NCBI RefSeq assembly: GCF_001420005.1
Contig: NZ_LJAK01000006.1
Coordinates: 186,001-250,000, forward strand
Origin: Loktanella sp. 3ANDIMAR09
GTDB lineage: Bacteria; Pseudomonadota; Alphaproteobacteria; Rhodobacterales; Rhodobacteraceae
Direction: 5' to 3'
DNA: 64,000 nucleotides
The notes beneath the pieces are model-generated. The model worked only from the letters and a program-made list of their open reading frames with translations. It was not told where the DNA came from and searched no databases. Positions 1 to 64,000 of this stretch are shown one piece after another; position 1 is the stretch's first letter, and every line of letters starts with the position of its first letter. Both the position numbers and the translations under genes were made by a program.

Positions 1-2371
1 CGGCCTGCGCGAATTGCGCCTGATCGGCCAGCATCGTCGCAACCCTGCTTTCTGCGGTACGGCGGCGGTCGTCCTCGTGGCGCAGGGTGCGCAATGGCGC
101 GAGCGATGGTTCCAGCCGGTCGGGATCAACCCTGTCGCCCAGCAGGTCCGCCACACGGGCGCGCCACGCGCGCTGCGCTGCATCCCGGTGCGCAACGGCT
201 GCATCGGCCTGTTGCCGCCGTTGATCCAGATCGGTTTGTAACGAATCCAGCCGGGCCTGGGCCAACTCCGCAGCACTGCGCGTTGCCTGTTCGGCCTTGA
301 TCAATGGTTGGGCTGCCTCCAGCGCAGCCGCCAGATCCATCACACTGCGATCCAGAACGGGCCGCAGTGCATCCAAGAGCGCATCCGCCCGGTCCAAGGT
401 CCCTTGATGCTGCTGTGCCGTGCGACGCGCGGCCTCCCGTGCCGCGACAGCTTCACCGTGGCGTGTCACCCAGTCACGCCAATCCACAGGCGCCAGCCCC
501 GCTGGCAGCCCGACCGATTGCGCCGCGGCGTCAATCTGATCCTGAACGCCCGCGATCTGGTCAGACAGCCGCTTTGCCTCGGCCTTTGCGGCCTGCGCAC
601 GGGCGCGATCCTCTGCCGCTGATTGCTGGATTTGCCGCAACTGCCCCAGTTCGACGGCACGCGCTGCCCGCGCGCCCAGTGCCGTGTCCACCTGTATCAT
701 GGCCGCGGCAAAGGCATCCGCCGTTGCATCGTCGAACGCGGCCCGGTGCGCCGCCCAGCGCTGATCACGCGTGGCGATCAGATCCCGAAGTGCCACGTCA
801 CTGACCAATGTGGCATCAACCAGCAGGACAGCCGCCCGTGCGTCACCGGCGGCTGCATCTGCCTGATGTTGTGCGGCCAACCGTTCTGCCTGCGTCAGTT
901 CCTGCGTCAATCCTGCGGCCCGGTCCACCAGATCCTGCGCATGTCCTGCCGTCGTCGGACAGGCGGGCAGATCATCCATCTGCACGCCCAGCGCATCGCA
1001 GGCAATCTGCGCCGTTTCTTGCGCGCGGGACGCGGCGGCGATCGCGGTGGCATGCGCCGGGGCCAGTCGGACAGCGTCGTGCCGGTCAAGGATCGCCGCA
1101 ATGCCGGTGCCGCCAGGGGATGTGCCACGGATCGCGTCACAGGCCGCCTGCGCATCGTCCCGCGCCTGCGTCAGCGCACCCAGTTCGCGCAACTGATCCT
1201 CGGCCACACGCATCGCCTCGCGCTGGGTCAGCCGCAGGGCATCCAGCGCATCAATCGCATCTGGGTCCAGCACCAGCGCAATCGGATCAAGACCATCACC
1301 CAGCGGCGCAATGGCTATCGCCATCGCCCGCGCCGCCTCATCAGCCGTGGCCCGCCTGCGGTCCACATCCATGCGTGCTGTCGCGTCCCGTGCCTGCAGA
1401 TCGGCAAGCGCGTCCAGCGCATCCGGCAGGCTGACGTCTGCGAGGTCATCCGGCAAGGCATCGCGCTGTGCGGCAAGGTCTGACAGCACATCGGTCAGGC
1501 GCTGCATATCCGCGCCGATCCGCTGATCCTGGGCCACCATATCGACGATGCTGTCCGGGTCGTAGTCCAGCGCGACCGGGTAATCCGCGAAATCCGCCAC
1601 CGCCGCTGTCAGGGCCTCCACCTGCGCCAGCAGCGGCAAGGCCCGCCGCCAGGTTGCCAGCAGGGCGAGTTCGTCGTGATGCGCATCGCGGGTCTCGCGC
1701 ATCGCAGCCTCGAATGCCTGCGCATCCGACAGCGCCTTTTTCAGACCGCGCCAGGCCGTGGCGCTGGTGTCGCGGTCGCGAATGGCGCGGTCGATGTCAG
1801 TCAGCGCCCGTTTGAGGTCGCCGACACGCGTCTTGCGTCTGGTCTTGTGATAGAGGTCGTCCGCACTGGCCTGAACCCGGTCCAGCACGGTGGTCAGGTC
1901 GGCCACGCCGGCCGCAGCAGAAAACAGCAGCCGCCCGATATCGCCCTTGGCCTGCGCAATTTCCTCGCCGCCCTTTTCGATGGTCTCGTCGTCCAGACAC
2001 AGCAGGCTGCGGTAATCCGCCAGCGACAACCCGGCCAGATGCTGCGCCATGGCGCTTTCCGGCAGAGGCTGGCCTGCGGCATCCAGCAGGTTGGCGGTCT
2101 TGGTCGGCAACCGGGTCAGCCGGGTCAGCTGACCGTCCACATCGAGCAGCGCACCGACGCGCAGATTCTTGCGCTGATGCTTGAACCCATACCCATCGCG
2201 CGGCGGAAAACCGTAGAACAGGCGCAGCACCGCTTCCATTGTGGTGGTCTTGCCGGCCTCGTTGGGGCCATAGATGATGTGGAAATCCGGACGACCCGCT
2301 GACTCTCCGAAATCATAGGTCTGGTCGGTGAAATGCCCGAACCGTTCCAGTGTCAGACTGCGCAGGCGCAT
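1..2371 (-). CDS. SMC-like AAA ATPase (YhaN type), C-terminus outside window
   Basis: The minus-strand frame starts at an ATG at 2371 and stays open to the window edge, giving about 790 residues without a stop, so the gene is partial. A Walker A motif, GPNEAGKT, lies at residues 35-42, right after the usual N-terminal MRLRSLTLERFG-type strand of SbcC/RecN/YhaN ATPases. The rest is Ala/Gln/Asp/Arg-rich and looks like long coiled coil. The start overlaps the stop of the upstream metallophosphoesterase by one base (TGATG), so the two are co-translated. By analogy with SbcCD, Rad50-Mre11 and Bacillus YhaN-YhaO, the pair probably forms an ATP-driven nuclease acting on DNA ends. The Walker B/signature region would lie beyond the window. 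Family call is firm, exact subfamily less so. Confidence 0.85.
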   Translation of the reverse strand, partial: MRLRSLTLERFGHFTDQTYDFGESAGRPDFHIIYGPNEAGKTTTMEAVLRLFYGFPPRDGYGFKHQRKNLRVGALLDVDGQLTRLTRLPTKTANLLDAAGQPLPESAMAQHLAGLSLADYRSLLCLDDETIEKGGEEIAQAKGDIGRLLFSAAAGVADLTTVLDRVQASADDLYHKTRRKTRVGDLKRALTDIDRAIRDRDTSATAWRGLKKALSDAQAFEAAMRETRDAHHDELALLATWRRALPLLAQVEALTAAVADFADYPVALDYDPDSIVDMVAQDQRIGADMQRLTDVLSDLAAQRDALPDDLADVSLPDALDALADLQARDATARMDVDRRRATADEAARAMAIAIAPLGDGLDPIALVLDPDAIDALDALRLTQREAMRVAEDQLRELGALTQARDDAQAACDAIRGTSPGGTGIAAILDRHDAVRLAPAHATAIAAASRAQETAQIACDALGVQMDDLPACPTTAGHAQDLVDRAAGLTQELTQAERLAAQHQADAAAGDARAAVLLVDATLVSDVALRDLIATRDQRWAAHRAAFDDATADAFAAAMIQVDTALGARAARAVELGQLRQIQQSAAEDRARAQAAKAEAKRLSDQIAGVQDQIDAAAQSVGLPAGLAPVDWRDWVTRHGEAVAAREAARRTAQQHQGTLDRADALLDALRPVLDRSVMDLAAALEAAQPLIKAEQATRSAAELAQARLDSLQTDLDQRRQQADAAVAHRDAAQRAWRARVADLLGDRVDPDRLEPSLAPLRTLRHEDDRRRTAESRVATMLADQAQFAQA

Positions 2372-3606
2372 CAGTCGACCGCCCCTTTCATCATGGCCGT
2401 GACGCGGCGTGCGCCACGCGCGGACAATCGGGTCGTCAAGTCGGGGACCGCCGCCGCATCGGGCATCAGGCGCGCGCGCAGCGACGCAGGCAGATCCCCC
2501 AGCGTATCAGCGACCAAGGCCTGTGCAGCAGCGGCAAAAGCCGGGTCAGCCGTCAGATCGGCCATGGCCTGCGCGAGCTCTGCTGTTGCGCCAGTCTGAT
2601 CCGCCTCGGACGACGGTGCGCGCACATCCAGCACCAGCCGATCCAGCCAAAGCACGCCGGTATCACGCAGCATCTGGGACAACTGTTCCGTCCAGAAATC
2701 CGCATCCCGCAGGATCTGCCAGTAACGGGCCGGCATGCCGGTCAGTGTCAGGCGCATGACACCCGTGTCACTTCGCAACCCCCGCGCAATATCCTGGACA
2801 TGGTGCCGGAGCATCCTGCGCAGACCGTCATCATCGCCTGCGTCGGTGGTGTCGACCGTGCTACGGATAAATTCCACCACCGAGGTGGCGACCGTCTCGA
2901 CCGTGATACGCCCTTGATCAATGGTCAGCAGGCTGGCGGTCTTGGGCCCTGCCTCGCCGATGTCGCGACCCTGTGGCATGCCGGGCATGACGACCCAGGG
3001 CTCAGTGGCATGCACCTGCCGTCCGTGCACATGGCCCAAGGCCCAGTAATCGAACCCTGCCCCGGTCAGGTCCGACAGCGCGCAAGGGGCATAAGGATCA
3101 TGCCCCGCGGCCCCTGCCAGCGACGTGTGCAGCATCGCGATGTTCACGCCCCCCCCGACAGGTGCGGAAAAGCGCGGCAGCAGGCTTTCGGGTGCCGTGC
3201 GCCCGGCAAAGCTGACGCCGTGGATCCACAGATCGTCAGCCAGTGCGACCTTGCCGCCACGGGCATCGAACACATGGACGTTGCCGGGCAGGTCGATTTG
3301 ACCCGTGACCGGATTGTCCGCGTCGTGGTTGCCCTTGATATAGAAAACACGGATGCCTGAATCTGCCAGACGATCCAGCTGGCCGATCAGAAACGCCCCG
3401 GTGCGTGCGCTGCGTGCCTGTCCGTCGAACAGGTCGCCCGCGATCAAGACGGCGCTGACTCGCTGGTCCAGCGCCACGTCCACGATCCGGGCAAAGGCCG
3501 CCCGCGTCGCCGCAATCACGCGGTCGCGCAGGTCCGCATCGCGCAGCGCCAATGATTTCAACGGGCTGTCGAGATGGACATCGGCGGTATGCAGGATCTT
3601 GATCAA
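2371..3606 (-). CDS. DNA repair exonuclease, calcineurin-like (YhaO/SbcD type)
   Basis: 411 residues. The metallophosphoesterase motifs appear in order: DVHLD (9-13), GDLFD (57-61), GNHD (92-95), LHTS (159-162) and GHVH (191-194). These supply the two-metal site of Mre11/SbcD-type nucleases. The start is TTG at 3606, supported by a strong GGAGGT about 5 bases upstream. The gene precedes and overlaps the SMC-like ATPase by one base, the usual nuclease-ATPase pairing, so a role in DNA end processing is likely. The C-terminal 150 residues are the less conserved capping region. It begins 43 bases after the puuD stop and could be read through from that cluster, although the functions are unrelated. 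Confidence 0.88.
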   Translation of the reverse strand: MIKILHTADVHLDSPLKSLALRDADLRDRVIAATRAAFARIVDVALDQRVSAVLIAGDLFDGQARSARTGAFLIGQLDRLADSGIRVFYIKGNHDADNPVTGQIDLPGNVHVFDARGGKVALADDLWIHGVSFAGRTAPESLLPRFSAPVGGGVNIAMLHTSLAGAAGHDPYAPCALSDLTGAGFDYWALGHVHGRQVHATEPWVVMPGMPQGRDIGEAGPKTASLLTIDQGRITVETVATSVVEFIRSTVDTTDAGDDDGLRRMLRHHVQDIARGLRSDTGVMRLTLTGMPARYWQILRDADFWTEQLSQMLRDTGVLWLDRLVLDVRAPSSEADQTGATAELAQAMADLTADPAFAAAAQALVADTLGDLPASLRARLMPDAAAVPDLTTRLSARGARRVTAMMKGAVD

Positions 3607-3649
3607 GGGTGACCTCCGGGCCGCAGCATGTCAGGCGGTCTGGTGGAAC

Positions 3650-4885
3650 TCAAGATTCAGCGCGCGCGGCACGCACCCAGGACACAAGGGCGCGGCGGGC
3701 CTCGGGGTCCATCTGGATGGCATTGGGCGGCGGCATCGCATGGCTGATCCCGGCTTGCAGGTAAATCTGGCCTGCGTGACGGGCCACGTCTGCGGGGGTT
3801 TCCAGATAGACGCCCTTGGGTGCCCATTGCATGTTGCCCCAGACCGGTTCGCGGGCATGGCACATCGAACAATTCCCGATCACCGCGTTATAGGCCGCAT
3901 CGAACCCGGCGGCCGCGGCATATTGCTGTTCATGCGCGGTCAGGGGCCGGGCCGCCGCGTCCTCATAGGTGTCGGTGGGTCGGACCGACGACAGCCATGC
4001 GATCACCAGCATCAGCACAACCGTGACGCCCCACGTCCAGTGCGGGCCACTGCCCGTTGCATGCATGGTGTTGAAATAATGCCGGATGGTCACGCCGGTC
4101 AGGAAAATCAGGCTGGCGATGATCCAGGCATAGGGCGTGGCAAAGGCCAGCGGATAGTGGTTTGACAGCATCAGGAACACGACCGGCAGCGTCAGATAAT
4201 TGTTGTGAGTCGACCGCAGCTTGGCGATCTTGCCGTATTTGGCGTCGGGCGTGCGCCCGGCCTTGAGGTCCGCCACGACGATCCGCTGGTTCGGCATGAT
4301 CTGGAAAAACACGTTGGCCGTCATGATCGTGGCGGTGAACGCGCCCAGATGCAGCAGCGCCGCGCGGCCCGTGAATATCTGGTTGTAACCCCAGGACATC
4401 ACCACGAGGATCACGAACAACAGCAACATCAGCAGCGTGGGCCGCTCACCCAGGCTGGATTTGCACATCGCGTCATAGGCCAGCCAGCCAATGGTCAAGG
4501 ACCCGCCCGAAATGATGATCCCCTGCCACAGCGTCAGCTCTGCCTTGGTCGGGTCCAGCAGATACAGTTCGCCGCCGACCCAGTAGACGATCATCAGCAA
4601 TGCCGCCCCGGACACCCAGGTGATGTAGCTTTGCCATTTGTGCCAGATCAGATGCGCCGGCATGTTGTCGGGAGCGACAAGATATTTCTGGATATGATAG
4701 AACCCGCCGCCGTGAACCTGCCATTCCTCGCCGTGGACGCCGTGCGGCATGTCGGGCGCCTTTTTCAGCCCCAGATCCAGCGCGATGAAAAAGAATGACG
4801 CCCCGATCCACGCCATGGCCGTGATGACATGCAGCCAGCGGACCGAAAAGGCGATCCAGTCCCAGAGAACGGCAAAGTCATACAT
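3650..4885 (-). CDS. puuD: membrane urate hydroxylase PuuD with cytochrome c domain
   Basis: 411 residues with about eight hydrophobic segments and a C-terminal c-type cytochrome domain: haem motif CSMCH at residues 339-343 and a probable distal Met in SHAMPPPN near residue 384. This is the PuuD family of integral-membrane urate oxidases, which convert urate to 5-hydroxyisourate and pass electrons towards the respiratory chain instead of making peroxide. Length fits the family. The start ATG has an AGGAG about 7 bases upstream. It lies downstream of uraH, whose product acts on the PuuD product, 108 bases away. The membrane location and haem motif are seen directly; the reaction is taken from the family. 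Confidence 0.93.
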   Translation of the reverse strand: MYDFAVLWDWIAFSVRWLHVITAMAWIGASFFFIALDLGLKKAPDMPHGVHGEEWQVHGGGFYHIQKYLVAPDNMPAHLIWHKWQSYITWVSGAALLMIVYWVGGELYLLDPTKAELTLWQGIIISGGSLTIGWLAYDAMCKSSLGERPTLLMLLLFVILVVMSWGYNQIFTGRAALLHLGAFTATIMTANVFFQIMPNQRIVVADLKAGRTPDAKYGKIAKLRSTHNNYLTLPVVFLMLSNHYPLAFATPYAWIIASLIFLTGVTIRHYFNTMHATGSGPHWTWGVTVVLMLVIAWLSSVRPTDTYEDAAARPLTAHEQQYAAAAGFDAAYNAVIGNCSMCHAREPVWGNMQWAPKGVYLETPADVARHAGQIYLQAGISHAMPPPNAIQMDPEARRALVSWVRAARAES

Positions 4886-4993
4886 GGCGGGCTCCTCTCA
4901 TGATCACCGGATCACACTAGGGATTGCCGGGCCGTTGCGCCATGAGGAACAGATCGGACGAATGCACGAAAAATAATCACCATCACAGACGAA

Positions 4994-5347
4994 TCACGAC
5001 CCGCGATAGGTGGAATACCCGAACGGCGACAGCAGCAGCGGCACGTGGTAATGGGTCTGCTCGGCCATGCCAAAGCGGATCGGGATTTCGTCCAGAAAAC
5101 GCGGGGTGCCCGATGGGACACCCAGCGCGTCCAGATAGGCACCGGCGTGGAACACCAGTTCGTAATTGCCGCAGGCGAAATCAGCCGCAGGCAGGATCTG
5201 GCTGTCGGTGCGCCCGTCGGCATTGGTGGTCAGTGTCGTGATATGCTGCCGCCCTTCGCCCGTCAGACGATAGAGGTCGATGCGCAGCCCTGCTGCTGGC
5301 TGTCCGCGGGCTGTATCCAGCACATGCGTCGTCAAAAATCCGGTCAT
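4994..5347 (-). CDS. uraH: 5-hydroxyisourate hydrolase (transthyretin-like)
   Basis: 117 residues, the usual length. It begins GFLTTHVLDTARGQPA, the conserved N-terminal strand with the catalytic His, and ends in YRGS, the C-terminal tetrapeptide diagnostic of HIU hydrolases as opposed to transthyretins. It hydrolyses 5-hydroxyisourate, the PuuD product, to OHCU. A GAGGA sits just upstream of the ATG. It lies between the GAPDH-like gene and puuD on the same strand. The next enzyme, OHCU decarboxylase (UraD), is not in the window. Confidence 0.93.
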   Translation of the reverse strand: MTGFLTTHVLDTARGQPAAGLRIDLYRLTGEGRQHITTLTTNADGRTDSQILPAADFACGNYELVFHAGAYLDALGVPSGTPRFLDEIPIRFGMAEQTHYHVPLLLSPFGYSTYRGS

Positions 5348-5397
5348 CGCGTCCTCGCTTTTTGGTTAGGGTTCATTCTGTGGGACGTGGCGCACCC

Positions 5398-6393
5398 TCA
5401 ATTGCGGGCCTGCATCAGCCGTGCCACGTCGATCATCCGCGCAGAAAATCCCCATTCGTTGTCATACCAGCCAAACAGGCGCAGCTGCGCGGGTGCCACC
5501 GCGGTCGTCTGCGGCAGCGCCAGTATCAGCGATTCCGGCCGCGCGCGCATGTCGGTCGAGACGCAAGGATCATCGGTCAGCCCGATGACCGGATCATCCG
5601 CGAACAGCTCGTGCAGCGCCGACAGTGCATCGTCGGGCATGTTGCGCAGCTGAAAAACGGCGTCGATGGCTGACACCGAATGCACCGGAACGCGCACGGC
5701 AGATACACTCAGACGATCGGCAAAGTCCGGCAGGACCTCTGTCACCTGATGGGCCGCACTCGTGGTGGTCGGCACCATGGACACGGCCGCCGCACGGCTG
5801 CGTTCCGGGCTGGGGCCCGGCAGATCGATCGTGGGTTGGCTGCCCGTATAGCAATGGATCGTCGTCACATGCGCGGCAGCGATGCCAAAGGCAGCATCCA
5901 TGGCCCGCAGCAATGGTGCGATCGCATTGGTCGTGCAGGAGGCGTTGGATACGATCCGCGCGCGACCCAGAGTCCGGGCATTGGCACCCAGCACGACGGT
6001 CTGATCCGCCACGGGGGACGGGCCTGATATCAGCACCGCGCGCGCCCCGGCGTGCAACCCGGCCTCGGCCACGGGGCGGGTGGTGGCGCGGCCCGTGCAT
6101 TCCAGCACGACATCCACGCCCGTCAGGTCGACCTGCGCCAGATCGCTGTGCCGGGTCAGCGCAAATGCCCGGTCACCCACATGCAACATGCCCGTGTCGG
6201 CGCGCACGCGCTTGGGAAACGGGCCAAAGGCGCTGTCGTATTGAAACAAATAAGCGCAGCTGTCGGCAGGTGCGATGTCGTTGATCCCGACCACCACGAT
6301 ATCCGCGTGGGCGGGATCGGTCAGCAGCTGGCGCAGCACCGTCCGCCCGATCCGGCCAAAGCCGTTGATAAAGACCTGCATGGGCCGGGTCAT
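5398..6393 (-). CDS. gap: type I glyceraldehyde-3-phosphate dehydrogenase paralogue
   Basis: 331 residues from the ATG at 6393, chosen because AAAGGG lies about 8 bases upstream; an in-frame start at 6459 would add an unlikely leader. The N-terminus shows the NAD-binding INGFGRIGR motif. The active-site loop SNASCTTN places the catalytic Cys near residue 153, and the C-terminus carries WYDNEWGFSARM. Together these define a GAPDH (or the related erythrose-4-phosphate dehydrogenase), oxidising glyceraldehyde 3-phosphate with NAD(P) and phosphate. The setting is odd: it sits between two ureide genes, with no phosphoglycerate kinase nearby. It may be a second, condition-specific copy. Several positions differ from the usual housekeeping enzyme (GINDIA after the first fold unit, GFSARM instead of GYSNRV). 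Confidence 0.88.
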   Translation of the reverse strand: MTRPMQVFINGFGRIGRTVLRQLLTDPAHADIVVVGINDIAPADSCAYLFQYDSAFGPFPKRVRADTGMLHVGDRAFALTRHSDLAQVDLTGVDVVLECTGRATTRPVAEAGLHAGARAVLISGPSPVADQTVVLGANARTLGRARIVSNASCTTNAIAPLLRAMDAAFGIAAAHVTTIHCYTGSQPTIDLPGPSPERSRAAAVSMVPTTTSAAHQVTEVLPDFADRLSVSAVRVPVHSVSAIDAVFQLRNMPDDALSALHELFADDPVIGLTDDPCVSTDMRARPESLILALPQTTAVAPAQLRLFGWYDNEWGFSARMIDVARLMQARN

Positions 6394-6465
6394 GGTCTTG
6401 CCCTTTGTTCGGGTGGTTGCGTCAGGCGGCAGGCTGGACCAGCCCGCCGCCGGTCGCAAGATGCC

Positions 6466-7302
6466 TTAGCGTATGGCAGTCAGGGGACGCAGGGGCATGT
6501 GCCGGTTCACGTCCTTGTACAAAAGGTAACGGAACGGCCCCGGACCACCCGCATAGCAGGCCTGCGGGCAAAAGGCGCGCAGCCACATGTAATCGCCCGC
6601 TTCGACCTCGACCCAGTCGGTGTTCAGACGATAGGCCGCCTTGCCCTGCAGGACATAGAGCCCGTGTTCCATCACATGCGTTTCCAGAAACGGGATCACG
6701 CCACCGGGCTGGAACGTCACGATGGTGACATGCATGTCATGGCGCAGGTCGGACGGATCGACAAACCGGGTGGTCGCCCACCTGCCGTCCGTATCCGGCA
6801 TGACGGTGGGGGCCACATCGTCGTCATGACTGATGATCACATCGGGCGCATCCAGCCCCGGCACGGCGTCATAGGCCTTGCGAATCCAGTGAAACCGCAC
6901 GGCCGCGTCGCCTGCGTTGCGCAGCGCCCAATCGCTGCCGGGCGGCAGATAGGCATAGCCGCCGGGGGTCAGGACATGCGTGGCACCACCCACCGTCAGC
7001 GTCGCATGGCCATCCACCACGAACAAGACGCCTTGGGCCTGCGGGTCCAGTTCGGGGCGGTCAGAGCCGCCACCGGGGCCGACCTCCATGATGTAATGCG
7101 AAAAGGTTTCGGCAAAACCGGTCATGGGCCGCGCAATCACCCAAAGCCGCGTCGCGTCCCAGAATGGCAGATAGCTGGTCGTGATGTCGCGCATCGTGCC
7201 GCGCGGAATGACGGCATAGGCGTCGGTGAACACGGCACGGTCCGTCAGCAATTGATCCTGCCCCGGATGCCCGCCGGTGGGCGCGTAATAACTGGCTGGC
7301 AT
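6466..7302 (-). CDS. allE: (S)-ureidoglycine aminohydrolase, bicupin
   Basis: 278 residues with two cupin domains. It belongs to the YlbA/AllE (UGHY) family, which releases ammonia from (S)-ureidoglycine to give ureidoglycolate. Typical features are an N-terminal PRGTMRDITTSYLPFW segment and a second cupin holding ETHVMEHGLYVL, which supplies the metal-binding His/Glu ligands, followed by DYMWLRAFCPQACYAGG. The start has GAGGGGA about 6 bases upstream. It is probably the first gene of the minus-strand uric acid cluster. Allantoinase and allantoicase, which act earlier in the pathway, are not in the window. Confidence 0.88.
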   Translation of the reverse strand: MPASYYAPTGGHPGQDQLLTDRAVFTDAYAVIPRGTMRDITTSYLPFWDATRLWVIARPMTGFAETFSHYIMEVGPGGGSDRPELDPQAQGVLFVVDGHATLTVGGATHVLTPGGYAYLPPGSDWALRNAGDAAVRFHWIRKAYDAVPGLDAPDVIISHDDDVAPTVMPDTDGRWATTRFVDPSDLRHDMHVTIVTFQPGGVIPFLETHVMEHGLYVLQGKAAYRLNTDWVEVEAGDYMWLRAFCPQACYAGGPGPFRYLLYKDVNRHMPLRPLTAIR

Positions 7303-7600
7303 AGGGTCCCCTCGCGTTGATGTTTGCCGCAGTATCGGATGCGTCGTGTCCCGTTACCATGGGAAAACGGACGATATCACCTCGCCGGAATATCCAAAGC
7401 CTGCCGCCCGACACCGCAGGTGTTGCCACGCAGGTGCTTTGGACACAGCAGCATCGGCAACGGGCCTCGATCGTTTCTTGCCGAACGACAGGTTTGAGCC
7501 CAAAGTGACACTTGCTGCGCTGTGCACGAATGTCCATTTGATGTTCCTAGAAACGTAGCAGTCAGGTCCGCTTCCGAACCTCGAGGTCAGTGACACCACT
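7303..7600. other. non-coding stretch upstream of the ureide cluster
   Basis: This stretch separates the ureidoglycine aminohydrolase from the next gene on the same strand. Base composition falls noticeably from about 7320 onward. Short frames exist on both strands but none has a convincing ribosome site or a recognisable product. The promoter for the ureide cluster should lie here; I could not pick out convincing -35/-10 boxes. The part near 7490-7560 looks like eroded coding or repeat sequence, but I cannot prove that by eye. Confidence 0.4.
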
Positions 7601-8092
7601 TCAAACGGAATATCGAATTGCTTCGAGCAATTTTCTGGCCACTAGGTGGGTTGAGGCACTGCAGATCACGATCTCGTCGGCCTGTTCCAAATCGGTTAAA
7701 GTTGCAGAAATCCTCTCCAGCAAAGCCGCTTGGTCCAACTTGAACTTCGGATAGAGTTCCCCTTCCGACACATTGCAATAGCTGTCAAAGAATTTCACAA
7801 GATCAGAATTGAGAACTGGACCCGCATCTGGATAACGGCTTGGGAACTGGTCGATTTTTCCAGATAAGGTGAGATGAACCCAAAAGAAACGCCGGAAATC
7901 ATCGTCTACGCCAACCAATACATCATCATTCGCTGCGCATTTGGCGATTACGATGAGTTTCTCGTGCCATTCGAAGAGGAAGTGAGCCGGGCCGACCTCT
8001 TTCTTTAGCTCAGATGTAAAGTGCTTCGATTGTTCTTCATCGAGGTAAAACCAAGGCGTTCCTTCTGGTATTGGTACAAGACCAACAAACAT
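7601..8092 (-). CDS. hypothetical protein, unrecognised, AT-rich
   Basis: 163 residues from the ATG at 8092, chosen because GGAG lies 9 bases upstream; an in-frame start at 8197 would add 35 residues with no ribosome site. The protein is acidic and soluble, without membrane segments or signal peptide. It begins MFVGLVPIPEGTPWFYLDEE and is rich in Phe, Asp and Glu (VGVDDDFRRFFWVHL in the middle). I do not recognise the family. Base composition and codon use differ from all neighbours, with many A/T third positions, which suggests recent acquisition. It stands alone between the ureide cluster and malate synthase with no partner gene. Confidence 0.6.
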   Translation of the reverse strand: MFVGLVPIPEGTPWFYLDEEQSKHFTSELKKEVGPAHFLFEWHEKLIVIAKCAANDDVLVGVDDDFRRFFWVHLTLSGKIDQFPSRYPDAGPVLNSDLVKFFDSYCNVSEGELYPKFKLDQAALLERISATLTDLEQADEIVICSASTHLVARKLLEAIRYSV

Positions 8093-8306
8093 AGCAGTTG
8101 TCTCCAAACTGAAATTTGGGAGCCCTATTGCACGACGGCCTGTAGTTGCCAAGCGCACGCAAGCAGACATGCTCGGAGCTACAATCAACGGCAGCATTGT
8201 CCCGCATACCGGACGTCCCCGGCCTCACCGCGCATGCATTCTGACTGACCAGTCTTTGGCCGCTGGCCCGGCGTGCCGGCCAAGGCTGGCCACCCTCGTT
8301 GCATAA

Positions 8307-8326
8307 GGGCGGCCCGATGGCCGCCC
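8307..8326 (-). terminator. stem-loop terminator of malate synthase gene
   Basis: A perfect 8-bp stem, GGGCGGCC/GGCCGCCC, with a CGAT loop begins 10 bases past the glcB stop. On the minus strand it is followed by TTAT. A GC-rich stem with a short T-rich tail in this position fits an intrinsic terminator. Confidence 0.6.
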
Positions 8327-8336
8327 CTTTGAAACT

Positions 8337-10493
8337 TTACTGCGCCTTGTATGCCAGACGGCGGGCATGCAGCACGGGTTCGGTGTAGCCCGATGGCTGC
8401 GTGCGACCCTCGAACACCAAGTCACACGCGGCCTGAAACGCGATGCCGTCGAATGACGGAGCCATCGGCGTATACAGCGGATCGCCCGCGTTCTGGCCGT
8501 CCACGACCTGCGCCATGCGTTTCATCGTCTCCATCACCTGATCGCGGCTGACCACATCATGGCGCAGCCAGTTGGCGATATGCTGGGCAGAGATGCGGCA
8601 GGTGGCGCGGTCCTCCATCAGGGCGACGTCGTTGATGTCGGGCACCTTGGAACAACCGATGCCCTGATCGATCCAGCGCACCACGTAACCCAGGATACCC
8701 TGCGCGTTGTTTTCAACCTCGCGCTGGATCTGGTCGTCGGTCCAGCGACGATAGCTGGCGGTGGGAATGTCCAGCAGCGCCTCGACATAGGCGCGTCTGC
8801 CGCCCTTGCGCAGGCGGTCCTGCACGGCGGCCACGTTCACCTTGTGGTAATGCAGCGCGTGCAGCGTCGCGGCCGTCGGGCTGGGCACCCAAGCGCAATT
8901 CGCACCGGCCAGCGGGTGTTCGACCTTGGCATCCAGCATCGCGGCCATGTTGTCGGGCGCGGCCCACATGCCCTTGCCGATCTGTGCCTTGCCGGACAGG
9001 CCGCATTCCAGACCGATATCGACGTTCTGGTTTTCGTAGGCGGTAATCCAGCCCTTGCGCTTGATGAAATCCTTGCGGCTGAACGGTCCCGCCTCCATCG
9101 AGGTGTGAATCTCGTCGCCGGTCCGGTCGAGGAACCCGGTGTTGATGAAACAGACCCGGTGCCGGGCGGCGCGGATACATTCCTTGAGGTTCACAGAGGT
9201 GCGGCGTTCCTCGTCCATGATCCCCAGCTTGACCGTGTGTTCCGGCAGGCCCAGCACCCGTTCGACATGGGCAAAGATATCGTTGGTGAATGCGACCTCT
9301 GCGGGGCCGTGCATTTTCGGTTTCACGACATAGACCGACCCGGTGGTCGAATTGCGGATGCCTGCGTCCTTTTTCAGGTCATGCATCGCGATCAGGGTGG
9401 TGATCATCGCGTCCATCAGCCCCTCGAACACCTCTGCGCCTTGGGCGTCCAGGATCGCGGGGTTGGTCATCAGATGGCCCACGTTGCGCACCAACAGCAA
9501 CGCGCGCCCCTTGAGCATCAGGTCGCCGCCGTCTGCTGCGGTGAACACCTGATCGGCGTGCAAGGCGCGGGTGATCGTCCGCCCGCCCTTGTCGAATGTT
9601 TCGGACAGATCGCCCTGCATCAGGCCCAGCCAGTTGCCATAGGCCAGCACCTTGTCCTCGGCATCCACACAGGCAACCGAATCCTCGCAATCGACAATCG
9701 CGGACAGGGCCGATTCCAGCGCAACGTCAGCCAGCCCAGAGGCCGCTGACTTGCCGATGGGATGGCTGCGGTCGAAAACCAGTTTCACGTGCAGGCCGTT
9801 GTTGCGCAAAATGATCGCATTGGGGCTGTCGGGGTCGCCCTGATAGCCTGCGAATTTCTCGGGCTGCATCAGCGGCGTCCCGTCGACCAGCAATGCGCCA
9901 TCCGCGATCCGGTAGCTGGCGGCCCCCGCGTGGCTGCCACCCTCGACCGGGAATACATCATCGAGGAACACGGCGGAACGCGACACCACCCGCGCACCAC
10001 GGCCTGCGTTGTAGCCGCCGCCGACAGGGGCCGCGCCCATCGCATCGGTGCCGTAGAACGCATCATAGAGGCTGCCCCAGCGCGCGTTCGCCGCGTTCAG
10101 CACGAAACGCGCATTAGTGACGGGCACCACCAGCTGCGGTCCCGCCACGGTCGCGATTTCGGGGTCGGTATTGGTCGTCTCGATTTCGAAATCGTCCCCT
10201 TCGGGCACGAGATAGCCAATCTCTTGTAAAAACGCCTTGTAGGCAACGGGGTCGTGCGGCTGACCTGCACGGGCGTGATGCCAATCGTCAATCTGGGTTT
10301 GCAGCGCGTCCCGCGTGGCAAGCAGTTCGCGGTTGCGCGGACCGAAATCATTGATCAGGGCCGCAAAACCGTCCCAGAACGCGGATGAATCGACGCCTGT
10401 GCCCGGCAGGGCGCGGTCTTCGACAAAGGCGGCAAAGACCTCTGATACCTGTAGGCCCGCGCGTTCCACCCGGCCTTCTGAACGATCTGTCAT
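8337..10493 (-). CDS. glcB: malate synthase G
   Basis: 718 residues, close to the usual length of the single-chain G isoform (about 720). It condenses glyoxylate with acetyl-CoA to give malate in the cytoplasm. Recognisable blocks are [20 protein letters not shown] in the barrel, [10 protein letters not shown] and [14 protein letters not shown], all characteristic of this family. A GGGGGGA lies upstream of the ATG. It stands alone with its own downstream stem-loop. Glyoxylate made from ureidoglycolate by purine breakdown could be one substrate source for this enzyme, which would fit the neighbouring ureide cluster, but that link is inference. Confidence 0.95.
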
Positions 10494-10595
10494 CTGCTGT
10501 CCCCCCGTTGATATGCATGGCGCAGCTACGCGCGCGTCTGGCGCAACTTAGGCCAAACCGCGCGGGGGCAAACCCCAAAACGACAGTGCCCTGTG

Positions 10596-13500
10596 CTACT
10601 CGGCGGGCAGACCTTGCGGCACGCGCCGCTGGGCGCGGCGTTCGCCCAGCATCAGCATCGCGGGCGTCACGACCAGCGTCAGGACGGTCGCGACCACGAG
10701 ACCGCCCACGATGGCCGACGACAATTCGGTCCACCACTGTGTCGACGGCGCGCCCAGCACGATTTCGCGGGTGAAAAAGTTGATGTTCATGCCGATCACC
10801 ATGGGCATCAGGCCCAGTGCGGTGGTGATCGAGGTCAGGAACACCGGCCGTAGACGCTGTGCGCCAGTGCGCAATGCGGCCTCCAGCGGGGACTGGCCTG
10901 CCTTTTTCAGGTCATTGTAGGTATCGATCAGAACAATGTTGTTGTTCACCACGATCCCCGCCAGCGCGATGACACCGATACCGCCCATCACGATCCCGAA
11001 GGGCCGCCCGGTGATCAGCAATCCCAGCAACACACCTGCGATGGAAAAGATGATGGCGCTCATCACCACAAAGGCCTGATAGAAGTTGTTGAACTGGATG
11101 AGCAGGATCACGAACATCAGCAAAATGGCCGTGGCGAATGCGCTCATCAGAAAGATCATGCTCTCGGCCTGATCCTCGGCCTCGCCGCCGAAACTGAATT
11201 CGACACCTTCGGGCAGATCGGCGCTGTTCAGGCGGGCGGTCAACGCGGTGACCTGATCGTTGACCAGCACGCCGGGGGCCACGTTGGCCTCGATGGTCAT
11301 CACACGTTTTTCGTCGATCCGGCGGATGACCCCGGTGCGGTCCGTGGGGGCAAAGGTCACAAAGTTCGAAATCGGCACAAGACCGGATGTGGTCGGCACA
11401 CGCAGGCCTGCCAGTTCCGCAAGTGACCGTTCCTCGCGCGGGAAACGCACGCGGATGTCCAGCGACCCGTCCACGTCGTCGGGGCGGTAATCCGCAACGG
11501 TGATACCTTGGGTCAACAGTTGCACCGCCTGCCCCAGCAGGCTGACATCGGCCCCGAAACGTGCGGCCTCGGCCCGGTCCACGAGGATCGAAACCTCGAC
11601 CCCCGGCACGGCGCGCGTGTCGGTGACATCGGTGAAACCGCCCATTTCGTCCATGATGTCGCGGATCTGCTGAACGGCTGCCGGTTGCAGGTCGGGGTTG
11701 CGCGACGTGATCTCGATATTCACGGGCTTGCCTGCGGCGGGGCCTTCGCTCTGGGTCTGGACCTGCACGTCGATGCCCGCGATATCGGCCACGCTGTCGC
11801 GGATATCCTCGCCGATCTGGGCCGCGGGACGGCGGGTGTCCCAAGGGGTCAGATCCAGCTGGATGACACCAATCGTTTCTTCGTCACCCTGCCCCGCGCT
11901 CATCATCGAACGGGCGTAGATGCTGGCAATTTCGTCGTAGTCCACCAGACGGTCCTCGACCGCGCGCACCAGGGCGTCGCGTTCAAAGATCGAGAAATTG
12001 TCGCGCGCACGGATCTGGACCTGCATGAAATCAGGTTCCACCGACGGAAAGAACGTCACCCCGCGCCCGAACTGACCGTACAGCCCGAAACCGCCCAGCA
12101 GCAGGGCCACCGCCAGCAACAGCGTCGCACCGGGCCGCAGGATCGCCCATTCCAGCACGCGCACATACAGACCCGTCAGACCGCCGATATCGCGCGGATC
12201 ACCCAGTTCGGCTGCGTGCAATGCCGCCTTGGCCTTGGCGGTCTGCGGCTGGCGTTTGCCGATCAGGCCGCCCACCACGGGAATGAATACCAGCGCCATG
12301 AACAAGGACGCCGAGAGTGTCAGGATCACGGTGATCGGCATGAATTTCATGAATTCGCCGACCATCCCCGACCAGAACAGCAAGGGAAAGAAAACGCAGA
12401 GCGTCGTCGCCGTGGACGCAAGGATCGGCCAGGCCATCCGTTTCGCGGCAAAGGCGTAGGCCTCCTTGGCGGCGGCACCCTCTTGCAGTTTGCGGTCGGC
12501 CAGTTCGGTCGTGACGATCGCACCGTCCACCAGCATGCCCACCACCAGGATCAGCGAGAACAGCACCACGATGTTCATGGTGAACCCGAACACCCACAGC
12601 GCGATCACACCCACCAGAAATGCGCCGGGGATCGACAGACCAACCAGCACCGATGACCGGAACCCCAGCGCCAGCACGATGACGATCATCACCAGGATCA
12701 CGGCCGCGATGACGTTTGCTTCGAGGTCGCTGAGCAGATCCTTGACCTGTTTGGACTGATCCTGAAGGTAGGTGACATTGACGCTGTCAGGCCAGTCGAC
12801 GCGCATCTCCTCGACCGTGGCTTTCACCTGATCGACGGTCTCGATGATGTTGGCCCCCGAACGCTTGGTGATTTCCAGCGCCAGCGCGGGCTGCCCGTTG
12901 ATGCGGGCGAATGAATCGGGGTCCTCGAACGTGCGGCGGATGGTGGCCACGTCGCCAAAGGTCACGACCGCATCGCCGCGCACCTTGACCGGCATCGCCA
13001 TCACATCCTCGAGGTCCTCGATCAGGCCCGGCACCTTGAGGACGATACGCCCCGACCCGGTTTCGATCGCGCCTGCCGCGACCAGCCGGTTGTTGCGCTG
13101 GATCTGCCCGATCAGTTCATCAAAGGACAGATTGTAGGTTTGGAACACCGTGGGGTCGATCAGAACCTCCAGGAATTCGAAACGCTGGCCACCGATCTCG
13201 GCCTCCAGCACGCCGGACAGACCTTCCAATTCTGTTTGCAGGTCTTCTGCGATGCTGTTCAGCGTGCGTTCCGGCACCGGACCTGACAGCACGGCCGTGA
13301 TGATCGGGAACAGGGCCGTGTTGATTTCGGTGATGATGATGTCGTTTGCGTCCTCGGGCAATTCGCCCTGCGCGCGGTCGGCGGCCTCTCGGACCTTGTC
13401 CAGCGCCTCCTGGTTGTCGCCACCGGCGATGAATTCCAGCTGGATGCTGGCAAAGCCTTCGGTCGCGTCCGATTTCATGCTGTCGAGTCCGGTGATCGAG

Positions 13501-13718
13501 GCGAATTCCGTTTCCATCGGTTCCAGCAGCAGGCGTTCGGCGTCACCCGGACTGATGCCGTCCAGCCCCGTGGACACGTAGAACAGCGGCAGCGGAATTT
13601 CCGGGTTGGCCTCCTTTGGGATCGCCGTATAGGCGAAGGCCCCGATCCCCATGATCATCAACAGCGCCAGAACGATCACCCGTGACCGCGAAAATGCTGC
13701 GTCAATGATGGCGTTCAT
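10596..13718 (-). CDS. RND multidrug efflux pump, inner-membrane permease
   Basis: 1040 residues with the AcrB/MexB layout: one N-terminal membrane helix, a large periplasmic loop, helices 2-6, a second periplasmic loop and helices 8-12. The helix-4 segment reads VGMLVDGAIVTTE, so only the first of the two adjacent proton-relay Asp residues typical of AcrB is present and the second is Gly. Helix 10 keeps VVNNNIVLIDTY. The start overlaps the stop of the adaptor gene by 4 bases (ATGA), so the two are one unit. No outer-membrane TolC-type gene is adjacent. Substrate cannot be told from sequence. Confidence 0.92.
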   Translation of the reverse strand: MNAIIDAAFSRSRVIVLALLMIMGIGAFAYTAIPKEANPEIPLPLFYVSTGLDGISPGDAERLLLEPMETEFASITGLDSMKSDATEGFASIQLEFIAGGDNQEALDKVREAADRAQGELPEDANDIIITEINTALFPIITAVLSGPVPERTLNSIAEDLQTELEGLSGVLEAEIGGQRFEFLEVLIDPTVFQTYNLSFDELIGQIQRNNRLVAAGAIETGSGRIVLKVPGLIEDLEDVMAMPVKVRGDAVVTFGDVATIRRTFEDPDSFARINGQPALALEITKRSGANIIETVDQVKATVEEMRVDWPDSVNVTYLQDQSKQVKDLLSDLEANVIAAVILVMIVIVLALGFRSSVLVGLSIPGAFLVGVIALWVFGFTMNIVVLFSLILVVGMLVDGAIVTTELADRKLQEGAAAKEAYAFAAKRMAWPILASTATTLCVFFPLLFWSGMVGEFMKFMPITVILTLSASLFMALVFIPVVGGLIGKRQPQTAKAKAALHAAELGDPRDIGGLTGLYVRVLEWAILRPGATLLLAVALLLGGFGLYGQFGRGVTFFPSVEPDFMQVQIRARDNFSIFERDALVRAVEDRLVDYDEIASIYARSMMSAGQGDEETIGVIQLDLTPWDTRRPAAQIGEDIRDSVADIAGIDVQVQTQSEGPAAGKPVNIEITSRNPDLQPAAVQQIRDIMDEMGGFTDVTDTRAVPGVEVSILVDRAEAARFGADVSLLGQAVQLLTQGITVADYRPDDVDGSLDIRVRFPREERSLAELAGLRVPTTSGLVPISNFVTFAPTDRTGVIRRIDEKRVMTIEANVAPGVLVNDQVTALTARLNSADLPEGVEFSFGGEAEDQAESMIFLMSAFATAILLMFVILLIQFNNFYQAFVVMSAIIFSIAGVLLGLLITGRPFGIVMGGIGVIALAGIVVNNNIVLIDTYNDLKKAGQSPLEAALRTGAQRLRPVFLTSITTALGLMPMVIGMNINFFTREIVLGAPSTQWWTELSSAIVGGLVVATVLTLVVTPAMLMLGERRAQRRVPQGLPAE

Positions 13719-14869
13719 TGTGTGATGTCCTGTTCACTGGGGATCACTGTTTCACCTGCGTTGACGAAGCCCTGACCGACCGTGATGACGGCGGCATCAT
13801 CCGGCAGACCGGTGACCCAGATGCCGTCGATCTGCGCACTGACCACCTCGATGGGATAGAATGCGACCGTATCATCATCGGCCACGGTTTTCACCCCCAA
13901 GGTGCCGTCGGTATCCAGCGACACGACCGAGGCCGACAGGAAATGCGCCGTGACCTCGCCCGTTGGAATGCTGACTTCGGCGGAAATACCCGCGGGAATG
14001 GCCCCGTCGTCATTCGCGATTTCGATTTCGGCCAGAAAGGTGCGGGTTTCAGCCGCCGCCGAGGTTCCGACAAAGCTCAATGTGCCTTCGCGGTCTTCAC
14101 CGGTGATGAAACGCACGGTGGCAGGCTGTCCGACGGTCAGGCGCGTCAGGGATTGTTGCGGCACCTGAATGGCGACGGTTAGCGGCGTGATGTCGACCAG
14201 ACGGCCAACGGCTGTTCCGGCCGTGACGAATTCTCCGGCATCCAGATCCAGCGTTTCGATCCGCCCGGCAAAGGGGGCGGTGATCGCCAGCGCATTCGCG
14301 GTCTGTTCGGCGGCGGTCACCTGCGCCTGTGCGGCTGCAAGTGCGGCACGCGCATCCGTGACCCGGTCGGTCGTCGCCACGCCGCGATCCAGCAACTGCT
14401 GTGCGTTGTCGAATTCGCGCTGCGCAGAGGCCAGCTGTTCGGCGGCGCGCCTGGTATCGGCATCACTGTTGGACGGGTCGAAACGGGCGATCACGTCACC
14501 GGCGGCGACATCCTGCCCCTTGCGGACCAGCACCTCGGCGATGTCACCAGAGGTTTCGGCCACCAGCATCGTGTCACGGTCGGGCAATGCCTGACCTTCG
14601 GCCTGAAAGAACTGGGTCACCGTTTCCGCCACCGATGGCGTGACGGCAACAGCCACGGGTTCAGGGGCCGTGCGCCTGACCACCGGATCTGCATCCTCGG
14701 ACGGGACCACGAACCCGCTGCCCATCCAGCCCACGATCAGCACGACGAACAGTCCCGCGATCCACGTGGATTTCGAAGCCCCTTTATCGTCGGAAAAACG
14801 CAGACTGCGGCGGGTCTGTGCCGTGCTGTCTGTCTGTGGTGCTGCGGATTGGGCCTGTGGCTTGGTCAT
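13715..14869 (-). CDS. RND efflux periplasmic adaptor (membrane fusion protein)
   Basis: 384 residues from the ATG at 14869, chosen for the GGAG 8 bases upstream; an in-frame ATG at 14938 would add 23 unlikely residues. An N-terminal cytoplasmic segment is followed by one membrane helix (WIAGLFVVLIVGWMGSGFVV), then a biotinyl-lipoyl-like domain, an alpha-helical hairpin rich in Ala and Gln, and beta-barrel domains, the HlyD/AcrA layout. It should connect the adjacent permease to an outer-membrane channel encoded elsewhere. It is the first gene of a two-gene unit overlapping the permease start by 4 bases. Confidence 0.9.
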   Translation of the reverse strand: MTKPQAQSAAPQTDSTAQTRRSLRFSDDKGASKSTWIAGLFVVLIVGWMGSGFVVPSEDADPVVRRTAPEPVAVAVTPSVAETVTQFFQAEGQALPDRDTMLVAETSGDIAEVLVRKGQDVAAGDVIARFDPSNSDADTRRAAEQLASAQREFDNAQQLLDRGVATTDRVTDARAALAAAQAQVTAAEQTANALAITAPFAGRIETLDLDAGEFVTAGTAVGRLVDITPLTVAIQVPQQSLTRLTVGQPATVRFITGEDREGTLSFVGTSAAAETRTFLAEIEIANDDGAIPAGISAEVSIPTGEVTAHFLSASVVSLDTDGTLGVKTVADDDTVAFYPIEVVSAQIDGIWVTGLPDDAAVITVGQGFVNAGETVIPSEQDITQ

Positions 14870-15082
14870 CAAATGGTCTCCGCTGCGCCAAACGCGCAGA
14901 TTTGGGCCTATTTGGGGTGCAAGGCGGGGGTGAAGCAAGCCCAGAGCCCCAAATTACCCTGCTACGCAGCGCACATAGCGATCTCAGTCGCGCACAGATC
15001 AGGATTTGCGCAACTTTGCGGCCAATTGAATTGCCCCGCGGCCACGCCTAGGGTGCTCGGGCGCATCGCAGGGGGGAATACG

Positions 15083-15769
15083 ATGAAACGGTCCAGAATC
15101 AACGACATCATGGCCGCAGCGGATGACATGATCCGGCACTATGGTTTTGTTCTGCCCCCCTTTGCCTATTGGACGCCGGACACATTCAAGGCGCGGACGC
15201 AGGACGCCGCGCATGTGATCAACGCGCGTTGCGGCTGGGACATCACCGACTACGGGCGTGGCCGGTTTGACGACATGGGGCTGTTCCTGTTCACCCTGCG
15301 CAACGGTCTTCTGTCCGACCTGCAAGGCGGCGGCGGCATGTGCTACGCTGAAAAACTGCTGATTTCCCGACAGGATCAGCTGTCACCGATGCACACCCAC
15401 ATCATCAAGGCAGAGGACATCATCAACCGTGGCGGGGCCACGCTGGTGGTGAAACTCTACGGGTCCGACGATCAGGGCGGCTTTGCCGAGGATCGCGGCG
15501 GTGTTGTCATGTGCGACGGGATCGCGCGGCCCTATGCGCCCGGTGAAAAACTGCGTCTTGCGCCGGGCGAAAGCGTGACATTGCGCCCCGGCGACTGGCA
15601 CGCGTTCTGGGGCGAAGGCGGCGACGTCCTGATCGGCGAGGTCAGCACCGTCAACGACGATGAAACCGACAACGTGTTTCAGGCACCGCTGGGCCGGTTC
15701 GCCCAGATCGAAGAAGACACCGACCCCACGCATCTGCTGGTCAGCGACTACCCGGCCTGGCTGTCCTGA
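15083..15769 (+). CDS. D-lyxose ketol-isomerase
   Basis: 228 residues, matching the longer class of D-lyxose/D-mannose isomerases. It is a cupin-fold metal enzyme interconverting D-lyxose and D-xylulose (and D-mannose/D-fructose). The stretch SPMHTHIIKAEDIINRGG supplies the His-x-His and Glu metal ligands, and a later RPGDWHAFWGEGGDVLIGEVS carries the third His. The ATG at 15083 follows a GGGGGGAATAC ribosome site. It is transcribed divergently from the efflux pump and separated by 430 bases from the urea operon, so it appears monocistronic. No kinase or sugar transporter is adjacent. Confidence 0.85.
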   Translation: MKRSRINDIMAAADDMIRHYGFVLPPFAYWTPDTFKARTQDAAHVINARCGWDITDYGRGRFDDMGLFLFTLRNGLLSDLQGGGGMCYAEKLLISRQDQLSPMHTHIIKAEDIINRGGATLVVKLYGSDDQGGFAEDRGGVVMCDGIARPYAPGEKLRLAPGESVTLRPGDWHAFWGEGGDVLIGEVSTVNDDETDNVFQAPLGRFAQIEEDTDPTHLLVSDYPAWLS

Positions 15770-15850
15770 CCCAGGCACCGCGCGCATGGCCGGACCCTCA
15801 GTGCGACATCGCCCGCGACGACAGACCAAGCCCCCGACCGCGTTAGACCG

Positions 15851-15871
15851 ATTCACGAAGTTGACGTGAAT
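15851..15871. promoter_or_regulatory. inverted repeat, candidate operator
   Basis: ATTCACG and CGTGAAT form perfect 7-bp arms around a 7-base centre. Size and symmetry fit a dimeric repressor or activator site. It lies about 330 bases before urtA and 80 bases after the lyxose isomerase stop. No regulator gene is nearby, so the bound protein is unknown. Confidence 0.4.
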
Positions 15872-15999
15872 TTCGCCACGGCACGCGGATCACATCGGCG
15901 TTATGCTTCGGGAACTGCGTGAAAATGCGGCATGCGACGGCCGCCTTGCGCGGAAAACAGGCACCCCCGACCACCTGACCATCAAGCCGTGAAAAAATC

Positions 16000-16014
16000 T
16001 GGCGCAGATGCTGC
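16000..16014 (+). promoter_or_regulatory. possible sigma-54-type -24/-12 element
   Basis: TGGCGC-N5-TGCA-like spacing gives GG-N10-GC, as in -24/-12 promoters (consensus TGGCAC-N5-TTGCA), about 185 bases before urtA. Urea transport is often under nitrogen control, which makes it worth noting. The match is imperfect, and in Rhodobacter capsulatus NtrC works with the sigma-70 polymerase, so this may be chance. Confidence 0.22.
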
Positions 16015-16197
16015 AGCTGCGAACAGGTTACACAGTGCCATCTCGGCACCATCGCCGCGCGGCGGGCTAACCCTGGCAGATCAAGCCCCACCACGCGACG
16101 ACCACAACATCACTGCTGCGCGTCCTGCATAATCGGCACCGCGTTTTCACGAAAGCATTTTTCGTCCGGGACAAGCAGCGGAACATGGGGACTGAAC

Positions 16198-17490
16198 ATG
16201 AAAAAAACACTTAGAACAACTGCAGTATCCGTTGCTGCCCTGCTGTCGACCGCATCGGTTGCATGGGCACAGGATTGCGCTGATCCGATCAAGGTCGGCG
16301 TGCTGCATTCGCTGTCGGGTTCGATGGCGATTTCGGAAACGACACTCAAGGACGTGATGCTGATGCTGGTCGAAGGCCAGAACGCCAAGGGCGGTCTGCT
16401 GGGCTGCGAACTGGAGGCCGTCGTGGTCGATCCGGCATCCGACTGGCCGCTGTTCGCCGAGAAGGCCCGCGAACTGCTGACCGTGAACGAGGTCGACGTG
16501 ATCTTTGGCAACTGGACGTCGGTGTCGCGCAAATCCGTGCTGCCGGTCATCGAAGAGTTGAACGGCCTGCTGTTCTACCCTGTCCAGTACGAGGGCGAGG
16601 AATCGTCGAAAAACGTCTTTTACACCGGCGCCGCGCCAAACCAGCAGGCGATCCCTGCCGTGGATTATTTCCTCGAAGAGTTGGGCGTGGAAAAGTTCGC
16701 GCTGCTGGGCACGGACTATGTCTATCCGCGCACGACCAACAACATCCTTCAGGCCTATCTGATGGACAAGGGGATCGCCGAAGAGGACATCTTTGTGAAC
16801 TACACCCCCTTTGGCCAGTCCGACTGGGCGACCATCGTGGGTGACGTTGTGGCCCTGGGCGAGGACGGCAAACAGGTCGGCGTGATTTCCACGATCAACG
16901 GTGACGCCAACATCGGTTTCTACAAGGAACTGGCCGCCGCCGATGTCAGCGCCGATGACATCCCCGTCGTCGCCTTTTCCGTGGGCGAAGAAGAACTGTC
17001 CGGCCTCGACACCTCGAACCTTGTCGGTCACCTGGCGGCCTGGAACTACTTCATGTCCGCCGAAACCCCGGAAAACGCCGAATTCATCGCCGCCTGGCAT
17101 GACTTTATCGGCGACGAAGCCCGCGTGACCAACGACCCGATGGAGGCGCATTACATCGGGTTCAACATGTGGGTGCAGGCTGTCGAACAGGCCGGCACCA
17201 CAGATGTCGATGCCGTGTCAGAGGCGATGATCGGCCAGACCTTTCCCAACCTGACCGGCACGATGGCCGAAATGCTGCCGAACCACCACCTGACGAAACC
17301 CGTGCTGATCGGCGAAATCCGTGCAGACGGCCAGTTCGACATCATCAGCCAGACCGAACCGGTTCCCGGTGACGCCTGGACCGATTTCCTGCCCGAAAGC
17401 GCAGTTCTGATCTCTGATTGGAAAGAATTGGGGTGCGGCATGTACAACACGGAAACCGAAACCTGCGTTCAGTTGACCTCGAACTACTGA
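16198..17490 (+). CDS. urtA: urea ABC transporter, substrate-binding protein
   Basis: 430 residues. It has a Sec signal peptide (MKKTLRTTAVSVAALLSTASVAWA, cut before QDC) and then the type-I periplasmic binding fold beginning IKVGVLHSLSGSMAISE, a hallmark of the UrtA/AmiC/FmdD group. It delivers urea in the periplasm to the UrtBC permease. The family length fits, and the order urtA-B-C-D-E on the plus strand confirms the assignment. A strong stem-loop follows the stop, which probably favours higher urtA mRNA levels than the membrane genes. It is probably induced by nitrogen limitation, as elsewhere; the sequence shows only weak promoter hints. Confidence 0.95.
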   Translation: MKKTLRTTAVSVAALLSTASVAWAQDCADPIKVGVLHSLSGSMAISETTLKDVMLMLVEGQNAKGGLLGCELEAVVVDPASDWPLFAEKARELLTVNEVDVIFGNWTSVSRKSVLPVIEELNGLLFYPVQYEGEESSKNVFYTGAAPNQQAIPAVDYFLEELGVEKFALLGTDYVYPRTTNNILQAYLMDKGIAEEDIFVNYTPFGQSDWATIVGDVVALGEDGKQVGVISTINGDANIGFYKELAAADVSADDIPVVAFSVGEEELSGLDTSNLVGHLAAWNYFMSAETPENAEFIAAWHDFIGDEARVTNDPMEAHYIGFNMWVQAVEQAGTTDVDAVSEAMIGQTFPNLTGTMAEMLPNHHLTKPVLIGEIRADGQFDIISQTEPVPGDAWTDFLPESAVLISDWKELGCGMYNTETETCVQLTSNY

Positions 17491-17496
17491 AGCCTC

Positions 17497-17528
17497 TGCC
17501 GGGGCGCGCATCGACCTGCGCCCCGGCA
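17497..17528 (+). terminator. stem-loop between urtA and urtB
   Basis: A perfect 10-bp stem, TGCCGGGGCG/CGCCCCGGCA, with a 12-base loop starts 6 bases past the urtA stop. There is no T-run, so it is more likely an mRNA-stabilising or partial-attenuation element than a full terminator. The urtB start follows 32 bases later. Confidence 0.55.
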
Positions 17529-17560
17529 CCACCCCCTTCATGCCCCAGGAAAAACCAGCC

Positions 17561-19495
17561 ATGCTTCGCACATTGGCGTGCCTCTTGATCATCTGTGCCT
17601 TTCCAATGGGTGCCGTCGGCCAGTCGCTGCAACCCATCCTGCAGACCCATGCCGCAGAGGTCGCCGACCCATCTCGCGGCAGTGTCTCGGTTGTGCTGGA
17701 TGATCTTGTGGCCTCCGGTCTGCCGCAGGTGCCGACCTTTCTGGAACGCTGGTCGGACAAGGGCGTCTGGCAGAACACGGCCGACGGGCAGTTCTACTAC
17801 GGCCGCACCGACGGCGATGACCTGGCCCTGACGGATATCGACACAGGCACACAGACCACGGTGGACCGCGCCGGATACACCGAATTGCGGCCCAACGGCG
17901 GAGTGCGCCGCGTCATCGGCACGGCCCTGGTGCAGTTTCAGCTCAGTGATCCCGACCTTGGCCGCCGGCAAAGCGCCATCGATTCCATCGCCCGTCGCCC
18001 CGACGCCGACCAACTTGCCCCGCTGCTGGCCTCGATCGACGGCGAACCCGACACGGCGCTCCGCGCGCGCAAGATCCAGCTTGCCAACTTTCTCTCGGCC
18101 AGTTTTGCAATCGACCCCGCCGACCGCATTGCCGCGATCGACAGCCTGTCGCGGGACACCTCGATCGAGGCACGCGCCGTGCTGAACCAGATCCTGACCA
18201 CCCGCGACGTGGTGGGCACCGATACGCCGGATGGCAATATCGCCCGGATCCTGACGGTCGGCACCGACATCACGGCGGACCAGGCCTACGACCGGCTGGT
18301 CGCCGCAGACCTGGCCCCCGCGGCGATCCCCTCTGCCGCCGTGCGCGATGCGCTGGCCGCCAATATCACGGATGGCCGCGTGGGCGGCATCCCCACCGCA
18401 CAACTGAACACCGAGGCCACCCGCGCGCAGGCCTATGCGGCGCTGGCCGACCGCGGCCTCGTCCCACCCCGCCTGACCGAAGAGGGGCGCGCCGCCGCCA
18501 TCGCGGCCCATGTCTTTGCCGAGGTCCATACCGAGAATGACCCCGCCATCACCGATGCGGCGCGCGCCGCGCTTTCCTCGGTGGAAACCCGCGTGGCCGC
18601 CGCCGGTTTCGCGGATCTGACGCTGGACGCCATGTCGCTGGCGTCGATCTACTTTCTCGCCGCCATCGGCTTGGCCATCACCTTCGGTGTCATGGGCGTC
18701 ATCAACATGGCCCACGGCGAGTTCATCATGATGGGGGCCTACACCGGCTACGTCGTGCAGCAATTCGTGCCCGACTATACCGTCTCGCTCATCCTGGCCC
18801 TGCCACTGGCATTCGCCGTGACCTTTGCCGCAGGGGTCGCGATGGAACGGCTTGTCATCCGGCACCTGTATCACCGCCCGCTGGAAACACTGCTCGCGAC
18901 ATTCGGCATCTCCATCGCATTGCAACAGCTGGCCAAGAACATCTTTGGCACCCAGGCGCGTCCGCTGACCTCTCCGGGCTGGCTGGACGGTGCCTGGGTG
19001 ATGTCCGACGTGATCCAGATCAGCTATATCCGTATCGCGATCTTCGTGCTGGCACTGCTGTTTCTGGCCCTCATCGTGTTCATCCTCAAACGCACCCGCC
19101 TCGGCCTCGAGGTCCGCGCCGTCACCCAGAACCCCGGCATGGCGGCTTCCATGGGGATCGACCCCGACCGCATCAACATGCTGACCTTCGGCCTTGGCTC
19201 CGGCATTGCAGGTATCGCGGGGGTGGCCATCGGCCTTTATGCGCAGGTCACATCCGAAATGGGCGCAAACTACATCGTGCAATCCTTCATGACCGTGGTC
19301 GTGGGCGGCGTAGGCAATGTCTGGGGCACGCTGGCAGGCGCTTCACTGATCGGCAGCCTGCAAAAGGGGATCGAGTTCCTGAACCCCTCGAACACGCTGG
19401 CAGCACAAACCTACATGGTCCTGTTCATCATCCTGTTCATCCAGTTCAGACCCAAGGGTATCGTCGCCCAAAAGGGTCGGGCGGCGGCAGACTGA
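17561..19495 (+). CDS. urtB: urea ABC transporter, permease UrtB
   Basis: 644 residues from the ATG at 17561, which follows AGGA by 10 bases and opens directly into a signal peptide (MLRTLACLLIICAFPMGAVG). An earlier in-frame ATG at 17540 lacks a ribosome site. Residues of roughly 25-350 form a soluble Ala/Asp/Arg-rich, helical-repeat-like periplasmic domain typical of UrtB. The C-terminal half is the LivH-type membrane domain, starting near DAMSLASIYFLAAIGLAITF with about eight helices. It forms the urea channel with UrtC. Confidence 0.94.
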   Translation: MLRTLACLLIICAFPMGAVGQSLQPILQTHAAEVADPSRGSVSVVLDDLVASGLPQVPTFLERWSDKGVWQNTADGQFYYGRTDGDDLALTDIDTGTQTTVDRAGYTELRPNGGVRRVIGTALVQFQLSDPDLGRRQSAIDSIARRPDADQLAPLLASIDGEPDTALRARKIQLANFLSASFAIDPADRIAAIDSLSRDTSIEARAVLNQILTTRDVVGTDTPDGNIARILTVGTDITADQAYDRLVAADLAPAAIPSAAVRDALAANITDGRVGGIPTAQLNTEATRAQAYAALADRGLVPPRLTEEGRAAAIAAHVFAEVHTENDPAITDAARAALSSVETRVAAAGFADLTLDAMSLASIYFLAAIGLAITFGVMGVINMAHGEFIMMGAYTGYVVQQFVPDYTVSLILALPLAFAVTFAAGVAMERLVIRHLYHRPLETLLATFGISIALQQLAKNIFGTQARPLTSPGWLDGAWVMSDVIQISYIRIAIFVLALLFLALIVFILKRTRLGLEVRAVTQNPGMAASMGIDPDRINMLTFGLGSGIAGIAGVAIGLYAQVTSEMGANYIVQSFMTVVVGGVGNVWGTLAGASLIGSLQKGIEFLNPSNTLAAQTYMVLFIILFIQFRPKGIVAQKGRAAAD

Positions 19496-19530
19496 TGCGC
19501 GCGCGTCCCCCGACCACCACCCCCCTTCTT

Positions 19531-19574
19531 CTGGTTGAAAATATCCCGGGGGGTGCGGGGGGCTGGCCCCCCGC
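19531..19574. repeat. GC-rich hairpin element between urtB and urtC
   Basis: A short sequence, TTGAAAATATCCCGGGGGG, is followed by a perfect hairpin, GCGGGGGG/CCCCCCGC with a CTGG loop (19555-19574). It breaks an otherwise tightly packed operon with a 127-base gap. From general memory, AAATATCCCGGGGG-type blocks followed by G-run/C-run hairpins recur between genes in Rhodobacteraceae, so this is probably one copy of a dispersed intergenic repeat. I see only this copy in the window. Confidence 0.5.
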
Positions 19575-19622
19575 CATCGCGACGCGCAATGCGCGGCGCA
19601 AACCGATCAAGGATGCCACCGC

Positions 19623-20789
19623 ATGACCCAGGGCTTCATCATCCACAACCGTTCCGTCATGTGGTTCATCGGGCTTCTTGGACTGTTCACGCTCCTCGTG
19701 ACCCTCGGATCAGAGGCGATGGGCACGGGCGTCATCTCGACCTCTCTGGTCAAGACATTGGGCAAGACGCTCTGCCTGTGCCTGATCGCCATCGCGATGG
19801 ACGTGGTCTGGGGCTATTGCGGCATCCTCAGCCTGGGACATTTCGCGTTCTTCGGCATCGGCGGCTATGCTATAGGCATGTGGCTGATGTATGCCCGCAC
19901 CGAAACCATCGTGACAGAAAGTCTGGCACGTCAGGTGATTCCACCGACCCCGGCAGAGGTCACGGATGCCATCGGGGCGCAGATTTTCGGTGTGGTCGGC
20001 AGCTCTGATTTTCCGCTGATCTGGTCCTTTGCCGACAGCCTGATCCTGCAATTGCTGATGGTCGTGCTGGTGCCGGGACTGCTGGCACTGGTGTTCGGCT
20101 GGCTTGCGTTCCGCAGCCGGGTCACGGGCGTCTATCTGTCGATCCTGACGCAGGCCATGACACTGGCGCTGTCGCTTTATCTGTTCCAGAACGATTCCGG
20201 TCTGCGCGGCAACAACGGCCTGTCGGGCCTGCAGAACATACCGGGGTTCGAGTCAACGCCGCAGGCCACCATCAGCCTTGTGTTTTTCTGGGGCTCGGCG
20301 CTGGCATTGGGCCTGGGCTATCTGCTGTTTGCCTTTGTCGTCGGGGGCAAGATGGGCAGCATCGTGCAGGGGATCCGCGACAACGAGGCCCGTGTGCGGT
20401 TCCTGGGCTACCGGGTCGAGGGGTACAAACTATTTGTCTTTACCCTGACTGCCGTCGTGTCCGGCATCGCGGGCGCGCTGTATTATCCGCAGGCAGGCAT
20501 CATCAACCCGGCGGAAATCGCTCCTATCGCATCGATCTATCTGGCGGTCTGGGTCGCGATCGGCGGGCGCGGGCGGCTTTATGGCGCGGTCATCGGGGCC
20601 GCGCTGGTGTCGCTGCTGTCCAGCTGGTTCACGGGCGGCGGTGCGCCTGACGTAAACCTGGGGTTCTACACGGTGCAATGGACCGACTGGTGGCTGGTCC
20701 TGCTAGGCGTATCGTTCGTCTGTGTCACGCTCTTTGCACCCAAGGGGATCGGCGGGCTGTTCGACTATCTGATAAGGAAACCGCGATGA
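19623..20789 (+). CDS. urtC: urea ABC transporter, permease UrtC
   Basis: 388 residues with about ten membrane helices in the LivM-type arrangement, including LVFGWLAFRSRVTGVYLSI and the cytoplasmic coupling loop with VQGIRDNEARVRFLGY. It pairs with UrtB in the inner membrane. The ATG at 19623 has AAGGA about 10 bases upstream. Its stop overlaps the urtD start (ATGA). It sits 127 bases after urtB, across a GC-rich hairpin. Confidence 0.94.
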   Translation: MTQGFIIHNRSVMWFIGLLGLFTLLVTLGSEAMGTGVISTSLVKTLGKTLCLCLIAIAMDVVWGYCGILSLGHFAFFGIGGYAIGMWLMYARTETIVTESLARQVIPPTPAEVTDAIGAQIFGVVGSSDFPLIWSFADSLILQLLMVVLVPGLLALVFGWLAFRSRVTGVYLSILTQAMTLALSLYLFQNDSGLRGNNGLSGLQNIPGFESTPQATISLVFFWGSALALGLGYLLFAFVVGGKMGSIVQGIRDNEARVRFLGYRVEGYKLFVFTLTAVVSGIAGALYYPQAGIINPAEIAPIASIYLAVWVAIGGRGRLYGAVIGAALVSLLSSWFTGGGAPDVNLGFYTVQWTDWWLVLLGVSFVCVTLFAPKGIGGLFDYLIRKPR

Positions 20790-21535
20790 TCAGCCTGCTC
20801 GAAGTCTCTGGTGTCAGCAAAACATTCGACGGGTTCCGCGCGATCAACAACCTGTCGATCCAGATCAACGAACCCGAACTGCGTGCCATCATCGGCCCCA
20901 ATGGTGCGGGCAAGACGACGTTCATGGATATCGTCACCGGCAAGACGCGGCCCGACACCGGTCAGGTCCTTTGGGGTGAGCGTAACGAAAGCCTGACCGG
21001 CCTGTCAGAGGCCGAAATCGCCAATCGCGGTATCGGGCGCAAGTTCCAGAAACCGACGGTCTTTGAAAACCAGACCGTGCGCCAGAACCTCGCCATGGCG
21101 CTGAAAAATCCACGCGGCCCGCTGGCCGTCTTGTTTTTCAAGGAGCCCCGAACCGATGCCGACCGGATCAGTGACATCGCTGGCGAAATTGGGCTGGCCG
21201 ACCAATTGGCCCGGCCCGCCGGCGAATTGAGCCACGGGCAAAAACAATGGTTGGAGATCGGGATGCTGCTGGCGCAGGACCCGCGCCTGTTGCTGGTCGA
21301 TGAACCTGCCGCCGGCATGACCGCCGAGGAACGCGAAAAAACCACAGACATTCTGAAACGCGCGGCACGAACCCGTGCGGTCGTGGTCGTCGAACACGAC
21401 ATGGAATTCGTGCGCCGCCTGAATTGCAAGGTCACGGTGCTGCACGAGGGGCATGTGCTGGCCGAAGGGTCGCTGGATCACGTGACAGCCGATCCCACCG
21501 TGATTGATGTCTATCTGGGGCGCTCCGATGCTTGA
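20786..21535 (+). CDS. urtD: urea ABC transporter, ATP-binding protein UrtD
   Basis: 249 residues from the ATG at 20786, which overlaps the urtC stop by 4 bases. The Walker A is GPNGAGKTT, the signature region reads ELSHGQKQWLEIGMLLAQDP (a variant of LSGGQ), and the Walker B is LLLVDEPAAGM. The variant signature is normal for UrtD. It energises the UrtBC channel together with UrtE, which overlaps its 3' end by 8 bases. Confidence 0.95.
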   Translation: MISLLEVSGVSKTFDGFRAINNLSIQINEPELRAIIGPNGAGKTTFMDIVTGKTRPDTGQVLWGERNESLTGLSEAEIANRGIGRKFQKPTVFENQTVRQNLAMALKNPRGPLAVLFFKEPRTDADRISDIAGEIGLADQLARPAGELSHGQKQWLEIGMLLAQDPRLLLVDEPAAGMTAEEREKTTDILKRAARTRAVVVVEHDMEFVRRLNCKVTVLHEGHVLAEGSLDHVTADPTVIDVYLGRSDA

Positions 21536-22226
21536 TGTTGCCGACCTGTCGCTGAAATACGGGCAAAGCCAGATCCTGTATGATATCTCGCTGACGGCCC
21601 CCGCAGGTCAGGTCACGACCGTGATGGGCACCAATGGCGTGGGCAAGACCAGCCTGCTGCGCGCCCTGTCCGGGCGGCATCCCTACAGTGCGGGCACGAT
21701 CCGGCTGGACGGCGATTCGCTGGTGCATCCCAGTGCGGCACAGGCCGCACGCGCAGGTATCGCCTATGTCCCGCAAGGGCGCGAAGTGTTCTCGATGCTG
21801 AGTGTGGCGGAAAATCTGGAAACCGGGTTTGCCTGTCTGCCGCGCGGCGATCACCACGTGCCTGACTGGATCTATGACCTGTTTCCGGTCCTGCGCGACA
21901 TGCGGCACCGTCGCGGTGGTGATTTGTCGGGGGGACAGCAACAGCAATTGGCCATTGCGCGGGCGTTGATCACCAAACCCCGTGTCCTGCTGCTGGACGA
22001 ACCGACCGAAGGCATCCAGCCCAACGTCATCCAGCAGATCGGCCGGGCCATCGTGCAGTTGCGCGATCGTGGCGACCTGGCAATCATCCTTGTGGAACAA
22101 AACGTCGATTTCGCGTGGTCGGTCGCGGACAACTTTGTGATGATCAAACGCGGGGCTGTGTTCCGCAAGCTGTCAAAGTCGGACAGCACACGCGCGGATA
22201 TCGTCGACTCTCTGTCGCTGTCATAA
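21528..22226 (+). CDS. urtE: urea ABC transporter, ATP-binding protein UrtE
   Basis: 232 residues from the ATG at 21528, which lies inside the end of urtD (8-base overlap ATGCTTGA). The Walker A is GTNGVGKTS (Thr for the usual Pro/Ala, as in UrtE), the signature is LSGGQQQQLAIARAL, and the Walker B is VLLLDEPTEGIQP. It is the last gene of the urea operon. The stem-loop downstream lies between it and the convergent autotransporter gene. Confidence 0.95.
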   Translation: MLDVADLSLKYGQSQILYDISLTAPAGQVTTVMGTNGVGKTSLLRALSGRHPYSAGTIRLDGDSLVHPSAAQAARAGIAYVPQGREVFSMLSVAENLETGFACLPRGDHHVPDWIYDLFPVLRDMRHRRGGDLSGGQQQQLAIARALITKPRVLLLDEPTEGIQPNVIQQIGRAIVQLRDRGDLAIILVEQNVDFAWSVADNFVMIKRGAVFRKLSKSDSTRADIVDSLSLS

Positions 22227-22252
22227 GGCCCTCTGAACACCACGCATGAAAA

Positions 22253-22280
22253 GGGCGGCACCTGACACCAGATGCCGCCC
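22253..22280 (-). terminator. stem-loop terminator between convergent genes
   Basis: A perfect 8-bp stem, GGGCGGCA/TGCCGCCC, with a 12-base loop lies between the urtE stop and the autotransporter stop. Read on the minus strand it is followed by TTTTC, so it best serves the autotransporter gene. It could also slow transcription from urtE. Confidence 0.6.
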
Positions 22281-22297
22281 CACTGTGGTTTTGGCGA

Positions 22298-25200
22298 TCA
22301 GAACCGGATCGTCAGACCGACACCGGCCCGCAGGGCATTGACGTCGTCACCCAGGCTGCCGCCAAGGTTCACAAAACCTTCGACGGCGTCCTCGATCTCG
22401 TAGGTCATGTTCATGTCAAGCGACAGCAGATCGTCGGCACCGGATTTCACCGCCGTGTCGAACGCGCCCTCGACGCCCGTGATCGTGCCGATCGCATTTG
22501 TGTCCTCGCCGGAAATCATGGTGTCGTAGACCATCGTGACGCTGGGGCGCAGGGTCGTGCCCAGCGCATCATAGACGGCCCCGTAGCGCAGACCGATACC
22601 GGCATAGACCGCGTCAGAGTCCAGCTCCGCGACGTTGAGGTTCTGCAAACCCGCACCGGTTTCGCTATAGCCGTCGACAGTCGCCTGATAGCCGCGCAGA
22701 CGCACCAGCGGTGCAAGACGCGCGCCGCTGGTCAGACCCATTTGCGGTGCCACATCATAAGAGGCCTCGACCAGCCCGGACACCGTTTTCACATCCGTTG
22801 TGGCCGTCGCGACTGCGGCACCAACGCGGCGCGACAGATCGAACTCAGACGCCGAATAGCCCAGCGCACCCGTCAGGCGCAGCGCACCCTGCGCATAGTT
22901 CCCCGACAAACCAAAGTGCAGATCATCGGAGTCGGCCGCACCCTCTGCGGTGTCCACATTCGTCTGGCTATACCCCAGCCCCAGGTTCACCTGATAGGAC
23001 GCGGCATCACCGAGGCTGTTGTAGAAACTGACACCCGCCGCGATACCGGTCGACTGCACGTCATAGCCGGACTGACCGGCCGCATCCTCGACATCGGATT
23101 TCTCTGCAAAGGTCGAAAAGAACGTGCTCATGTCGATATCGGTCAGACCTGACATACCCGCGGGTTCGGATTTCGTGCTGATGAATTCCGACGTGGCAAC
23201 GTTCCGGGTTGATACCGTGCCTTCAACAGCGCCGGAACCACCCGTCGGCAGATTTGCCATGGCATCCGAGAATTTCAGACCGGAAAATCCGGCCGATGCG
23301 CCAGAAGCCGGGCCATTGGTCTTGTCGGACGCGCCGGGGGCCGCAGGCGCGGGGCCGGCACCGCCGCCCGGCGCTGCCTCTGCGACCGTTGCCGTCAGAA
23401 CGACACTGCTGCCGTCGTAGACATCCTTGAAATCGACATCGACCAGATTGTCGGTCACGGTGCCAAAGGTGCCGTCGACGCCCTCGTCCGCGACAAGGAC
23501 CGTCCACGCCAGATCGTCGCCGTTGTAGTCGCCAGCCGCTGCCGTCACAGCCAGGCTCGCCGCGTTGCTGATGCGCGCGGCATCGCCCACATCGATCAGG
23601 TCGCTGGAGCCATCCGCACGCAGGTTCACCGCAAAGGTGCTGCCAGCCTCGAACGTCACATTACTGCTGGACGTAAGCGTACCGATCCCGGTGCCTGATC
23701 CGGGCGAGACGACCGTGCCACTGCGGGCGATCAGACTGCCAAAGCCGCCAGCGCCTGTCAGGCGTCCACCGATCAGGTCGATGGCCATTCTGTTAGCCAG
23801 CGTCTTGTCCAACTGCACGGTGCCTTCGCGAATGTTCAGGTTATCGACGAATATGTTGGTGCCGTTCAGTGTCGCCGTGCCGCTGCCAACCTTGTCGAAA
23901 ACATCAAACCCAAAGAACTGCTCCGACGTCCCTTCTTCGGGGCTGATCATCACCATGTCGGTCATGGCAAGCGGTTCCGCTACGACGGTCTGCTGGGTCA
24001 GAGCATCTTCGAAAATTGCACCAATCGCCCGTGGCGCGACCAGCGCACCCTCGTAGTCGCCACCGATCTTGCCGATGTCAAAGCTCAGATCGCCGTCACC
24101 ACCCAGGGCCAGGACATCGTCCGTGCGCGGACCCGAAACATAGACATTGCCCGTGATGTCATACCCGGACTGAAGTTCGACCCGGTTTGCCGGTAGCGTC
24201 AGGTCCGTCCGGTCGTCGATGATGGCGATGGCCGCGCCTGTCTCGATGTCACCGCCGACGACCCGCCCTGCCACGGTGATGTCGGATGCATTCTGAAGAG
24301 ACACGATGGCAGCAATGCCCTCGCTCGCGTCGACGGACCCGCTTTGTGTGACGCGGATGGTGTTGGTGCCGTAGGCGGTCGGCAATGCCGCACTTCTTTG
24401 TGGTGAATTGGAGTTGGCGAAACCAGAAATATTCTTGCCGACCAGAATGCCATATGGACCGGATGACGTGAGGGCATCGCGGGCATACCGGGCAACGATA
24501 TCCCCTGAAATGCTGATGTCATGTGAATCGCCATTGCTGCGAATGCCGGTCGCAGCCGTGATGTTGCTGCCTTCGACGACAGTGATCTTGACGGTTTCGG
24601 CACCGTAATTGCCCTGGCTCAATTTCTCGTCGGCCCTGTTCAGGATACCGTATTTCATGGTCGCCTCGGGTACCGCGATTTCGACGGCCTGGGGCGCGGT
24701 CGCTCTTGTCAGGACAGGCCCCTGGCTCTCGGCCCGGTGCGCGATCCCACCGGTTCCGACGGTGATATCGATAGAACCACCGGACGCAAATGTCTGGATA
24801 CCGTACTTGTCTGCGGCAATCTGACCTGAGCCGGTCTCGATGGCGATGCGGCCACTCCCGCTTGTTCCGATGCGGTACCCACGATTGTCGACAACAATGC
24901 CATTTGAACCGCCGATGACATTACCGCTGCCCGTCGTGATGCTGATGTCGCCCGTGCGCGTGATTGCAATCGGTTCAACCGCAGCCCTATTCGACGTCTC
25001 GGATTGAGGAATATTGACCTGGAACTGACGTGTCGCCACAATCCCGGCACCAGACGAGGTTTGGATATCGCCGTCACCTGTCACAATCCGGATATCGCCA
25101 GTAGACGCCTGGGCCCTGATCGGGTTGCCACCTGATCGTTCACCCTGGATCGCACCTTCCATATTGATATCGATCACCGGATCCGAACCCGGCGCTTGGG

Positions 25201-25534
25201 TGACTGCCGTCGCCAGAACCACGCCGTTCAGTAACGTCCCCGGCTTGACATCGATCTTGACCGTCGATCCTTGCAAATCGATGATAGTTCCGGGGCCCAT
25301 AAAATTGGCACTCGGTTCGACGATGACGTTTACATCTGCCTCTGATTTTTCAAGGACCAACGGCTCACCAATATTACCCGCGCATGTGTAGGTGCCCGTT
25401 GCGATATCGAAATCACAGCCCGCTACCTGCGCCTCGGCCTGTCGCCCGTAGGACACCAGCCCCATTGCCAGAACCGACACGGACAGCAGCAGCTGTCCTC
25501 GGGTTATTGCTGTTTGCGCCTTAAATTCTGACAT
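22298..25534 (-). CDS. autotransporter with beta-helix passenger
   Basis: 1078 residues from the ATG at 25534, chosen because AAAGGA lies 6 bases upstream. The signal region (RGQLLLSVSVLAMGLVSYG then QAEAQV) is followed by a Gly/Ser/Thr/Ile-rich passenger. Repeat units of the form ISITTGSGxI...GIxxxxxG recur over about residues 100-330, which suggests a parallel beta-helix. An autotransporter-associated strand (GTATLNGTNIFVDNLNIREGTVQL) comes near residue 600, then a Pro/Ala/Gly linker near 770 and a C-terminal beta-barrel of about 280 residues ending in Phe. The mature passenger would be exported to the surface. No protease or lipase motif is visible in it; adhesion is a guess. Confidence 0.85.
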   Translation of the reverse strand: MSEFKAQTAITRGQLLLSVSVLAMGLVSYGRQAEAQVAGCDFDIATGTYTCAGNIGEPLVLEKSEADVNVIVEPSANFMGPGTIIDLQGSTVKIDVKPGTLLNGVVLATAVTQAPGSDPVIDINMEGAIQGERSGGNPIRAQASTGDIRIVTGDGDIQTSSGAGIVATRQFQVNIPQSETSNRAAVEPIAITRTGDISITTGSGNVIGGSNGIVVDNRGYRIGTSGSGRIAIETGSGQIAADKYGIQTFASGGSIDITVGTGGIAHRAESQGPVLTRATAPQAVEIAVPEATMKYGILNRADEKLSQGNYGAETVKITVVEGSNITAATGIRSNGDSHDISISGDIVARYARDALTSSGPYGILVGKNISGFANSNSPQRSAALPTAYGTNTIRVTQSGSVDASEGIAAIVSLQNASDITVAGRVVGGDIETGAAIAIIDDRTDLTLPANRVELQSGYDITGNVYVSGPRTDDVLALGGDGDLSFDIGKIGGDYEGALVAPRAIGAIFEDALTQQTVVAEPLAMTDMVMISPEEGTSEQFFGFDVFDKVGSGTATLNGTNIFVDNLNIREGTVQLDKTLANRMAIDLIGGRLTGAGGFGSLIARSGTVVSPGSGTGIGTLTSSSNVTFEAGSTFAVNLRADGSSDLIDVGDAARISNAASLAVTAAAGDYNGDDLAWTVLVADEGVDGTFGTVTDNLVDVDFKDVYDGSSVVLTATVAEAAPGGGAGPAPAAPGASDKTNGPASGASAGFSGLKFSDAMANLPTGGSGAVEGTVSTRNVATSEFISTKSEPAGMSGLTDIDMSTFFSTFAEKSDVEDAAGQSGYDVQSTGIAAGVSFYNSLGDAASYQVNLGLGYSQTNVDTAEGAADSDDLHFGLSGNYAQGALRLTGALGYSASEFDLSRRVGAAVATATTDVKTVSGLVEASYDVAPQMGLTSGARLAPLVRLRGYQATVDGYSETGAGLQNLNVAELDSDAVYAGIGLRYGAVYDALGTTLRPSVTMVYDTMISGEDTNAIGTITGVEGAFDTAVKSGADDLLSLDMNMTYEIEDAVEGFVNLGGSLGDDVNALRAGVGLTIRF

Positions 25535-25807
25535 ATAAAATCCTTTTGAAAACATGTTTGAGAGCCACCGCCAGCTGAATTTTTCGATCTGCAGCGCGGC
25601 CGTCTCGCGATCAACACAACGTGACGCTAGCCGCCGGCTCGGACGAAATGTGATCTATCTGTCGGTTTACAGAGGGAATTTTTTTCGACGTTGCCCAACT
25701 GACACGTTCAGCACATCCTATGGCTGTGCCGGCGACGTGGTCCGTTAATCGGGTTACGAACGGCCAGACACGCGCTAGGCTGCAAGCGACAAGGATGGAA
25801 CCCATTT

Positions 25808-26689
25808 ATGGCAGACTTTCGCGCCCTGGCACGCCAGCAACCAGCGGTGCGCCATTATATCAAGCATCGCAAATGGGTCGATCGGGCGGGCGTCATCGCC
25901 TATGCGCCGATGCTGCGGACGCCGGTTTTCACGACCGATGCCGCAGGGTTCCGCCGTGGGATACTGAATGGTGAACCCTATGATCTGAACGCCGCTTTTT
26001 CCGGCAATCCCTATGCCCTGGTGATGGGATCCAGTCACGTTTTCGGGTTCGGGCTGGACGGTGATGCCCTGACCATTCCGTCACAGGTAGCGGCGCACAG
26101 GGGCTTGCCCTGCCTGAACATTTCCTTCCCCGAGGCGCAGCTGCACACGCTGTATGCCGTGGCACTGCGGATCTGCGCGCAGGCCCCCCGCCCGCCTGCG
26201 TTCATCGCCCTGATGCCGGGTGGCGCACTGACACGGTTCGAATTTGTCCGCAGTTGCGATCCCTTGTTCGGGGTGCCTGATTTCCAGACCACCAATGCAG
26301 ACTGCCCCCCACCCGGCAGCGCACAAGAGACCGCAGCCTATCATGCGCTCAGGGCCTATTTGGCGTTCTGGATCGGCGAATTCGAAATGCTGGCAGCCAG
26401 ACACGGTGTCGCATTTGTCCTGCACCCCGAATTCACCGCTTTTGAGAAACCGGCGCTGTCGGACGACGAACGTGCCTGCGGCCTGACTGTCGCCCAATCG
26501 GATGCAGACCATCTGCGGTTTCAGACCCACCGCCTGCGTTGCGCAGACTACAGGGCATTCGTGATCGGATTGTTGCGGCCTGCCACCCGTGTGGCGCTGT
26601 GCGAGGCGGCAGAACTGACCTATGTCGATGAATATCACTATACCGCCGACGGGGCCGCCGTCATTGCGGCCGCCATCGCCCGGGCCTAG
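25808..26689 (+). CDS. SGNH/GDSL-like hydrolase family protein, function unknown
   Basis: 293 residues, soluble, no signal peptide. VMGSSHVFGFGL (nucleophile candidate Ser 75/76) matches block I of SGNH esterases. Near the C-terminus VDEYHYTADGAAVIAAAI fits block V (Asp-x-x-His followed by a small-residue helix). The order and spacing support an SGNH fold, perhaps a de-acylase or sugar-modifying enzyme, but blocks II and III are not obvious. The ATG follows AAGGATGGA. Its last bases overlap the end of the convergent TIGR03032-type gene by 4 bases. Confidence 0.6.
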   Translation: MADFRALARQQPAVRHYIKHRKWVDRAGVIAYAPMLRTPVFTTDAAGFRRGILNGEPYDLNAAFSGNPYALVMGSSHVFGFGLDGDALTIPSQVAAHRGLPCLNISFPEAQLHTLYAVALRICAQAPRPPAFIALMPGGALTRFEFVRSCDPLFGVPDFQTTNADCPPPGSAQETAAYHALRAYLAFWIGEFEMLAARHGVAFVLHPEFTAFEKPALSDDERACGLTVAQSDADHLRFQTHRLRCADYRAFVIGLLRPATRVALCEAAELTYVDEYHYTADGAAVIAAAIARA

Positions 26690-27789
26690 GACTGCGCCTT
26701 GTCCAAGGTGATCAGGTGAACGATGTCGGGTGCCGTGAACCCCAGCGACATCGCGCATGACGTCCCCCCGATCACGGCGGTGTCATAAAGTTCGGTCACC
26801 GTCCCGTCGATCCGGAACCAGTGGTCGACCTTGCCACTGCGCAGATCCACCACCTGTATGCCGCACCATGCGTCGCTGTCGGTCTCTTGCAATCGACGAT
26901 CCAGCGCCAGCCCCTCGAACCGTTCGTAGCGGGGTTTTGACAGGCCGATCACCGCATGATGACCATGAAAGGACAGGCCGCGTGCAAATCCGGGCAGGAA
27001 CTTGATCGGCCGGAATGCCTGATCGGCTGGTGCATCGGTATCGACCCAGCCCAATTCACCCGTGCCGGAGTTCAGCACATACAGACGCCCCTCATGCAGA
27101 CGCGGCGAATGGGGCATGGACAGGCCCGAACAGACCACGGCCCCGGTGTCCACGTCGATCACGACACCGCCATCCTGTCGCCTGTCGCGCCAGCCGTCGA
27201 TCGTATCCGACCGCGAACAGGCCGTGACATAGCGCACGCGCCCCGCCTCTGACGTGCCTGCCTCGCCCATCGCGAGGCCGTTCAGGTGACAGCGGTCCTC
27301 TTGCACCAGATCGGACACGAACTGTGGCCGCCAGTAGGGGCTGAAGGAATGACGATCCGACACCGTGGCCAGACAATTGTAGGACGTATTGGCAAAGACG
27401 ATGCGCCCGTCGTCCAGCATGCCCACGTCATGCACGTCCAGCTGGCCCGTCGTATGCAGCACACGCGGCACGAACAGACCGTCGAACAGGGTATCGGCGA
27501 CCTCGCCCGGGTGCAGGACATTTTCAAACCGGGTGATCTGAAACAAGGTCGCAAGCAGGATGGTGCCGGATCGCGGCGTCGCCAGCCCCATTGCCTTTTG
27601 ATAGACGCGCTCGTTCACCATCAGGCCACCCGTTTCCGGGTTCTGCCCGAGCAGGTAAAACCGTCCCGACTGATAGGATGTCATCGCAACACAGATGTGC
27701 TGGCCTGCACACCAATCCGCAAATCCCGGCGACACCGAATATTGCGTTTCCGGCTGGGTTCCGGGGTCGGTGGCTTGGGCCTGATCCAT
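26686..27789 (-). CDS. TIGR03032-type (DUF4915) protein, probable beta-propeller
   Basis: 367 residues. It resembles the TIGR03032 family: an early CVAMTSYQSGRFYLLGQNP strand, then YQKAMGLA, VHDVGMLDDGRIVFANTSYNCLATVSD, QEDRCHLNGLAM and VCSGLSMPHSPRLHEGRLYVLNSGTGELG. The alternation of short strands and turns suggests a beta-propeller. The function of this family is not known to me. It is cytoplasmic (no signal peptide). It is convergent with the SGNH-like gene, and the AraC gene lies just upstream on the same strand (88 bases). Confidence 0.7.
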   Translation of the reverse strand: MDQAQATDPGTQPETQYSVSPGFADWCAGQHICVAMTSYQSGRFYLLGQNPETGGLMVNERVYQKAMGLATPRSGTILLATLFQITRFENVLHPGEVADTLFDGLFVPRVLHTTGQLDVHDVGMLDDGRIVFANTSYNCLATVSDRHSFSPYWRPQFVSDLVQEDRCHLNGLAMGEAGTSEAGRVRYVTACSRSDTIDGWRDRRQDGGVVIDVDTGAVVCSGLSMPHSPRLHEGRLYVLNSGTGELGWVDTDAPADQAFRPIKFLPGFARGLSFHGHHAVIGLSKPRYERFEGLALDRRLQETDSDAWCGIQVVDLRSGKVDHWFRIDGTVTELYDTAVIGGTSCAMSLGFTAPDIVHLITLDKAQS

Positions 27790-27877
27790 CGTGCTGCATC
27801 CTGTTGCGTCGTGTGAACAGCCTGCGGCATGCGTCCGGGTTCAACAACCCGATTTACGTCAACAGCGCGGCATTGCG

Positions 27878-28798
27878 TCAGGGCCAATCCGCATAGCTGC
27901 GCAGCCGGACCGCCGACTGTGTGCCGGCCTGCTGCATCAACGCCTTGCGAAACGCACCGGGCGGCAGGCCGACTTCACCTTTGAAAAAGGTGCTGAACTG
28001 TGGCGTGCTGCGAAACCCGAGGTGATCCGCGATCTGATCCAGCGTCAGGTGCGAGCGTTGCAGCAGGGCCTGCGCCTCGAAAGTCAGACGGTCACGGATC
28101 AGCCGCTGCGGCGACTTGCCCAGCTTGCGCTTGCAGATATCGTGCAATCGGTCCGGCGAAATCCCCAGTTCCGTGGCAAAGCGCGCGACCGGCCACCGTT
28201 CGCGCAGATGCGCCTCGACCAGATGGCGGAACCGTTCCAGCGTCAGGTTCGTGGTTCTGTAGGGATGGTCCTCGATCATCTCATTCACGCCGGCACGCCA
28301 CAGCGACACCAGCAGGATACGGACCTGCGCCTCGATGACCGTCTCCATGCCTGTCTGGGCGGCGTCCAGCTCGCGAAAGATCGCGTCGAAACAGGTGGAC
28401 AAGGTTTGCAGGATGTCGGGCTTTGCCCCCAGATCCAGCGTAAAGGCCCGCGCAGACATCAGGCGCAGGGCCGCGGCCTCTGGTTTGTGACCGATGGCAT
28501 TGCTCAGCATCGCATCGCCCAGCGTCATGATGACGCCGCTGCTGCCGGCCCGCGCCTTGACCCGCGTCTCGGGCTGTTTGGGTGTCCAGTTGATCGCGGG
28601 CCCGGTGATGACCTCTTCTTGGTCTGGCGTCATGCGGACCGCCGACCCCGACAACACCATGATGCATTGCACGGGACGGCCCGGAAAATCCACCAGACCA
28701 CCCAGGAATCGGTCGGCCAGGCCGCCGCGAAAAACATCGGCATGAACCGTGGCGTGACGCGCCGACAGTGGGGTGCCACCCCTGAATCCGGAAATCAT
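27878..28798 (-). CDS. AraC-family transcriptional regulator
   Basis: 306 residues. The last 100 or so residues hold the two helix-turn-helix units: VARFATELGISPDRLHDICKR and LTLDQIADHLGFRSTPQFSTFF, followed by the conserved GLPPGAFRK. The N-terminal 190 residues form the effector-sensing half, of the AraC-binding-like type (APxxxW-like GPAINWTPKQPETR). It is divergent from the aromatic-type operon starting at 28942 and probably controls it. Its start codon lies within a tandem 11-base repeat, which suggests autoregulation. Confidence 0.88.
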   Translation of the reverse strand: MISGFRGGTPLSARHATVHADVFRGGLADRFLGGLVDFPGRPVQCIMVLSGSAVRMTPDQEEVITGPAINWTPKQPETRVKARAGSSGVIMTLGDAMLSNAIGHKPEAAALRLMSARAFTLDLGAKPDILQTLSTCFDAIFRELDAAQTGMETVIEAQVRILLVSLWRAGVNEMIEDHPYRTTNLTLERFRHLVEAHLRERWPVARFATELGISPDRLHDICKRKLGKSPQRLIRDRLTFEAQALLQRSHLTLDQIADHLGFRSTPQFSTFFKGEVGLPPGAFRKALMQQAGTQSAVRLRSYADWP

Positions 28799-28813
28799 GA
28801 CCAGATCATGACA
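28792..28813. promoter_or_regulatory. tandem 11-bp direct repeat at AraC start, candidate operator
   Basis: Two directly adjacent 11-mers, AAATCATGACC and AGATCATGACA, match at 9 of 11 positions. The period is close to one helix turn, as in paired AraC-type half-sites. The repeat covers the araC-type gene start codon and sits about 130 bases before the divergent aldehyde dehydrogenase. Confidence 0.45.
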
Positions 28814-28941
28814 TGAAAAGACCGGATATCAATATTTTTATGCGCTCGCGTTACATTAAGCTGTCCGAGCCGCCTTGGGAGGGGTGTGCGCGCAAACCGA
28901 TGGAGGTCCGTTTGTGCGTCAGGGCAGATTGGGAGGGATAC

Positions 28942-30327
28942 GTGCGGCATCAGGCGTCACAATTCAGTCTGATCACAGGGTCGGATGCCGTCGCTGTCGC
29001 GGTGGACGGGGCCGTGAACGCCGCTGCTGCGGCCTTTCCGCTGTGGTCACGCAGATCGCCCGCCGACCGTGCAAAGGTCCTGCTGGACATGCGCGCCGCA
29101 CTCGATGCCAACCGCGACACATTCTACGCGCTTGCAGCCGAGGAGGTGGGTGCCGCACACCCCTGGACCGCCTTCAACATTGACCTTGCCATTGCACAAT
29201 TGACCCATGTGGCAGGACTGGCCCCTGCATTGGCCGACCAGCGGATTGACGATCCGGTCACGGGCAAACAGTCGATCATCCGCAGGCAGGCCGCTGGCGT
29301 CGTGCTGGGCATGGTGCCGTGGAATGCGCCGATCACGCTGGGCGTGCGCGCGGTCGCCGGTGCGCTGATGTGCGGCAACACCGTCGTGATGAAAGGGTCG
29401 GAACGCTGTCCGAAAACGCATCGGCACCTTGTCGATGTCCTCAACAGCGTCGATCTGCCCGAAGGTGCGCTGACCTGTGTTGTCGGCGAGGCGGAACAGG
29501 CCCACGACACAATGGCGCAACTGATCGCGCATCCCTGCATCCGCCGGATCAATTTCACAGGATCCACCCGCGTTGGCCGTGATGTGGCCCTCGCCGCCGC
29601 ACGCGACATGAAGCCCGTCCTGCTGGAACTGTCCGGCAAGGCGCCGCTGATCGTGCTCGAGGACGCGGATCTGGATGCCGCTGTCGAAGCAGCCTGTTTC
29701 GGGGCCTATTTCAACCAGGGCCAGATCTGCATGTCGACGGACTGGATCATCGTCGTCAAAGCCGTCGCAGACGAATTCGTCGCGAAACTGCAGGCCCGCG
29801 CCGCAGACATCCGCGCAGCCGACCCGGTCAAGGAAACCGCCACACTGGGCCGCATGATTTCCGCCGATGCCGCCCAGCGCATCCACGGCCTGATCGAGGA
29901 CGCCGTGTCCAAGGGCGCGCGCCTGCTGGTGGGCGGTCAGATCGACGGTTGCGTGATGCAACCTGCGCTGCTGGACGGGATCGCGGCCAACATGCGCATT
30001 TTCCACGAAGAAACATTCGGCCCGCTTGCCAGCATCATGCGGGTCCAAGACGCCGAGGAGGCCATCTCGATCGCCAATGATTCCGATTTCGGGCTGAATG
30101 CCGCCGTCTATTCCCGGGATCAGGACCGCGCAAGCCGCATGGCCGACCGGCTGGAATACGGGGTGGTCCAGATCAACGGGCCAACCGTGCACGATGATCC
30201 GGCCATGCCGTTCGGGGGCATGAAACACAGCGGATACGGTCGGTTCGGTGGCCTGGAGGCCATCAACGAGTTTACCGAATTGCGCTGGATCGCGACGCAT
30301 AGCGCGGGTCAGACGCCGACACTTTGA
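28942..30327 (+). CDS. aldehyde dehydrogenase (vanillin/benzaldehyde dehydrogenase-like)
   Basis: 461 residues from GTG at 28942, chosen for the strong GGGAGG 5 bases upstream; the frame is open 43 codons further back without a ribosome site. It has the ALDH order: VPWNAPITLGVRA, FTGSTRVGR (NAD loop), LLELSGKAPLIVLEDAD (catalytic Glu) and NQGQICMSTD (catalytic Cys), then EETFGPLASI and MPFGGMKHSGYGRFGG. It is nearest in feel to vanillin, benzaldehyde or salicylaldehyde dehydrogenases, which oxidise aromatic aldehydes to acids. As first gene of the transporter operon it probably handles a breakdown product of the imported compound. Exact substrate is not readable. Confidence 0.85.
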   Translation: MRHQASQFSLITGSDAVAVAVDGAVNAAAAAFPLWSRRSPADRAKVLLDMRAALDANRDTFYALAAEEVGAAHPWTAFNIDLAIAQLTHVAGLAPALADQRIDDPVTGKQSIIRRQAAGVVLGMVPWNAPITLGVRAVAGALMCGNTVVMKGSERCPKTHRHLVDVLNSVDLPEGALTCVVGEAEQAHDTMAQLIAHPCIRRINFTGSTRVGRDVALAAARDMKPVLLELSGKAPLIVLEDADLDAAVEAACFGAYFNQGQICMSTDWIIVVKAVADEFVAKLQARAADIRAADPVKETATLGRMISADAAQRIHGLIEDAVSKGARLLVGGQIDGCVMQPALLDGIAANMRIFHEETFGPLASIMRVQDAEEAISIANDSDFGLNAAVYSRDQDRASRMADRLEYGVVQINGPTVHDDPAMPFGGMKHSGYGRFGGLEAINEFTELRWIATHSAGQTPTL

Positions 30328-30378
30328 AACGACGACGGGCATCCGCCCACACGATCAATTGCAAATGGAGGATACGCA

Positions 30379-31578
30379 ATGAACCGCAGACCATTTCTGA
30401 AACTCGTCAGTGCGCTGACCATCGCAAGTGCGCTGGCCGCATCTGCCGCCACAGCCGAAACCATCCGCATCGGTGCCGTGGCCCCCAAAACCGGACCGCT
30501 GGCCGGTGGTGCAACCGTCACACAGTGGCCGTCGATCTATCTGTGGGTGGAACAGGTGAACGCCGCGGGCGGCCTGACCGTCGACGGCGAACAGATGATG
30601 ATCGAACTGATCGAATACGACGATCAGACCAACCCCGGCGAGACGATCAAGGCCGTGCAACGTCTGGCCACGCAGGACGACGCGCATTTCATCATCGCAC
30701 CCTATGGCACGGGTCTGAACCTTGCTGCCGCACCGCTGTTCGACCGCTACGGCTATCCGCAGATCGCGGTGTCTGCGATTACCGACCAGCAACCGGAATT
30801 GTCGGCGCAGTTCCCCAACATGTTCTTTACCCTTGGCACCACCACCGCGCTGGCCGCCGATGTGGTCAAGGTGCTGACCGACATGCGTGACGCAGGCCAG
30901 ATGGGCGACCGCGTCGCCATGGTCAACGTGGCCGACGCCTTTGGGATCGAACTGGCCACTGCCGCCAAGCCGCTGTTTGAAGAGGCCGGGTTTGAGCTGG
31001 TGTACGAGACATCCTATCCGCTGGGCACGCAGGACCTGTCCCCTGTCATCAAAGGCGCCGCAGCCGCTGCACCCGATGCCTTCGTCGCCTGGTCCTACCC
31101 GCCCGACACATTCGGCCTGACGGAACAGGCGATGATCGAAAACCTCGACGTCAAGGCATTCTATACCGCCGTTGCAACGCCGTTTCCCGGCTATGGCGCG
31201 CGTTTCGGGGCCGCGGCAGAGGGCGTTCTGGGGGCCGGTGGCGTGAACCCCGACAGCCCTGCATTCATGGAATACGCCGCAGCCCACGAGGCCGTCACCG
31301 GCGAAAAGCCGGACTATTGGGCCTCTGCCACGACCTATGCCTCGTTGGAAATCCTGGGTCAGGCCATCGAGGCCGTGGGCCTGGATCGCGCGGCCGTCAC
31401 CGCACATCTGCGCGAGAGCACCTATGAGACCATCCTTGGTCCCATCAGCTTTGACGAGAACAACTCCAACCCCGACTTCTGGACCGTCGGCCAGTGGCAG
31501 GGCGGCGTGTTCAAGGGCGTTGCATCGCGGGGCCGCGACGGCACCGTCCCCGTCATCCTGAAGGACGGCTGGGAATAA
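30379..31578 (+). CDS. ABC transporter substrate-binding protein (Liv/HAAT family)
   Basis: 399 residues. A signal peptide (MNRRPFLKLVSALTIASALAASAATA) precedes a type-I periplasmic binding fold starting ETIRIGAVAPKTGPLAGG. NPGETIKAVQRLATQDDAHFIIAPYG marks the ligand cleft. This family carries branched-chain amino acids, amides or aromatic acids. Next to two aromatic-type aldehyde dehydrogenases and a coniferyl-alcohol-dehydrogenase-like SDR, an aromatic monomer is the more likely ligand here (inference). AAATGGAGGATACGC precedes the ATG. A stem-loop separates it from the permease genes. Confidence 0.88.
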   Translation: MNRRPFLKLVSALTIASALAASAATAETIRIGAVAPKTGPLAGGATVTQWPSIYLWVEQVNAAGGLTVDGEQMMIELIEYDDQTNPGETIKAVQRLATQDDAHFIIAPYGTGLNLAAAPLFDRYGYPQIAVSAITDQQPELSAQFPNMFFTLGTTTALAADVVKVLTDMRDAGQMGDRVAMVNVADAFGIELATAAKPLFEEAGFELVYETSYPLGTQDLSPVIKGAAAAAPDAFVAWSYPPDTFGLTEQAMIENLDVKAFYTAVATPFPGYGARFGAAAEGVLGAGGVNPDSPAFMEYAAAHEAVTGEKPDYWASATTYASLEILGQAIEAVGLDRAAVTAHLRESTYETILGPISFDENNSNPDFWTVGQWQGGVFKGVASRGRDGTVPVILKDGWE

Positions 31579-31593
31579 TCCCGCACACCAAAA

Positions 31594-31615
31594 GGGGCGG
31601 CGTCCGCGCCGTCCC
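31594..31615 (+). terminator. stem-loop between binding-protein gene and livH-type gene
   Basis: GGGGCGGCG and CGCCGTCCC form a 9-bp stem (one G-U pair in RNA) with a TCCG loop, 15 bases after the binding-protein stop. There is no T-run, so it probably stabilises the upstream mRNA or lowers read-through to the permease genes. Confidence 0.5.
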
Positions 31616-31641
31616 GCACCGATCATCTGGGGAACACCACT

Positions 31642-32508
31642 TTGGACATTTTGATCACAGGTATTCTGCTGGGCGGCACCTATGCGCTGATCGCGATGGG
31701 CCTGAACCTGCAATACGGCGTTGCCCGGATCATGAATCTGGCCAACGGTGAAATCCTGGTTGCCGGGGGCTATTTCGCGTTCATCGCCTACACGGCGACG
31801 CAACTCAGCCCGATCCTGACGATCTTTCTGGTGGCCCCGTTGGCATTTGCGCTGAATTGGCTGATCTACCGCCTGATGCTGCAACCGCTGGTCAACCGCG
31901 CAAAGAATCGCGGTCAGCTGGAAACCGACAGCATCCTTGCGACCTTTGGCCTGTCGTTCATCGGCTTGGGTCTGATGCTCAGCTTTTTTGGCGGTGACTA
32001 TTTTTCCTACAGCTTCATGGCTGTCCCGGTCGAACTGCTGGGCAATACCTACGGGGCCAATCGCGTGCTGTCCTTTGTGATGGCGGTGCTGATCTGCGGC
32101 GCGCTGTATCTGTGGCTGAACCGGTCGCGTGCGGGTCTGTCGATCCGCGCGATTGCGACGGCCCCTGCCTCTGCACGGCTGGTCGGCATTGATGTCAAAC
32201 ACCTGTCGGCGCTGGCCTTTGCGCTGGGCGGCGCTGTGACGGCGGTGGGTGGGGCGCTGATTTCAACCTACCTCACGCTTGATGCATCGACCGGGGTCGT
32301 GTTCACCCTCAAGGCGCTGATCATCGTGATCATGGGCGGCGTGGGCGACGTGCGCGGCACCATCGTCGCGGCCCTGCTGCTGGGGATACTGGAAACGCTT
32401 GTCGCCAGCCTGCTGGACCCTGGCCTGACACTGGCCGCCGCCTACGTGATGTTCCTTGGCATCCTGTTGTTCCGCCCGCAGGGCCTGTTCGGAAAGAAAC
32501 CGACATGA
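31642..32508 (+). CDS. ABC transporter permease, LivH type
   Basis: 288 residues with about eight membrane helices. The start is TTG at 31642 with GGGGAA about 9 bases upstream, giving MDILITGILLGGTYALIAMG, the standard LivH N-terminus. VARIMNLANGEILVAGGY and the loop NRSRAGLSIRAIATAPASARLVGI are family hallmarks, as is IVIMGGVGDVRGTIVAALLLG. It forms the inner-membrane pore with the LivM-type partner, whose start overlaps its stop by 4 bases (ATGA). Confidence 0.92.
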   Translation: MDILITGILLGGTYALIAMGLNLQYGVARIMNLANGEILVAGGYFAFIAYTATQLSPILTIFLVAPLAFALNWLIYRLMLQPLVNRAKNRGQLETDSILATFGLSFIGLGLMLSFFGGDYFSYSFMAVPVELLGNTYGANRVLSFVMAVLICGALYLWLNRSRAGLSIRAIATAPASARLVGIDVKHLSALAFALGGAVTAVGGALISTYLTLDASTGVVFTLKALIIVIMGGVGDVRGTIVAALLLGILETLVASLLDPGLTLAAAYVMFLGILLFRPQGLFGKKPT

Positions 32509-33440
32509 GCCTGACCGCCACCGATATCCGCAATCTGTGTCTTGCAACCCTCGTTTTTGCCGTCTGTGCGCTGCTGCCGCTGGGCGATCAAGGCTACTGG
32601 CTGGGGCTGGGCGTCACCATCGCGATGTTCACGGCCCTCGCAACATCCTGGGCGCTGTTTTCAGGCCCGACCCATTACATCAGCCTCGCGACAGCCGCGT
32701 TTTTCGGGGTCGGCACCTATGTCACGGGCCTTGGCATCGACACGCTGCCGTTCTGGTCGCTTGTTGGCCTTGCAGGCGTCATCGGCGCGGTGCTTGCCGC
32801 CCTCGTGGGCCTTGCGACGCTGCGGCTGTCGGGCGTCTATTTCGTGATCTTCACCCTCGGGCTGGCCGAACTGGTGCGGCAGGTCATCACATGGGTGCAG
32901 AACAATTCAGGGCAAAAGGGCCTGTACGTGCTGACCGACCTCGACGAGGCGGGGATCTACTGGTGGCTGCTGGGCCTGTCGGCGGCGGTGTTTCTCGCGG
33001 GCTGGCTGATCGGGCGGTCGCGGCTGGGGTTCGCGCTGCGGATCATCGGCGATGATGAAACCGTCGCCGCCCATTCCGGAATCAACACCGCGCGCGCCAA
33101 GGTGCTGCTGTTCATGGTGCCCGGTGCCGTGGCCGCCATGACCGGTGCGATCCTGGCGCCGCGTTATGTCTATATCGAACCGTCGCTGGCATTCGCGCCG
33201 ATCCTGTCGTTTCAGGTGGTCATCATGGCGCTGCTGGGGGGTGCATCCCGCCTGTGGGGGCCGGTGCTGGGCGTCATTCCGTTCACATTCCTGCTCGAGG
33301 CCGTGTCGTCCAATTTCCCCAACCAGACCACGTTGGTCATCGGCGTGGCATTCCTGGTGATCGTCTATCTGCTGCCCGGCGGTTTCGTCGGCCTGATGGG
33401 GCGGATCAATCGCCACCTGAACACGCGGGAGGGCACATAG
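32505..33440 (+). CDS. ABC transporter permease, LivM type
   Basis: 311 residues, about nine membrane helices. TLRLSGVYFVIFTLGLAELVRQ and the coupling loop ALRIIGDDETVAAHSGINTARAK identify the LivM family. It ends LLPGGFVGLMGRINRHLNTREGT. It begins inside the LivH-type gene by 4 bases and ends one base before the livG-type start. Together these two permeases form the channel. Confidence 0.92.
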   Translation: MSLTATDIRNLCLATLVFAVCALLPLGDQGYWLGLGVTIAMFTALATSWALFSGPTHYISLATAAFFGVGTYVTGLGIDTLPFWSLVGLAGVIGAVLAALVGLATLRLSGVYFVIFTLGLAELVRQVITWVQNNSGQKGLYVLTDLDEAGIYWWLLGLSAAVFLAGWLIGRSRLGFALRIIGDDETVAAHSGINTARAKVLLFMVPGAVAAMTGAILAPRYVYIEPSLAFAPILSFQVVIMALLGGASRLWGPVLGVIPFTFLLEAVSSNFPNQTTLVIGVAFLVIVYLLPGGFVGLMGRINRHLNTREGT

Positions 33441-33441
33441 C

Positions 33442-34173
33442 ATGAGCACCCCCGTCCTGTCCCTGCGCGGCGTGACCAAACGCTTTGGCGGGCTGGTTGC
33501 CGTGAATGCGATGGATTTCGACGTGGCAGAGCGTGAGGTCTTGGGCCTGCTTGGCCCCAACGGGTCCGGCAAATCCACGACCCTGAACCTGATTTCGGGC
33601 GCGCTGCCGCTGACCTCTGGCCATGTATCGCTGTGGGGAAATCGCATCTCCGGCCTGCCCGCCCAGACCATCACCCGCAAGGGCGTCAGTCGCACGTTCC
33701 AGCTGGTGCGCCTGTTGCCATCCATGAACGTGCGCGAAAACGTGGTCGCGGGGGCTGTATTCGGCCATCGCAGACGGTGGGGACAGGACGCCTGGGACCA
33801 CGCCGACGCGCTGCTGGACAAGGTGGGCCTTGGCGGCAAGGGCGACATGGCACTGGGGCAGCTGACCTATATCGACACCAAGCGGGTGGAACTGGCGCGC
33901 ACGCTGGCCAGCGACCCCAAGGTGCTGTTGCTGGATGAATGGCTGGCGGGCCTGAACCCGACCGAACTGCAAATCGGGATCACGCTGATCAAATCGCTGC
34001 GCGACGAGGGCCGCACGATCATCCTGGTGGAACACGTCATGGATGCGATCCGGTCGCTGTGCGACCGCTGCGTGGTCATGGCATCGGGCACCAAGATCGC
34101 CGAAGGGACACCGACGCAGGTCTTGTCCGACAAGGAAGTCATTCGCGCCTATCTGGGGGACGACGATGCTTGA
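33442..34173 (+). CDS. ABC transporter ATP-binding protein, LivG type
   Basis: 243 residues. The Walker A is GPNGSGKST. The signature region is unusual, LGQLTYIDTKRVELARTLA, in place of LSGGQ. The Walker B is VLLLDEWLAGLNP, with Trp where most LivG proteins have Pro-Thr. The motif changes resemble those in other transporters of this group, so activity is not ruled out. Its end overlaps the livF-type start by 8 bases (ATGCTTGA). Confidence 0.9.
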   Translation: MSTPVLSLRGVTKRFGGLVAVNAMDFDVAEREVLGLLGPNGSGKSTTLNLISGALPLTSGHVSLWGNRISGLPAQTITRKGVSRTFQLVRLLPSMNVRENVVAGAVFGHRRRWGQDAWDHADALLDKVGLGGKGDMALGQLTYIDTKRVELARTLASDPKVLLLDEWLAGLNPTELQIGITLIKSLRDEGRTIILVEHVMDAIRSLCDRCVVMASGTKIAEGTPTQVLSDKEVIRAYLGDDDA

Positions 34174-35311
34174 GATGACAAACGTCACCGTGCGCTACGG
34201 CCAGCACCGGGCGCTGGAAAACGCGCATGTCACCGTGGGCAAGGGGGAAATCGTCGTCATCCTCGGGGCCAATGGCGCGGGTAAATCCACCCTGCTCAAG
34301 GCCGCAAGCGGGATCTGCGAAGGTGCCGTGACCGGCGACATTCGCCTGGATGGCACGGCGCTGAACGGGCTGAGCGCGAACCGGATCGTCGATGCGGGAC
34401 TTGCACTTGTGCCAGAGGGGCGCGGCGTGTTCCCCGACCTGACGGTGCGCGAAAACCTGACGCTGGGGGCCTATGCGCCACGCGCACGCGACGACGAGAA
34501 AATGACGCTGGACCGTGTGTACAGCCTGTTTCCGAAACTGGCAGAACGGGGCAGGCAGATCGTCGGCACCATGTCGGGTGGCGAACAGCAGATGGTCGCG
34601 ATTGGCCGCGCCATGATGTCGAACCCGACGATCCTGACGCTGGACGAACCATCGCTGGGCCTGTCGCCGCTGCTGTCCAAGGAGTTGTTCCAGAACCTCG
34701 CCCGCGTCCGCGAACTGGGCATCGGCGTGCTGATGGTTGAACAAAACGCCAAACAATCGCTGGCCATCGCGGATCGCGGGTATCTGATCGAAAACGCCCA
34801 TGTGGTGCATCAGGACAGCGCCGCCAACCTGATGAATGACCCGGCCGTTCAGGCGGCCTATCTGGGCGTCGGCAGCGGCGACGAAAGTGGTGCGCCACCC
34901 CCCCCGTCCGAGATGCCTCAGACGGTGGCCGAAACCTTTGCCCTGCGGCCACGCAGCCAGAAAACCATCTCGGCGGACAGCATCCTTGGCCGTTCCGTCG
35001 ATGATCTGGTCGCGGCGGCGGGACGTCAAAGCGTGGCTGCCACGATACAAAAGCGGCCTGACCAAAGGCAGGCGCAAACGGCAACGGTGCCGACGGATCG
35101 ACTGGCCGCAACGTTGGCCGACATCGAACGCAGCGCGAGGGCCGCCCGCAATCGTCCCAAACCGCAGCCACGGCCTGACCGCCATGCGCCGTCACCGTCC
35201 CCCGCCCCACCGACCGCGGCCAAACCACGCCCCGTGATCGAGGTTTACCGCGCCCCGCGCGTCGAAGTGTACCGCCGCCAGCCCGACGGCAGCGGATTTG
35301 AAAGGAAATAG
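34166..35311 (+). CDS. ABC transporter ATP-binding protein, LivF type with long C-terminal tail
   Basis: 381 residues from the ATG at 34166. Residues 1-234 are a complete LivF: Walker A GANGAGKST, signature TMSGGEQQMVAIGRAMM, Walker B ILTLDEPSLGLSP, and the usual end near AAYLG. Standard LivF proteins stop here. This one continues for about 147 residues, rich in Pro, Ala, Arg and Gln and probably disordered and basic. The tail contains ISADSILGRSVDDLVAAAGR and ends with a near-repeat, IEVYRAPR-VEVYRRQP, then GSGFERK. The frame stays open at normal composition and the stop lies one base before the next gene, so a frameshift is not needed to explain it. The tail could bind RNA, membrane or a partner; its role is unknown. 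Confidence 0.88.
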   Translation: MLEMTNVTVRYGQHRALENAHVTVGKGEIVVILGANGAGKSTLLKAASGICEGAVTGDIRLDGTALNGLSANRIVDAGLALVPEGRGVFPDLTVRENLTLGAYAPRARDDEKMTLDRVYSLFPKLAERGRQIVGTMSGGEQQMVAIGRAMMSNPTILTLDEPSLGLSPLLSKELFQNLARVRELGIGVLMVEQNAKQSLAIADRGYLIENAHVVHQDSAANLMNDPAVQAAYLGVGSGDESGAPPPPSEMPQTVAETFALRPRSQKTISADSILGRSVDDLVAAAGRQSVAATIQKRPDQRQAQTATVPTDRLAATLADIERSARAARNRPKPQPRPDRHAPSPSPAPPTAAKPRPVIEVYRAPRVEVYRRQPDGSGFERK

Positions 35312-35312
35312 G

Positions 35313-36779
35313 ATGCTCGATTCACAGACCCATAACAAAGGCATGTTCATCGGCGGCAACTGGGTGTCCTCGAACACCACGTTCGATGACATAAACCCGT
35401 CCACGGGCGATGTCTGGGCGCAGGTCCCCGACGGCGGCCGCGCCGAGGCACGCGATGCGATCAATGCAGCGCAGGCAGCCTTTCCAGCCTGGGCAGGGCT
35501 TCATTTTCAGGACCGCGCCCGCATCCTGCTGCGCGCCGCCGACGTCTGGGAGGCGCGCAAGGCCGATTTCGTTGCCGCCGCACAGGCCGAAGGCGGCGGC
35601 TGGTTCGGCAAGGGCATGTTCGAGGCGGGCTATGTCCCAGAGGTGTTCCGCGCCGCAGCCGCCATGTGTTACAACGCGGTGGGTGAAATGCTGCCGTCGC
35701 AACACGGCAAGGTGTCGATGGTCGAACGGGTCCCGATGGGCGTGATCAGCGTCATCAGCCCGTGGAACATGCCCGGCATCCTGACGGCGCGCGGGTTTGC
35801 CTTTCCGCTCGCAGCGGGCAACACCATCGTGCTGAAACCGTCAGAGGACACGCCCTATGCGGGCGGTCTGTTCTTTGCTGAAATCATGCAAGAGGCGGGC
35901 ATCCCCAAGGGCGTGTTCAACGTCGTGACCTGTTCGCGCGAACGCGTGGGGGAAATGGGCGACGAACTGGTGGAAAACCCGTTGGTCAAGGGCATCTCGT
36001 TCACCGGGTCCACACCCGTGGGTCGTCAGATCGCGGCCAAGGCGGGCGCGCACCTGAAAAAGGCCTGTGTCGAACTGGGTGGCAAGGACAGCCTGATCGT
36101 GCTGGAGGACGCCGACATGGACCGTGCGACCTCTGCCGCGAGTTTCGGCAGCTTCATGCATCAGGGCCAGATCTGCATGTCCGTCGAAAAGGTGCTGGTC
36201 CACGAAAGCATCTACGCCGATTTCCTGCGCCAGTTCGTCGCCCGCGCGGCCAAGCTGAAAACCGGGGACACGGCGGACAAGTCCAACGTGATCGGCCCCC
36301 TGATCAACGACCGTCAGGTCGAACGGGTGAAATTCCAGATCGAGGACGCGCTGGCCAAGGGGGCCAAGGCGGTTCTGGGCGGTCGCGTCTGGGACAGGTT
36401 CGTGGAACCCACGATTCTGACCAACGTGACCCCCGACATGGCGGTCTGGCAGGAAGAAACCTTTGGCCCCGTGGCGGTCGTCGTCCCGTTCAGCACGGAC
36501 GCAGAGGCCATCGCCCTGAACAACGACACCGAATACGGGCTGAGTTCGGGCATCATCACGGCCGACGAAAACCGCGCGCTGCATATGTCACGCAAGCTGG
36601 AAACCGGGATGTGCCATGTGAACTGTTCGTCGGTGAATGACGAACCGCACGTGCCGTTTGGCGGCAGCAAGGCATCAGGTGTGGGCAAACACGGGGGGAA
36701 ATGGTCGATGGAAACCTTTACCGAAACGCGCTGGATCACGCTTGATCGCGGCGGCCGTCCGTTCCCGCCGGTGTTCTGA
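35313..36779 (+). CDS. aldehyde dehydrogenase (benzaldehyde/vanillin dehydrogenase-like)
   Basis: 488 residues from the ATG at 35313, with AAAGGA 6 bases upstream; the start lies one base after the livF-type stop. The ALDH landmarks are ISPWNMPGILTARG, FTGSTPVGRQIA, CVELGGKDSLIVLEDADMD (catalytic Glu), HQGQICMSVEK (catalytic Cys) and HVPFGGSKASGVGKHGG. It shares the GQICMS active-site string with the ALDH at 28942, but the two differ widely elsewhere, so they are not a recent duplication. It probably oxidises the aldehyde produced by the following SDR. Confidence 0.87.
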   Translation: MLDSQTHNKGMFIGGNWVSSNTTFDDINPSTGDVWAQVPDGGRAEARDAINAAQAAFPAWAGLHFQDRARILLRAADVWEARKADFVAAAQAEGGGWFGKGMFEAGYVPEVFRAAAAMCYNAVGEMLPSQHGKVSMVERVPMGVISVISPWNMPGILTARGFAFPLAAGNTIVLKPSEDTPYAGGLFFAEIMQEAGIPKGVFNVVTCSRERVGEMGDELVENPLVKGISFTGSTPVGRQIAAKAGAHLKKACVELGGKDSLIVLEDADMDRATSAASFGSFMHQGQICMSVEKVLVHESIYADFLRQFVARAAKLKTGDTADKSNVIGPLINDRQVERVKFQIEDALAKGAKAVLGGRVWDRFVEPTILTNVTPDMAVWQEETFGPVAVVVPFSTDAEAIALNNDTEYGLSSGIITADENRALHMSRKLETGMCHVNCSSVNDEPHVPFGGSKASGVGKHGGKWSMETFTETRWITLDRGGRPFPPVF

Positions 36780-37585
36780 TGGGCTGGGAACGCGCACCCC
36801 TGCTGCGGGGCAAAACGATTGTCGTCACTGGATCGGCTTCCGGTATCGGGCTGGAAACCGCACGGGTCTGCACCGCGATGGGGGCCCGCGTGCTGGGGAT
36901 CGACGTGACCAAACGGTTCGACCATGTCGAGGAATTCTACCGGGCCGATCTGTCTGACGGGGCCACCATCGACGCGCTGATCGACGCCCTGCCGGACGGC
37001 ATCGACGGGCTGGCAAATATCGCGGGGCTGCCGCCCACCGCCCCGGCAGACAAGGTGCTGGCGGTCAACCTTTTTGGCCTGAAACACCTGACACAGGGTC
37101 TGATCGCGAAAATGAACGACGGGGCCAGTATCGTGAACCTCGCCTCGCTCGCGGGCTTCGGATGGGCTGACGCGATCCCCGCGATCCGCGTCAGCGAGGG
37201 CGTGCATGTCGACGATGCGGCGCGCTTTGCCCAGACGCATCAGATCACCAACGCAGGCGGGCGCAGCTACTTTTTCTCCAAGGAGGCGCTGATCGCCTGG
37301 ACGTTGCAGAACCGCTGGACCTGGCGCGAGCGCGGCATCCGCATGAACACGGTCAGCCCCGGCCCGGTCGATACCCCGATCCTGGGTGATTTTCTGGAAA
37401 CGCTGGGGGCCCGCGCCGAGGAAGACGCCCGCGTCATGGACCGCCCCGGCACGCCGGCCGACCTCGCGCCCATCATCGCATTTCTGCTGTCGGACATGAC
37501 CACCTGGATCCGCGGCACCAACATCCCCGCCGACGGCGGCATGTCATCAAACATCCTGTGCGACATGCACGGGCTGTCATCATAA
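36779..37585 (+). CDS. SDR, coniferyl-alcohol dehydrogenase-like
   Basis: 268 residues. The cofactor motif is TGSASGIG and an Asp follows at the end of the second strand (LGIDVTK), which suggests NAD. The active-site Tyr-x-x-x-Lys is in SYFFSKEALIAWTLQ. The stretch TWRERGIRMNTVSPGPVDTPIL and the acidic helix after it are typical of coniferyl-alcohol dehydrogenase (CalA) and 3-alpha-hydroxysteroid dehydrogenase-like SDRs. Its start overlaps the ALDH stop by one base. An alcohol-to-aldehyde-to-acid sequence with the ALDH before it is the natural reading. Confidence 0.78.
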   Translation: MGWERAPLLRGKTIVVTGSASGIGLETARVCTAMGARVLGIDVTKRFDHVEEFYRADLSDGATIDALIDALPDGIDGLANIAGLPPTAPADKVLAVNLFGLKHLTQGLIAKMNDGASIVNLASLAGFGWADAIPAIRVSEGVHVDDAARFAQTHQITNAGGRSYFFSKEALIAWTLQNRWTWRERGIRMNTVSPGPVDTPILGDFLETLGARAEEDARVMDRPGTPADLAPIIAFLLSDMTTWIRGTNIPADGGMSSNILCDMHGLSS

Positions 37586-37598
37586 GGGAGGCCACATC

Positions 37599-39179
37599 AT
37601 GTCTGCATTGGCTTGGATCATCATCATCCTCATCGTGGCGGCGATCATCATTGCGCTGGCCGCGTCATTCTACCAGCGCGCCACGAACGAGGTCGCATTG
37701 GTGCGCACTGGTCTGGGTGGCCGCCGCGTCGTGATCGACGGCGGCACATTGGCGATCCCCTATTTCCACGAAATCAACCGCGTCAACATGCAGACCCTGC
37801 GCATGGACGTGGCAAGATCCGGTGAATCGTCGTTGATCACCAAGGACCGCCTGCGTGTCGATGTCGGTGCCGAATTCTATGCCAGCGTGACGCCCAACGA
37901 CGATGCGGTCACCCGGGCGGCCCAAACACTTGGCAAACGGGTGTTCCAGCCAGACCAGCTCAAGGGTCTGATCGACGGCATGATGATCGACGCGTTGCGG
38001 TCGGTGGCCGCACAGATGACCATGGATGAGTTGCACGAAAACCGCGCCAGCTTCGTCAGACAGGTGCGCGAGGCACTGACCGACACGCTGGCGAACTATG
38101 GTTTGCAGCTGGACTCCGTGTCTCTGACCGCGCTCGACCAGACCCCGTTCGCCGCACTGGATGAAAACAACGCCTTCAACGCCGTGGGCATGCGCAAACT
38201 GGCCGAGGTCATCGCCAAGTCCAAGAAGGAACGCGCCGAGATCGAAGGTGACAGCCAGGTCAGCGTCGCCCGCGCCGCCATGGAATCCGAACGGCGCAAA
38301 CTGGAAATCAACCTTGACCAGCGCCGCGCCGAAATCGCGCAGGCGCAGGAAATCGAAACCCTGATCGCGGCGCAATTGTCCGAAATCGCGGCGCGCAAGG
38401 CCGACAGCGAACGCAGCGCAGCACAGGCCCGCATCCAGATGGAACAGGATATTGCCGCCGCCGATATCGCCAAGGAACAGGCCCTGCGCCAGGCGGAAAT
38501 CGCCCAGGCGCTGGCACTCGACATGGCCGAGCAGGACAGCCACATTTCGCGTGCCGCCAAATCCCAGGAAGAAAGCCGCGCCCAGACCGAGGCGGACACC
38601 GCGCGGATCGCAGCCGTGCAGGCGGCAGAGGCGCTCTTGACCGCCCGGCAGATGGCCGAGGCCGAACGCCGCAAGGCGCTGGCCCTGATTGCGGCGCAGG
38701 AACAGGCCGAGGCGACCGCCGCCCGCGCCCGGATCATGGCCGCAAGTGACAAGGCCACCGCCGCCGACAAGACCGCCGCCAAACGCGAAGAAGCCGAGGC
38801 GATCAAGGCTGTCAGACTGGCCGAGACAGAGGCGCATCTGGCCCAGATCAATGCTGAGAATGCCCGTTCAGAGGCGCAGGTCGCCATGGAACTGGAACTG
38901 GCACGATTGGGGGCCCTGCCAAAGATCCTGTCCGAAATGGTCAAACCCGCCGAAAAGATCACCGGCATCTCGATCAACCAGATGACGGGTCTTGATCGCA
39001 ACTCTGGCAGTGCAGCGACGTCGCCGATCAATCAGACGGTCGATGCGATCATGGACATGGCCGTGTCCCTGCCCGCGCTGCAAAAACTGGGGGAATCCAT
39101 CGGCGTCAACGTTGATACGACCCTGACAAGGCCGCAGTCGTCCACGGGCAAACGGTCGCCAGAGACTGGCACGACCTGA
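37599..39179 (+). CDS. flotillin-like SPFH/band 7 protein (YqiK type)
   Basis: 526 residues. There is one N-terminal membrane helix (LAWIIIILIVAAIIIALAASF), then an SPFH domain at about 40-200 (VALVRTGLGGRRVVIDGGTLAIPYFHEINRV), then a very long Ala/Glu/Gln/Arg coiled coil at about 200-440, and a C-terminal part with ITGISINQMTGLDRNSG, which resembles YqiK-type flotillins. It organises membrane microdomains in other bacteria. It follows the SDR by 13 bases with its own AAGGGAGG site, so it appears co-transcribed with the aromatic-type operon. No NfeD-type partner gene is adjacent. Confidence 0.88.
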   Translation: MSALAWIIIILIVAAIIIALAASFYQRATNEVALVRTGLGGRRVVIDGGTLAIPYFHEINRVNMQTLRMDVARSGESSLITKDRLRVDVGAEFYASVTPNDDAVTRAAQTLGKRVFQPDQLKGLIDGMMIDALRSVAAQMTMDELHENRASFVRQVREALTDTLANYGLQLDSVSLTALDQTPFAALDENNAFNAVGMRKLAEVIAKSKKERAEIEGDSQVSVARAAMESERRKLEINLDQRRAEIAQAQEIETLIAAQLSEIAARKADSERSAAQARIQMEQDIAAADIAKEQALRQAEIAQALALDMAEQDSHISRAAKSQEESRAQTEADTARIAAVQAAEALLTARQMAEAERRKALALIAAQEQAEATAARARIMAASDKATAADKTAAKREEAEAIKAVRLAETEAHLAQINAENARSEAQVAMELELARLGALPKILSEMVKPAEKITGISINQMTGLDRNSGSAATSPINQTVDAIMDMAVSLPALQKLGESIGVNVDTTLTRPQSSTGKRSPETGTT

Positions 39180-39565
39180 CGCACGCGGGGACCGGGCGCG
39201 CGACAGTTACGCCTGGGGCACCATGTCGGTGAAACAGAGCCGGACAGTCTTGCGCCTCGCGGGCGATTGCAGACAGCCCGTGGCCTGAAAGGTTTTGACT
39301 GCGACAGCATAAGCAAAGCCCCGCGCCTGATGCTGGCCTGCGGTGTCATGTCCCTTGCCGCGATCCGAGCATGGAACCTGCGCGCCGCGGTGGGGGCTCG
39401 CGCAAAGAACTGGCCTTGGCGAAAACCTGACGCCACAGGACGGCTATCGCGATAGACCCGCCCTGCACTGGCGGCACATGATACGCCCTCCGCCAGACCC
39501 GGTCGCCTTGGGCCGGTCGTTCGGCGAACCGCCACCGATGCATGCGATTGAAACAGCTCTCCGGG
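39180..39565. other. non-coding gap between convergent operons
   Basis: 386 bases between the flotillin stop and the uxaA stop. Short frames run through it but none has a ribosome site or plausible product. A perfect 12-base palindrome, CTATCGCGATAG, lies at 39444-39455. No clear terminator hairpin with a T-run was found for either operon. Confidence 0.5.
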
Positions 39566-41089
39566 TCACATCACTGCTCCGATTTGCCAGGGCACGAATT
39601 CGTTGTCACCAAGGCCCAGCGCCTCTGACCTGGTCGTTTGCCCCGATGCGGTGGCGCGGATCAGGTCAAAGATTTCGCGCCCCTTGCGGGCAAGCGTGGT
39701 GCCGCCGGACAGGATGTCGCCGGTGTTCAGGTCCATGTCGTCAGGCATCTGGGCAAACAGACGGTCCGACGTGGCCAGCTTGATCGTGGGGGCCGGTTTC
39801 GATCCAAAGGCCGATCCGCGACCCGTCGTGAACACCACGATCTGCGCACCACCCGCGATCTGCCCCGTGGCCGACACCGGGTCGTAGCCTGGTGTATCCA
39901 TGAACACGAAACCGGGCTGCACCACCTGTTCGGCATAATCATAGACCGCCATCAGCGGGGTCGCCCCGGCCTTGGCCGCGGCACCCAGTGACTTTTCAAG
40001 GATCGTGGTGATGCCGCCCTGCTTGTTGCCGGGACTTGGGTTGTTGTCCATCGAACCGCCGTTCAGGGCGGCGTAACCTTCCCACCACTTGATCTGTGCG
40101 ATCAGTTTGTCGGCCACGGCCTGGCTGATCGCACGGCGCAACAGCAATTGTTCGGCCCCGTAGATTTCCGGCGTCTCTGACAGGATCGCGGTGCCGCCTT
40201 GGGCCACGATCAGATCGCTGGCGATACCAAGCGCCGGGTTCGCGGTGATGCTGGAAAACCCGTCGGACCCGCCGCACTGCAATGCGACACGCAGCGCGCT
40301 CATGGGTTGGGGGGTGCGGGTGATGTCATTTACCGCAGGCAGGATCTGCGCCACATGCGCCTTGATCGCGTCCACCGTGGCGCGGGTGCCGCCAGTGTCC
40401 TGAATGGTCAGCGCGTGGAACCGGTCGGTGCCCGCATCACCGAAATGCGATTGCATCCGCGCGATCTGCATGACCTCGCATCCAAGACCGACAAAGACCG
40501 TGGCACCCACGTTCGGGTGGGTGGCATGGCCCCACAGAACCCTGTCCAGAATGTCATAGCCGCGCCCGCTGCCCGCCATGCCGCAACCGGTGCCATGGGC
40601 CAGTGCCACGATACCATCGACATTGCAGTAGTCATCAAGAAGGCCACTGGCCTCGATCTCGGCGGCGGCCCGCCGGATCACCGTGGCCGAGCAGTTCACC
40701 GTCGCCACAAGGGCCACGTAATTGCGCGTGCCGACCCGACCATCGGCGCGGGCATATCCGTCAAAGGTCAGCGCCTCGATCTGCGGGATCGCCGCTTGTG
40801 CTGACGCCAGATCGGCCCCGATGGCGTAATCCTGTTCGGGATTGGCAAAGGCGCAATTGTGGGTATGGACATGCGCACCCGCCGCAATCGCCGCGGTGGC
40901 CCGACCGATGAAGTGTCCGAACTTGACGACCGGCGCGCCCACAGGCATCGCGACACGCGCAACCTTGTGCCCCGACGGGACCGGTGCCACAAGCGGCGCA
41001 CCAAGGCCCAGTGGATCCGTGCCTGCACCAGCACGTTCCGTCAGGACGGCGACCGTATCACCGGGGTGCAGGACCAGCGGATCAATCAT
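39566..41089 (-). CDS. uxaA: altronate dehydratase
   Basis: 507 residues, fused N-terminal SAF domain (about 1-100, with HVHTHNCAF) and C-terminal altronate/galactarate dehydratase domain. It removes water from D-altronate to give 2-keto-3-deoxy-D-gluconate. Landmarks are YARADGRVGTRNYVALVATVNCS, HGTGCGMAGSG, FVGLGCEVMQI and CGGSDGFSSITANPALG. It is the last gene of the hexuronate operon and overlaps the uxuA stop by 8 bases. Its substrate needs tagaturonate reductase (UxaB), which is not visible in this window. Confidence 0.93.
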   Translation of the reverse strand: MIDPLVLHPGDTVAVLTERAGAGTDPLGLGAPLVAPVPSGHKVARVAMPVGAPVVKFGHFIGRATAAIAAGAHVHTHNCAFANPEQDYAIGADLASAQAAIPQIEALTFDGYARADGRVGTRNYVALVATVNCSATVIRRAAAEIEASGLLDDYCNVDGIVALAHGTGCGMAGSGRGYDILDRVLWGHATHPNVGATVFVGLGCEVMQIARMQSHFGDAGTDRFHALTIQDTGGTRATVDAIKAHVAQILPAVNDITRTPQPMSALRVALQCGGSDGFSSITANPALGIASDLIVAQGGTAILSETPEIYGAEQLLLRRAISQAVADKLIAQIKWWEGYAALNGGSMDNNPSPGNKQGGITTILEKSLGAAAKAGATPLMAVYDYAEQVVQPGFVFMDTPGYDPVSATGQIAGGAQIVVFTTGRGSAFGSKPAPTIKLATSDRLFAQMPDDMDLNTGDILSGGTTLARKGREIFDLIRATASGQTTRSEALGLGDNEFVPWQIGAVM

Positions 41090-42254
41090 GGGTCAACGCC
41101 TTGATCACGCCGCGCAGCTCTGCCAGCCCGCGCAGTCGACCGATCAGCGGATAGCCGGGGATCAGGTCGCGGGTCAGGTCCGACAGCATGTGGTGGCCAT
41201 GATCGGGTCGGAACGGGATCGCATGGTCGGCGCGGCCTGCATCGCGGCGGCGCGCCTGTTCGGCCAAGAGCACGCGGATCAGCGCAACCATATCCGTGTC
41301 GCCCTCCAGATGATCCGATTCCGCGAACGATCCATCCGGGTCCTTTCGGACGTTGCGCAGGTGCGCGAAATGAATGCGGTCCGCCACTCGGGCCGCAATC
41401 GCGGGCACGTCATTTGCGGGATTTGCCCCGAGAGAGCCGGAACACAGCGTGATCCCGTTCGCAGGGCTGTCGTGCGCCTTCAGCACCCAATCAAGATCCG
41501 CACCGTCAGACACGATGCGCGGCAGACCCAGAATGTCACGGGGCGGGTCATCGGGATGCACGCACAGCCGCACTCCCAGATCTTCGGCGGTCGGCACCAC
41601 CTCGTCCAGGAACCGCTTGTAGTGACCGCGTAAGGCGTCGCGGTCGATGCCATCGTATCCCGCGAGGGCCGTTTTCAGACCCGCTGTATCGTAACGGTCG
41701 AACGCCCCCGGCAATCCCGCCATGATCGCAGACAGCAAACCAGCGCGGTCGTCCTCTGTCGCTGCCTGAAACCAGGCCGCAGCCTTGGCCAGCACTTCGG
41801 GGCTGTAGTCATCTTCTGCCGCGCGGCGTCCCAGCATGTGAATTTCAAACGCGGCCATGCGCACGGCGTCGAACCGCAGGCAGGTGGCACCGCCGGGGAC
41901 AGGGGCCGCCAGATCGGTACGCGTCCAATCCAGCAACGGCATGAAGTTGTAACAGATCGTGGTCACGCCTTCGGCCGCGAGATTGGCCATGGACTGACGG
42001 TAGTTGGCAAAGAGGTTGGTCAGATCGCCCTCGCCCGTCTTGATCCGCTCGTGGACCGGCAGGCTCTCGACCACGACCCAATCGAACCCCGCGTCCACGA
42101 TCTGACGCTTGCGCGCGGCAATCGCGTCTTGCGGCCAGACCTCGCCGTAGGGGATGCCGTGCAGCGCGGTGACGATGCCCCGCGCGCCGGTCTGTGCCAC
42201 TTCACCCAGCGAAATGCTGTCGAATTCTCCGTACCAGCGCCAACTTTCGATCAT
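41082..42254 (-). CDS. uxuA: mannonate dehydratase
   Basis: 390 residues, close to the usual length, TIM-barrel of the xylose-isomerase-like group. It opens MIESWRWYGEFDSISLGEVAQTGA, and residues such as VCVHPDDPPRDILGLPRIV and TLCSGSLGANPANDVP are characteristic. It dehydrates D-mannonate to 2-keto-3-deoxy-D-gluconate. It overlaps uxuB by 4 bases upstream (ATGA) and uxaA by 8 bases downstream, so translation is coupled. Confidence 0.94.
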   Translation of the reverse strand: MIESWRWYGEFDSISLGEVAQTGARGIVTALHGIPYGEVWPQDAIAARKRQIVDAGFDWVVVESLPVHERIKTGEGDLTNLFANYRQSMANLAAEGVTTICYNFMPLLDWTRTDLAAPVPGGATCLRFDAVRMAAFEIHMLGRRAAEDDYSPEVLAKAAAWFQAATEDDRAGLLSAIMAGLPGAFDRYDTAGLKTALAGYDGIDRDALRGHYKRFLDEVVPTAEDLGVRLCVHPDDPPRDILGLPRIVSDGADLDWVLKAHDSPANGITLCSGSLGANPANDVPAIAARVADRIHFAHLRNVRKDPDGSFAESDHLEGDTDMVALIRVLLAEQARRRDAGRADHAIPFRPDHGHHMLSDLTRDLIPGYPLIGRLRGLAELRGVIKALTHD

Positions 42255-43660
42255 CGGACGACCCTCTTGATTCCCGCACGGACACCGTCCTGCCAGATGA
42301 CCGTTGCGGCCTGCGTCACAGGCCCCTGCAAACGATCAACCAGATCGCGGGGAAAGATGTCCTGGACCGACAACAAGGCCGCGACGATACCGGCAGGGTC
42401 CGCCTGGGACTGTACCAGGGCATGCAGACGGTCGGCCATGGGATCGCGCAGGTCGATGGGCTGTCCTGCCTCGTCCGTGCCGCTTACATAGCGCATCCAG
42501 GCGGCGATGGCCGTGCAAAGTCCCTCGACGGGTCGGCCCGCATCCAGGTTGTCGCGCACCGTGCCCAGGATGCGTTGTGGCAGTTTCTGGCTGCCGTCCA
42601 TCGCGATCTGCCAGGTCCGGTGACGGATCGCGGGGTTGGCATAGCGGTCCATCAGGGCATCGGCATATTCGGTCAGGCTGACCCCCTGCGGCGCAGTCAC
42701 GGCGGGCGAAATTTCGGACCACAGGGTCCGCACATAGGCGGCGAAATCCGGGTCCGCGACGGTGTCCGCGATGGTCTCGTGCCCTGCCAGATAGCCGGTA
42801 TAGGCCAGCGCGGAATGGGTGCCGTTCAGCATCCGCAGCTTCATGTCCTCGTGCGCGGTGACGTCCGCCACAAGTTCGACACCCGCCGCCTTCAGGTCGG
42901 GGCGGGCGCCACCGACGAAATCATCCTCGACGGCCCATTGCGAAAACGGCTCGTGCAGCACTGGTGCTGCGTCGGGGATGCCGGTCAGGGCAGTCACACG
43001 CGCGATGTCGGCCTGAGTGGTTGCGGGGGTGATCCGGTCCACCATCGTTGACGGAAACCTGCCCTCGGCTGCAATCCAGTCCGCAAGCGGCGGATCAATC
43101 TGCCGGGCGAGTTGCAACACCATTTCGCGCACAAGCCTGCCGTTGTTTGGCAGGTTGTCACAGGTCAGCACCGTAAAGGGAGGCGTGCCCGCAGCCCTGC
43201 GCCGCGCCAGCGCCCGCACCAGAAACCCCGGTGCAGACACGGGCAGGTCCTGCGACAGATCGTGCCGGATATCGGGATGATCAAGGTTCAACGCACCGGT
43301 CGCGGGATTGTGGCAATAGCCCTTTTCCGTGACCGTCAGCGTGACGATCCGGACGCCGGGATCGGTCATCACAGCCAGCACCGCTTCGGGATCTTCCGGC
43401 GCGACAAGCACGTCGTTGAGCAGCGTGATATCGCGCGTCTGCTCGCCTTCGGGGGCCAGTGTGACCGAGGTGTAGTGCCAGTCACGCAGGCGCAGCGCGT
43501 CGCGGGTGTCGGGGCTGCGCAGGGACACGCCCACGATGCCCCAGTCCCCACCCGATGCCGCCATCGCGTCGGCCACATACACGCATCCGAATGCGCGAAA
43601 GAAAGCGCCAAGTCCCAGATGGACGATGCCGGTTGCCGGACGCGCCACCGCGTCATTCAT
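42251..43660 (-). CDS. uxuB: fructuronate reductase (mannitol dehydrogenase family)
   Basis: 469 residues from the ATG at 43660, 7 bases after the kduD stop; the frame is open much further upstream but that part lies over kduD. It begins with a Rossmann segment (GIVHLGLGAFFRAFGCVYV) and later shows VTEKGYCHNP, TCDNLPNNG, MVDRITPATT and the catalytic Lys region EDMKLRMLNGTHSALAY. The family includes UxuB, UxaB and mannitol dehydrogenase. With uxuA adjacent, reduction of D-fructuronate to D-mannonate is the likely reaction. It may also act on tagaturonate, since no UxaB is nearby (inference). Confidence 0.88.
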   Translation of the reverse strand: MNDAVARPATGIVHLGLGAFFRAFGCVYVADAMAASGGDWGIVGVSLRSPDTRDALRLRDWHYTSVTLAPEGEQTRDITLLNDVLVAPEDPEAVLAVMTDPGVRIVTLTVTEKGYCHNPATGALNLDHPDIRHDLSQDLPVSAPGFLVRALARRRAAGTPPFTVLTCDNLPNNGRLVREMVLQLARQIDPPLADWIAAEGRFPSTMVDRITPATTQADIARVTALTGIPDAAPVLHEPFSQWAVEDDFVGGARPDLKAAGVELVADVTAHEDMKLRMLNGTHSALAYTGYLAGHETIADTVADPDFAAYVRTLWSEISPAVTAPQGVSLTEYADALMDRYANPAIRHRTWQIAMDGSQKLPQRILGTVRDNLDAGRPVEGLCTAIAAWMRYVSGTDEAGQPIDLRDPMADRLHALVQSQADPAGIVAALLSVQDIFPRDLVDRLQGPVTQAATVIWQDGVRAGIKRVVR

Positions 43661-43667
43661 TTGACCG

Positions 43668-44411
43668 TCAGCGGGCAAGCCAGCCTCCATCCACGTTGAG
43701 GATCGCGCCATGCACATATCCAGCCGCAGGCGAGCACAGATAAACCGCAGCCCCGGCGATGTCCGATGCCGCGCCCCAGCGGCCCGCCGGTATCCGTTCA
43801 AGGATCGCCCTGTTGCGGTCAGGATCGGCGCGCAGCGCCTCGGTGTTGTTGGTTTCGATATAGCCGGGGGCCACGGCATTCACATTGATGCCCTTGGCCG
43901 CCCATTCGTTGGCCAAAAGCTTGGTCAGGCCGGCGACACCGTGTTTGGACGCGGTATAGCTTGGCACGCGGATGCCACCTTGAAACGACAACAACGACGC
44001 GATGTTGACCACGCGGCCCGTGCCCCCCCGCGCGAGGATCGCCCGCGCAAAGGCCTGTGTCGTAAAGAACAGCGCCTTGAGGTTCACATCCATCACCGCG
44101 TCCCAGTCCGCTTCGGTGAAATCGACCGCGTCGTTGCGCCGGATGATACCGGCGTTGTTGATCAGAATGTCGATGGGCTGGTCGTCGAACAGCCCCTGCC
44201 CCGCCATCGGACCCGCGAAATCCACCAGCACGGACGTTGCGGCACCGCCCGCATCCGTAATCATCGCGACTGTCTCGTCGCAGTCACGACGGCCCGCGCA
44301 GATCACCTCTGCGCCGGCCTGCGCCAGACCGACCGCGATGGCTTGTCCGATGCCGGTGTTGGCCCCGGTGACCAGCGCACGGCGGCCTGTCAGATCGAAC
44401 GGCGTGCTCAC
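43668..44411 (-). CDS. kduD: 2-keto-3-deoxygluconate 5-dehydrogenase (SDR)
   Basis: 247 residues. The start is GTG at 44411, overlapping the kduI stop (GTGA). It has the cofactor motif TGANTGIG, NNAGIIRR, the catalytic Ser in NIASLLSFQGG and Tyr/Lys in SYTASKHGV, plus the APGYIETNNTEALRAD loop typical of KduD. It reduces 2,5-diketo-3-deoxygluconate to 2-keto-3-deoxygluconate, the step after KduI in the breakdown of unsaturated uronates. Confidence 0.92.
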   Translation of the reverse strand: MSTPFDLTGRRALVTGANTGIGQAIAVGLAQAGAEVICAGRRDCDETVAMITDAGGAATSVLVDFAGPMAGQGLFDDQPIDILINNAGIIRRNDAVDFTEADWDAVMDVNLKALFFTTQAFARAILARGGTGRVVNIASLLSFQGGIRVPSYTASKHGVAGLTKLLANEWAAKGINVNAVAPGYIETNNTEALRADPDRNRAILERIPAGRWGAASDIAGAAVYLCSPAAGYVHGAILNVDGGWLAR

Positions 44412-45238
44412 CGCAAATCCCCCATGGCGACCATGTCCATATCGGTAAAGTCGACGTTGTCGCCCGCCATCGCCCAGCAGAACGTATAGGACGACGTGCC
44501 CGCGCCCGCGTGGATCGACCAGGGCGGAGAGATCACGGCCTCTTCGTTGGCCATGACGATGTGGCGGGTCTGGTCCGGCTCGCCCATCAGGTGAAACACA
44601 CGCTGGTCGGCGGATAGCTGAAAATACAGATAGGCCTCCATCCGGCGGTCGTGCAGATGCGCGGGCATCGTGTTCCAGACCGATCCTTCGGCAAACTGTG
44701 TGTATCCCATCAAGAGCTGGCAGGATTTGCAGACCTCTGGGTGCAGGAACTGGATGATCACGCGCTCGTTCGCGGTTTCACGCGCGCCCATTTCGACGCG
44801 GCGGGCATCTTGCAGCTTGATCAGGGTCGTGGGGTAGGTCTGGTGCGCCGGTGCCGACAGCACATAGAACCGCCCAGCGCCGGAAAATGCGACCGGCCCT
44901 GCCCCCAAGCCGATATACAGAACCTCGCCTGTCTCCAGCTCATGGCTTTCGCCGCCGACACTGACCGTGCCGGTCTCACCAATGTTGAGCACGCCCATCT
45001 CGCGGCGTTCCAGGATCGTGGCGGTGCCGGTGGCTTCGACCTTGTCCAGCGTCAAGGTGCCGCCCGCGGGCACGGCAGAGCCGAGGATCAGGCGGTCATA
45101 GTGGCTGTAAACCAGATTGATCTCGCCGTCCGCGAACAACCCACCGACGTGAAAATGGTCGCGCAACTGATCTGTGTCCAGCGTCCGGGACGTGGCGGGA
45201 TCGATCGCGTGGCGTGTTTGGGTTTTCAGCATGGTCAT
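44408..45238 (-). CDS. kduI: 5-keto-4-deoxyuronate isomerase
   Basis: 276 residues, the family length. Double beta-barrel (cupin-like) metal enzyme. MPAHLHDRRMEAYLYFQL holds zinc ligands His, His and Glu, and PPWSIHAGAGTSSYTFCWAM carries another His. It isomerises 5-keto-4-deoxyuronate to 2,5-diketo-3-deoxygluconate, feeding KduD directly downstream. An alternative start lies two codons later; no strong ribosome site separates them. Confidence 0.94.
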   Translation of the reverse strand: MTMLKTQTRHAIDPATSRTLDTDQLRDHFHVGGLFADGEINLVYSHYDRLILGSAVPAGGTLTLDKVEATGTATILERREMGVLNIGETGTVSVGGESHELETGEVLYIGLGAGPVAFSGAGRFYVLSAPAHQTYPTTLIKLQDARRVEMGARETANERVIIQFLHPEVCKSCQLLMGYTQFAEGSVWNTMPAHLHDRRMEAYLYFQLSADQRVFHLMGEPDQTRHIVMANEEAVISPPWSIHAGAGTSSYTFCWAMAGDNVDFTDMDMVAMGDLR

Positions 45239-45250
45239 GGTCTTTCTGGT

Positions 45251-45556
45251 TCAAAGAAAATCGTCGCGACGGGGTGTAAAGGTATCGATCAGCGTCCCCG
45301 CCGCGTGGCAGGTGCAGCCGTGCCGGGCACCAGAGGGGATCAGCAGGCTGTCGCCCGGCCCCAGATCATGGGTTGTGCCATCGACGGTAAAGGTAAATCG
45401 CCCGCTTTCGACATAGGTGGCCTGCACGTGCGGATGATCGTGCAACGCGCCCCGGGCGTCCGTGTCGAACCTGAAGGCGACAACCATCAGATTGGGGTTT
45501 TCGGCCAGAACCTGACGGGTCACGCCGGGGTCTGTCGGAACGATGGGATGGGACAT
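45251..45556 (-). CDS. kdgF: small cupin, KdgF-like
   Basis: 101 residues from the ATG at 45556, supported by GAGGT 7 bases upstream. A single cupin with DHPHVQATYVESGRFTFTV (His-x-His and Glu/Gln ligands) and PSGARHGCTCHAAGTLIDTF. KdgF helps convert 4,5-unsaturated monouronates to their linear keto forms, which KduI then uses. The position directly upstream of kduI and downstream of a uronate transporter fits that role. A generic cupin cannot be excluded. Confidence 0.75.
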   Translation of the reverse strand: MSHPIVPTDPGVTRQVLAENPNLMVVAFRFDTDARGALHDHPHVQATYVESGRFTFTVDGTTHDLGPGDSLLIPSGARHGCTCHAAGTLIDTFTPRRDDFL

Positions 45557-45564
45557 GGCGGACC

Positions 45565-46845
45565 TCATCTGAACAGCGCCGGCAGCCACAGCGACAGCGC
45601 GGGAATATAGGTGACAAGCATCAGGGTCAGGAACGCGGCCCCGTAGAATGGCCAGATCGTGCGCACCGCATCCCAGACGGGAATCCGGCCAACAGCGCAG
45701 CCCACGAACAAAACGGCCCCTACCGGCGGGGTACACAGCCCGATGCCAAGGTTCAGGATCAGGATCACGCCAAAGTGGACAGGATCGACCCCAAAGGCCA
45801 CGGCCACCGGCAGAAAGATCGGTGTCGTGATGACGATCAGCGGCGACATGTCCATGAACGTGCCCAGGATCAGCAGGATCACATTGAGCAGCAGCAGAAT
45901 GACGATCGGGTTGTCCGACACGTTCTGCAACAGGGCGACCATGGACGCGGGCACCTTGGTATAGGCCAGCAGCCAGCCAAAGGACGCGGCGCATCCGATC
46001 ACCAGCAGCACCATGGCCGTTGTGCGCACGGCGGCGAATGTCGCTTCCTTGAAATCGTGCCAGCTGAGGCTGCGATAAACGAACAACGTCACGACCAGCG
46101 CATAGACCACGGCAATGTTCGACGATTCCGAGGCGGTAAAGATGCCGGATCGCACGCCACCGAAAATGATCGCCACAAGGATCAGGCCCGGCGCTGCAGA
46201 GGCAAAGAGCGTCCCGATCATGCGAAATCCCTGGAATGGCTGGACAGGGTAGCCCTTGCGCTTGGCGACCCACCAGGCGGCCAGCATCAGCAGCAGCGCC
46301 AGCGTGAAACCGGGGATGATCCCTGCGGTGAACAGATCGGCGATGGAAATGCGCCCGCCCGCCGCGATGGAATAGATGATCATGTTGTGCGACGGGGGCA
46401 GCATCAGGGCGATGATCGAACTGACCACCGTGATGTTCACCGCGTAATCGACATCATAACCGCGTTCCTTCATCTGGGGGACCATCAGGCCGCCCACGGC
46501 GCTGGCGTCCGCTGCGGCAGAGCCGGAGACACCGCCGAACATGACCGATGACAGCACGTTGACCTGTCCCAGTCCCCCGCGAAAATGCCCGACAAAGCCG
46601 CTGGCAAGCGCCACCAGACGCCGCGCGATATCGCCGCGCACCATCAGATCGCCCGCATAGATAAAGAAGGGGATCGCCATCAGCGCAAAGACGGACACGC
46701 CGGAATTCAGGCGTTGGAACACCACGACCGGGGGCAGGCCCAGATAGGCGATGGTCGCAAAACTGGACAGACCCAGGCAGAACGCCACCGGCGTCCCGAT
46801 CAGCAGCAAAAAAACGAATGTCCCGAACAGAACGTAGAGCTCCAT
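45565..46845 (-). CDS. dctM: TRAP transporter large permease (DctM)
   Basis: 426 residues from the ATG at 46845. About 12-13 membrane helices with the DctM hallmarks: TPVAFCLGLSSFATIAYLG, SVMFGGVSGSAAADASAVGGLMVPQM, and FMDMSPLIVITTPIFLPVA near the C-terminal half. It couples sodium gradient to solute uptake. It overlaps nothing but begins a few bases after the dctQ stop. With the uronate enzymes around it, a hexuronate is the likely substrate. Confidence 0.93.
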   Translation of the reverse strand: MELYVLFGTFVFLLLIGTPVAFCLGLSSFATIAYLGLPPVVVFQRLNSGVSVFALMAIPFFIYAGDLMVRGDIARRLVALASGFVGHFRGGLGQVNVLSSVMFGGVSGSAAADASAVGGLMVPQMKERGYDVDYAVNITVVSSIIALMLPPSHNMIIYSIAAGGRISIADLFTAGIIPGFTLALLLMLAAWWVAKRKGYPVQPFQGFRMIGTLFASAAPGLILVAIIFGGVRSGIFTASESSNIAVVYALVVTLFVYRSLSWHDFKEATFAAVRTTAMVLLVIGCAASFGWLLAYTKVPASMVALLQNVSDNPIVILLLLNVILLILGTFMDMSPLIVITTPIFLPVAVAFGVDPVHFGVILILNLGIGLCTPPVGAVLFVGCAVGRIPVWDAVRTIWPFYGAAFLTLMLVTYIPALSLWLPALFR

Positions 46846-46846
46846 G

Positions 46847-47368
46847 CTACGCGGCCTCCGGGTCTTCGCCGAACCGCGCCGTGGGCAGGCCCGCAGCACG
46901 GCGCAACACGCGTTCGATGGAAAACAGGACGATCAGGATGCCGCCCGCGACAAGCGGCGCGAAATCGAACGCGCCAGAGATACCGAGGCTAGGCAGGACA
47001 TTGCCCGCAGTGCGCGCAGCCAGCTGCCAGCCGAACCAGATCATGCCGATCCCAAAGGCCGTCACGGCGATGTCTGAAATTGAATAAAGCACCAGTTTCG
47101 CCCGCAACGGCAGCACGTAGAGCAGCACGTCAAAGGACAGGTGGTAGCCTTCGCGGATACCCACGGCGGCCCCCAGAAAAATGAACCAGCCCATGATCAT
47201 GACCGACGCGGGTTCGGTCCAGATGATGCTGTCATTGAGGATGTAGCGCCAGACTACCTGAGCCGCGATCAGCGCGGTCATCAGGACCAACCCTGCTCCG
47301 GCCGCCCACAGAGCCAGCCGGGACAGATGCCCCGTCCAGATCGCCGCTTTTTCCATCGTCTGCCGCAT
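46847..47368 (-). CDS. dctQ: TRAP transporter small permease (DctQ)
   Basis: 173 residues from the ATG at 47368, which follows GGGGGGAAAT. Four membrane helices, with SIIWTEPASVMIMGWFIFLGAAVGIREGYHLSFDVL, the conserved DctQ core. It joins DctM in the inner membrane. The gene lies just after a strong stem-loop with a T-run that separates it from dctP. Confidence 0.9.
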   Translation of the reverse strand: MRQTMEKAAIWTGHLSRLALWAAGAGLVLMTALIAAQVVWRYILNDSIIWTEPASVMIMGWFIFLGAAVGIREGYHLSFDVLLYVLPLRAKLVLYSISDIAVTAFGIGMIWFGWQLAARTAGNVLPSLGISGAFDFAPLVAGGILIVLFSIERVLRRAAGLPTARFGEDPEAA

Positions 47369-47380
47369 ATTTCCCCCCGC

Positions 47381-47415
47381 AAAAATCGGCCCGCCGCATA
47401 AGGGCGGCGGGCCGA
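47381..47415 (-). terminator. attenuator-like stem-loop between dctP and dctQ
   Basis: A perfect 12-bp stem, TCGGCCCGCCGC/GCGGCGGGCCGA, with a 6-base loop lies 8 bases after the dctP stop. On the minus strand it is followed by TTTTT. This is a full intrinsic-terminator structure in the middle of the operon. It would make dctP mRNA more abundant than that for the permease and enzyme genes. Confidence 0.75.
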
Positions 47416-47423
47416 AGGCGTGT

Positions 47424-48404
47424 TTATTCAGTGGCCTGAATGTCCGCGACCATCTGCTGCAACACCGCAGAGGTGACGTATTTGTCGTAGACGGGCCCCA
47501 TCGCCTCGATAAACGGGGTCTTGTCGATGTCGCTGATGACCTCGACGCCAGCCTCACGCACGCGTGCCTCGGATTCGGCTTCGCGGGCGGCCCAAAGTTC
47601 ACGCATGACAGGCACCGAATCTCTGGCAGCCTGACGCACGATCTCCTGATCCTCGGCGCTGAGGCCATCAAAGGTCGATTTCGCCATCACCAGTACCTCG
47701 GGCACGATCAGATGCTGATCGAGGGTGTAGTATTGCGCCACCTCGAAATGGCCCGAACTGTCGTAGGACGGCCAGTTGTTTTCTGCCCCGTCGATGACGC
47801 CGGTCTGGATCGAGGAATAGACCTCGCCATAGGGCATCGGGGTTGCGTTCGCGCCCAGCGCATCAACCATGTCGACGAACATGTCCGACTGCATGACGCG
47901 GAACTTCATGCCGGCCAGATCGTCGATTGATGTAATCGGCTTTTGGGAATTGTAGAAACTGCGCGATCCGCCGTCATAGAACGCAAGGCCCACCAGATCG
48001 TGGTCGCTGAACGCATCCAGGATCTGTTGCCCGACGGGACCGTCCATGACTTTGTGCATGTGGTCGGTCGAGCGGAAGATATAGGGCAGCGACGGAACCT
48101 GCGTTTCCTCGATGATGTTGTTGAACGGCCCGAGCGAGACACGGTTCATGTCGATCACGCCGAACTGCGTTTGTTCGATCGTGTCCTTTTCCTCGCCCAA
48201 TTGCGCGGAATGAAAGACCTCGACGCACAAACGACCGTCCGTGCGTTCCTCAAGCAGGCGGCCCATTTCCTCGACCGCTGCAACCGTCGGATACCCGTCG
48301 GGATGCGTGTCGGACGACCGGAACGTCGTTTCGCAGGCGGATGCGGCAGTGACGGTTGCGACGCTGGCCAACAGGGCCGCACCTAGTGTTTTCGTGTAGT
48401 TCAT
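47424..48404 (-). CDS. dctP: TRAP transporter substrate-binding protein (DctP)
   Basis: 326 residues. Signal peptide ([23 protein letters not shown]) then the DctP fold. [48 protein letters not shown] contains the Arg that binds the ligand carboxylate and the family signature. GGGAGGGAAAG precedes the ATG. Context of uronate enzymes and carboxylate-binding chemistry point to glucuronate, galacturonate or related uronates. It is second in the operon after uxaC. Confidence 0.93.
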
Positions 48405-48427
48405 CTTTCCCTCCCAGAAAATGCTCG

Positions 48428-49834
48428 TCAGAGCTTGTAGGCCTGTTTTGCAAGCCGGTAGCTGAGGTCATGCGCGACCTCGGGTGCCTCGTCCCTGTCC
48501 AGCCGGCCAGTCGCGACCAGCATGGCAAGAAACGTGCAATCGACCCGGCGCGCCACGTCGTGGCGGGCGGGAATGGAACAGAATGCGCGGGTGTCGTCGT
48601 TGAAACCGACCGTGTTGTAGAAACCGGCGGTTTCCGTCGCCATTTCGCGGAAACGCATCATGCCTTCGTAGCTGTCATGGAACCACCACGGCGGGCCAAG
48701 ACGCAGCGCAGGATAGACACCCGCCAGGGGGGCAAGTTCGCGCGCGTAGGACGACTCGTCCAGCGTGAACAGGATGATCGTCAGTCCGGCATCACCGCCG
48801 ACCGCGTTCAGCAAGGGGCGCAATGCGGTCACATAGTCGGTGCGCATCGGGATATCGTATCCTTTGTCACGACCAAAACGGGCCATGATGTCCGCCGAAT
48901 GATTGCGCGCAGCGCCCGGATGAATCTGCATCACCAACCCGTCGTCGCGTGACATCCGCGCCATTTCGGTCAGCATGTGCCCACGAAAACGGTCCGCCTC
49001 CTCGCCACTGCACTTGCCCTGAAGTGCGCGGTCAAACAGCGCCGCAGCCTCGCCCTGGGGCAGGTCCTCGGTCCGGGCGGTCAGGTGGCCGTGGTCCGTG
49101 GATGTGGCACCGAAAGATTTGAAAAACGCACGGCGGTTGCGGTGGGCGGCCAGATACCCACCCCATGTGGTGGCATCCTCGCCGGCCATTTCGCCCATCC
49201 TTGCCACGTTGTCCGCAAACCCGTCGCATTCCGGATCAATGACCGTATCAGGACGATAGGCCGTGATGACGCGGCCATCCCATCCGCTGTCGCGGATCAT
49301 CTTGTGCCACCTGAGGTCATCAATCGCGCTTTCCGTCGTGGAAATCGCCTCAATGTTGAAACGCTTGAACAGGGCGCGGGGACGAAACGCGTCGGTTTTC
49401 AGGCAGGCGTCGATATGATCGTAAATCGCATCCGCCGAGGCCGCGGACAGACGCTCCTCCACGCCGAACACCTCTTGCAGGGCATGATCCACCCAGATGC
49501 GCGACGGCGTGCCGCGAAACAGATGGTAGTTGGACGCAAACAGGTTCCAGATTGTCCGGCTGTCGGTTTCCGTTGGGCCCCCATCGACGCGCGGCACGCC
49601 CAGATCCTCGAGCGCGATCCCCTGACTGTGCAGCATCCGGAACACGTAGTGATCCGGCGTCACGAAAAGCGTCGCAGGGTCCGCAAAAGCCGCATTTTCG
49701 GCAAACCAGCGCGGGTCGGTATGACCATGGGGGCTGATGATCGGCAGGTCCCTGACACCATCATAAAGATCACGCGCCAATGTCCGAACGGCCGGATCGG
49801 TCGCGAACAGACGATCTCTATCAAGTAACGACAT
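48428..49834 (-). CDS. uxaC: glucuronate isomerase
   Basis: 468 residues from the ATG at 49834; family length is about 470. TIM-barrel uronate isomerase with [18 protein letters not shown] near the N-terminus (metal-binding His-x-His), [12 protein letters not shown]-type loop ([16 protein letters not shown]), and [21 protein letters not shown]. It converts D-glucuronate to D-fructuronate and D-galacturonate to D-tagaturonate. It is the first gene of the operon, with the divergent GntR gene 147 bases away and operator-like repeats between. Confidence 0.94.
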
Positions 49835-49873
49835 GCGGCCCCCATTATTGTCGGCACCCTGTCCGACTCTCCC

Positions 49874-49922
49874 AACTGATATCCTAGTAATCCAGAATAT
49901 CATGTCAACTAATATCCTAGTT
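49874..49922. promoter_or_regulatory. pair of 15-bp repeats, candidate GntR operators
   Basis: AACTGATATCCTAGT (49874-49888) and AACTAATATCCTAGT (49907-49921) differ at one base and lie 33 bp apart, about three helix turns. The second is itself a partial palindrome, AACTA-N6-TAGTT. They lie between the divergent uxaC and GntR genes, 40-90 bases before uxaC, which is where the UxuR/ExuR-type regulator should bind. Confidence 0.65.
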
Positions 49923-49981
49923 GCAAGGCGGCACGTTCTGCGGGATAATCCATCGAACGTGCGATAACTGGGGAAACGGCC

Positions 49982-50713
49982 ATGAAAATGAACGGCACAA
50001 TGTCGTCGGGGGCATCAGACATCAGTCTGCCGCTGCTGCGACAGATTCCCCAGCCAACGGTCGCCGATCAGGTGTTTGACGCCCTTCGGCAGCGCATTCT
50101 CACGCTGGAGCTTCCGCCGAACACCAAAATTTCCGAAGCCGAAGTGTCAAAGCTGATGGGCGTTTCCCGGCAACCCGTCCGAGAGGCGTTCAAGCGGCTG
50201 GCCAAGCTGGGATTTCTGCACATCCGCCCACAAAGCAGCACGACCGTCAGCCTGATTTCAGAAGAAGCGGTGTTGCGTGCCCGGTTCATCCGAACCGCAC
50301 TCGAGGTCAAAACCTGCCGGACGGCCTGCGAAACATCCACCCCCCAGAAGCTGGCTCCCCTGCATGCATTGATCGCGCGTCAGAAAGAGGCAATCGCCGC
50401 ACAGGACAGGGACCTGTTTCATGCACTGGACGAAGAGTTTCATATCGCAATCTGCGGCTTGGCCGACGTCCCTTTTGTCTGGGACATCATTCAGGACAGC
50501 AAGGCGCATATGGACCGCATCCGCATGCTGTCACTGAATACGACGTCACAGAAACTGGCGCTGCAGGAACATGTCGCAATCCTGGACGCCATTTCGGCGC
50601 GGGACGCTGATACGGCCGAGGCCGCAATGACCGGACATCTGTCGCGCATTGTCGTTGTGATCGAAGAGCTCAAGAAAGAGCAGCGCAGTTTCTTTCAGGA
50701 AACGGACTCTTGA
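49982..50713 (+). CDS. GntR-family regulator, FCD domain
   Basis: 243 residues. Winged helix at about 28-90 (TVADQVFDALRQRILTLELP, then SEAEVSKLMGVSRQPVREAFKRL). The C-terminal FCD domain shows DEEFHIAICGLA and later LQEHVAILDAI and HLSRIVVVIEEL, supplying Asp and His metal/ligand residues. UxuR, ExuR and KdgR-type regulators of uronate catabolism in Proteobacteria belong to this class. Its position facing the hexuronate operon makes it the probable repressor, released by a uronate intermediate. It overlaps the KDG kinase gene by 4 bases. Confidence 0.9.
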   Translation: MKMNGTMSSGASDISLPLLRQIPQPTVADQVFDALRQRILTLELPPNTKISEAEVSKLMGVSRQPVREAFKRLAKLGFLHIRPQSSTTVSLISEEAVLRARFIRTALEVKTCRTACETSTPQKLAPLHALIARQKEAIAAQDRDLFHALDEEFHIAICGLADVPFVWDIIQDSKAHMDRIRMLSLNTTSQKLALQEHVAILDAISARDADTAEAAMTGHLSRIVVVIEELKKEQRSFFQETDS

Positions 50714-51609
50714 CACGGACTGTCTGCATCGGTGAGTGCATGATCGAAATGGCACCGACCGACACCGAAGGCGCGTTCCGGATGGGCTTTGCCGGCGACA
50801 CCATGAACACCGCCTGGTATCTGCGCAGATTGCTCGGGACTGGTCATCAGGTCGATTACTTTACAGCCATCGGGACTGATTCCGCCTCGCAGCAGATGTC
50901 TGCCTTCCTGCAACAGGCCGGACTTGGCGTGGACAGCATCATCCGCCGCAGTGACCGGACGGTCGGCCTCTATGTGATCCGGCTGGACAACGGTGAACGC
51001 AGTTTCAGCTATTGGCGCGGGCAAAGCGCGGCGCGGACGCTGGCGCAGAACAAGGCAGCGCTGACCGCCGCGCTGCATGGCGCGGATTATGCCTATTTCT
51101 CGGGCATTACGCTTGCGATCCTGCCCCCATCAGACCGGGCGCGGCTGCGCGATGCCCTCGCGGTGTTTCGTGCAAACGGGGGCCAAGTCGTGTTCGATCC
51201 CAATTTGCGCCCTGCCTTGTGGTCTGATCCACAACAGATGCGGGACGAGATCATGGCAGGCGCGGCGATCAGCACGATCATTCTGCCATCACACGAGGAC
51301 GAAGCGACATGGTTCAACGATCGAGATCCCGCAGCGACCGCGTCGCGCTATGCCGCTTGCGGCGCGCAAACAATTGTCGTCAAGAATGGCTCTGGGCCGA
51401 TGTTGACCTGCGCGGACGGGGTCATGACATCGCACGCCCCCGTCACGGTGCAACAGGTGATCGACACGACAGCCGCAGGTGACAGTTTCAACGCAGGCTT
51501 TCTGGCGTCCATCATGCGCGGTGCCCCATTGTCCGAAGCCGTGCAAAACGGCGCACAGGTCGCCGCACGGGTCATCCAATCGCGCGGTGCCCTGGTGGAC
51601 CTGACCTGA
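50710..51609 (+). CDS. kdgK: 2-keto-3-deoxygluconate kinase (PfkB family)
   Basis: 299 residues. TTG start at 50710 overlaps the GntR stop (TTGA). It opens CIGECMIEMAPT, then MGFAGDTMNTAWYLRRLLG, typical of KdgK, and ends with the PfkB signature IDTTAAGDSFNAGFLASIM containing the catalytic Asp. It phosphorylates 2-keto-3-deoxygluconate to the 6-phosphate, the point where the uxuA, uxaA and kduD products meet. The aldolase (Eda) is not in the window. Confidence 0.92.
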   Translation: MTRTVCIGECMIEMAPTDTEGAFRMGFAGDTMNTAWYLRRLLGTGHQVDYFTAIGTDSASQQMSAFLQQAGLGVDSIIRRSDRTVGLYVIRLDNGERSFSYWRGQSAARTLAQNKAALTAALHGADYAYFSGITLAILPPSDRARLRDALAVFRANGGQVVFDPNLRPALWSDPQQMRDEIMAGAAISTIILPSHEDEATWFNDRDPAATASRYAACGAQTIVVKNGSGPMLTCADGVMTSHAPVTVQQVIDTTAAGDSFNAGFLASIMRGAPLSEAVQNGAQVAARVIQSRGALVDLT

Positions 51610-51715
51610 CGCATTTGTCCCGTCACGCGTCCGTTGACATCTGCAACCGGATCACACCGCGAAACCCAGGGATGAAACACCCCGACCCCGTTGCCGCAGC
51701 CCCATCCGCAAGCCG

Positions 51716-52633
51716 CTAAAGCCGCGACAACACCTCGTCCAAGAGGCGCTGCGCGATGGGGGACAAATGGCGATCCGCGCGGTAGAGAACCAAGAACGGC
51801 GACACGGCAATGTCTTCTGCGATGTCGATGACGCTCAGTTCCGAATTGCCGCGGGACAGGACCTCTGCGACTTCTTGGGTTTGCGGGGAAATCGCGTCCG
51901 AACTGGTGATGAGGCTGAGGGCAATCAGCAGGGACGAGCTGTTGATCACATGCTTGGGCGTGGCCAGACCGCTTTGCAGGAATTGCCGTTCGACCGCCGT
52001 CCTGATCGGGGAACCGGCCTCTTGGATGACGAATGCATAATCCAGCGTATCCGCAAGCCCGACCTGCCGCCGCCCGGCAAGCGGGTGATCGGCACCCACC
52101 AGCAGCCTGACCCGCTCACTGCGCCCGGGGTGCGCGCGCAGGGTTGCAACGTCGCTTTTGACCCCGACCCGCGCAAGGACGAAATCAAAATGCCCCTCTT
52201 CGAGCCCCTTCAACAGATCGACCGAGGGGGCGACCTCGATCGTGGGCTGCATGTCGGGTGCCGTATCGCGGACCGCAAGGAGTGCCGGCACCAACGCGCT
52301 GACGGCAGGCCCGGTGACCGACCCGACCCGCACTGTCCCGGCCTGACCGTTCTGCAACCTTGCGATGTTGTCCGACAGGGCATCGACCTCTGACAGGATG
52401 ACGCGGGCATGACGCAGGAACGCCTCACCCAGTTCGGTCGCTGCCATGCCACGCGGCAGGCGGTCGAACAATGCGCCGCCGATCTCGGTTTCGATTTCGG
52501 CCAGCAGCCGGGACGCGGCAGGTTGCGACATGGCCACGGAATCGGCCGCCAATTGCAGTTTTCCGCTTTCTCCTATTGCGCGCAGGAGGCGCAGGTGGGC
52601 GGGTTTCAAGCGGTTTGCAAAGGGAAATGACAT
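51716..52633 (-). CDS. LysR-family regulator (GbpR-like)
   Basis: 305 residues from the ATG at 52633; in-frame starts at 52648 and 52678 are possible and no strong ribosome site decides it. N-terminal helix-turn-helix: HLRLLRAIGESGKLQLAADSVAMSQPAASRLLAEIE. The effector domain begins about residue 90. It faces chvE, and in Agrobacterium a LysR protein, GbpR, next to chvE controls the sugar-binding protein in response to galactose or arabinose. The same arrangement here suggests the same job, controlling chvE-gguAB and the pentose enzymes downstream. Confidence 0.85.
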   Translation of the reverse strand: MSFPFANRLKPAHLRLLRAIGESGKLQLAADSVAMSQPAASRLLAEIETEIGGALFDRLPRGMAATELGEAFLRHARVILSEVDALSDNIARLQNGQAGTVRVGSVTGPAVSALVPALLAVRDTAPDMQPTIEVAPSVDLLKGLEEGHFDFVLARVGVKSDVATLRAHPGRSERVRLLVGADHPLAGRRQVGLADTLDYAFVIQEAGSPIRTAVERQFLQSGLATPKHVINSSSLLIALSLITSSDAISPQTQEVAEVLSRGNSELSVIDIAEDIAVSPFLVLYRADRHLSPIAQRLLDEVLSRL

Positions 52634-52640
52634 GCCAAAG

Positions 52641-52690
52641 CATACCATTTTAGATATGCCGGTCCATATAATTTGCATTAGATTGGTATG
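52641..52690. promoter_or_regulatory. inverted repeat between LysR gene and chvE
   Basis: CATACCA (52641-52647) and TGGTATG (52684-52690) are perfect 7-bp arms 36 bp apart. Between them TATG occurs again, giving CATACC-N8-TATG. Spaced half-sites of this kind are common for tetrameric LysR regulators bound upstream of the divergent gene. The site is about 70 bases before chvE. Confidence 0.5.
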
Positions 52691-52758
52691 ACGGGATCAG
52701 CTAGGCAACACGAGGAAGGCTGCAGCGGAGGACGCGCAGACCTCGGGAGGAGAAAATC

Positions 52759-53814
52759 ATGACCCTTAAGTCCATACTTGTCAGCACTGCACTCGTCACG
52801 ACCCTCGCCACCGGCGCATTCGCCGAAGGCCTTGTCGGTATCGCCATGCCGACCAAATCATCCGCACGCTGGATTTCTGATGGCGAATCCATGGTCCAGC
52901 AATTCGAGGAAGCCGGCTACGACACCATCCTGCAATATGCCGAGGATGATATCCCCAACCAGCTGGCGCAGATCGAAAACATGATCACCAATGGCGTCGA
53001 CGTTCTGGTCATCGCGGCGATCGACGGCACGACCCTGTCGAACGCGCTGGAAAACGCCAGCTTTGCCGGGATCGAGGTCATCGCATACGACCGCCTGATC
53101 CGCGACAGCGAGCATGTCAGCTACTACGCGACCTTTGACAACTTTCAGGTCGGCGTGCAGCAGGCCGAAACACTGGTCGCGGGCCTGGAAGAGCGTTTCG
53201 CCGACGCGGAAACATGGAACGTGGAATTGTTCGGCGGCTCGCCCGACGACAACAACGCCTATTTCTTCTACGATGGCGCGATGTCGGTCCTGCAACCGCT
53301 GATCGACGATGGCCGCGTCACGATCGTATCCGGCCAGATGGGCATGGACACTGTCGGCACCCTGCGCTGGGACGGTGCTGTTGCACAGGCCCGCATGGAT
53401 AACCTGCTGTCCGCGCATTACACCGACGCACAGGTCCACGGCGTTCTGTCGCCCTATGACGGCCTGTCCATCGGCATCCTGTCGTCGCTCAAGGGCGTGG
53501 GCTACGGGTCCGGCGACACGCCCATGCCGATCGTCACCGGTCAGGACGCAGAAGTTCCTTCGGTCAAGTCGATCATTGCAGGCGAGCAATATTCGACGAT
53601 CTTCAAGGACACCCGCGAACTGGCCCGTGTCACCGTGGGCATGGTCGAGGCCGTGCTGGAAGGCGGCGAGCCGGAAATCAATGACACCGAAACCTATGAC
53701 AACGGCGTCAAGGTCGTGCCATCCTACCTGCTGGAACCGCTGAAGGTGACTGCCGACAACTGGGAAGAGCGTGTGATCGACTCCGGCTACTACACCATGG
53801 ACCAGATCCAGTAA
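52759..53814 (+). CDS. chvE: sugar ABC transporter, periplasmic binding protein ChvE
   Basis: 351 residues. Signal peptide ([22 protein letters not shown]) and then [26 protein letters not shown], the characteristic ChvE start. The mature protein is a ribose/galactose-type binding fold ([38 protein letters not shown]). ChvE binds L-arabinose, galactose, glucose and related sugars. GGGAGGAG precedes the ATG. A stem-loop follows and then the gguAB genes. Confidence 0.94.
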
Positions 53815-53850
53815 GCCACGGCCGCGGCGTCAGCTGACGCCAGCCACACA

Positions 53851-53885
53851 GGCGGGCCGGTCCGGATGACGGACACCGGCCCGCC
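53851..53885 (+). terminator. stem-loop between chvE and gguA
   Basis: A perfect 11-bp stem, GGCGGGCCGGT/ACCGGCCCGCC, with a 13-base loop lies 36 bases after the chvE stop. No T-run follows. It probably protects the chvE transcript or lowers read-through to gguA. Confidence 0.55.
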
Positions 53886-53934
53886 ACACCACGGCGGCAG
53901 CGCCGCCCAATCATTCAACTGACAGGATGTTGCC

Positions 53935-55458
53935 GTGCAGGACACTCTGCTGGAAATGCGTTCGATCACCAAAACCTTTCCGGGCGTCAAGGCGCTGGAC
54001 GAGGTATCGCTCAAGGTGAAGCGCGGCGAAATTCACGCCATTTGCGGCGAAAACGGCGCTGGCAAATCAACGCTGATGAAGGTGCTGTCCGGCGTCTATC
54101 CTGCGGGCACTTATGACGGCGAAATCCACTACGACGGCGCGCTTGCGACCTTTCGCGACATCTCGGACAGCGAAAAGCGCGGAATCATCATCATTCACCA
54201 GGAACTTGCGCTGATCCCGCTGCTGTCGATCGCCGAGAACCTGTTTTTGGGCAACGAAAACGCCAACCGCGGCGTGATCGACTGGCACGGCACAAACCAG
54301 CGGACAGAAGCCCTGCTGCGCAAGGTCGGGCTGAGCGATGCGCCCAGCACGCTGGTCGACAAACTGGGTGTCGGCAAACAGCAACTGGTCGAAATCGCCA
54401 AGGCATTGGCCAAGGATGTGCGCCTGCTGATCCTGGACGAACCCACCGCCGCCCTGTCGGAAAGCGACAGCCAGACCCTGCTGGACCTGATGCTGGAGCT
54501 CAAGTCGCAGGGCATGACCCAGATCATCATCAGCCACAAGCTGAACGAAATTCGCAAGATCGCGGATACCGTGACTGTCATCCGCGACGGCCAGTCGGTG
54601 TCCAGCTTTGACACCAAGGGCGACGGCATCACCGAGGACCGGATCGTGCGCGACATGGTCGGGCGGTCGATGGAAAACCGCTATCCCGCCCGTACGCCGA
54701 AAATTGGCGACCGGATCATGAAGGTATCGAACTGGTCCGTCCATCATCCCGAACATGCCAATCGCAAGGTGATCCACGATGTGGATTTCGACGTGCGCGC
54801 AGGCGAGGTGGTCGGCATAGCCGGCCTGATGGGTGCGGGCCGGACCGAACTGGCCATGTCCATTTTCGGCAAATCATGGGGTCAGGGCATCAGTGGCCAG
54901 GTGGAAATGCGCGGCCAGCCTGTCGATGTCTCGACGGTCAGCCGCGCCATCGCCAATGGCCTTGCCTATGTGACCGAGGACCGCAAGAGCCTTGGTTTGA
55001 TCCTGGACGACACGATCCAGCGCAACATCACCCTCGCGAACCTGCGGCAGGTGTCCAACGGCGTCGTGTTGAACAAGCATCGTGAAACCGAAGTTGCCGA
55101 AAAATATCGCGACGACCTGGCGATCCGCACGCCCGGCGTGTTCCAGAAGGTCGGCAACCTGTCGGGGGGCAACCAGCAAAAGGTCGTCCTGTCCAAATGG
55201 CTGTTCACCGCGCCAGAGGTGCTGATCCTGGATGAACCCACACGCGGCATCGACGTTGGCGCGAAATACGAAATCTACGGTCTGATCAACGATCTGGCCG
55301 CTGCCGGCAAGGGCGTGGTCATGATCTCGTCCGAGATGCCGGAACTGCTGGGCATGTGCGACAGGATTTACGTCATGAACGAAGGGGCCTTTGTCGGTGA
55401 AATGCCGGCGGCAGAGGCCAGCCAAGAGCGGATCATGTCGCTCATCGTCAATCACTAG
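53935..55458 (+). CDS. gguA: sugar ABC transporter, double ATPase GguA
   Basis: 507 residues from GTG at 53935 with AGGA upstream. Two ATPase halves: the first has Walker [11 protein letters not shown], signature [16 protein letters not shown] and Walker [16 protein letters not shown]; the second has the usual degenerate Walker [10 protein letters not shown] with [15 protein letters not shown] and [19 protein letters not shown]. This is the MglA/GguA/XylG family that drives sugar uptake together with GguB. Confidence 0.94.
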
Positions 55459-55473
55459 GGAGAGGCCACAGGC

Positions 55474-56703
55474 ATGACCATCGCCGAAGAAAAACTGGAA
55501 AAACCGCAGGGTCGTGGCGGCGTCGGGGCCTATCTGGCCGCAAACCTGCGGGAATACGGCCTGCTGTTCGCCCTGATCGCCATCATGGCGTTCTTTCAGA
55601 TCGTGACGGGCGGCACGCTGCTGCGTCCGATCAACGTGACCAACCTGCTGTTGCAGAACAGCTATATCGTCATCATGGCGCTGGGGATGCTGATCGTCAT
55701 CGTGGCGGGTCACATCGACCTGTCCGTTGGATCGGTCATGGGGTTTGTCGGTGCGTTGGCCGCCGTGATGATCGTGAACATGGATGTCTCCATCGGGGTC
55801 ACGATGATCACCTGCATCATCGTTGGTGCCATCATCGGCGGTGCCCAGGGGTACTGGATCGCCTATTGGAAAATCCCGTCCTTTATCGTGACGCTGGCGG
55901 GGATGCTGGTGTTTCGTGGCCTGTCGCTGTGGCTTCTCGAAGGTCAGTCCGTCGGCCCGTTTCCGCGTGAATTTCAGGTCATCGCCACCGGTTTTGTCCC
56001 CGATGTGCTGCCCGGCGGAGAGGCGTTGGCCGGACTGCTGGACGTGCGCAACGTCAACGTCCTGGCCCTGTGCACGGGGGTGATCGCTGCCGCCTGGGTC
56101 GTCTGGTCCGGCATGAAACAGCGCGCGACCAACAAATCCTACGGAATCGAGGACGAACCGCGCGCATTTTTCGTCGCACGCATCGCGATCATTTCGCTGA
56201 CGCTGGTGTTCATCCTGTACAAACTGTCGACCTTTCGCGGCCTGCCCAACGTGCTGATCACGATGGGGGTGCTAACATTCATCTACGCCTTTTTGACGGA
56301 ACGCACCGTGCTGGGCCGCCGCATCTATGCGCTGGGTGGCAATGAAAAGGCCGCGAAACTGTCGGGCATCAAAACCGAACGTCTGACCTTCCTCGCCTTT
56401 GTCAACATGGGCATCCTTGCGGCCATCGCCGGTCTGGTCTTTGCCGCACGTCTGAACACCGCCACACCCAAGGCCGGTTTCGCACTGGAACTGGACGTGA
56501 TCGCGGCCGTGTTCATCGGCGGGGCATCCATGTCCGGCGGGGTCGGCAAAATCGTCGGGGCCGTCGTCGGTGCCTTTTTGATGGGTGTGTTGAACAACGG
56601 CATGTCGATCATGGGGATCGGCATCGACTATCAGCAAATGATCAAGGGCCTCGTGCTTCTCGCTGCCGTGATCTTTGACGTCTACAACAAGCAAAAGGGC
56701 TGA
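55474..56703 (+). CDS. gguB: sugar ABC transporter, permease GguB
   Basis: 409 residues with about ten membrane helices. The LILVIVAGHIDLSVGSVMGFVGA-like motif and IPSFIVTLAGMLVFRGLSL, and later TVLGRRIYALGGNEKAAKLSGI (coupling loop), identify the RbsC/XylH/GguB permease family; the length is at the XylH/GguB end of the range. It begins 15 bases after gguA, with GGGAGAGG upstream. Confidence 0.94.
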   Translation: MTIAEEKLEKPQGRGGVGAYLAANLREYGLLFALIAIMAFFQIVTGGTLLRPINVTNLLLQNSYIVIMALGMLIVIVAGHIDLSVGSVMGFVGALAAVMIVNMDVSIGVTMITCIIVGAIIGGAQGYWIAYWKIPSFIVTLAGMLVFRGLSLWLLEGQSVGPFPREFQVIATGFVPDVLPGGEALAGLLDVRNVNVLALCTGVIAAAWVVWSGMKQRATNKSYGIEDEPRAFFVARIAIISLTLVFILYKLSTFRGLPNVLITMGVLTFIYAFLTERTVLGRRIYALGGNEKAAKLSGIKTERLTFLAFVNMGILAAIAGLVFAARLNTATPKAGFALELDVIAAVFIGGASMSGGVGKIVGAVVGAFLMGVLNNGMSIMGIGIDYQQMIKGLVLLAAVIFDVYNKQKG

Positions 56704-56707
56704 TCGC

Positions 56708-58450
56708 ATGACCTTTGAACCCGCCGCATGGCCACGCCGCCTGCGGTCTCAGGACTGGTATTCGGGATCCAGCCGCGACGTGATCTACCATCGTGGCTGG
56801 ATGAAAAACCAAGGCTATCCGCACGACATGTTCGACGGACGTCCCATCATCGGCATCCTGAACACCTGGTCGGATTTCACCCCCTGCAACGGGCACCTGC
56901 GCGAGCTGGCCGAAAAGGTAAAGACAGGCATCCTCGAGGCCGGTGGCTTTCCGGTCGAGGTGCCGGTGTTTTCGGCTTCCGAAAACACGTTCCGTCCCAC
57001 CGCGATGATGTTCCGCAACCTCGCTGCCATGGCCACCGAAGAGGCGATCCGCGGCCAGCCGATGGACGGCTGCGTGCTGCTGGTCGGCTGCGACAAGACC
57101 ACGCCGTCGCTGATGATGGCCGCCGCATCTTGCGACCTACCCTCCATCGTCGTGACCGGTGGTCCGATGCTGAACGGCTATTTCCGGGGCGAACGCGTCG
57201 GGTCCGGCACGCACCTGTGGAAATTCTCCGAAGCCGTAAAGGCCGGAGAGATGAGCCAGGAGGATTTCCTGGAGGCCGAGGCGTCCATGTCCCGGTCCAC
57301 CGGCACCTGCAACACCATGGGCACCGCCAGCACGATGGCCAGCATGGCCGAGGCGCTGGGCATGTCCCTGTCAGGCAATGCCGCGATCCCCGCCGTCGAC
57401 AGCCGCCGTCGTGTCATGGCGCAGATGTCGGGCCGCCGTATCGTGCAGATGGTCAAGGACGACCTGAAACCCTCTGACGTGATGACCAGACAGGCCTTTG
57501 AAAACGCGATCCGGACCAATGCCGCGATTGGCGGGTCCACGAACGCGGTGATCCACATGCTTGCCATGGCAGGACGTGTCGGTGTCGATATCACGCTGGA
57601 CGACTGGGACCGCTGTGGGCGCGACGTGCCGACCATCGTGAACCTGATGCCATCGGGCAAATACCTGATGGAGGAATTCTTTTACGCAGGCGGCCTGCCT
57701 GTCGTCCTGAAACGGCTGGGCGATGCGGACCTGCTGCACAAGGATGCGCTGACGGTGTCGGGCGGCCCGATCTGGGACGAGGTCAAACACGTCCAGAACC
57801 ACAACGAGGACGTGATCCTGCCTGCAGACAAGGCGTTGACCCAATCGGGGGGCATCGTCGTCGTGCGTGGCAATCTGGCCCCGAACGGTGCAGTGCTGAA
57901 ACCCTCGGCCGCGACGCCTGCGCTGATGCAGCACAGGGGCCGTGCCGTCGTGTTCGAGGATATCGACGACTACAAGGCGCGCATCAACGACGACGCGCTG
58001 GATATTGACGAAACCTGTATCATGGTCCTGAAAAACTGCGGACCACGGGGATACCCCGGCATGGCAGAGGTCGGAAACATGGGCCTGCCGCCCAAGGTGC
58101 TGAAAAAAGGCATCACCGACATGATCCGCATTTCGGACGCCCGCATGTCCGGCACAGCCTATGGCACCGTGGTCCTGCACACCTCGCCCGAGGCAGCAGC
58201 CGGTGGCCCGCTGGCCGTCGTCCGGTCCGGTGACATGATCGAACTGGACGTGAAAAACCGGCGTCTGCATCTGGACATCTCCGACGCGGAACTGGCCGAC
58301 CGGCTGGCCGCATGGACCCCCGCCCACGAGGTCGCGACCTCGGGCTACCTGATGCTGCATCAGACACACGTCGAAGGTGCCGACACCGGTGCCGATCTGG
58401 ATTTCCTCAAGGGATGCCGGGGCGCGCCGGTCGGAAAGGACAGTCATTGA
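56708..58450 (+). CDS. L-arabinonate dehydratase (IlvD/Edd family)
   Basis: 580 residues from the ATG at 56708, 4 bases after the gguB stop. Iron-sulphur dehydratase with the cluster Cys residues in FTPCNGHL, VGCDKTTPS and TGTCNTMGTAS. It also has WYSGSSRDVIYHRGWMKNQGYPH and MPSGKYLMEEFFYAGG, which separate the sugar-acid group from DHAD (IlvD) and match rhizobial L-arabinonate dehydratase closely. It removes water from L-arabinonate to give 2-keto-3-deoxy-L-arabinonate. D-fuconate and D-galactonate are common side substrates. The transporter genes before it and the enzymes after confirm the route. Confidence 0.9.
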   Translation: MTFEPAAWPRRLRSQDWYSGSSRDVIYHRGWMKNQGYPHDMFDGRPIIGILNTWSDFTPCNGHLRELAEKVKTGILEAGGFPVEVPVFSASENTFRPTAMMFRNLAAMATEEAIRGQPMDGCVLLVGCDKTTPSLMMAAASCDLPSIVVTGGPMLNGYFRGERVGSGTHLWKFSEAVKAGEMSQEDFLEAEASMSRSTGTCNTMGTASTMASMAEALGMSLSGNAAIPAVDSRRRVMAQMSGRRIVQMVKDDLKPSDVMTRQAFENAIRTNAAIGGSTNAVIHMLAMAGRVGVDITLDDWDRCGRDVPTIVNLMPSGKYLMEEFFYAGGLPVVLKRLGDADLLHKDALTVSGGPIWDEVKHVQNHNEDVILPADKALTQSGGIVVVRGNLAPNGAVLKPSAATPALMQHRGRAVVFEDIDDYKARINDDALDIDETCIMVLKNCGPRGYPGMAEVGNMGLPPKVLKKGITDMIRISDARMSGTAYGTVVLHTSPEAAAGGPLAVVRSGDMIELDVKNRRLHLDISDAELADRLAAWTPAHEVATSGYLMLHQTHVEGADTGADLDFLKGCRGAPVGKDSH

Positions 58451-59373
58451 TGAAAATTGCATTGGTCGGCATCGGCAAGATCGCGGTGGATCAGCATATC
58501 CCCGCGATCAACAACAGCCCCGACTGGGAATTGGCCGCGACCGTCAGCCGGCACGGGTCCGTGGACGGGGTCGAGGCCTTTACCGATCTGGGTGACATGC
58601 TGGACGCGCGTCCCGACATCCGCGTGGTGTCGCTGTGCCTGCCCCCTGTCCCGCGATTTGCCTACGCCATGCAGGCGCTGGCAGCGGGCCGTCACGTGAT
58701 GCTGGAAAAGCCGCCGGGTGCGACATTGGCCGAATGCCACGCGCTGACGGCCAAGGCGCAGGCAGACGGACTGTCGCTGTATGCGACGTGGCATTCGCGG
58801 CAGGCCGATATGGTCGCAGCGGCCAAGGATTGGCTGGCGGACAAGCGGCTGACGCGGTTGCATGTGACATGGAAAGAGGACGTGCGCCGTTGGCATCCCG
58901 GTCAGGACTGGATCTGGGAACCGGGCGGACTGGGCGTCTTTGATCCCGGCATCAATGCCTTGTCCATCGTGACGGACATCCTGCCGCATCCGATCCACGT
59001 GACCGGTGCCACGCTGAAGGTGCCCGAAAACCGCCAGACCCCGATTGCTGTGGATCTCGCCTTTCATCACCCGCAGGGCGCAGTGGTCACGGCCGACTTC
59101 GACTGGCGACAGGAGGGCGACCAGATCTGGATGATCGAGGCCGAAACCGAGGCGGGCAAACTGACGCTGACCGACGGTGGCGCGACCCTCAAGATCGACG
59201 GCGAACGTTCTGGCACGGCGGCACCGCTGGGCGGCGAATACCCCCGCCTCTATGCGCAGATGGCGCAACTGATCGCAGGCGGCGGCATCGACATGGACCT
59301 GCGGCCCATGACGCTGGTGGCCGACGCCTACACGCTGGGACACCGCGAAACCGTCGCACCATTCCATGACTGA
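58450..59373 (+). CDS. L-arabinose/D-galactose 1-dehydrogenase (Gfo/Idh/MocA)
   Basis: 307 residues. Rossmann start MKIALVGIGKIAVDQHIPAI, then MLEKPPGATLAECHAL (active-site Lys in EKP) and WEPGGLGVFDPGINALSI with the catalytic Asp/Asn helix. It matches the galactose/L-arabinose dehydrogenases of Pseudomonas and Azospirillum in length and motifs. It oxidises the sugar at carbon 1 to the lactone with NAD(P). Its ATG overlaps the dehydratase stop by one base. A lactonase gene for the next step is not in the cluster. Confidence 0.86.
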   Translation: MKIALVGIGKIAVDQHIPAINNSPDWELAATVSRHGSVDGVEAFTDLGDMLDARPDIRVVSLCLPPVPRFAYAMQALAAGRHVMLEKPPGATLAECHALTAKAQADGLSLYATWHSRQADMVAAAKDWLADKRLTRLHVTWKEDVRRWHPGQDWIWEPGGLGVFDPGINALSIVTDILPHPIHVTGATLKVPENRQTPIAVDLAFHHPQGAVVTADFDWRQEGDQIWMIEAETEAGKLTLTDGGATLKIDGERSGTAAPLGGEYPRLYAQMAQLIAGGGIDMDLRPMTLVADAYTLGHRETVAPFHD

Positions 59374-59406
59374 CAGACCAGCGCCATCGCGCTGCAAGGA
59401 GAGACG

Positions 59407-60324
59407 ATGAAAACCCCTTTGACCGGAATCCTGCCCGTCGCGCCAACACCGTTTCATGACAACGGCGCAGTCGACGAGGACGGCATGCGCCGCGTGCTGG
59501 ACTGCATGATCGACCAAGGCGTGGACGCAATCTGCATCCTCGCCAATTATTCCGAACAATTCGTGCTGTCGGACGCTGAACGCGCGACGTTGACGCGGCT
59601 GTCTCTGGAACACGTCGCAGGCCGCGTGCCCGTCATCGTGACCACCAGCCACTTCAGCACGCAGATCGCAGTGGACCGTTGCCGGATGGCACAGGACATG
59701 GGCGCATCCATGCTGATGATGATGCCGCCCTATCATGGCGTGGGCCTCGCCCCGTCGGAACCGGGCATCTTTGAACATTTCGAAGCGGTCTCGGACGCCA
59801 TCGACATTCCGATCATGGTGCAGGACGCTCCGCTGTCAGGTGTCACACTCTCCGTCCCATTGTTGGCCCGCATGGCTAAAGAGATCGAGAACGTCAGCTA
59901 TTTCAAGATGGAATCCCCCTTTGCCGCGGACAAGCTGGCACTGCTGATCGAAGCCGCAGGCGACCATATCGCAGGCCCGTTCGATGGCGAAGAGGCCGCG
60001 ACACTGCTGGCCGATCTGGATGCAGGCTGCACCGGGACCATGACCTCGGCGTTGCAACCGGAACTGATCCGGCCCATCGTCGTTGACTACCTTGCAGGTA
60101 ACATCGACGCGGCACAGGCAGGCTGGCGCAACGCGTTGCCGTTGATCAACCACGAAAACCGCCAGTGCGGCCTGCGGGCCGCCAAGGTGGTGATGAAGGA
60201 AGGCGGCGTGATCGGGTCCGAACATGTGCGCCATCCGCTGAAACCCATGACACAACGCACCCGCGACCGGTTGCTGCAACTGGCAGCCGAGCGTGATGTG
60301 ATCGCGCTGCGCTGGGGCAAATAA
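59407..60324 (+). CDS. 2-keto-3-deoxy-L-arabinonate dehydratase (DapA family)
   Basis: 305 residues, dihydrodipicolinate-synthase-like barrel. Schiff-base Lys in YFKMESPFA, with MMMPPYHG earlier in the active site. The start has AAGGAGAG 3 bases upstream of ACGATG. In the non-phosphorylative L-arabinose route this enzyme turns 2-keto-3-deoxy-L-arabinonate into 2-oxoglutarate semialdehyde. An aldolase acting on the same compound is possible, but the following semialdehyde dehydrogenase argues for the dehydratase. Confidence 0.86.
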   Translation: MKTPLTGILPVAPTPFHDNGAVDEDGMRRVLDCMIDQGVDAICILANYSEQFVLSDAERATLTRLSLEHVAGRVPVIVTTSHFSTQIAVDRCRMAQDMGASMLMMMPPYHGVGLAPSEPGIFEHFEAVSDAIDIPIMVQDAPLSGVTLSVPLLARMAKEIENVSYFKMESPFAADKLALLIEAAGDHIAGPFDGEEAATLLADLDAGCTGTMTSALQPELIRPIVVDYLAGNIDAAQAGWRNALPLINHENRQCGLRAAKVVMKEGGVIGSEHVRHPLKPMTQRTRDRLLQLAAERDVIALRWGK

Positions 60325-60334
60325 AGGAAATCCG

Positions 60335-61861
60335 ATGACCTATGAACCACATGGCAAACACCTGATCGCAGGCGAATGGGTGGCCAGCGACGCGACCTTT
60401 ACCTCGCAACCTGTCACCGGCGACGGGCAAACCTATTCGTCTGGCGGCGAGGCCGAGGTTGATCGCGCCGTGCAGGCGGCAGAAGAGGCCTTTGTCACCT
60501 ACGGCTGGACCACGCGCGAGGACCGCGCCACGTTTCTGGAAACCATTGCCGACGAGATCGAGGCACGCGGCGAGGACATCACGCGGCTGGGCGTGTCCGA
60601 GACCGGCCTGCCAGAGGGCCGGTTACAAGGCGAGAGGGGCCGCACCACGGGCCAGCTGCGCCTGTTTGCAGAACACATCCGCAAGGGTGCCTACCTTGAC
60701 CGTCGCCATGATGCAGCATTGCCTGACCGCGCCCCCCTGCCCCGGCCTGACCTGAAAATGGTGCAGCGCCCCATCGGGCCTGTCGCCGTCTTTGGTGCGT
60801 CGAACTTTCCGCTCGCGTTTTCGACCGCTGGCGGTGATACCGCGTCGGCGCTGGCCGCTGGTTGCCCGGTCGTGGTCAAGGGCCACCCCGCGCACCCCGC
60901 TACCGGTGAAATCGTGGCCGACGCGATCAAGGCGGCGATTGAAAAATGCGGCATGCCTGCAGGCACGTTTTCACTGATCCAGGGCACCAGCCACGAATTG
61001 GGCGGCGCGTTGGTGCAGCATCCGCTGATCCAAGCCGTCGGTTTCACCGGGTCGCTGGGTGCGGGTCGCGCGCTTTATGACCTGTGTGCTGCCCGCCCCA
61101 CGCCGATTCCGTTTTTCGGTGAACTCGGCTCGATCAACCCGGTGTTCATCATGCCTGCGGCAATGTCCGCGCGTGCGTCTGATCTGGGTGCGGCCTGGGC
61201 CGGATCGCTGACCATGGGCGTGGGTCAGTTCTGCACCAATCCCGGTATCGTCGTGGCCCCAGCTGGTGCCGACCTCGACGCCTTTTGCGCCGCTGCGACT
61301 GACGCACTGACCGGGGCCGACGCCGCAGTCATGCTGACGACAGGCATCGCCAGCGCCTACCGTAGCGGCGTGTCCAAGGTCGCTGCGGCCAGCGGCGTCA
61401 CTGAACTGGTGTCCGGCACCGGCGAAGGCCGCACCGCGACCCCTGCCGTCTACCGCGTCAGCGCAGAGGACTGGCTGGGCAACGAAGATCTGGCCGAAGA
61501 GGTGTTTGGCCCGCTGGGCATCGTCGTCACGACGAACGGACCCGCACAAATGCTGGAGGTCGCGCGCAGCCTGCACGGTCAGTTGACGGTGACGCTACAG
61601 ATGGACGACGGCGACACCGAGGCGGCACGGCCCTTTGTCCCCGTTCTGGAACGCAAGGCGGGGCGTTTGCTGGTCAACGGGTTCCCCACGGGGGTCGAGG
61701 TCGCTGACGCCATGGTGCACGGCGGACCCTACCCTGCGTCCACAAACTTTGGCGCAACATCTGTCGGCACGCTGGCAATCAGACGTTTCACACGTCCGGT
61801 CAGCTATCAGAACATGCCAGACGCGCTGCTGCCCGCCGATATCCAGGGTCAGGATTCATAG
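60335..61861 (+). CDS. 2-oxoglutarate semialdehyde dehydrogenase (2,5-dioxovalerate DH)
   Basis: 508 residues, ALDH superfamily. Landmarks are PVAVFGASNFPLAFSTAGGDTASALAAGCPVVVKGH, VGFTGSLGAGRALYDL, FFGELGSINPVFIMP (catalytic Glu) and GVGQFCTNPGIVV (catalytic Cys). This pattern with GNPV/SINPVF is typical of KGSA dehydrogenases. It oxidises the semialdehyde to 2-oxoglutarate, completing L-arabinose breakdown. AAAGGAAATCC precedes the ATG. It ends 6 bases into the convergent ATPase/TPR gene. Confidence 0.9.
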   Translation: MTYEPHGKHLIAGEWVASDATFTSQPVTGDGQTYSSGGEAEVDRAVQAAEEAFVTYGWTTREDRATFLETIADEIEARGEDITRLGVSETGLPEGRLQGERGRTTGQLRLFAEHIRKGAYLDRRHDAALPDRAPLPRPDLKMVQRPIGPVAVFGASNFPLAFSTAGGDTASALAAGCPVVVKGHPAHPATGEIVADAIKAAIEKCGMPAGTFSLIQGTSHELGGALVQHPLIQAVGFTGSLGAGRALYDLCAARPTPIPFFGELGSINPVFIMPAAMSARASDLGAAWAGSLTMGVGQFCTNPGIVVAPAGADLDAFCAAATDALTGADAAVMLTTGIASAYRSGVSKVAAASGVTELVSGTGEGRTATPAVYRVSAEDWLGNEDLAEEVFGPLGIVVTTNGPAQMLEVARSLHGQLTVTLQMDDGDTEAARPFVPVLERKAGRLLVNGFPTGVEVADAMVHGGPYPASTNFGATSVGTLAIRRFTRPVSYQNMPDALLPADIQGQDS

Positions 61862-64000
61862 CGAGTCAGTCACTTCAGCGGTGATCGCTGCGCGGGTCGC
61901 AGCGATCTTGCGCTGAAACAGCACGACGCCCTGCTGGTCCGCGACGGCCTGCGCGCGGTCCAGAATGGCCCGCACCTGTTCGGGATCGCGGTTTTCGTGG
62001 TGGGCAATCAGACCGTCGATGCGACCGAATTCCGCCGATAGCCAGGTTTTCTGTTGCAGCAGCGTGGGGCCGGTCGCCTGAAACCTTTTTCTGGCCTGCG
62101 GGATCAGCCCGGCCCTGACGCAGGCCTCTGCATGCAGGGCCATGCAGAAATCGAGGAATACACCGATATGGCCGATGCGCGAGATGCTGGCATCGGCCAG
62201 GGCACATCCTTTGTCCAGTTGGCCCTGCGACATCAGGGCGGTGCCATCAAACAGATCCGCGTAGATTTCCCAGGTTTCCAACTGATGCGCCCGCGCGATG
62301 CGACGCAACTGGTCGGCGTGGACCTGCACCACCTCGTATTCATCCAGCAAAAGCGGCAGCACGCAGCCCAGAAAGAACGTGCAGTGGCAAAGATCATGGG
62401 CCTGCCCGCTCAAATCTGACAGGTTTCTTGCCATGTCCGACCAGTACTGCGATTCTGCTCCGTCGCATGCCAAAACAGCCAGTTCGGCCAGACCGACCGC
62501 CGACATCGCCCCGTGATGCGAACTGCCGAACCTGTCCAGCCAAACGTCATGGGTGCCGGCCTCATAGGTTTCAAAAAACGCGCGCAGGTGTCTGTCAGCC
62601 TCCTTGAGATTGCCGCAAAACAGATGCGAGGTGCCAAGGCAGCGGTTGGCCAGCAGGTCGCCTGCCTCGCCGTTGTCCCGGGTCAGCTGTTCGATCTGGC
62701 GGGCTACCTCGAGCGAGGCGGAAAACTGACTGCTGGCACCGGCAAAGACCCATTTGGAAATCAGCAGCGGCAGCATCTGCCCTGTGCTCTTGAGTGCGGC
62801 ACCCAGCGCCTCGACCCGTGGCATTTCCGTGTGGACCGCAGCCGAGTTGAACCCGTAAGCCGACACCAGCGCGGCAACCAGATGGATGCGCACCGCCAGT
62901 TCCGCCTCTTCGAGGTCCGCACCGGCGGGGGCCTTGGCGCAGTCTTCGATGGCGCGGCGGAAATGGACGATCGCTTCGGAATAGGCGGATCGTCCGGCGG
63001 CAAGCGAACCTGCGCGGTCCCAGAATGTGACGGCGCCTTCCAGATCGCCACCGCAGGACAGGTGGTGTGCCACGATCTGCGGCACCGTCGCGGCAAGTTC
63101 GGGGAACCGCTGCGTCATGGTGCGGGCGATCCGGGCATGCAGGTTGATCCGGTCGCGGCGCAACAATGTGAGATAGGCCGCATCCTTGAGCAGCATGTGG
63201 CGAAATCCGACTGCCGGACCGAACGGACTGTGACCGCGCCGCAGGACACCGGCCTCGATCAGGCTGGACACGCCGCGCAACACCTCGGATTTTGGCAGGT
63301 CGGACACGTCGATCAGCAGATCGACGGGAAATTCGCTGCCGATCACCGCCGATAGCTGTGCCAGTTCGCGCCCGGTCTCCAGCCGGTCAAGGCGTGACAG
63401 AAGTGAATCCGCCAAGGTCGCCGGTAGCGGATGGTCTCCGGCACCCGGATGCTCTGCCGCGCGATCCAGGGCAAAGCGCGTCAGTTCTTCGGCAAAAACC
63501 GGGCTTCCGTCACAGCGGATCGCGATTTCCGCGATCTGATCGTCGCTGAGTGACACATGCGGTGCATTGGCGCGCGCGATGGCGCGCACCAGTTCATTGA
63601 AATCCGTCGGCGGCAACCGGTCCAGCACCAGCACCTGCGCCCGGGCCAGTTCGCACCATTGCGGCACCTCGCCCATGCGCATGGTTGCCAGCAGATGGGC
63701 CGACAGGCCATCAAGCCTGGTTGCAACCCGCGACAGCACTTCGATGGTAGAGGCGTCGATCCACTGCATGTCTTCGAGAATGATCGTGCCTGCCTGTTGG
63801 GCCATTGCGCAAAACAGATCGGTCAGCATCGTGATCTGCGCCGTGCGCTGTTCCAGCGCACGGCGCGCATTGACCTGATCATGCGCAGGAGAGTCCAGCA
63901 CATCAGACAGCATGGCGACCTGTTCGGGATCCGTCATTCCGAATTGGGCCAGAAAATCCGCCACCGGCAGGTGCGGCCTGTCCAAAGTCGGTTCGGTCAG
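61856..64000 (-). CDS. large ATPase/TPR regulator-like protein, N-terminus outside window
   Basis: The frame is open to the right edge, so about 714 residues of a longer protein are visible. The Walker B region ILEDMQWIDAST is near the start of this part, so the Walker A and anything before it lie outside. The next 200 residues follow the AAA/STAND layout (LLATMRMG, RCDGSPVFAEELTRFAL, then LPATLADSLLSRLDRLE), and the rest is helical with TPR-like repeats (AVTFWDRAGSLAAGRSAYSEAIVHFRRAI). Proteins of this kind often carry an N-terminal adenylate/guanylate cyclase domain or a LuxR-type DNA-binding domain. No such C-terminal HTH is visible, so a cyclase at the missing N-terminus is the better guess. 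Confidence 0.75.
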   Translation of the reverse strand: MTEPTLDRPHLPVADFLAQFGMTDPEQVAMLSDVLDSPAHDQVNARRALEQRTAQITMLTDLFCAMAQQAGTIILEDMQWIDASTIEVLSRVATRLDGLSAHLLATMRMGEVPQWCELARAQVLVLDRLPPTDFNELVRAIARANAPHVSLSDDQIAEIAIRCDGSPVFAEELTRFALDRAAEHPGAGDHPLPATLADSLLSRLDRLETGRELAQLSAVIGSEFPVDLLIDVSDLPKSEVLRGVSSLIEAGVLRRGHSPFGPAVGFRHMLLKDAAYLTLLRRDRINLHARIARTMTQRFPELAATVPQIVAHHLSCGGDLEGAVTFWDRAGSLAAGRSAYSEAIVHFRRAIEDCAKAPAGADLEEAELAVRIHLVAALVSAYGFNSAAVHTEMPRVEALGAALKSTGQMLPLLISKWVFAGASSQFSASLEVARQIEQLTRDNGEAGDLLANRCLGTSHLFCGNLKEADRHLRAFFETYEAGTHDVWLDRFGSSHHGAMSAVGLAELAVLACDGAESQYWSDMARNLSDLSGQAHDLCHCTFFLGCVLPLLLDEYEVVQVHADQLRRIARAHQLETWEIYADLFDGTALMSQGQLDKGCALADASISRIGHIGVFLDFCMALHAEACVRAGLIPQARKRFQATGPTLLQQKTWLSAEFGRIDGLIAHHENRDPEQVRAILDRAQAVADQQGVVLFQRKIAATRAAITAEVTDSL

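Follow-up and report, generated by a model that had tools for sequence, protein, structure and literature searches.

The window, a 64,000-nucleotide stretch of the genome of Loktanella sp. 3ANDIMAR09, carries on its plus strand an operon in which importer genes recognized by Pfam (SBP and LivG) and synteny (SBP, 30379-31578; LivH, 31642-32508; LivM, 32505-33440; LivG, 33442-34173; together 30379-34173) are followed by those for a LivF-type ABC ATPase (34166-35311, an open reading frame of 381 aa), the aldehyde dehydrogenase ALDH2 (35313-36779; Pfam Aldedh, 533 bits), a coniferyl-alcohol-dehydrogenase-like SDR (36779-37585) and a flotillin (37599-39179). The SDR scored 288.9 bits against the NCBIfam model of the coniferyl-alcohol dehydrogenase subfamily (NF009092, cut-off 242), to which it would thus belong on its sequence. 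The flotillin, with an SPFH domain ahead of a flotillin C-terminal domain, exceeded the Pfam thresholds of both Band_7 (PF01145; 78.8 versus 23.6 bits) and Flot (PF15975; 95 versus 27) and fell short of the FloT equivalog (NF058507; 62.2 versus 700).

LivF is composed of two parts. As the first-pass annotation had it, residues 1-234 (34166-34867) form a complete ABC core, from which the same frame runs on for another 147 residues: the core lies above the gathering threshold of ABC_tran (PF00005; 96.5 versus 25 bits), contains Walker A (GANGAGKST), signature (MSGGEQQ) and Walker B (LTLDEP) motifs, and is modelled by AlphaFold with a pLDDT >90 across most of its length. LivF did not reach the LivF equivalog cut-off (PRK11614/NF008626; 237.1 versus 441 bits), and a substrate other than a branched-chain amino acid is therefore conceivable, yet this was its top-scoring NCBIfam model; the urea ATPase UrtE (TIGR03410; 184.4 versus 285.8) was likewise not reached. 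Downstream of the core, the C-terminal extension or tail (residues 235-381, 34868-35308) had no Pfam match, and the TAG stop that ends it (35309-35311) lies one base before the ATG of ALDH2 at 35313, as already noted from the sequence.

In an alignment of 46 sequences, the tail resolves into conserved islands separated by variable linkers rich in Pro, Ala and Arg. A Pro-rich linker (residues 235-267, 34868-34966; majority identity about 0.25-0.45) leads to island 1 (I1; residues 268-287, 34967-35026; ISADSILGRSVDDLVAAAGR; consensus SADxxLGxSVxDLVxxA), whose majority identity is 0.53-0.73 and which is predicted to be helical from residue 278. Island 2 (I2; residues 310-330, 35093-35155; TDRLAATLADIERSARAARNR; consensus DRLxxxLxDIExAAxxAR) is predicted to form an amphipathic helix over residues 310-328 (pLDDT about 75), and its pattern was found in 82 of 85 tails, the three misses being two near-misses of the pattern and one masked sequence. 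Island 3 (I3; residues 355-381, 35228-35308; RPVIEVYRAPRVEVYRRQPDGSGFERK; consensus PPVIEVYRxPRVEVYRRxPxGxFER) makes up the C-terminus and matches the ABC core in conservation: majority identity is 0.83-0.92 in its conserved part, compared with a mean of 0.81 for the core and 0.25-0.30 for the linkers. AlphaFold, run on the same alignment, placed the linkers at pLDDT <50 (including residues 236-264) and predicted one helix over 278-295, another over 310-328, and two weak strands (369-371 and 378-380). With a net charge of +8, the tail is basic; it combines fast-evolving, disordered linkers with conserved islands, as expected of a disordered scaffold.

The tail is a genuine part of LivF. Orthologues within the family and outside it carry the same in-frame extension, at a similar length, so that it is neither a frameshift nor a chance reading frame, and a dN/dS of 0.13-0.28 across the tail (0.00-0.10 in the last 27 residues, which are I3, and 0.04-0.06 in the ABC core) reflects purifying selection; together, these observations rule out a frameshift or read-through artefact. 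Much of what had been proposed from the sequence alone held up: both the tail segment singled out there (corresponding to I1) and the terminal near-repeat IEVYRAPR-VEVYRRQP are present, and the alignment of orthologues, in which the proteins might have ended near residue 235 or varied at random beyond it, instead retains the tail together with its EVYRxPR element. The description of the tail as low-complexity and likely disordered stands in part: the linkers are predicted to be disordered, but low complexity is untrue of the conserved islands.

To see where such tails occur, we scanned public genomes with a flotillin profile, which yielded 80 named loci, mainly from Rhodobacteraceae and Roseobacteraceae, along with some from Rhizobiaceae and from MAGs labelled Chromatiales and Rhodospirillales. 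The tail was present in every readable LivF of these loci, whose total length, broken or truncated copies aside, was about 330-451 aa, and altogether in all 85 distinct readable LivFs of flotillin operons. The gene order of tailed operons is SBP-LivH-LivM-LivG-LivF-ALDH2-(SDR)-flotillin, and in most cases ALDH1 lies upstream; ALDH2, as judged by synteny, and the flotillin occur in every one of them. The flotillins of these operons stand apart by their high scores (at least 844 bits within the family and at least 782 in other families, the next best match scoring 696), and no LivF of the tailed kind was found at the loci of the more distant flotillins and flotillin paralogues that we sampled. 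The closest LivFs outside flotillin operons are 233-243 aa long, tail-less and without a flotillin neighbour; they adjoin an SDR alone (L193-L195), an ALDH1-like gene (L084, L196, L197, L200 and L201) or neither (L083, L192, L198 and L199). Because tailed LivFs come with a flotillin and the nearest LivFs lacking a flotillin are tail-less, the tail goes with the flotillin and ALDH2 operon. A few loci are irregular: one contig (C19 of G592) holds an apparent second importer copy in which LivF (L191:9340-10116) is cut by the contig end at the start of an apparent tail, the G191 assembly breaks within the LivF tail, leaving its halves at the ends of two contigs (the ends of L079 and L080), and in L071 about 3.4 kb, probably an insertion, separate LivG from LivF (between 9893 and 13355), genes that overlap in other genomes.

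The SDR gene is the variable member of these operons, and I3 follows it: the motif was found in 50 of 50 distinct tailed operons with an SDR and in none of 35 without, such that its presence matches that of the SDR gene without a discordant case, though through few independent events. With ancestry disregarded, Fisher's test gives a p of 1e-24. On a tree built from seven other operon genes, most SDR-less operons fall into one large clade, and L132, L138 and L164 lie outside it, implying at least three (at most about four) independent changes, in each of which I3 changes with the SDR and in the same direction; because joint changes are so few, a paired sign test (p 0.25) cannot reach significance. 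A single simple deletion cannot have removed both, because the ALDH2 gene lies between them. I3 was absent from all three forward frames of SDR-less operons, and a search of 11 SDR-less genomes for an SDR orthologue elsewhere found none in 10, ruling out relocation for these, and only a 40% relative in the eleventh. No gene family was prominent as a replacement within 5 kb on either side of SDR-less operons. The terminal near-repeat is the key motif of the tail, and the suggestion of the first-pass annotation that the tail might be a tether to the flotillin or enzymes of its operon is supported by these sequence comparisons: tails are restricted to flotillin operons, and the EVYR element occurs exactly with the SDR gene.

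SDR-less tails retain I1, more loosely, and nearly all of them (e.g., L099, L113 and L164) bear a further motif near the start of the tail, I0 (GPSPSDIAAAAL), which is absent from every SDR-bearing tail; only L138 clearly has neither I0 nor I3, and the I0 match of L132 is weak. When the other proteins of the Loktanella genome were searched for the tail motifs, LivF alone was recovered, plus one weak match at an E of 0.1.

On the SDR, a candidate docking site for I3 is the segment at residues 44-58 (TKRFDHVEEFYRADL; 36908-36952), which is conserved in I3-bearing operons, where the SDRs share K-x-F-D-H-V-E-E-F-Y-R-A-D-L at residues 45-58. The three SDRs beside tail-less LivFs, all from one genus, are DRNDPTVDLAGFFRADL-like at these positions, and a stand-alone SDR from another genome (L214) reads QA-EAVDEFFLADL there. 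Within residues 26-60 lie 12 of the 18 positions that are conserved among SDRs of I3 operons and differ beside tail-less LivFs, a comparison in which the tail-less side represents one lineage. In the diverged operons L064, L182 and L183, the docking segment and I3 have both diverged. In Alkalilacustris brevis, the SDR (L141:9197-9904) has an intact frame and has lost the catalytic YxxxK but kept AFDHVEEFYRADL, and the LivF beside it keeps I3; judging by its sequence, this SDR is an apparent pseudoenzyme. The segment lies near the cofactor-binding edge, and its conservation could be catalytic instead. VEEFYRAD of the SDR also resembles VIEVYRAP of I3, a similarity too short to be given much weight. 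In one genus (L193-L195), an SDR with 64% identity adjoins a tail-less LivF, so the enzyme needs no tether in general.

Because LivF and the SDR are in the same frame, the window DNA can be read through from I3 into the SDR, and we modelled such a construct with AlphaFold, with stops rendered as Gly (i.e., I3, about 490 out-of-frame nonsense residues, and the SDR) and with an alignment of 40 sequences, 17 of which included both ends. The SDR was ordered, and the nonsense between remained unfolded (pLDDT about 25-43); I3 was predicted to form strands at 5-10, 13-19 and 26-31 with pLDDT values of 82, 78 and 71, versus about 55-68 in LivF alone. This single, uncontrolled model is suggestive of I3 folding on the SDR, although I3 could alternatively form a small sheet unaided. 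Comparison of the model with the PDB re-identified the SDR fold only.

We regard it as reasonably probable that the tail is a disordered scaffold tethering the SDR, through I3, and the ALDH and/or flotillin, through I1 and I2, to the importer. The 147-residue extension would form a disordered arm on the cytoplasmic face of the LivHMGF-type importer, its long variable Pro/Arg linkers presenting short recognition motifs to proteins of the same operon. Among these motifs, I3, with its two EVYR strands at the C-terminus, would bind the SDR, most plausibly near residues 44-58, and probably fold against it as a small beta element; the helical I1 and I2, common to SDR-bearing and SDR-less operons, would bind ALDH and/or the flotillin, partners that we name as a guess. 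Each importer, probably with one such LivF per complex, could thereby hold the oxidation of alcohol and aldehyde at the point where the substrate enters and place these steps inside a flotillin patch, limiting the release of reactive aldehyde. The tail and its islands, purifying selection, the restriction to flotillin operons and the match between I3 and the SDR are what the sequences show; physical binding, the pairing of islands with partners, the substrate and its channelling are inferred.

The joint loss of I3 and SDR would equally be expected if the two were linked by pathway and not by contact, that is, if I3 regulated the importer (its ATPase activity or assembly) for an SDR-requiring substrate and both were lost when the substrate changed, and the appearance of I0 in SDR-less tails looks as if a substrate or partner had indeed changed. 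We consider this unlikely: a long linker holds I3 at its end, distant from the ATPase core, I3 is ordered in the SDR-containing model and less so in that of LivF alone, and the catalytically dead SDR of L141 has been retained together with I3. Less likely still is that the main role of the tail is anchoring, to flotillin or to the membrane, with amphipathic I1 and I2 inserted into the membrane or a flotillin coiled coil and no enzyme being tethered. Such an anchor would be in keeping with the restriction of the tail to flotillin operons, its predicted I1 and I2 helices and its net charge of +8, but leaves the match between I3 and the SDR unexplained. That the tail is a neutral read-through product or a drifting low-complexity appendage is hardly credible, even though variation is free in its linkers, which are rich in Pro, Ala and Arg and belong to GC-rich genomes, given the dN/dS values (0.13-0.28 overall, 0.00-0.10 in I3), the three conserved islands, and an island order that is identical across families of Alphaproteobacteria and the MAGs labelled Chromatiales and Rhodospirillales.

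If the tail is a scaffold, as we favour, its motifs may be exchangeable, and we tentatively propose, with a little less than even confidence, that LivF motifs recruit both the downstream dehydrogenases and a dedicated flotillin, building a membrane-bound import-and-oxidise unit, in which I3 is dropped and I0 takes its place as enzyme genes leave the operon. The importer shares with LivF (PRK11614) ATPases of the HAAT family a complete ABC core, the order LivH-LivM-LivG-LivF and a Peripla_BP_6 binding protein, and differs from them in the 147 extra C-terminal residues and in an operon that adds ALDH, SDR and flotillin. In ABC ATPases of the MalK, CysA, MetN and OpuA type, folded C-terminal regulatory domains connect transport to proteins or signals; the addition to LivF is likewise C-terminal, but takes the form of a disordered arm bearing short motifs. 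Encapsulation peptides and other enzyme-docking tails recruit a protein to an assembly by means of a short motif, helix or strand, that terminates a Pro-rich linker, whereas here no shell genes were seen in the operon, and the tail belongs to a transporter subunit and apparently recruits enzymes. Scaffolding of a membrane complex by a flotillin has a precedent in Staphylococcus aureus, where FloA scaffolds the type VII secretion system (PMC5718613). Unlike FloA, the flotillin described here has its gene in the operon of a single importer, which itself bears the candidate recruiting motifs. A search of an open-access library on LivF tails, on flotillin together with LivF or with coniferyl, and on importer metabolons returned no description of such an arrangement, and the direct hand-over of cargo from bacterial importers to the first catabolic enzymes is, to our knowledge, largely untested. 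A transporter motif that follows one enzyme gene offers an evolutionarily readable case of importer-enzyme coupling and, if the proposal is correct, would provide both a concrete client for a bacterial flotillin and a portable tag with which enzymes could be placed at an importer.

Elsewhere in the window, about 12 kb upstream, lies a second LivF/UrtE-like ATPase (21504-22226) of normal length (about 240 aa) and without a tail, followed on the minus strand (22298-25555) by a 1085-aa open reading frame that is autotransporter-like, with a repetitive passenger and a barrel-like C-terminal end.
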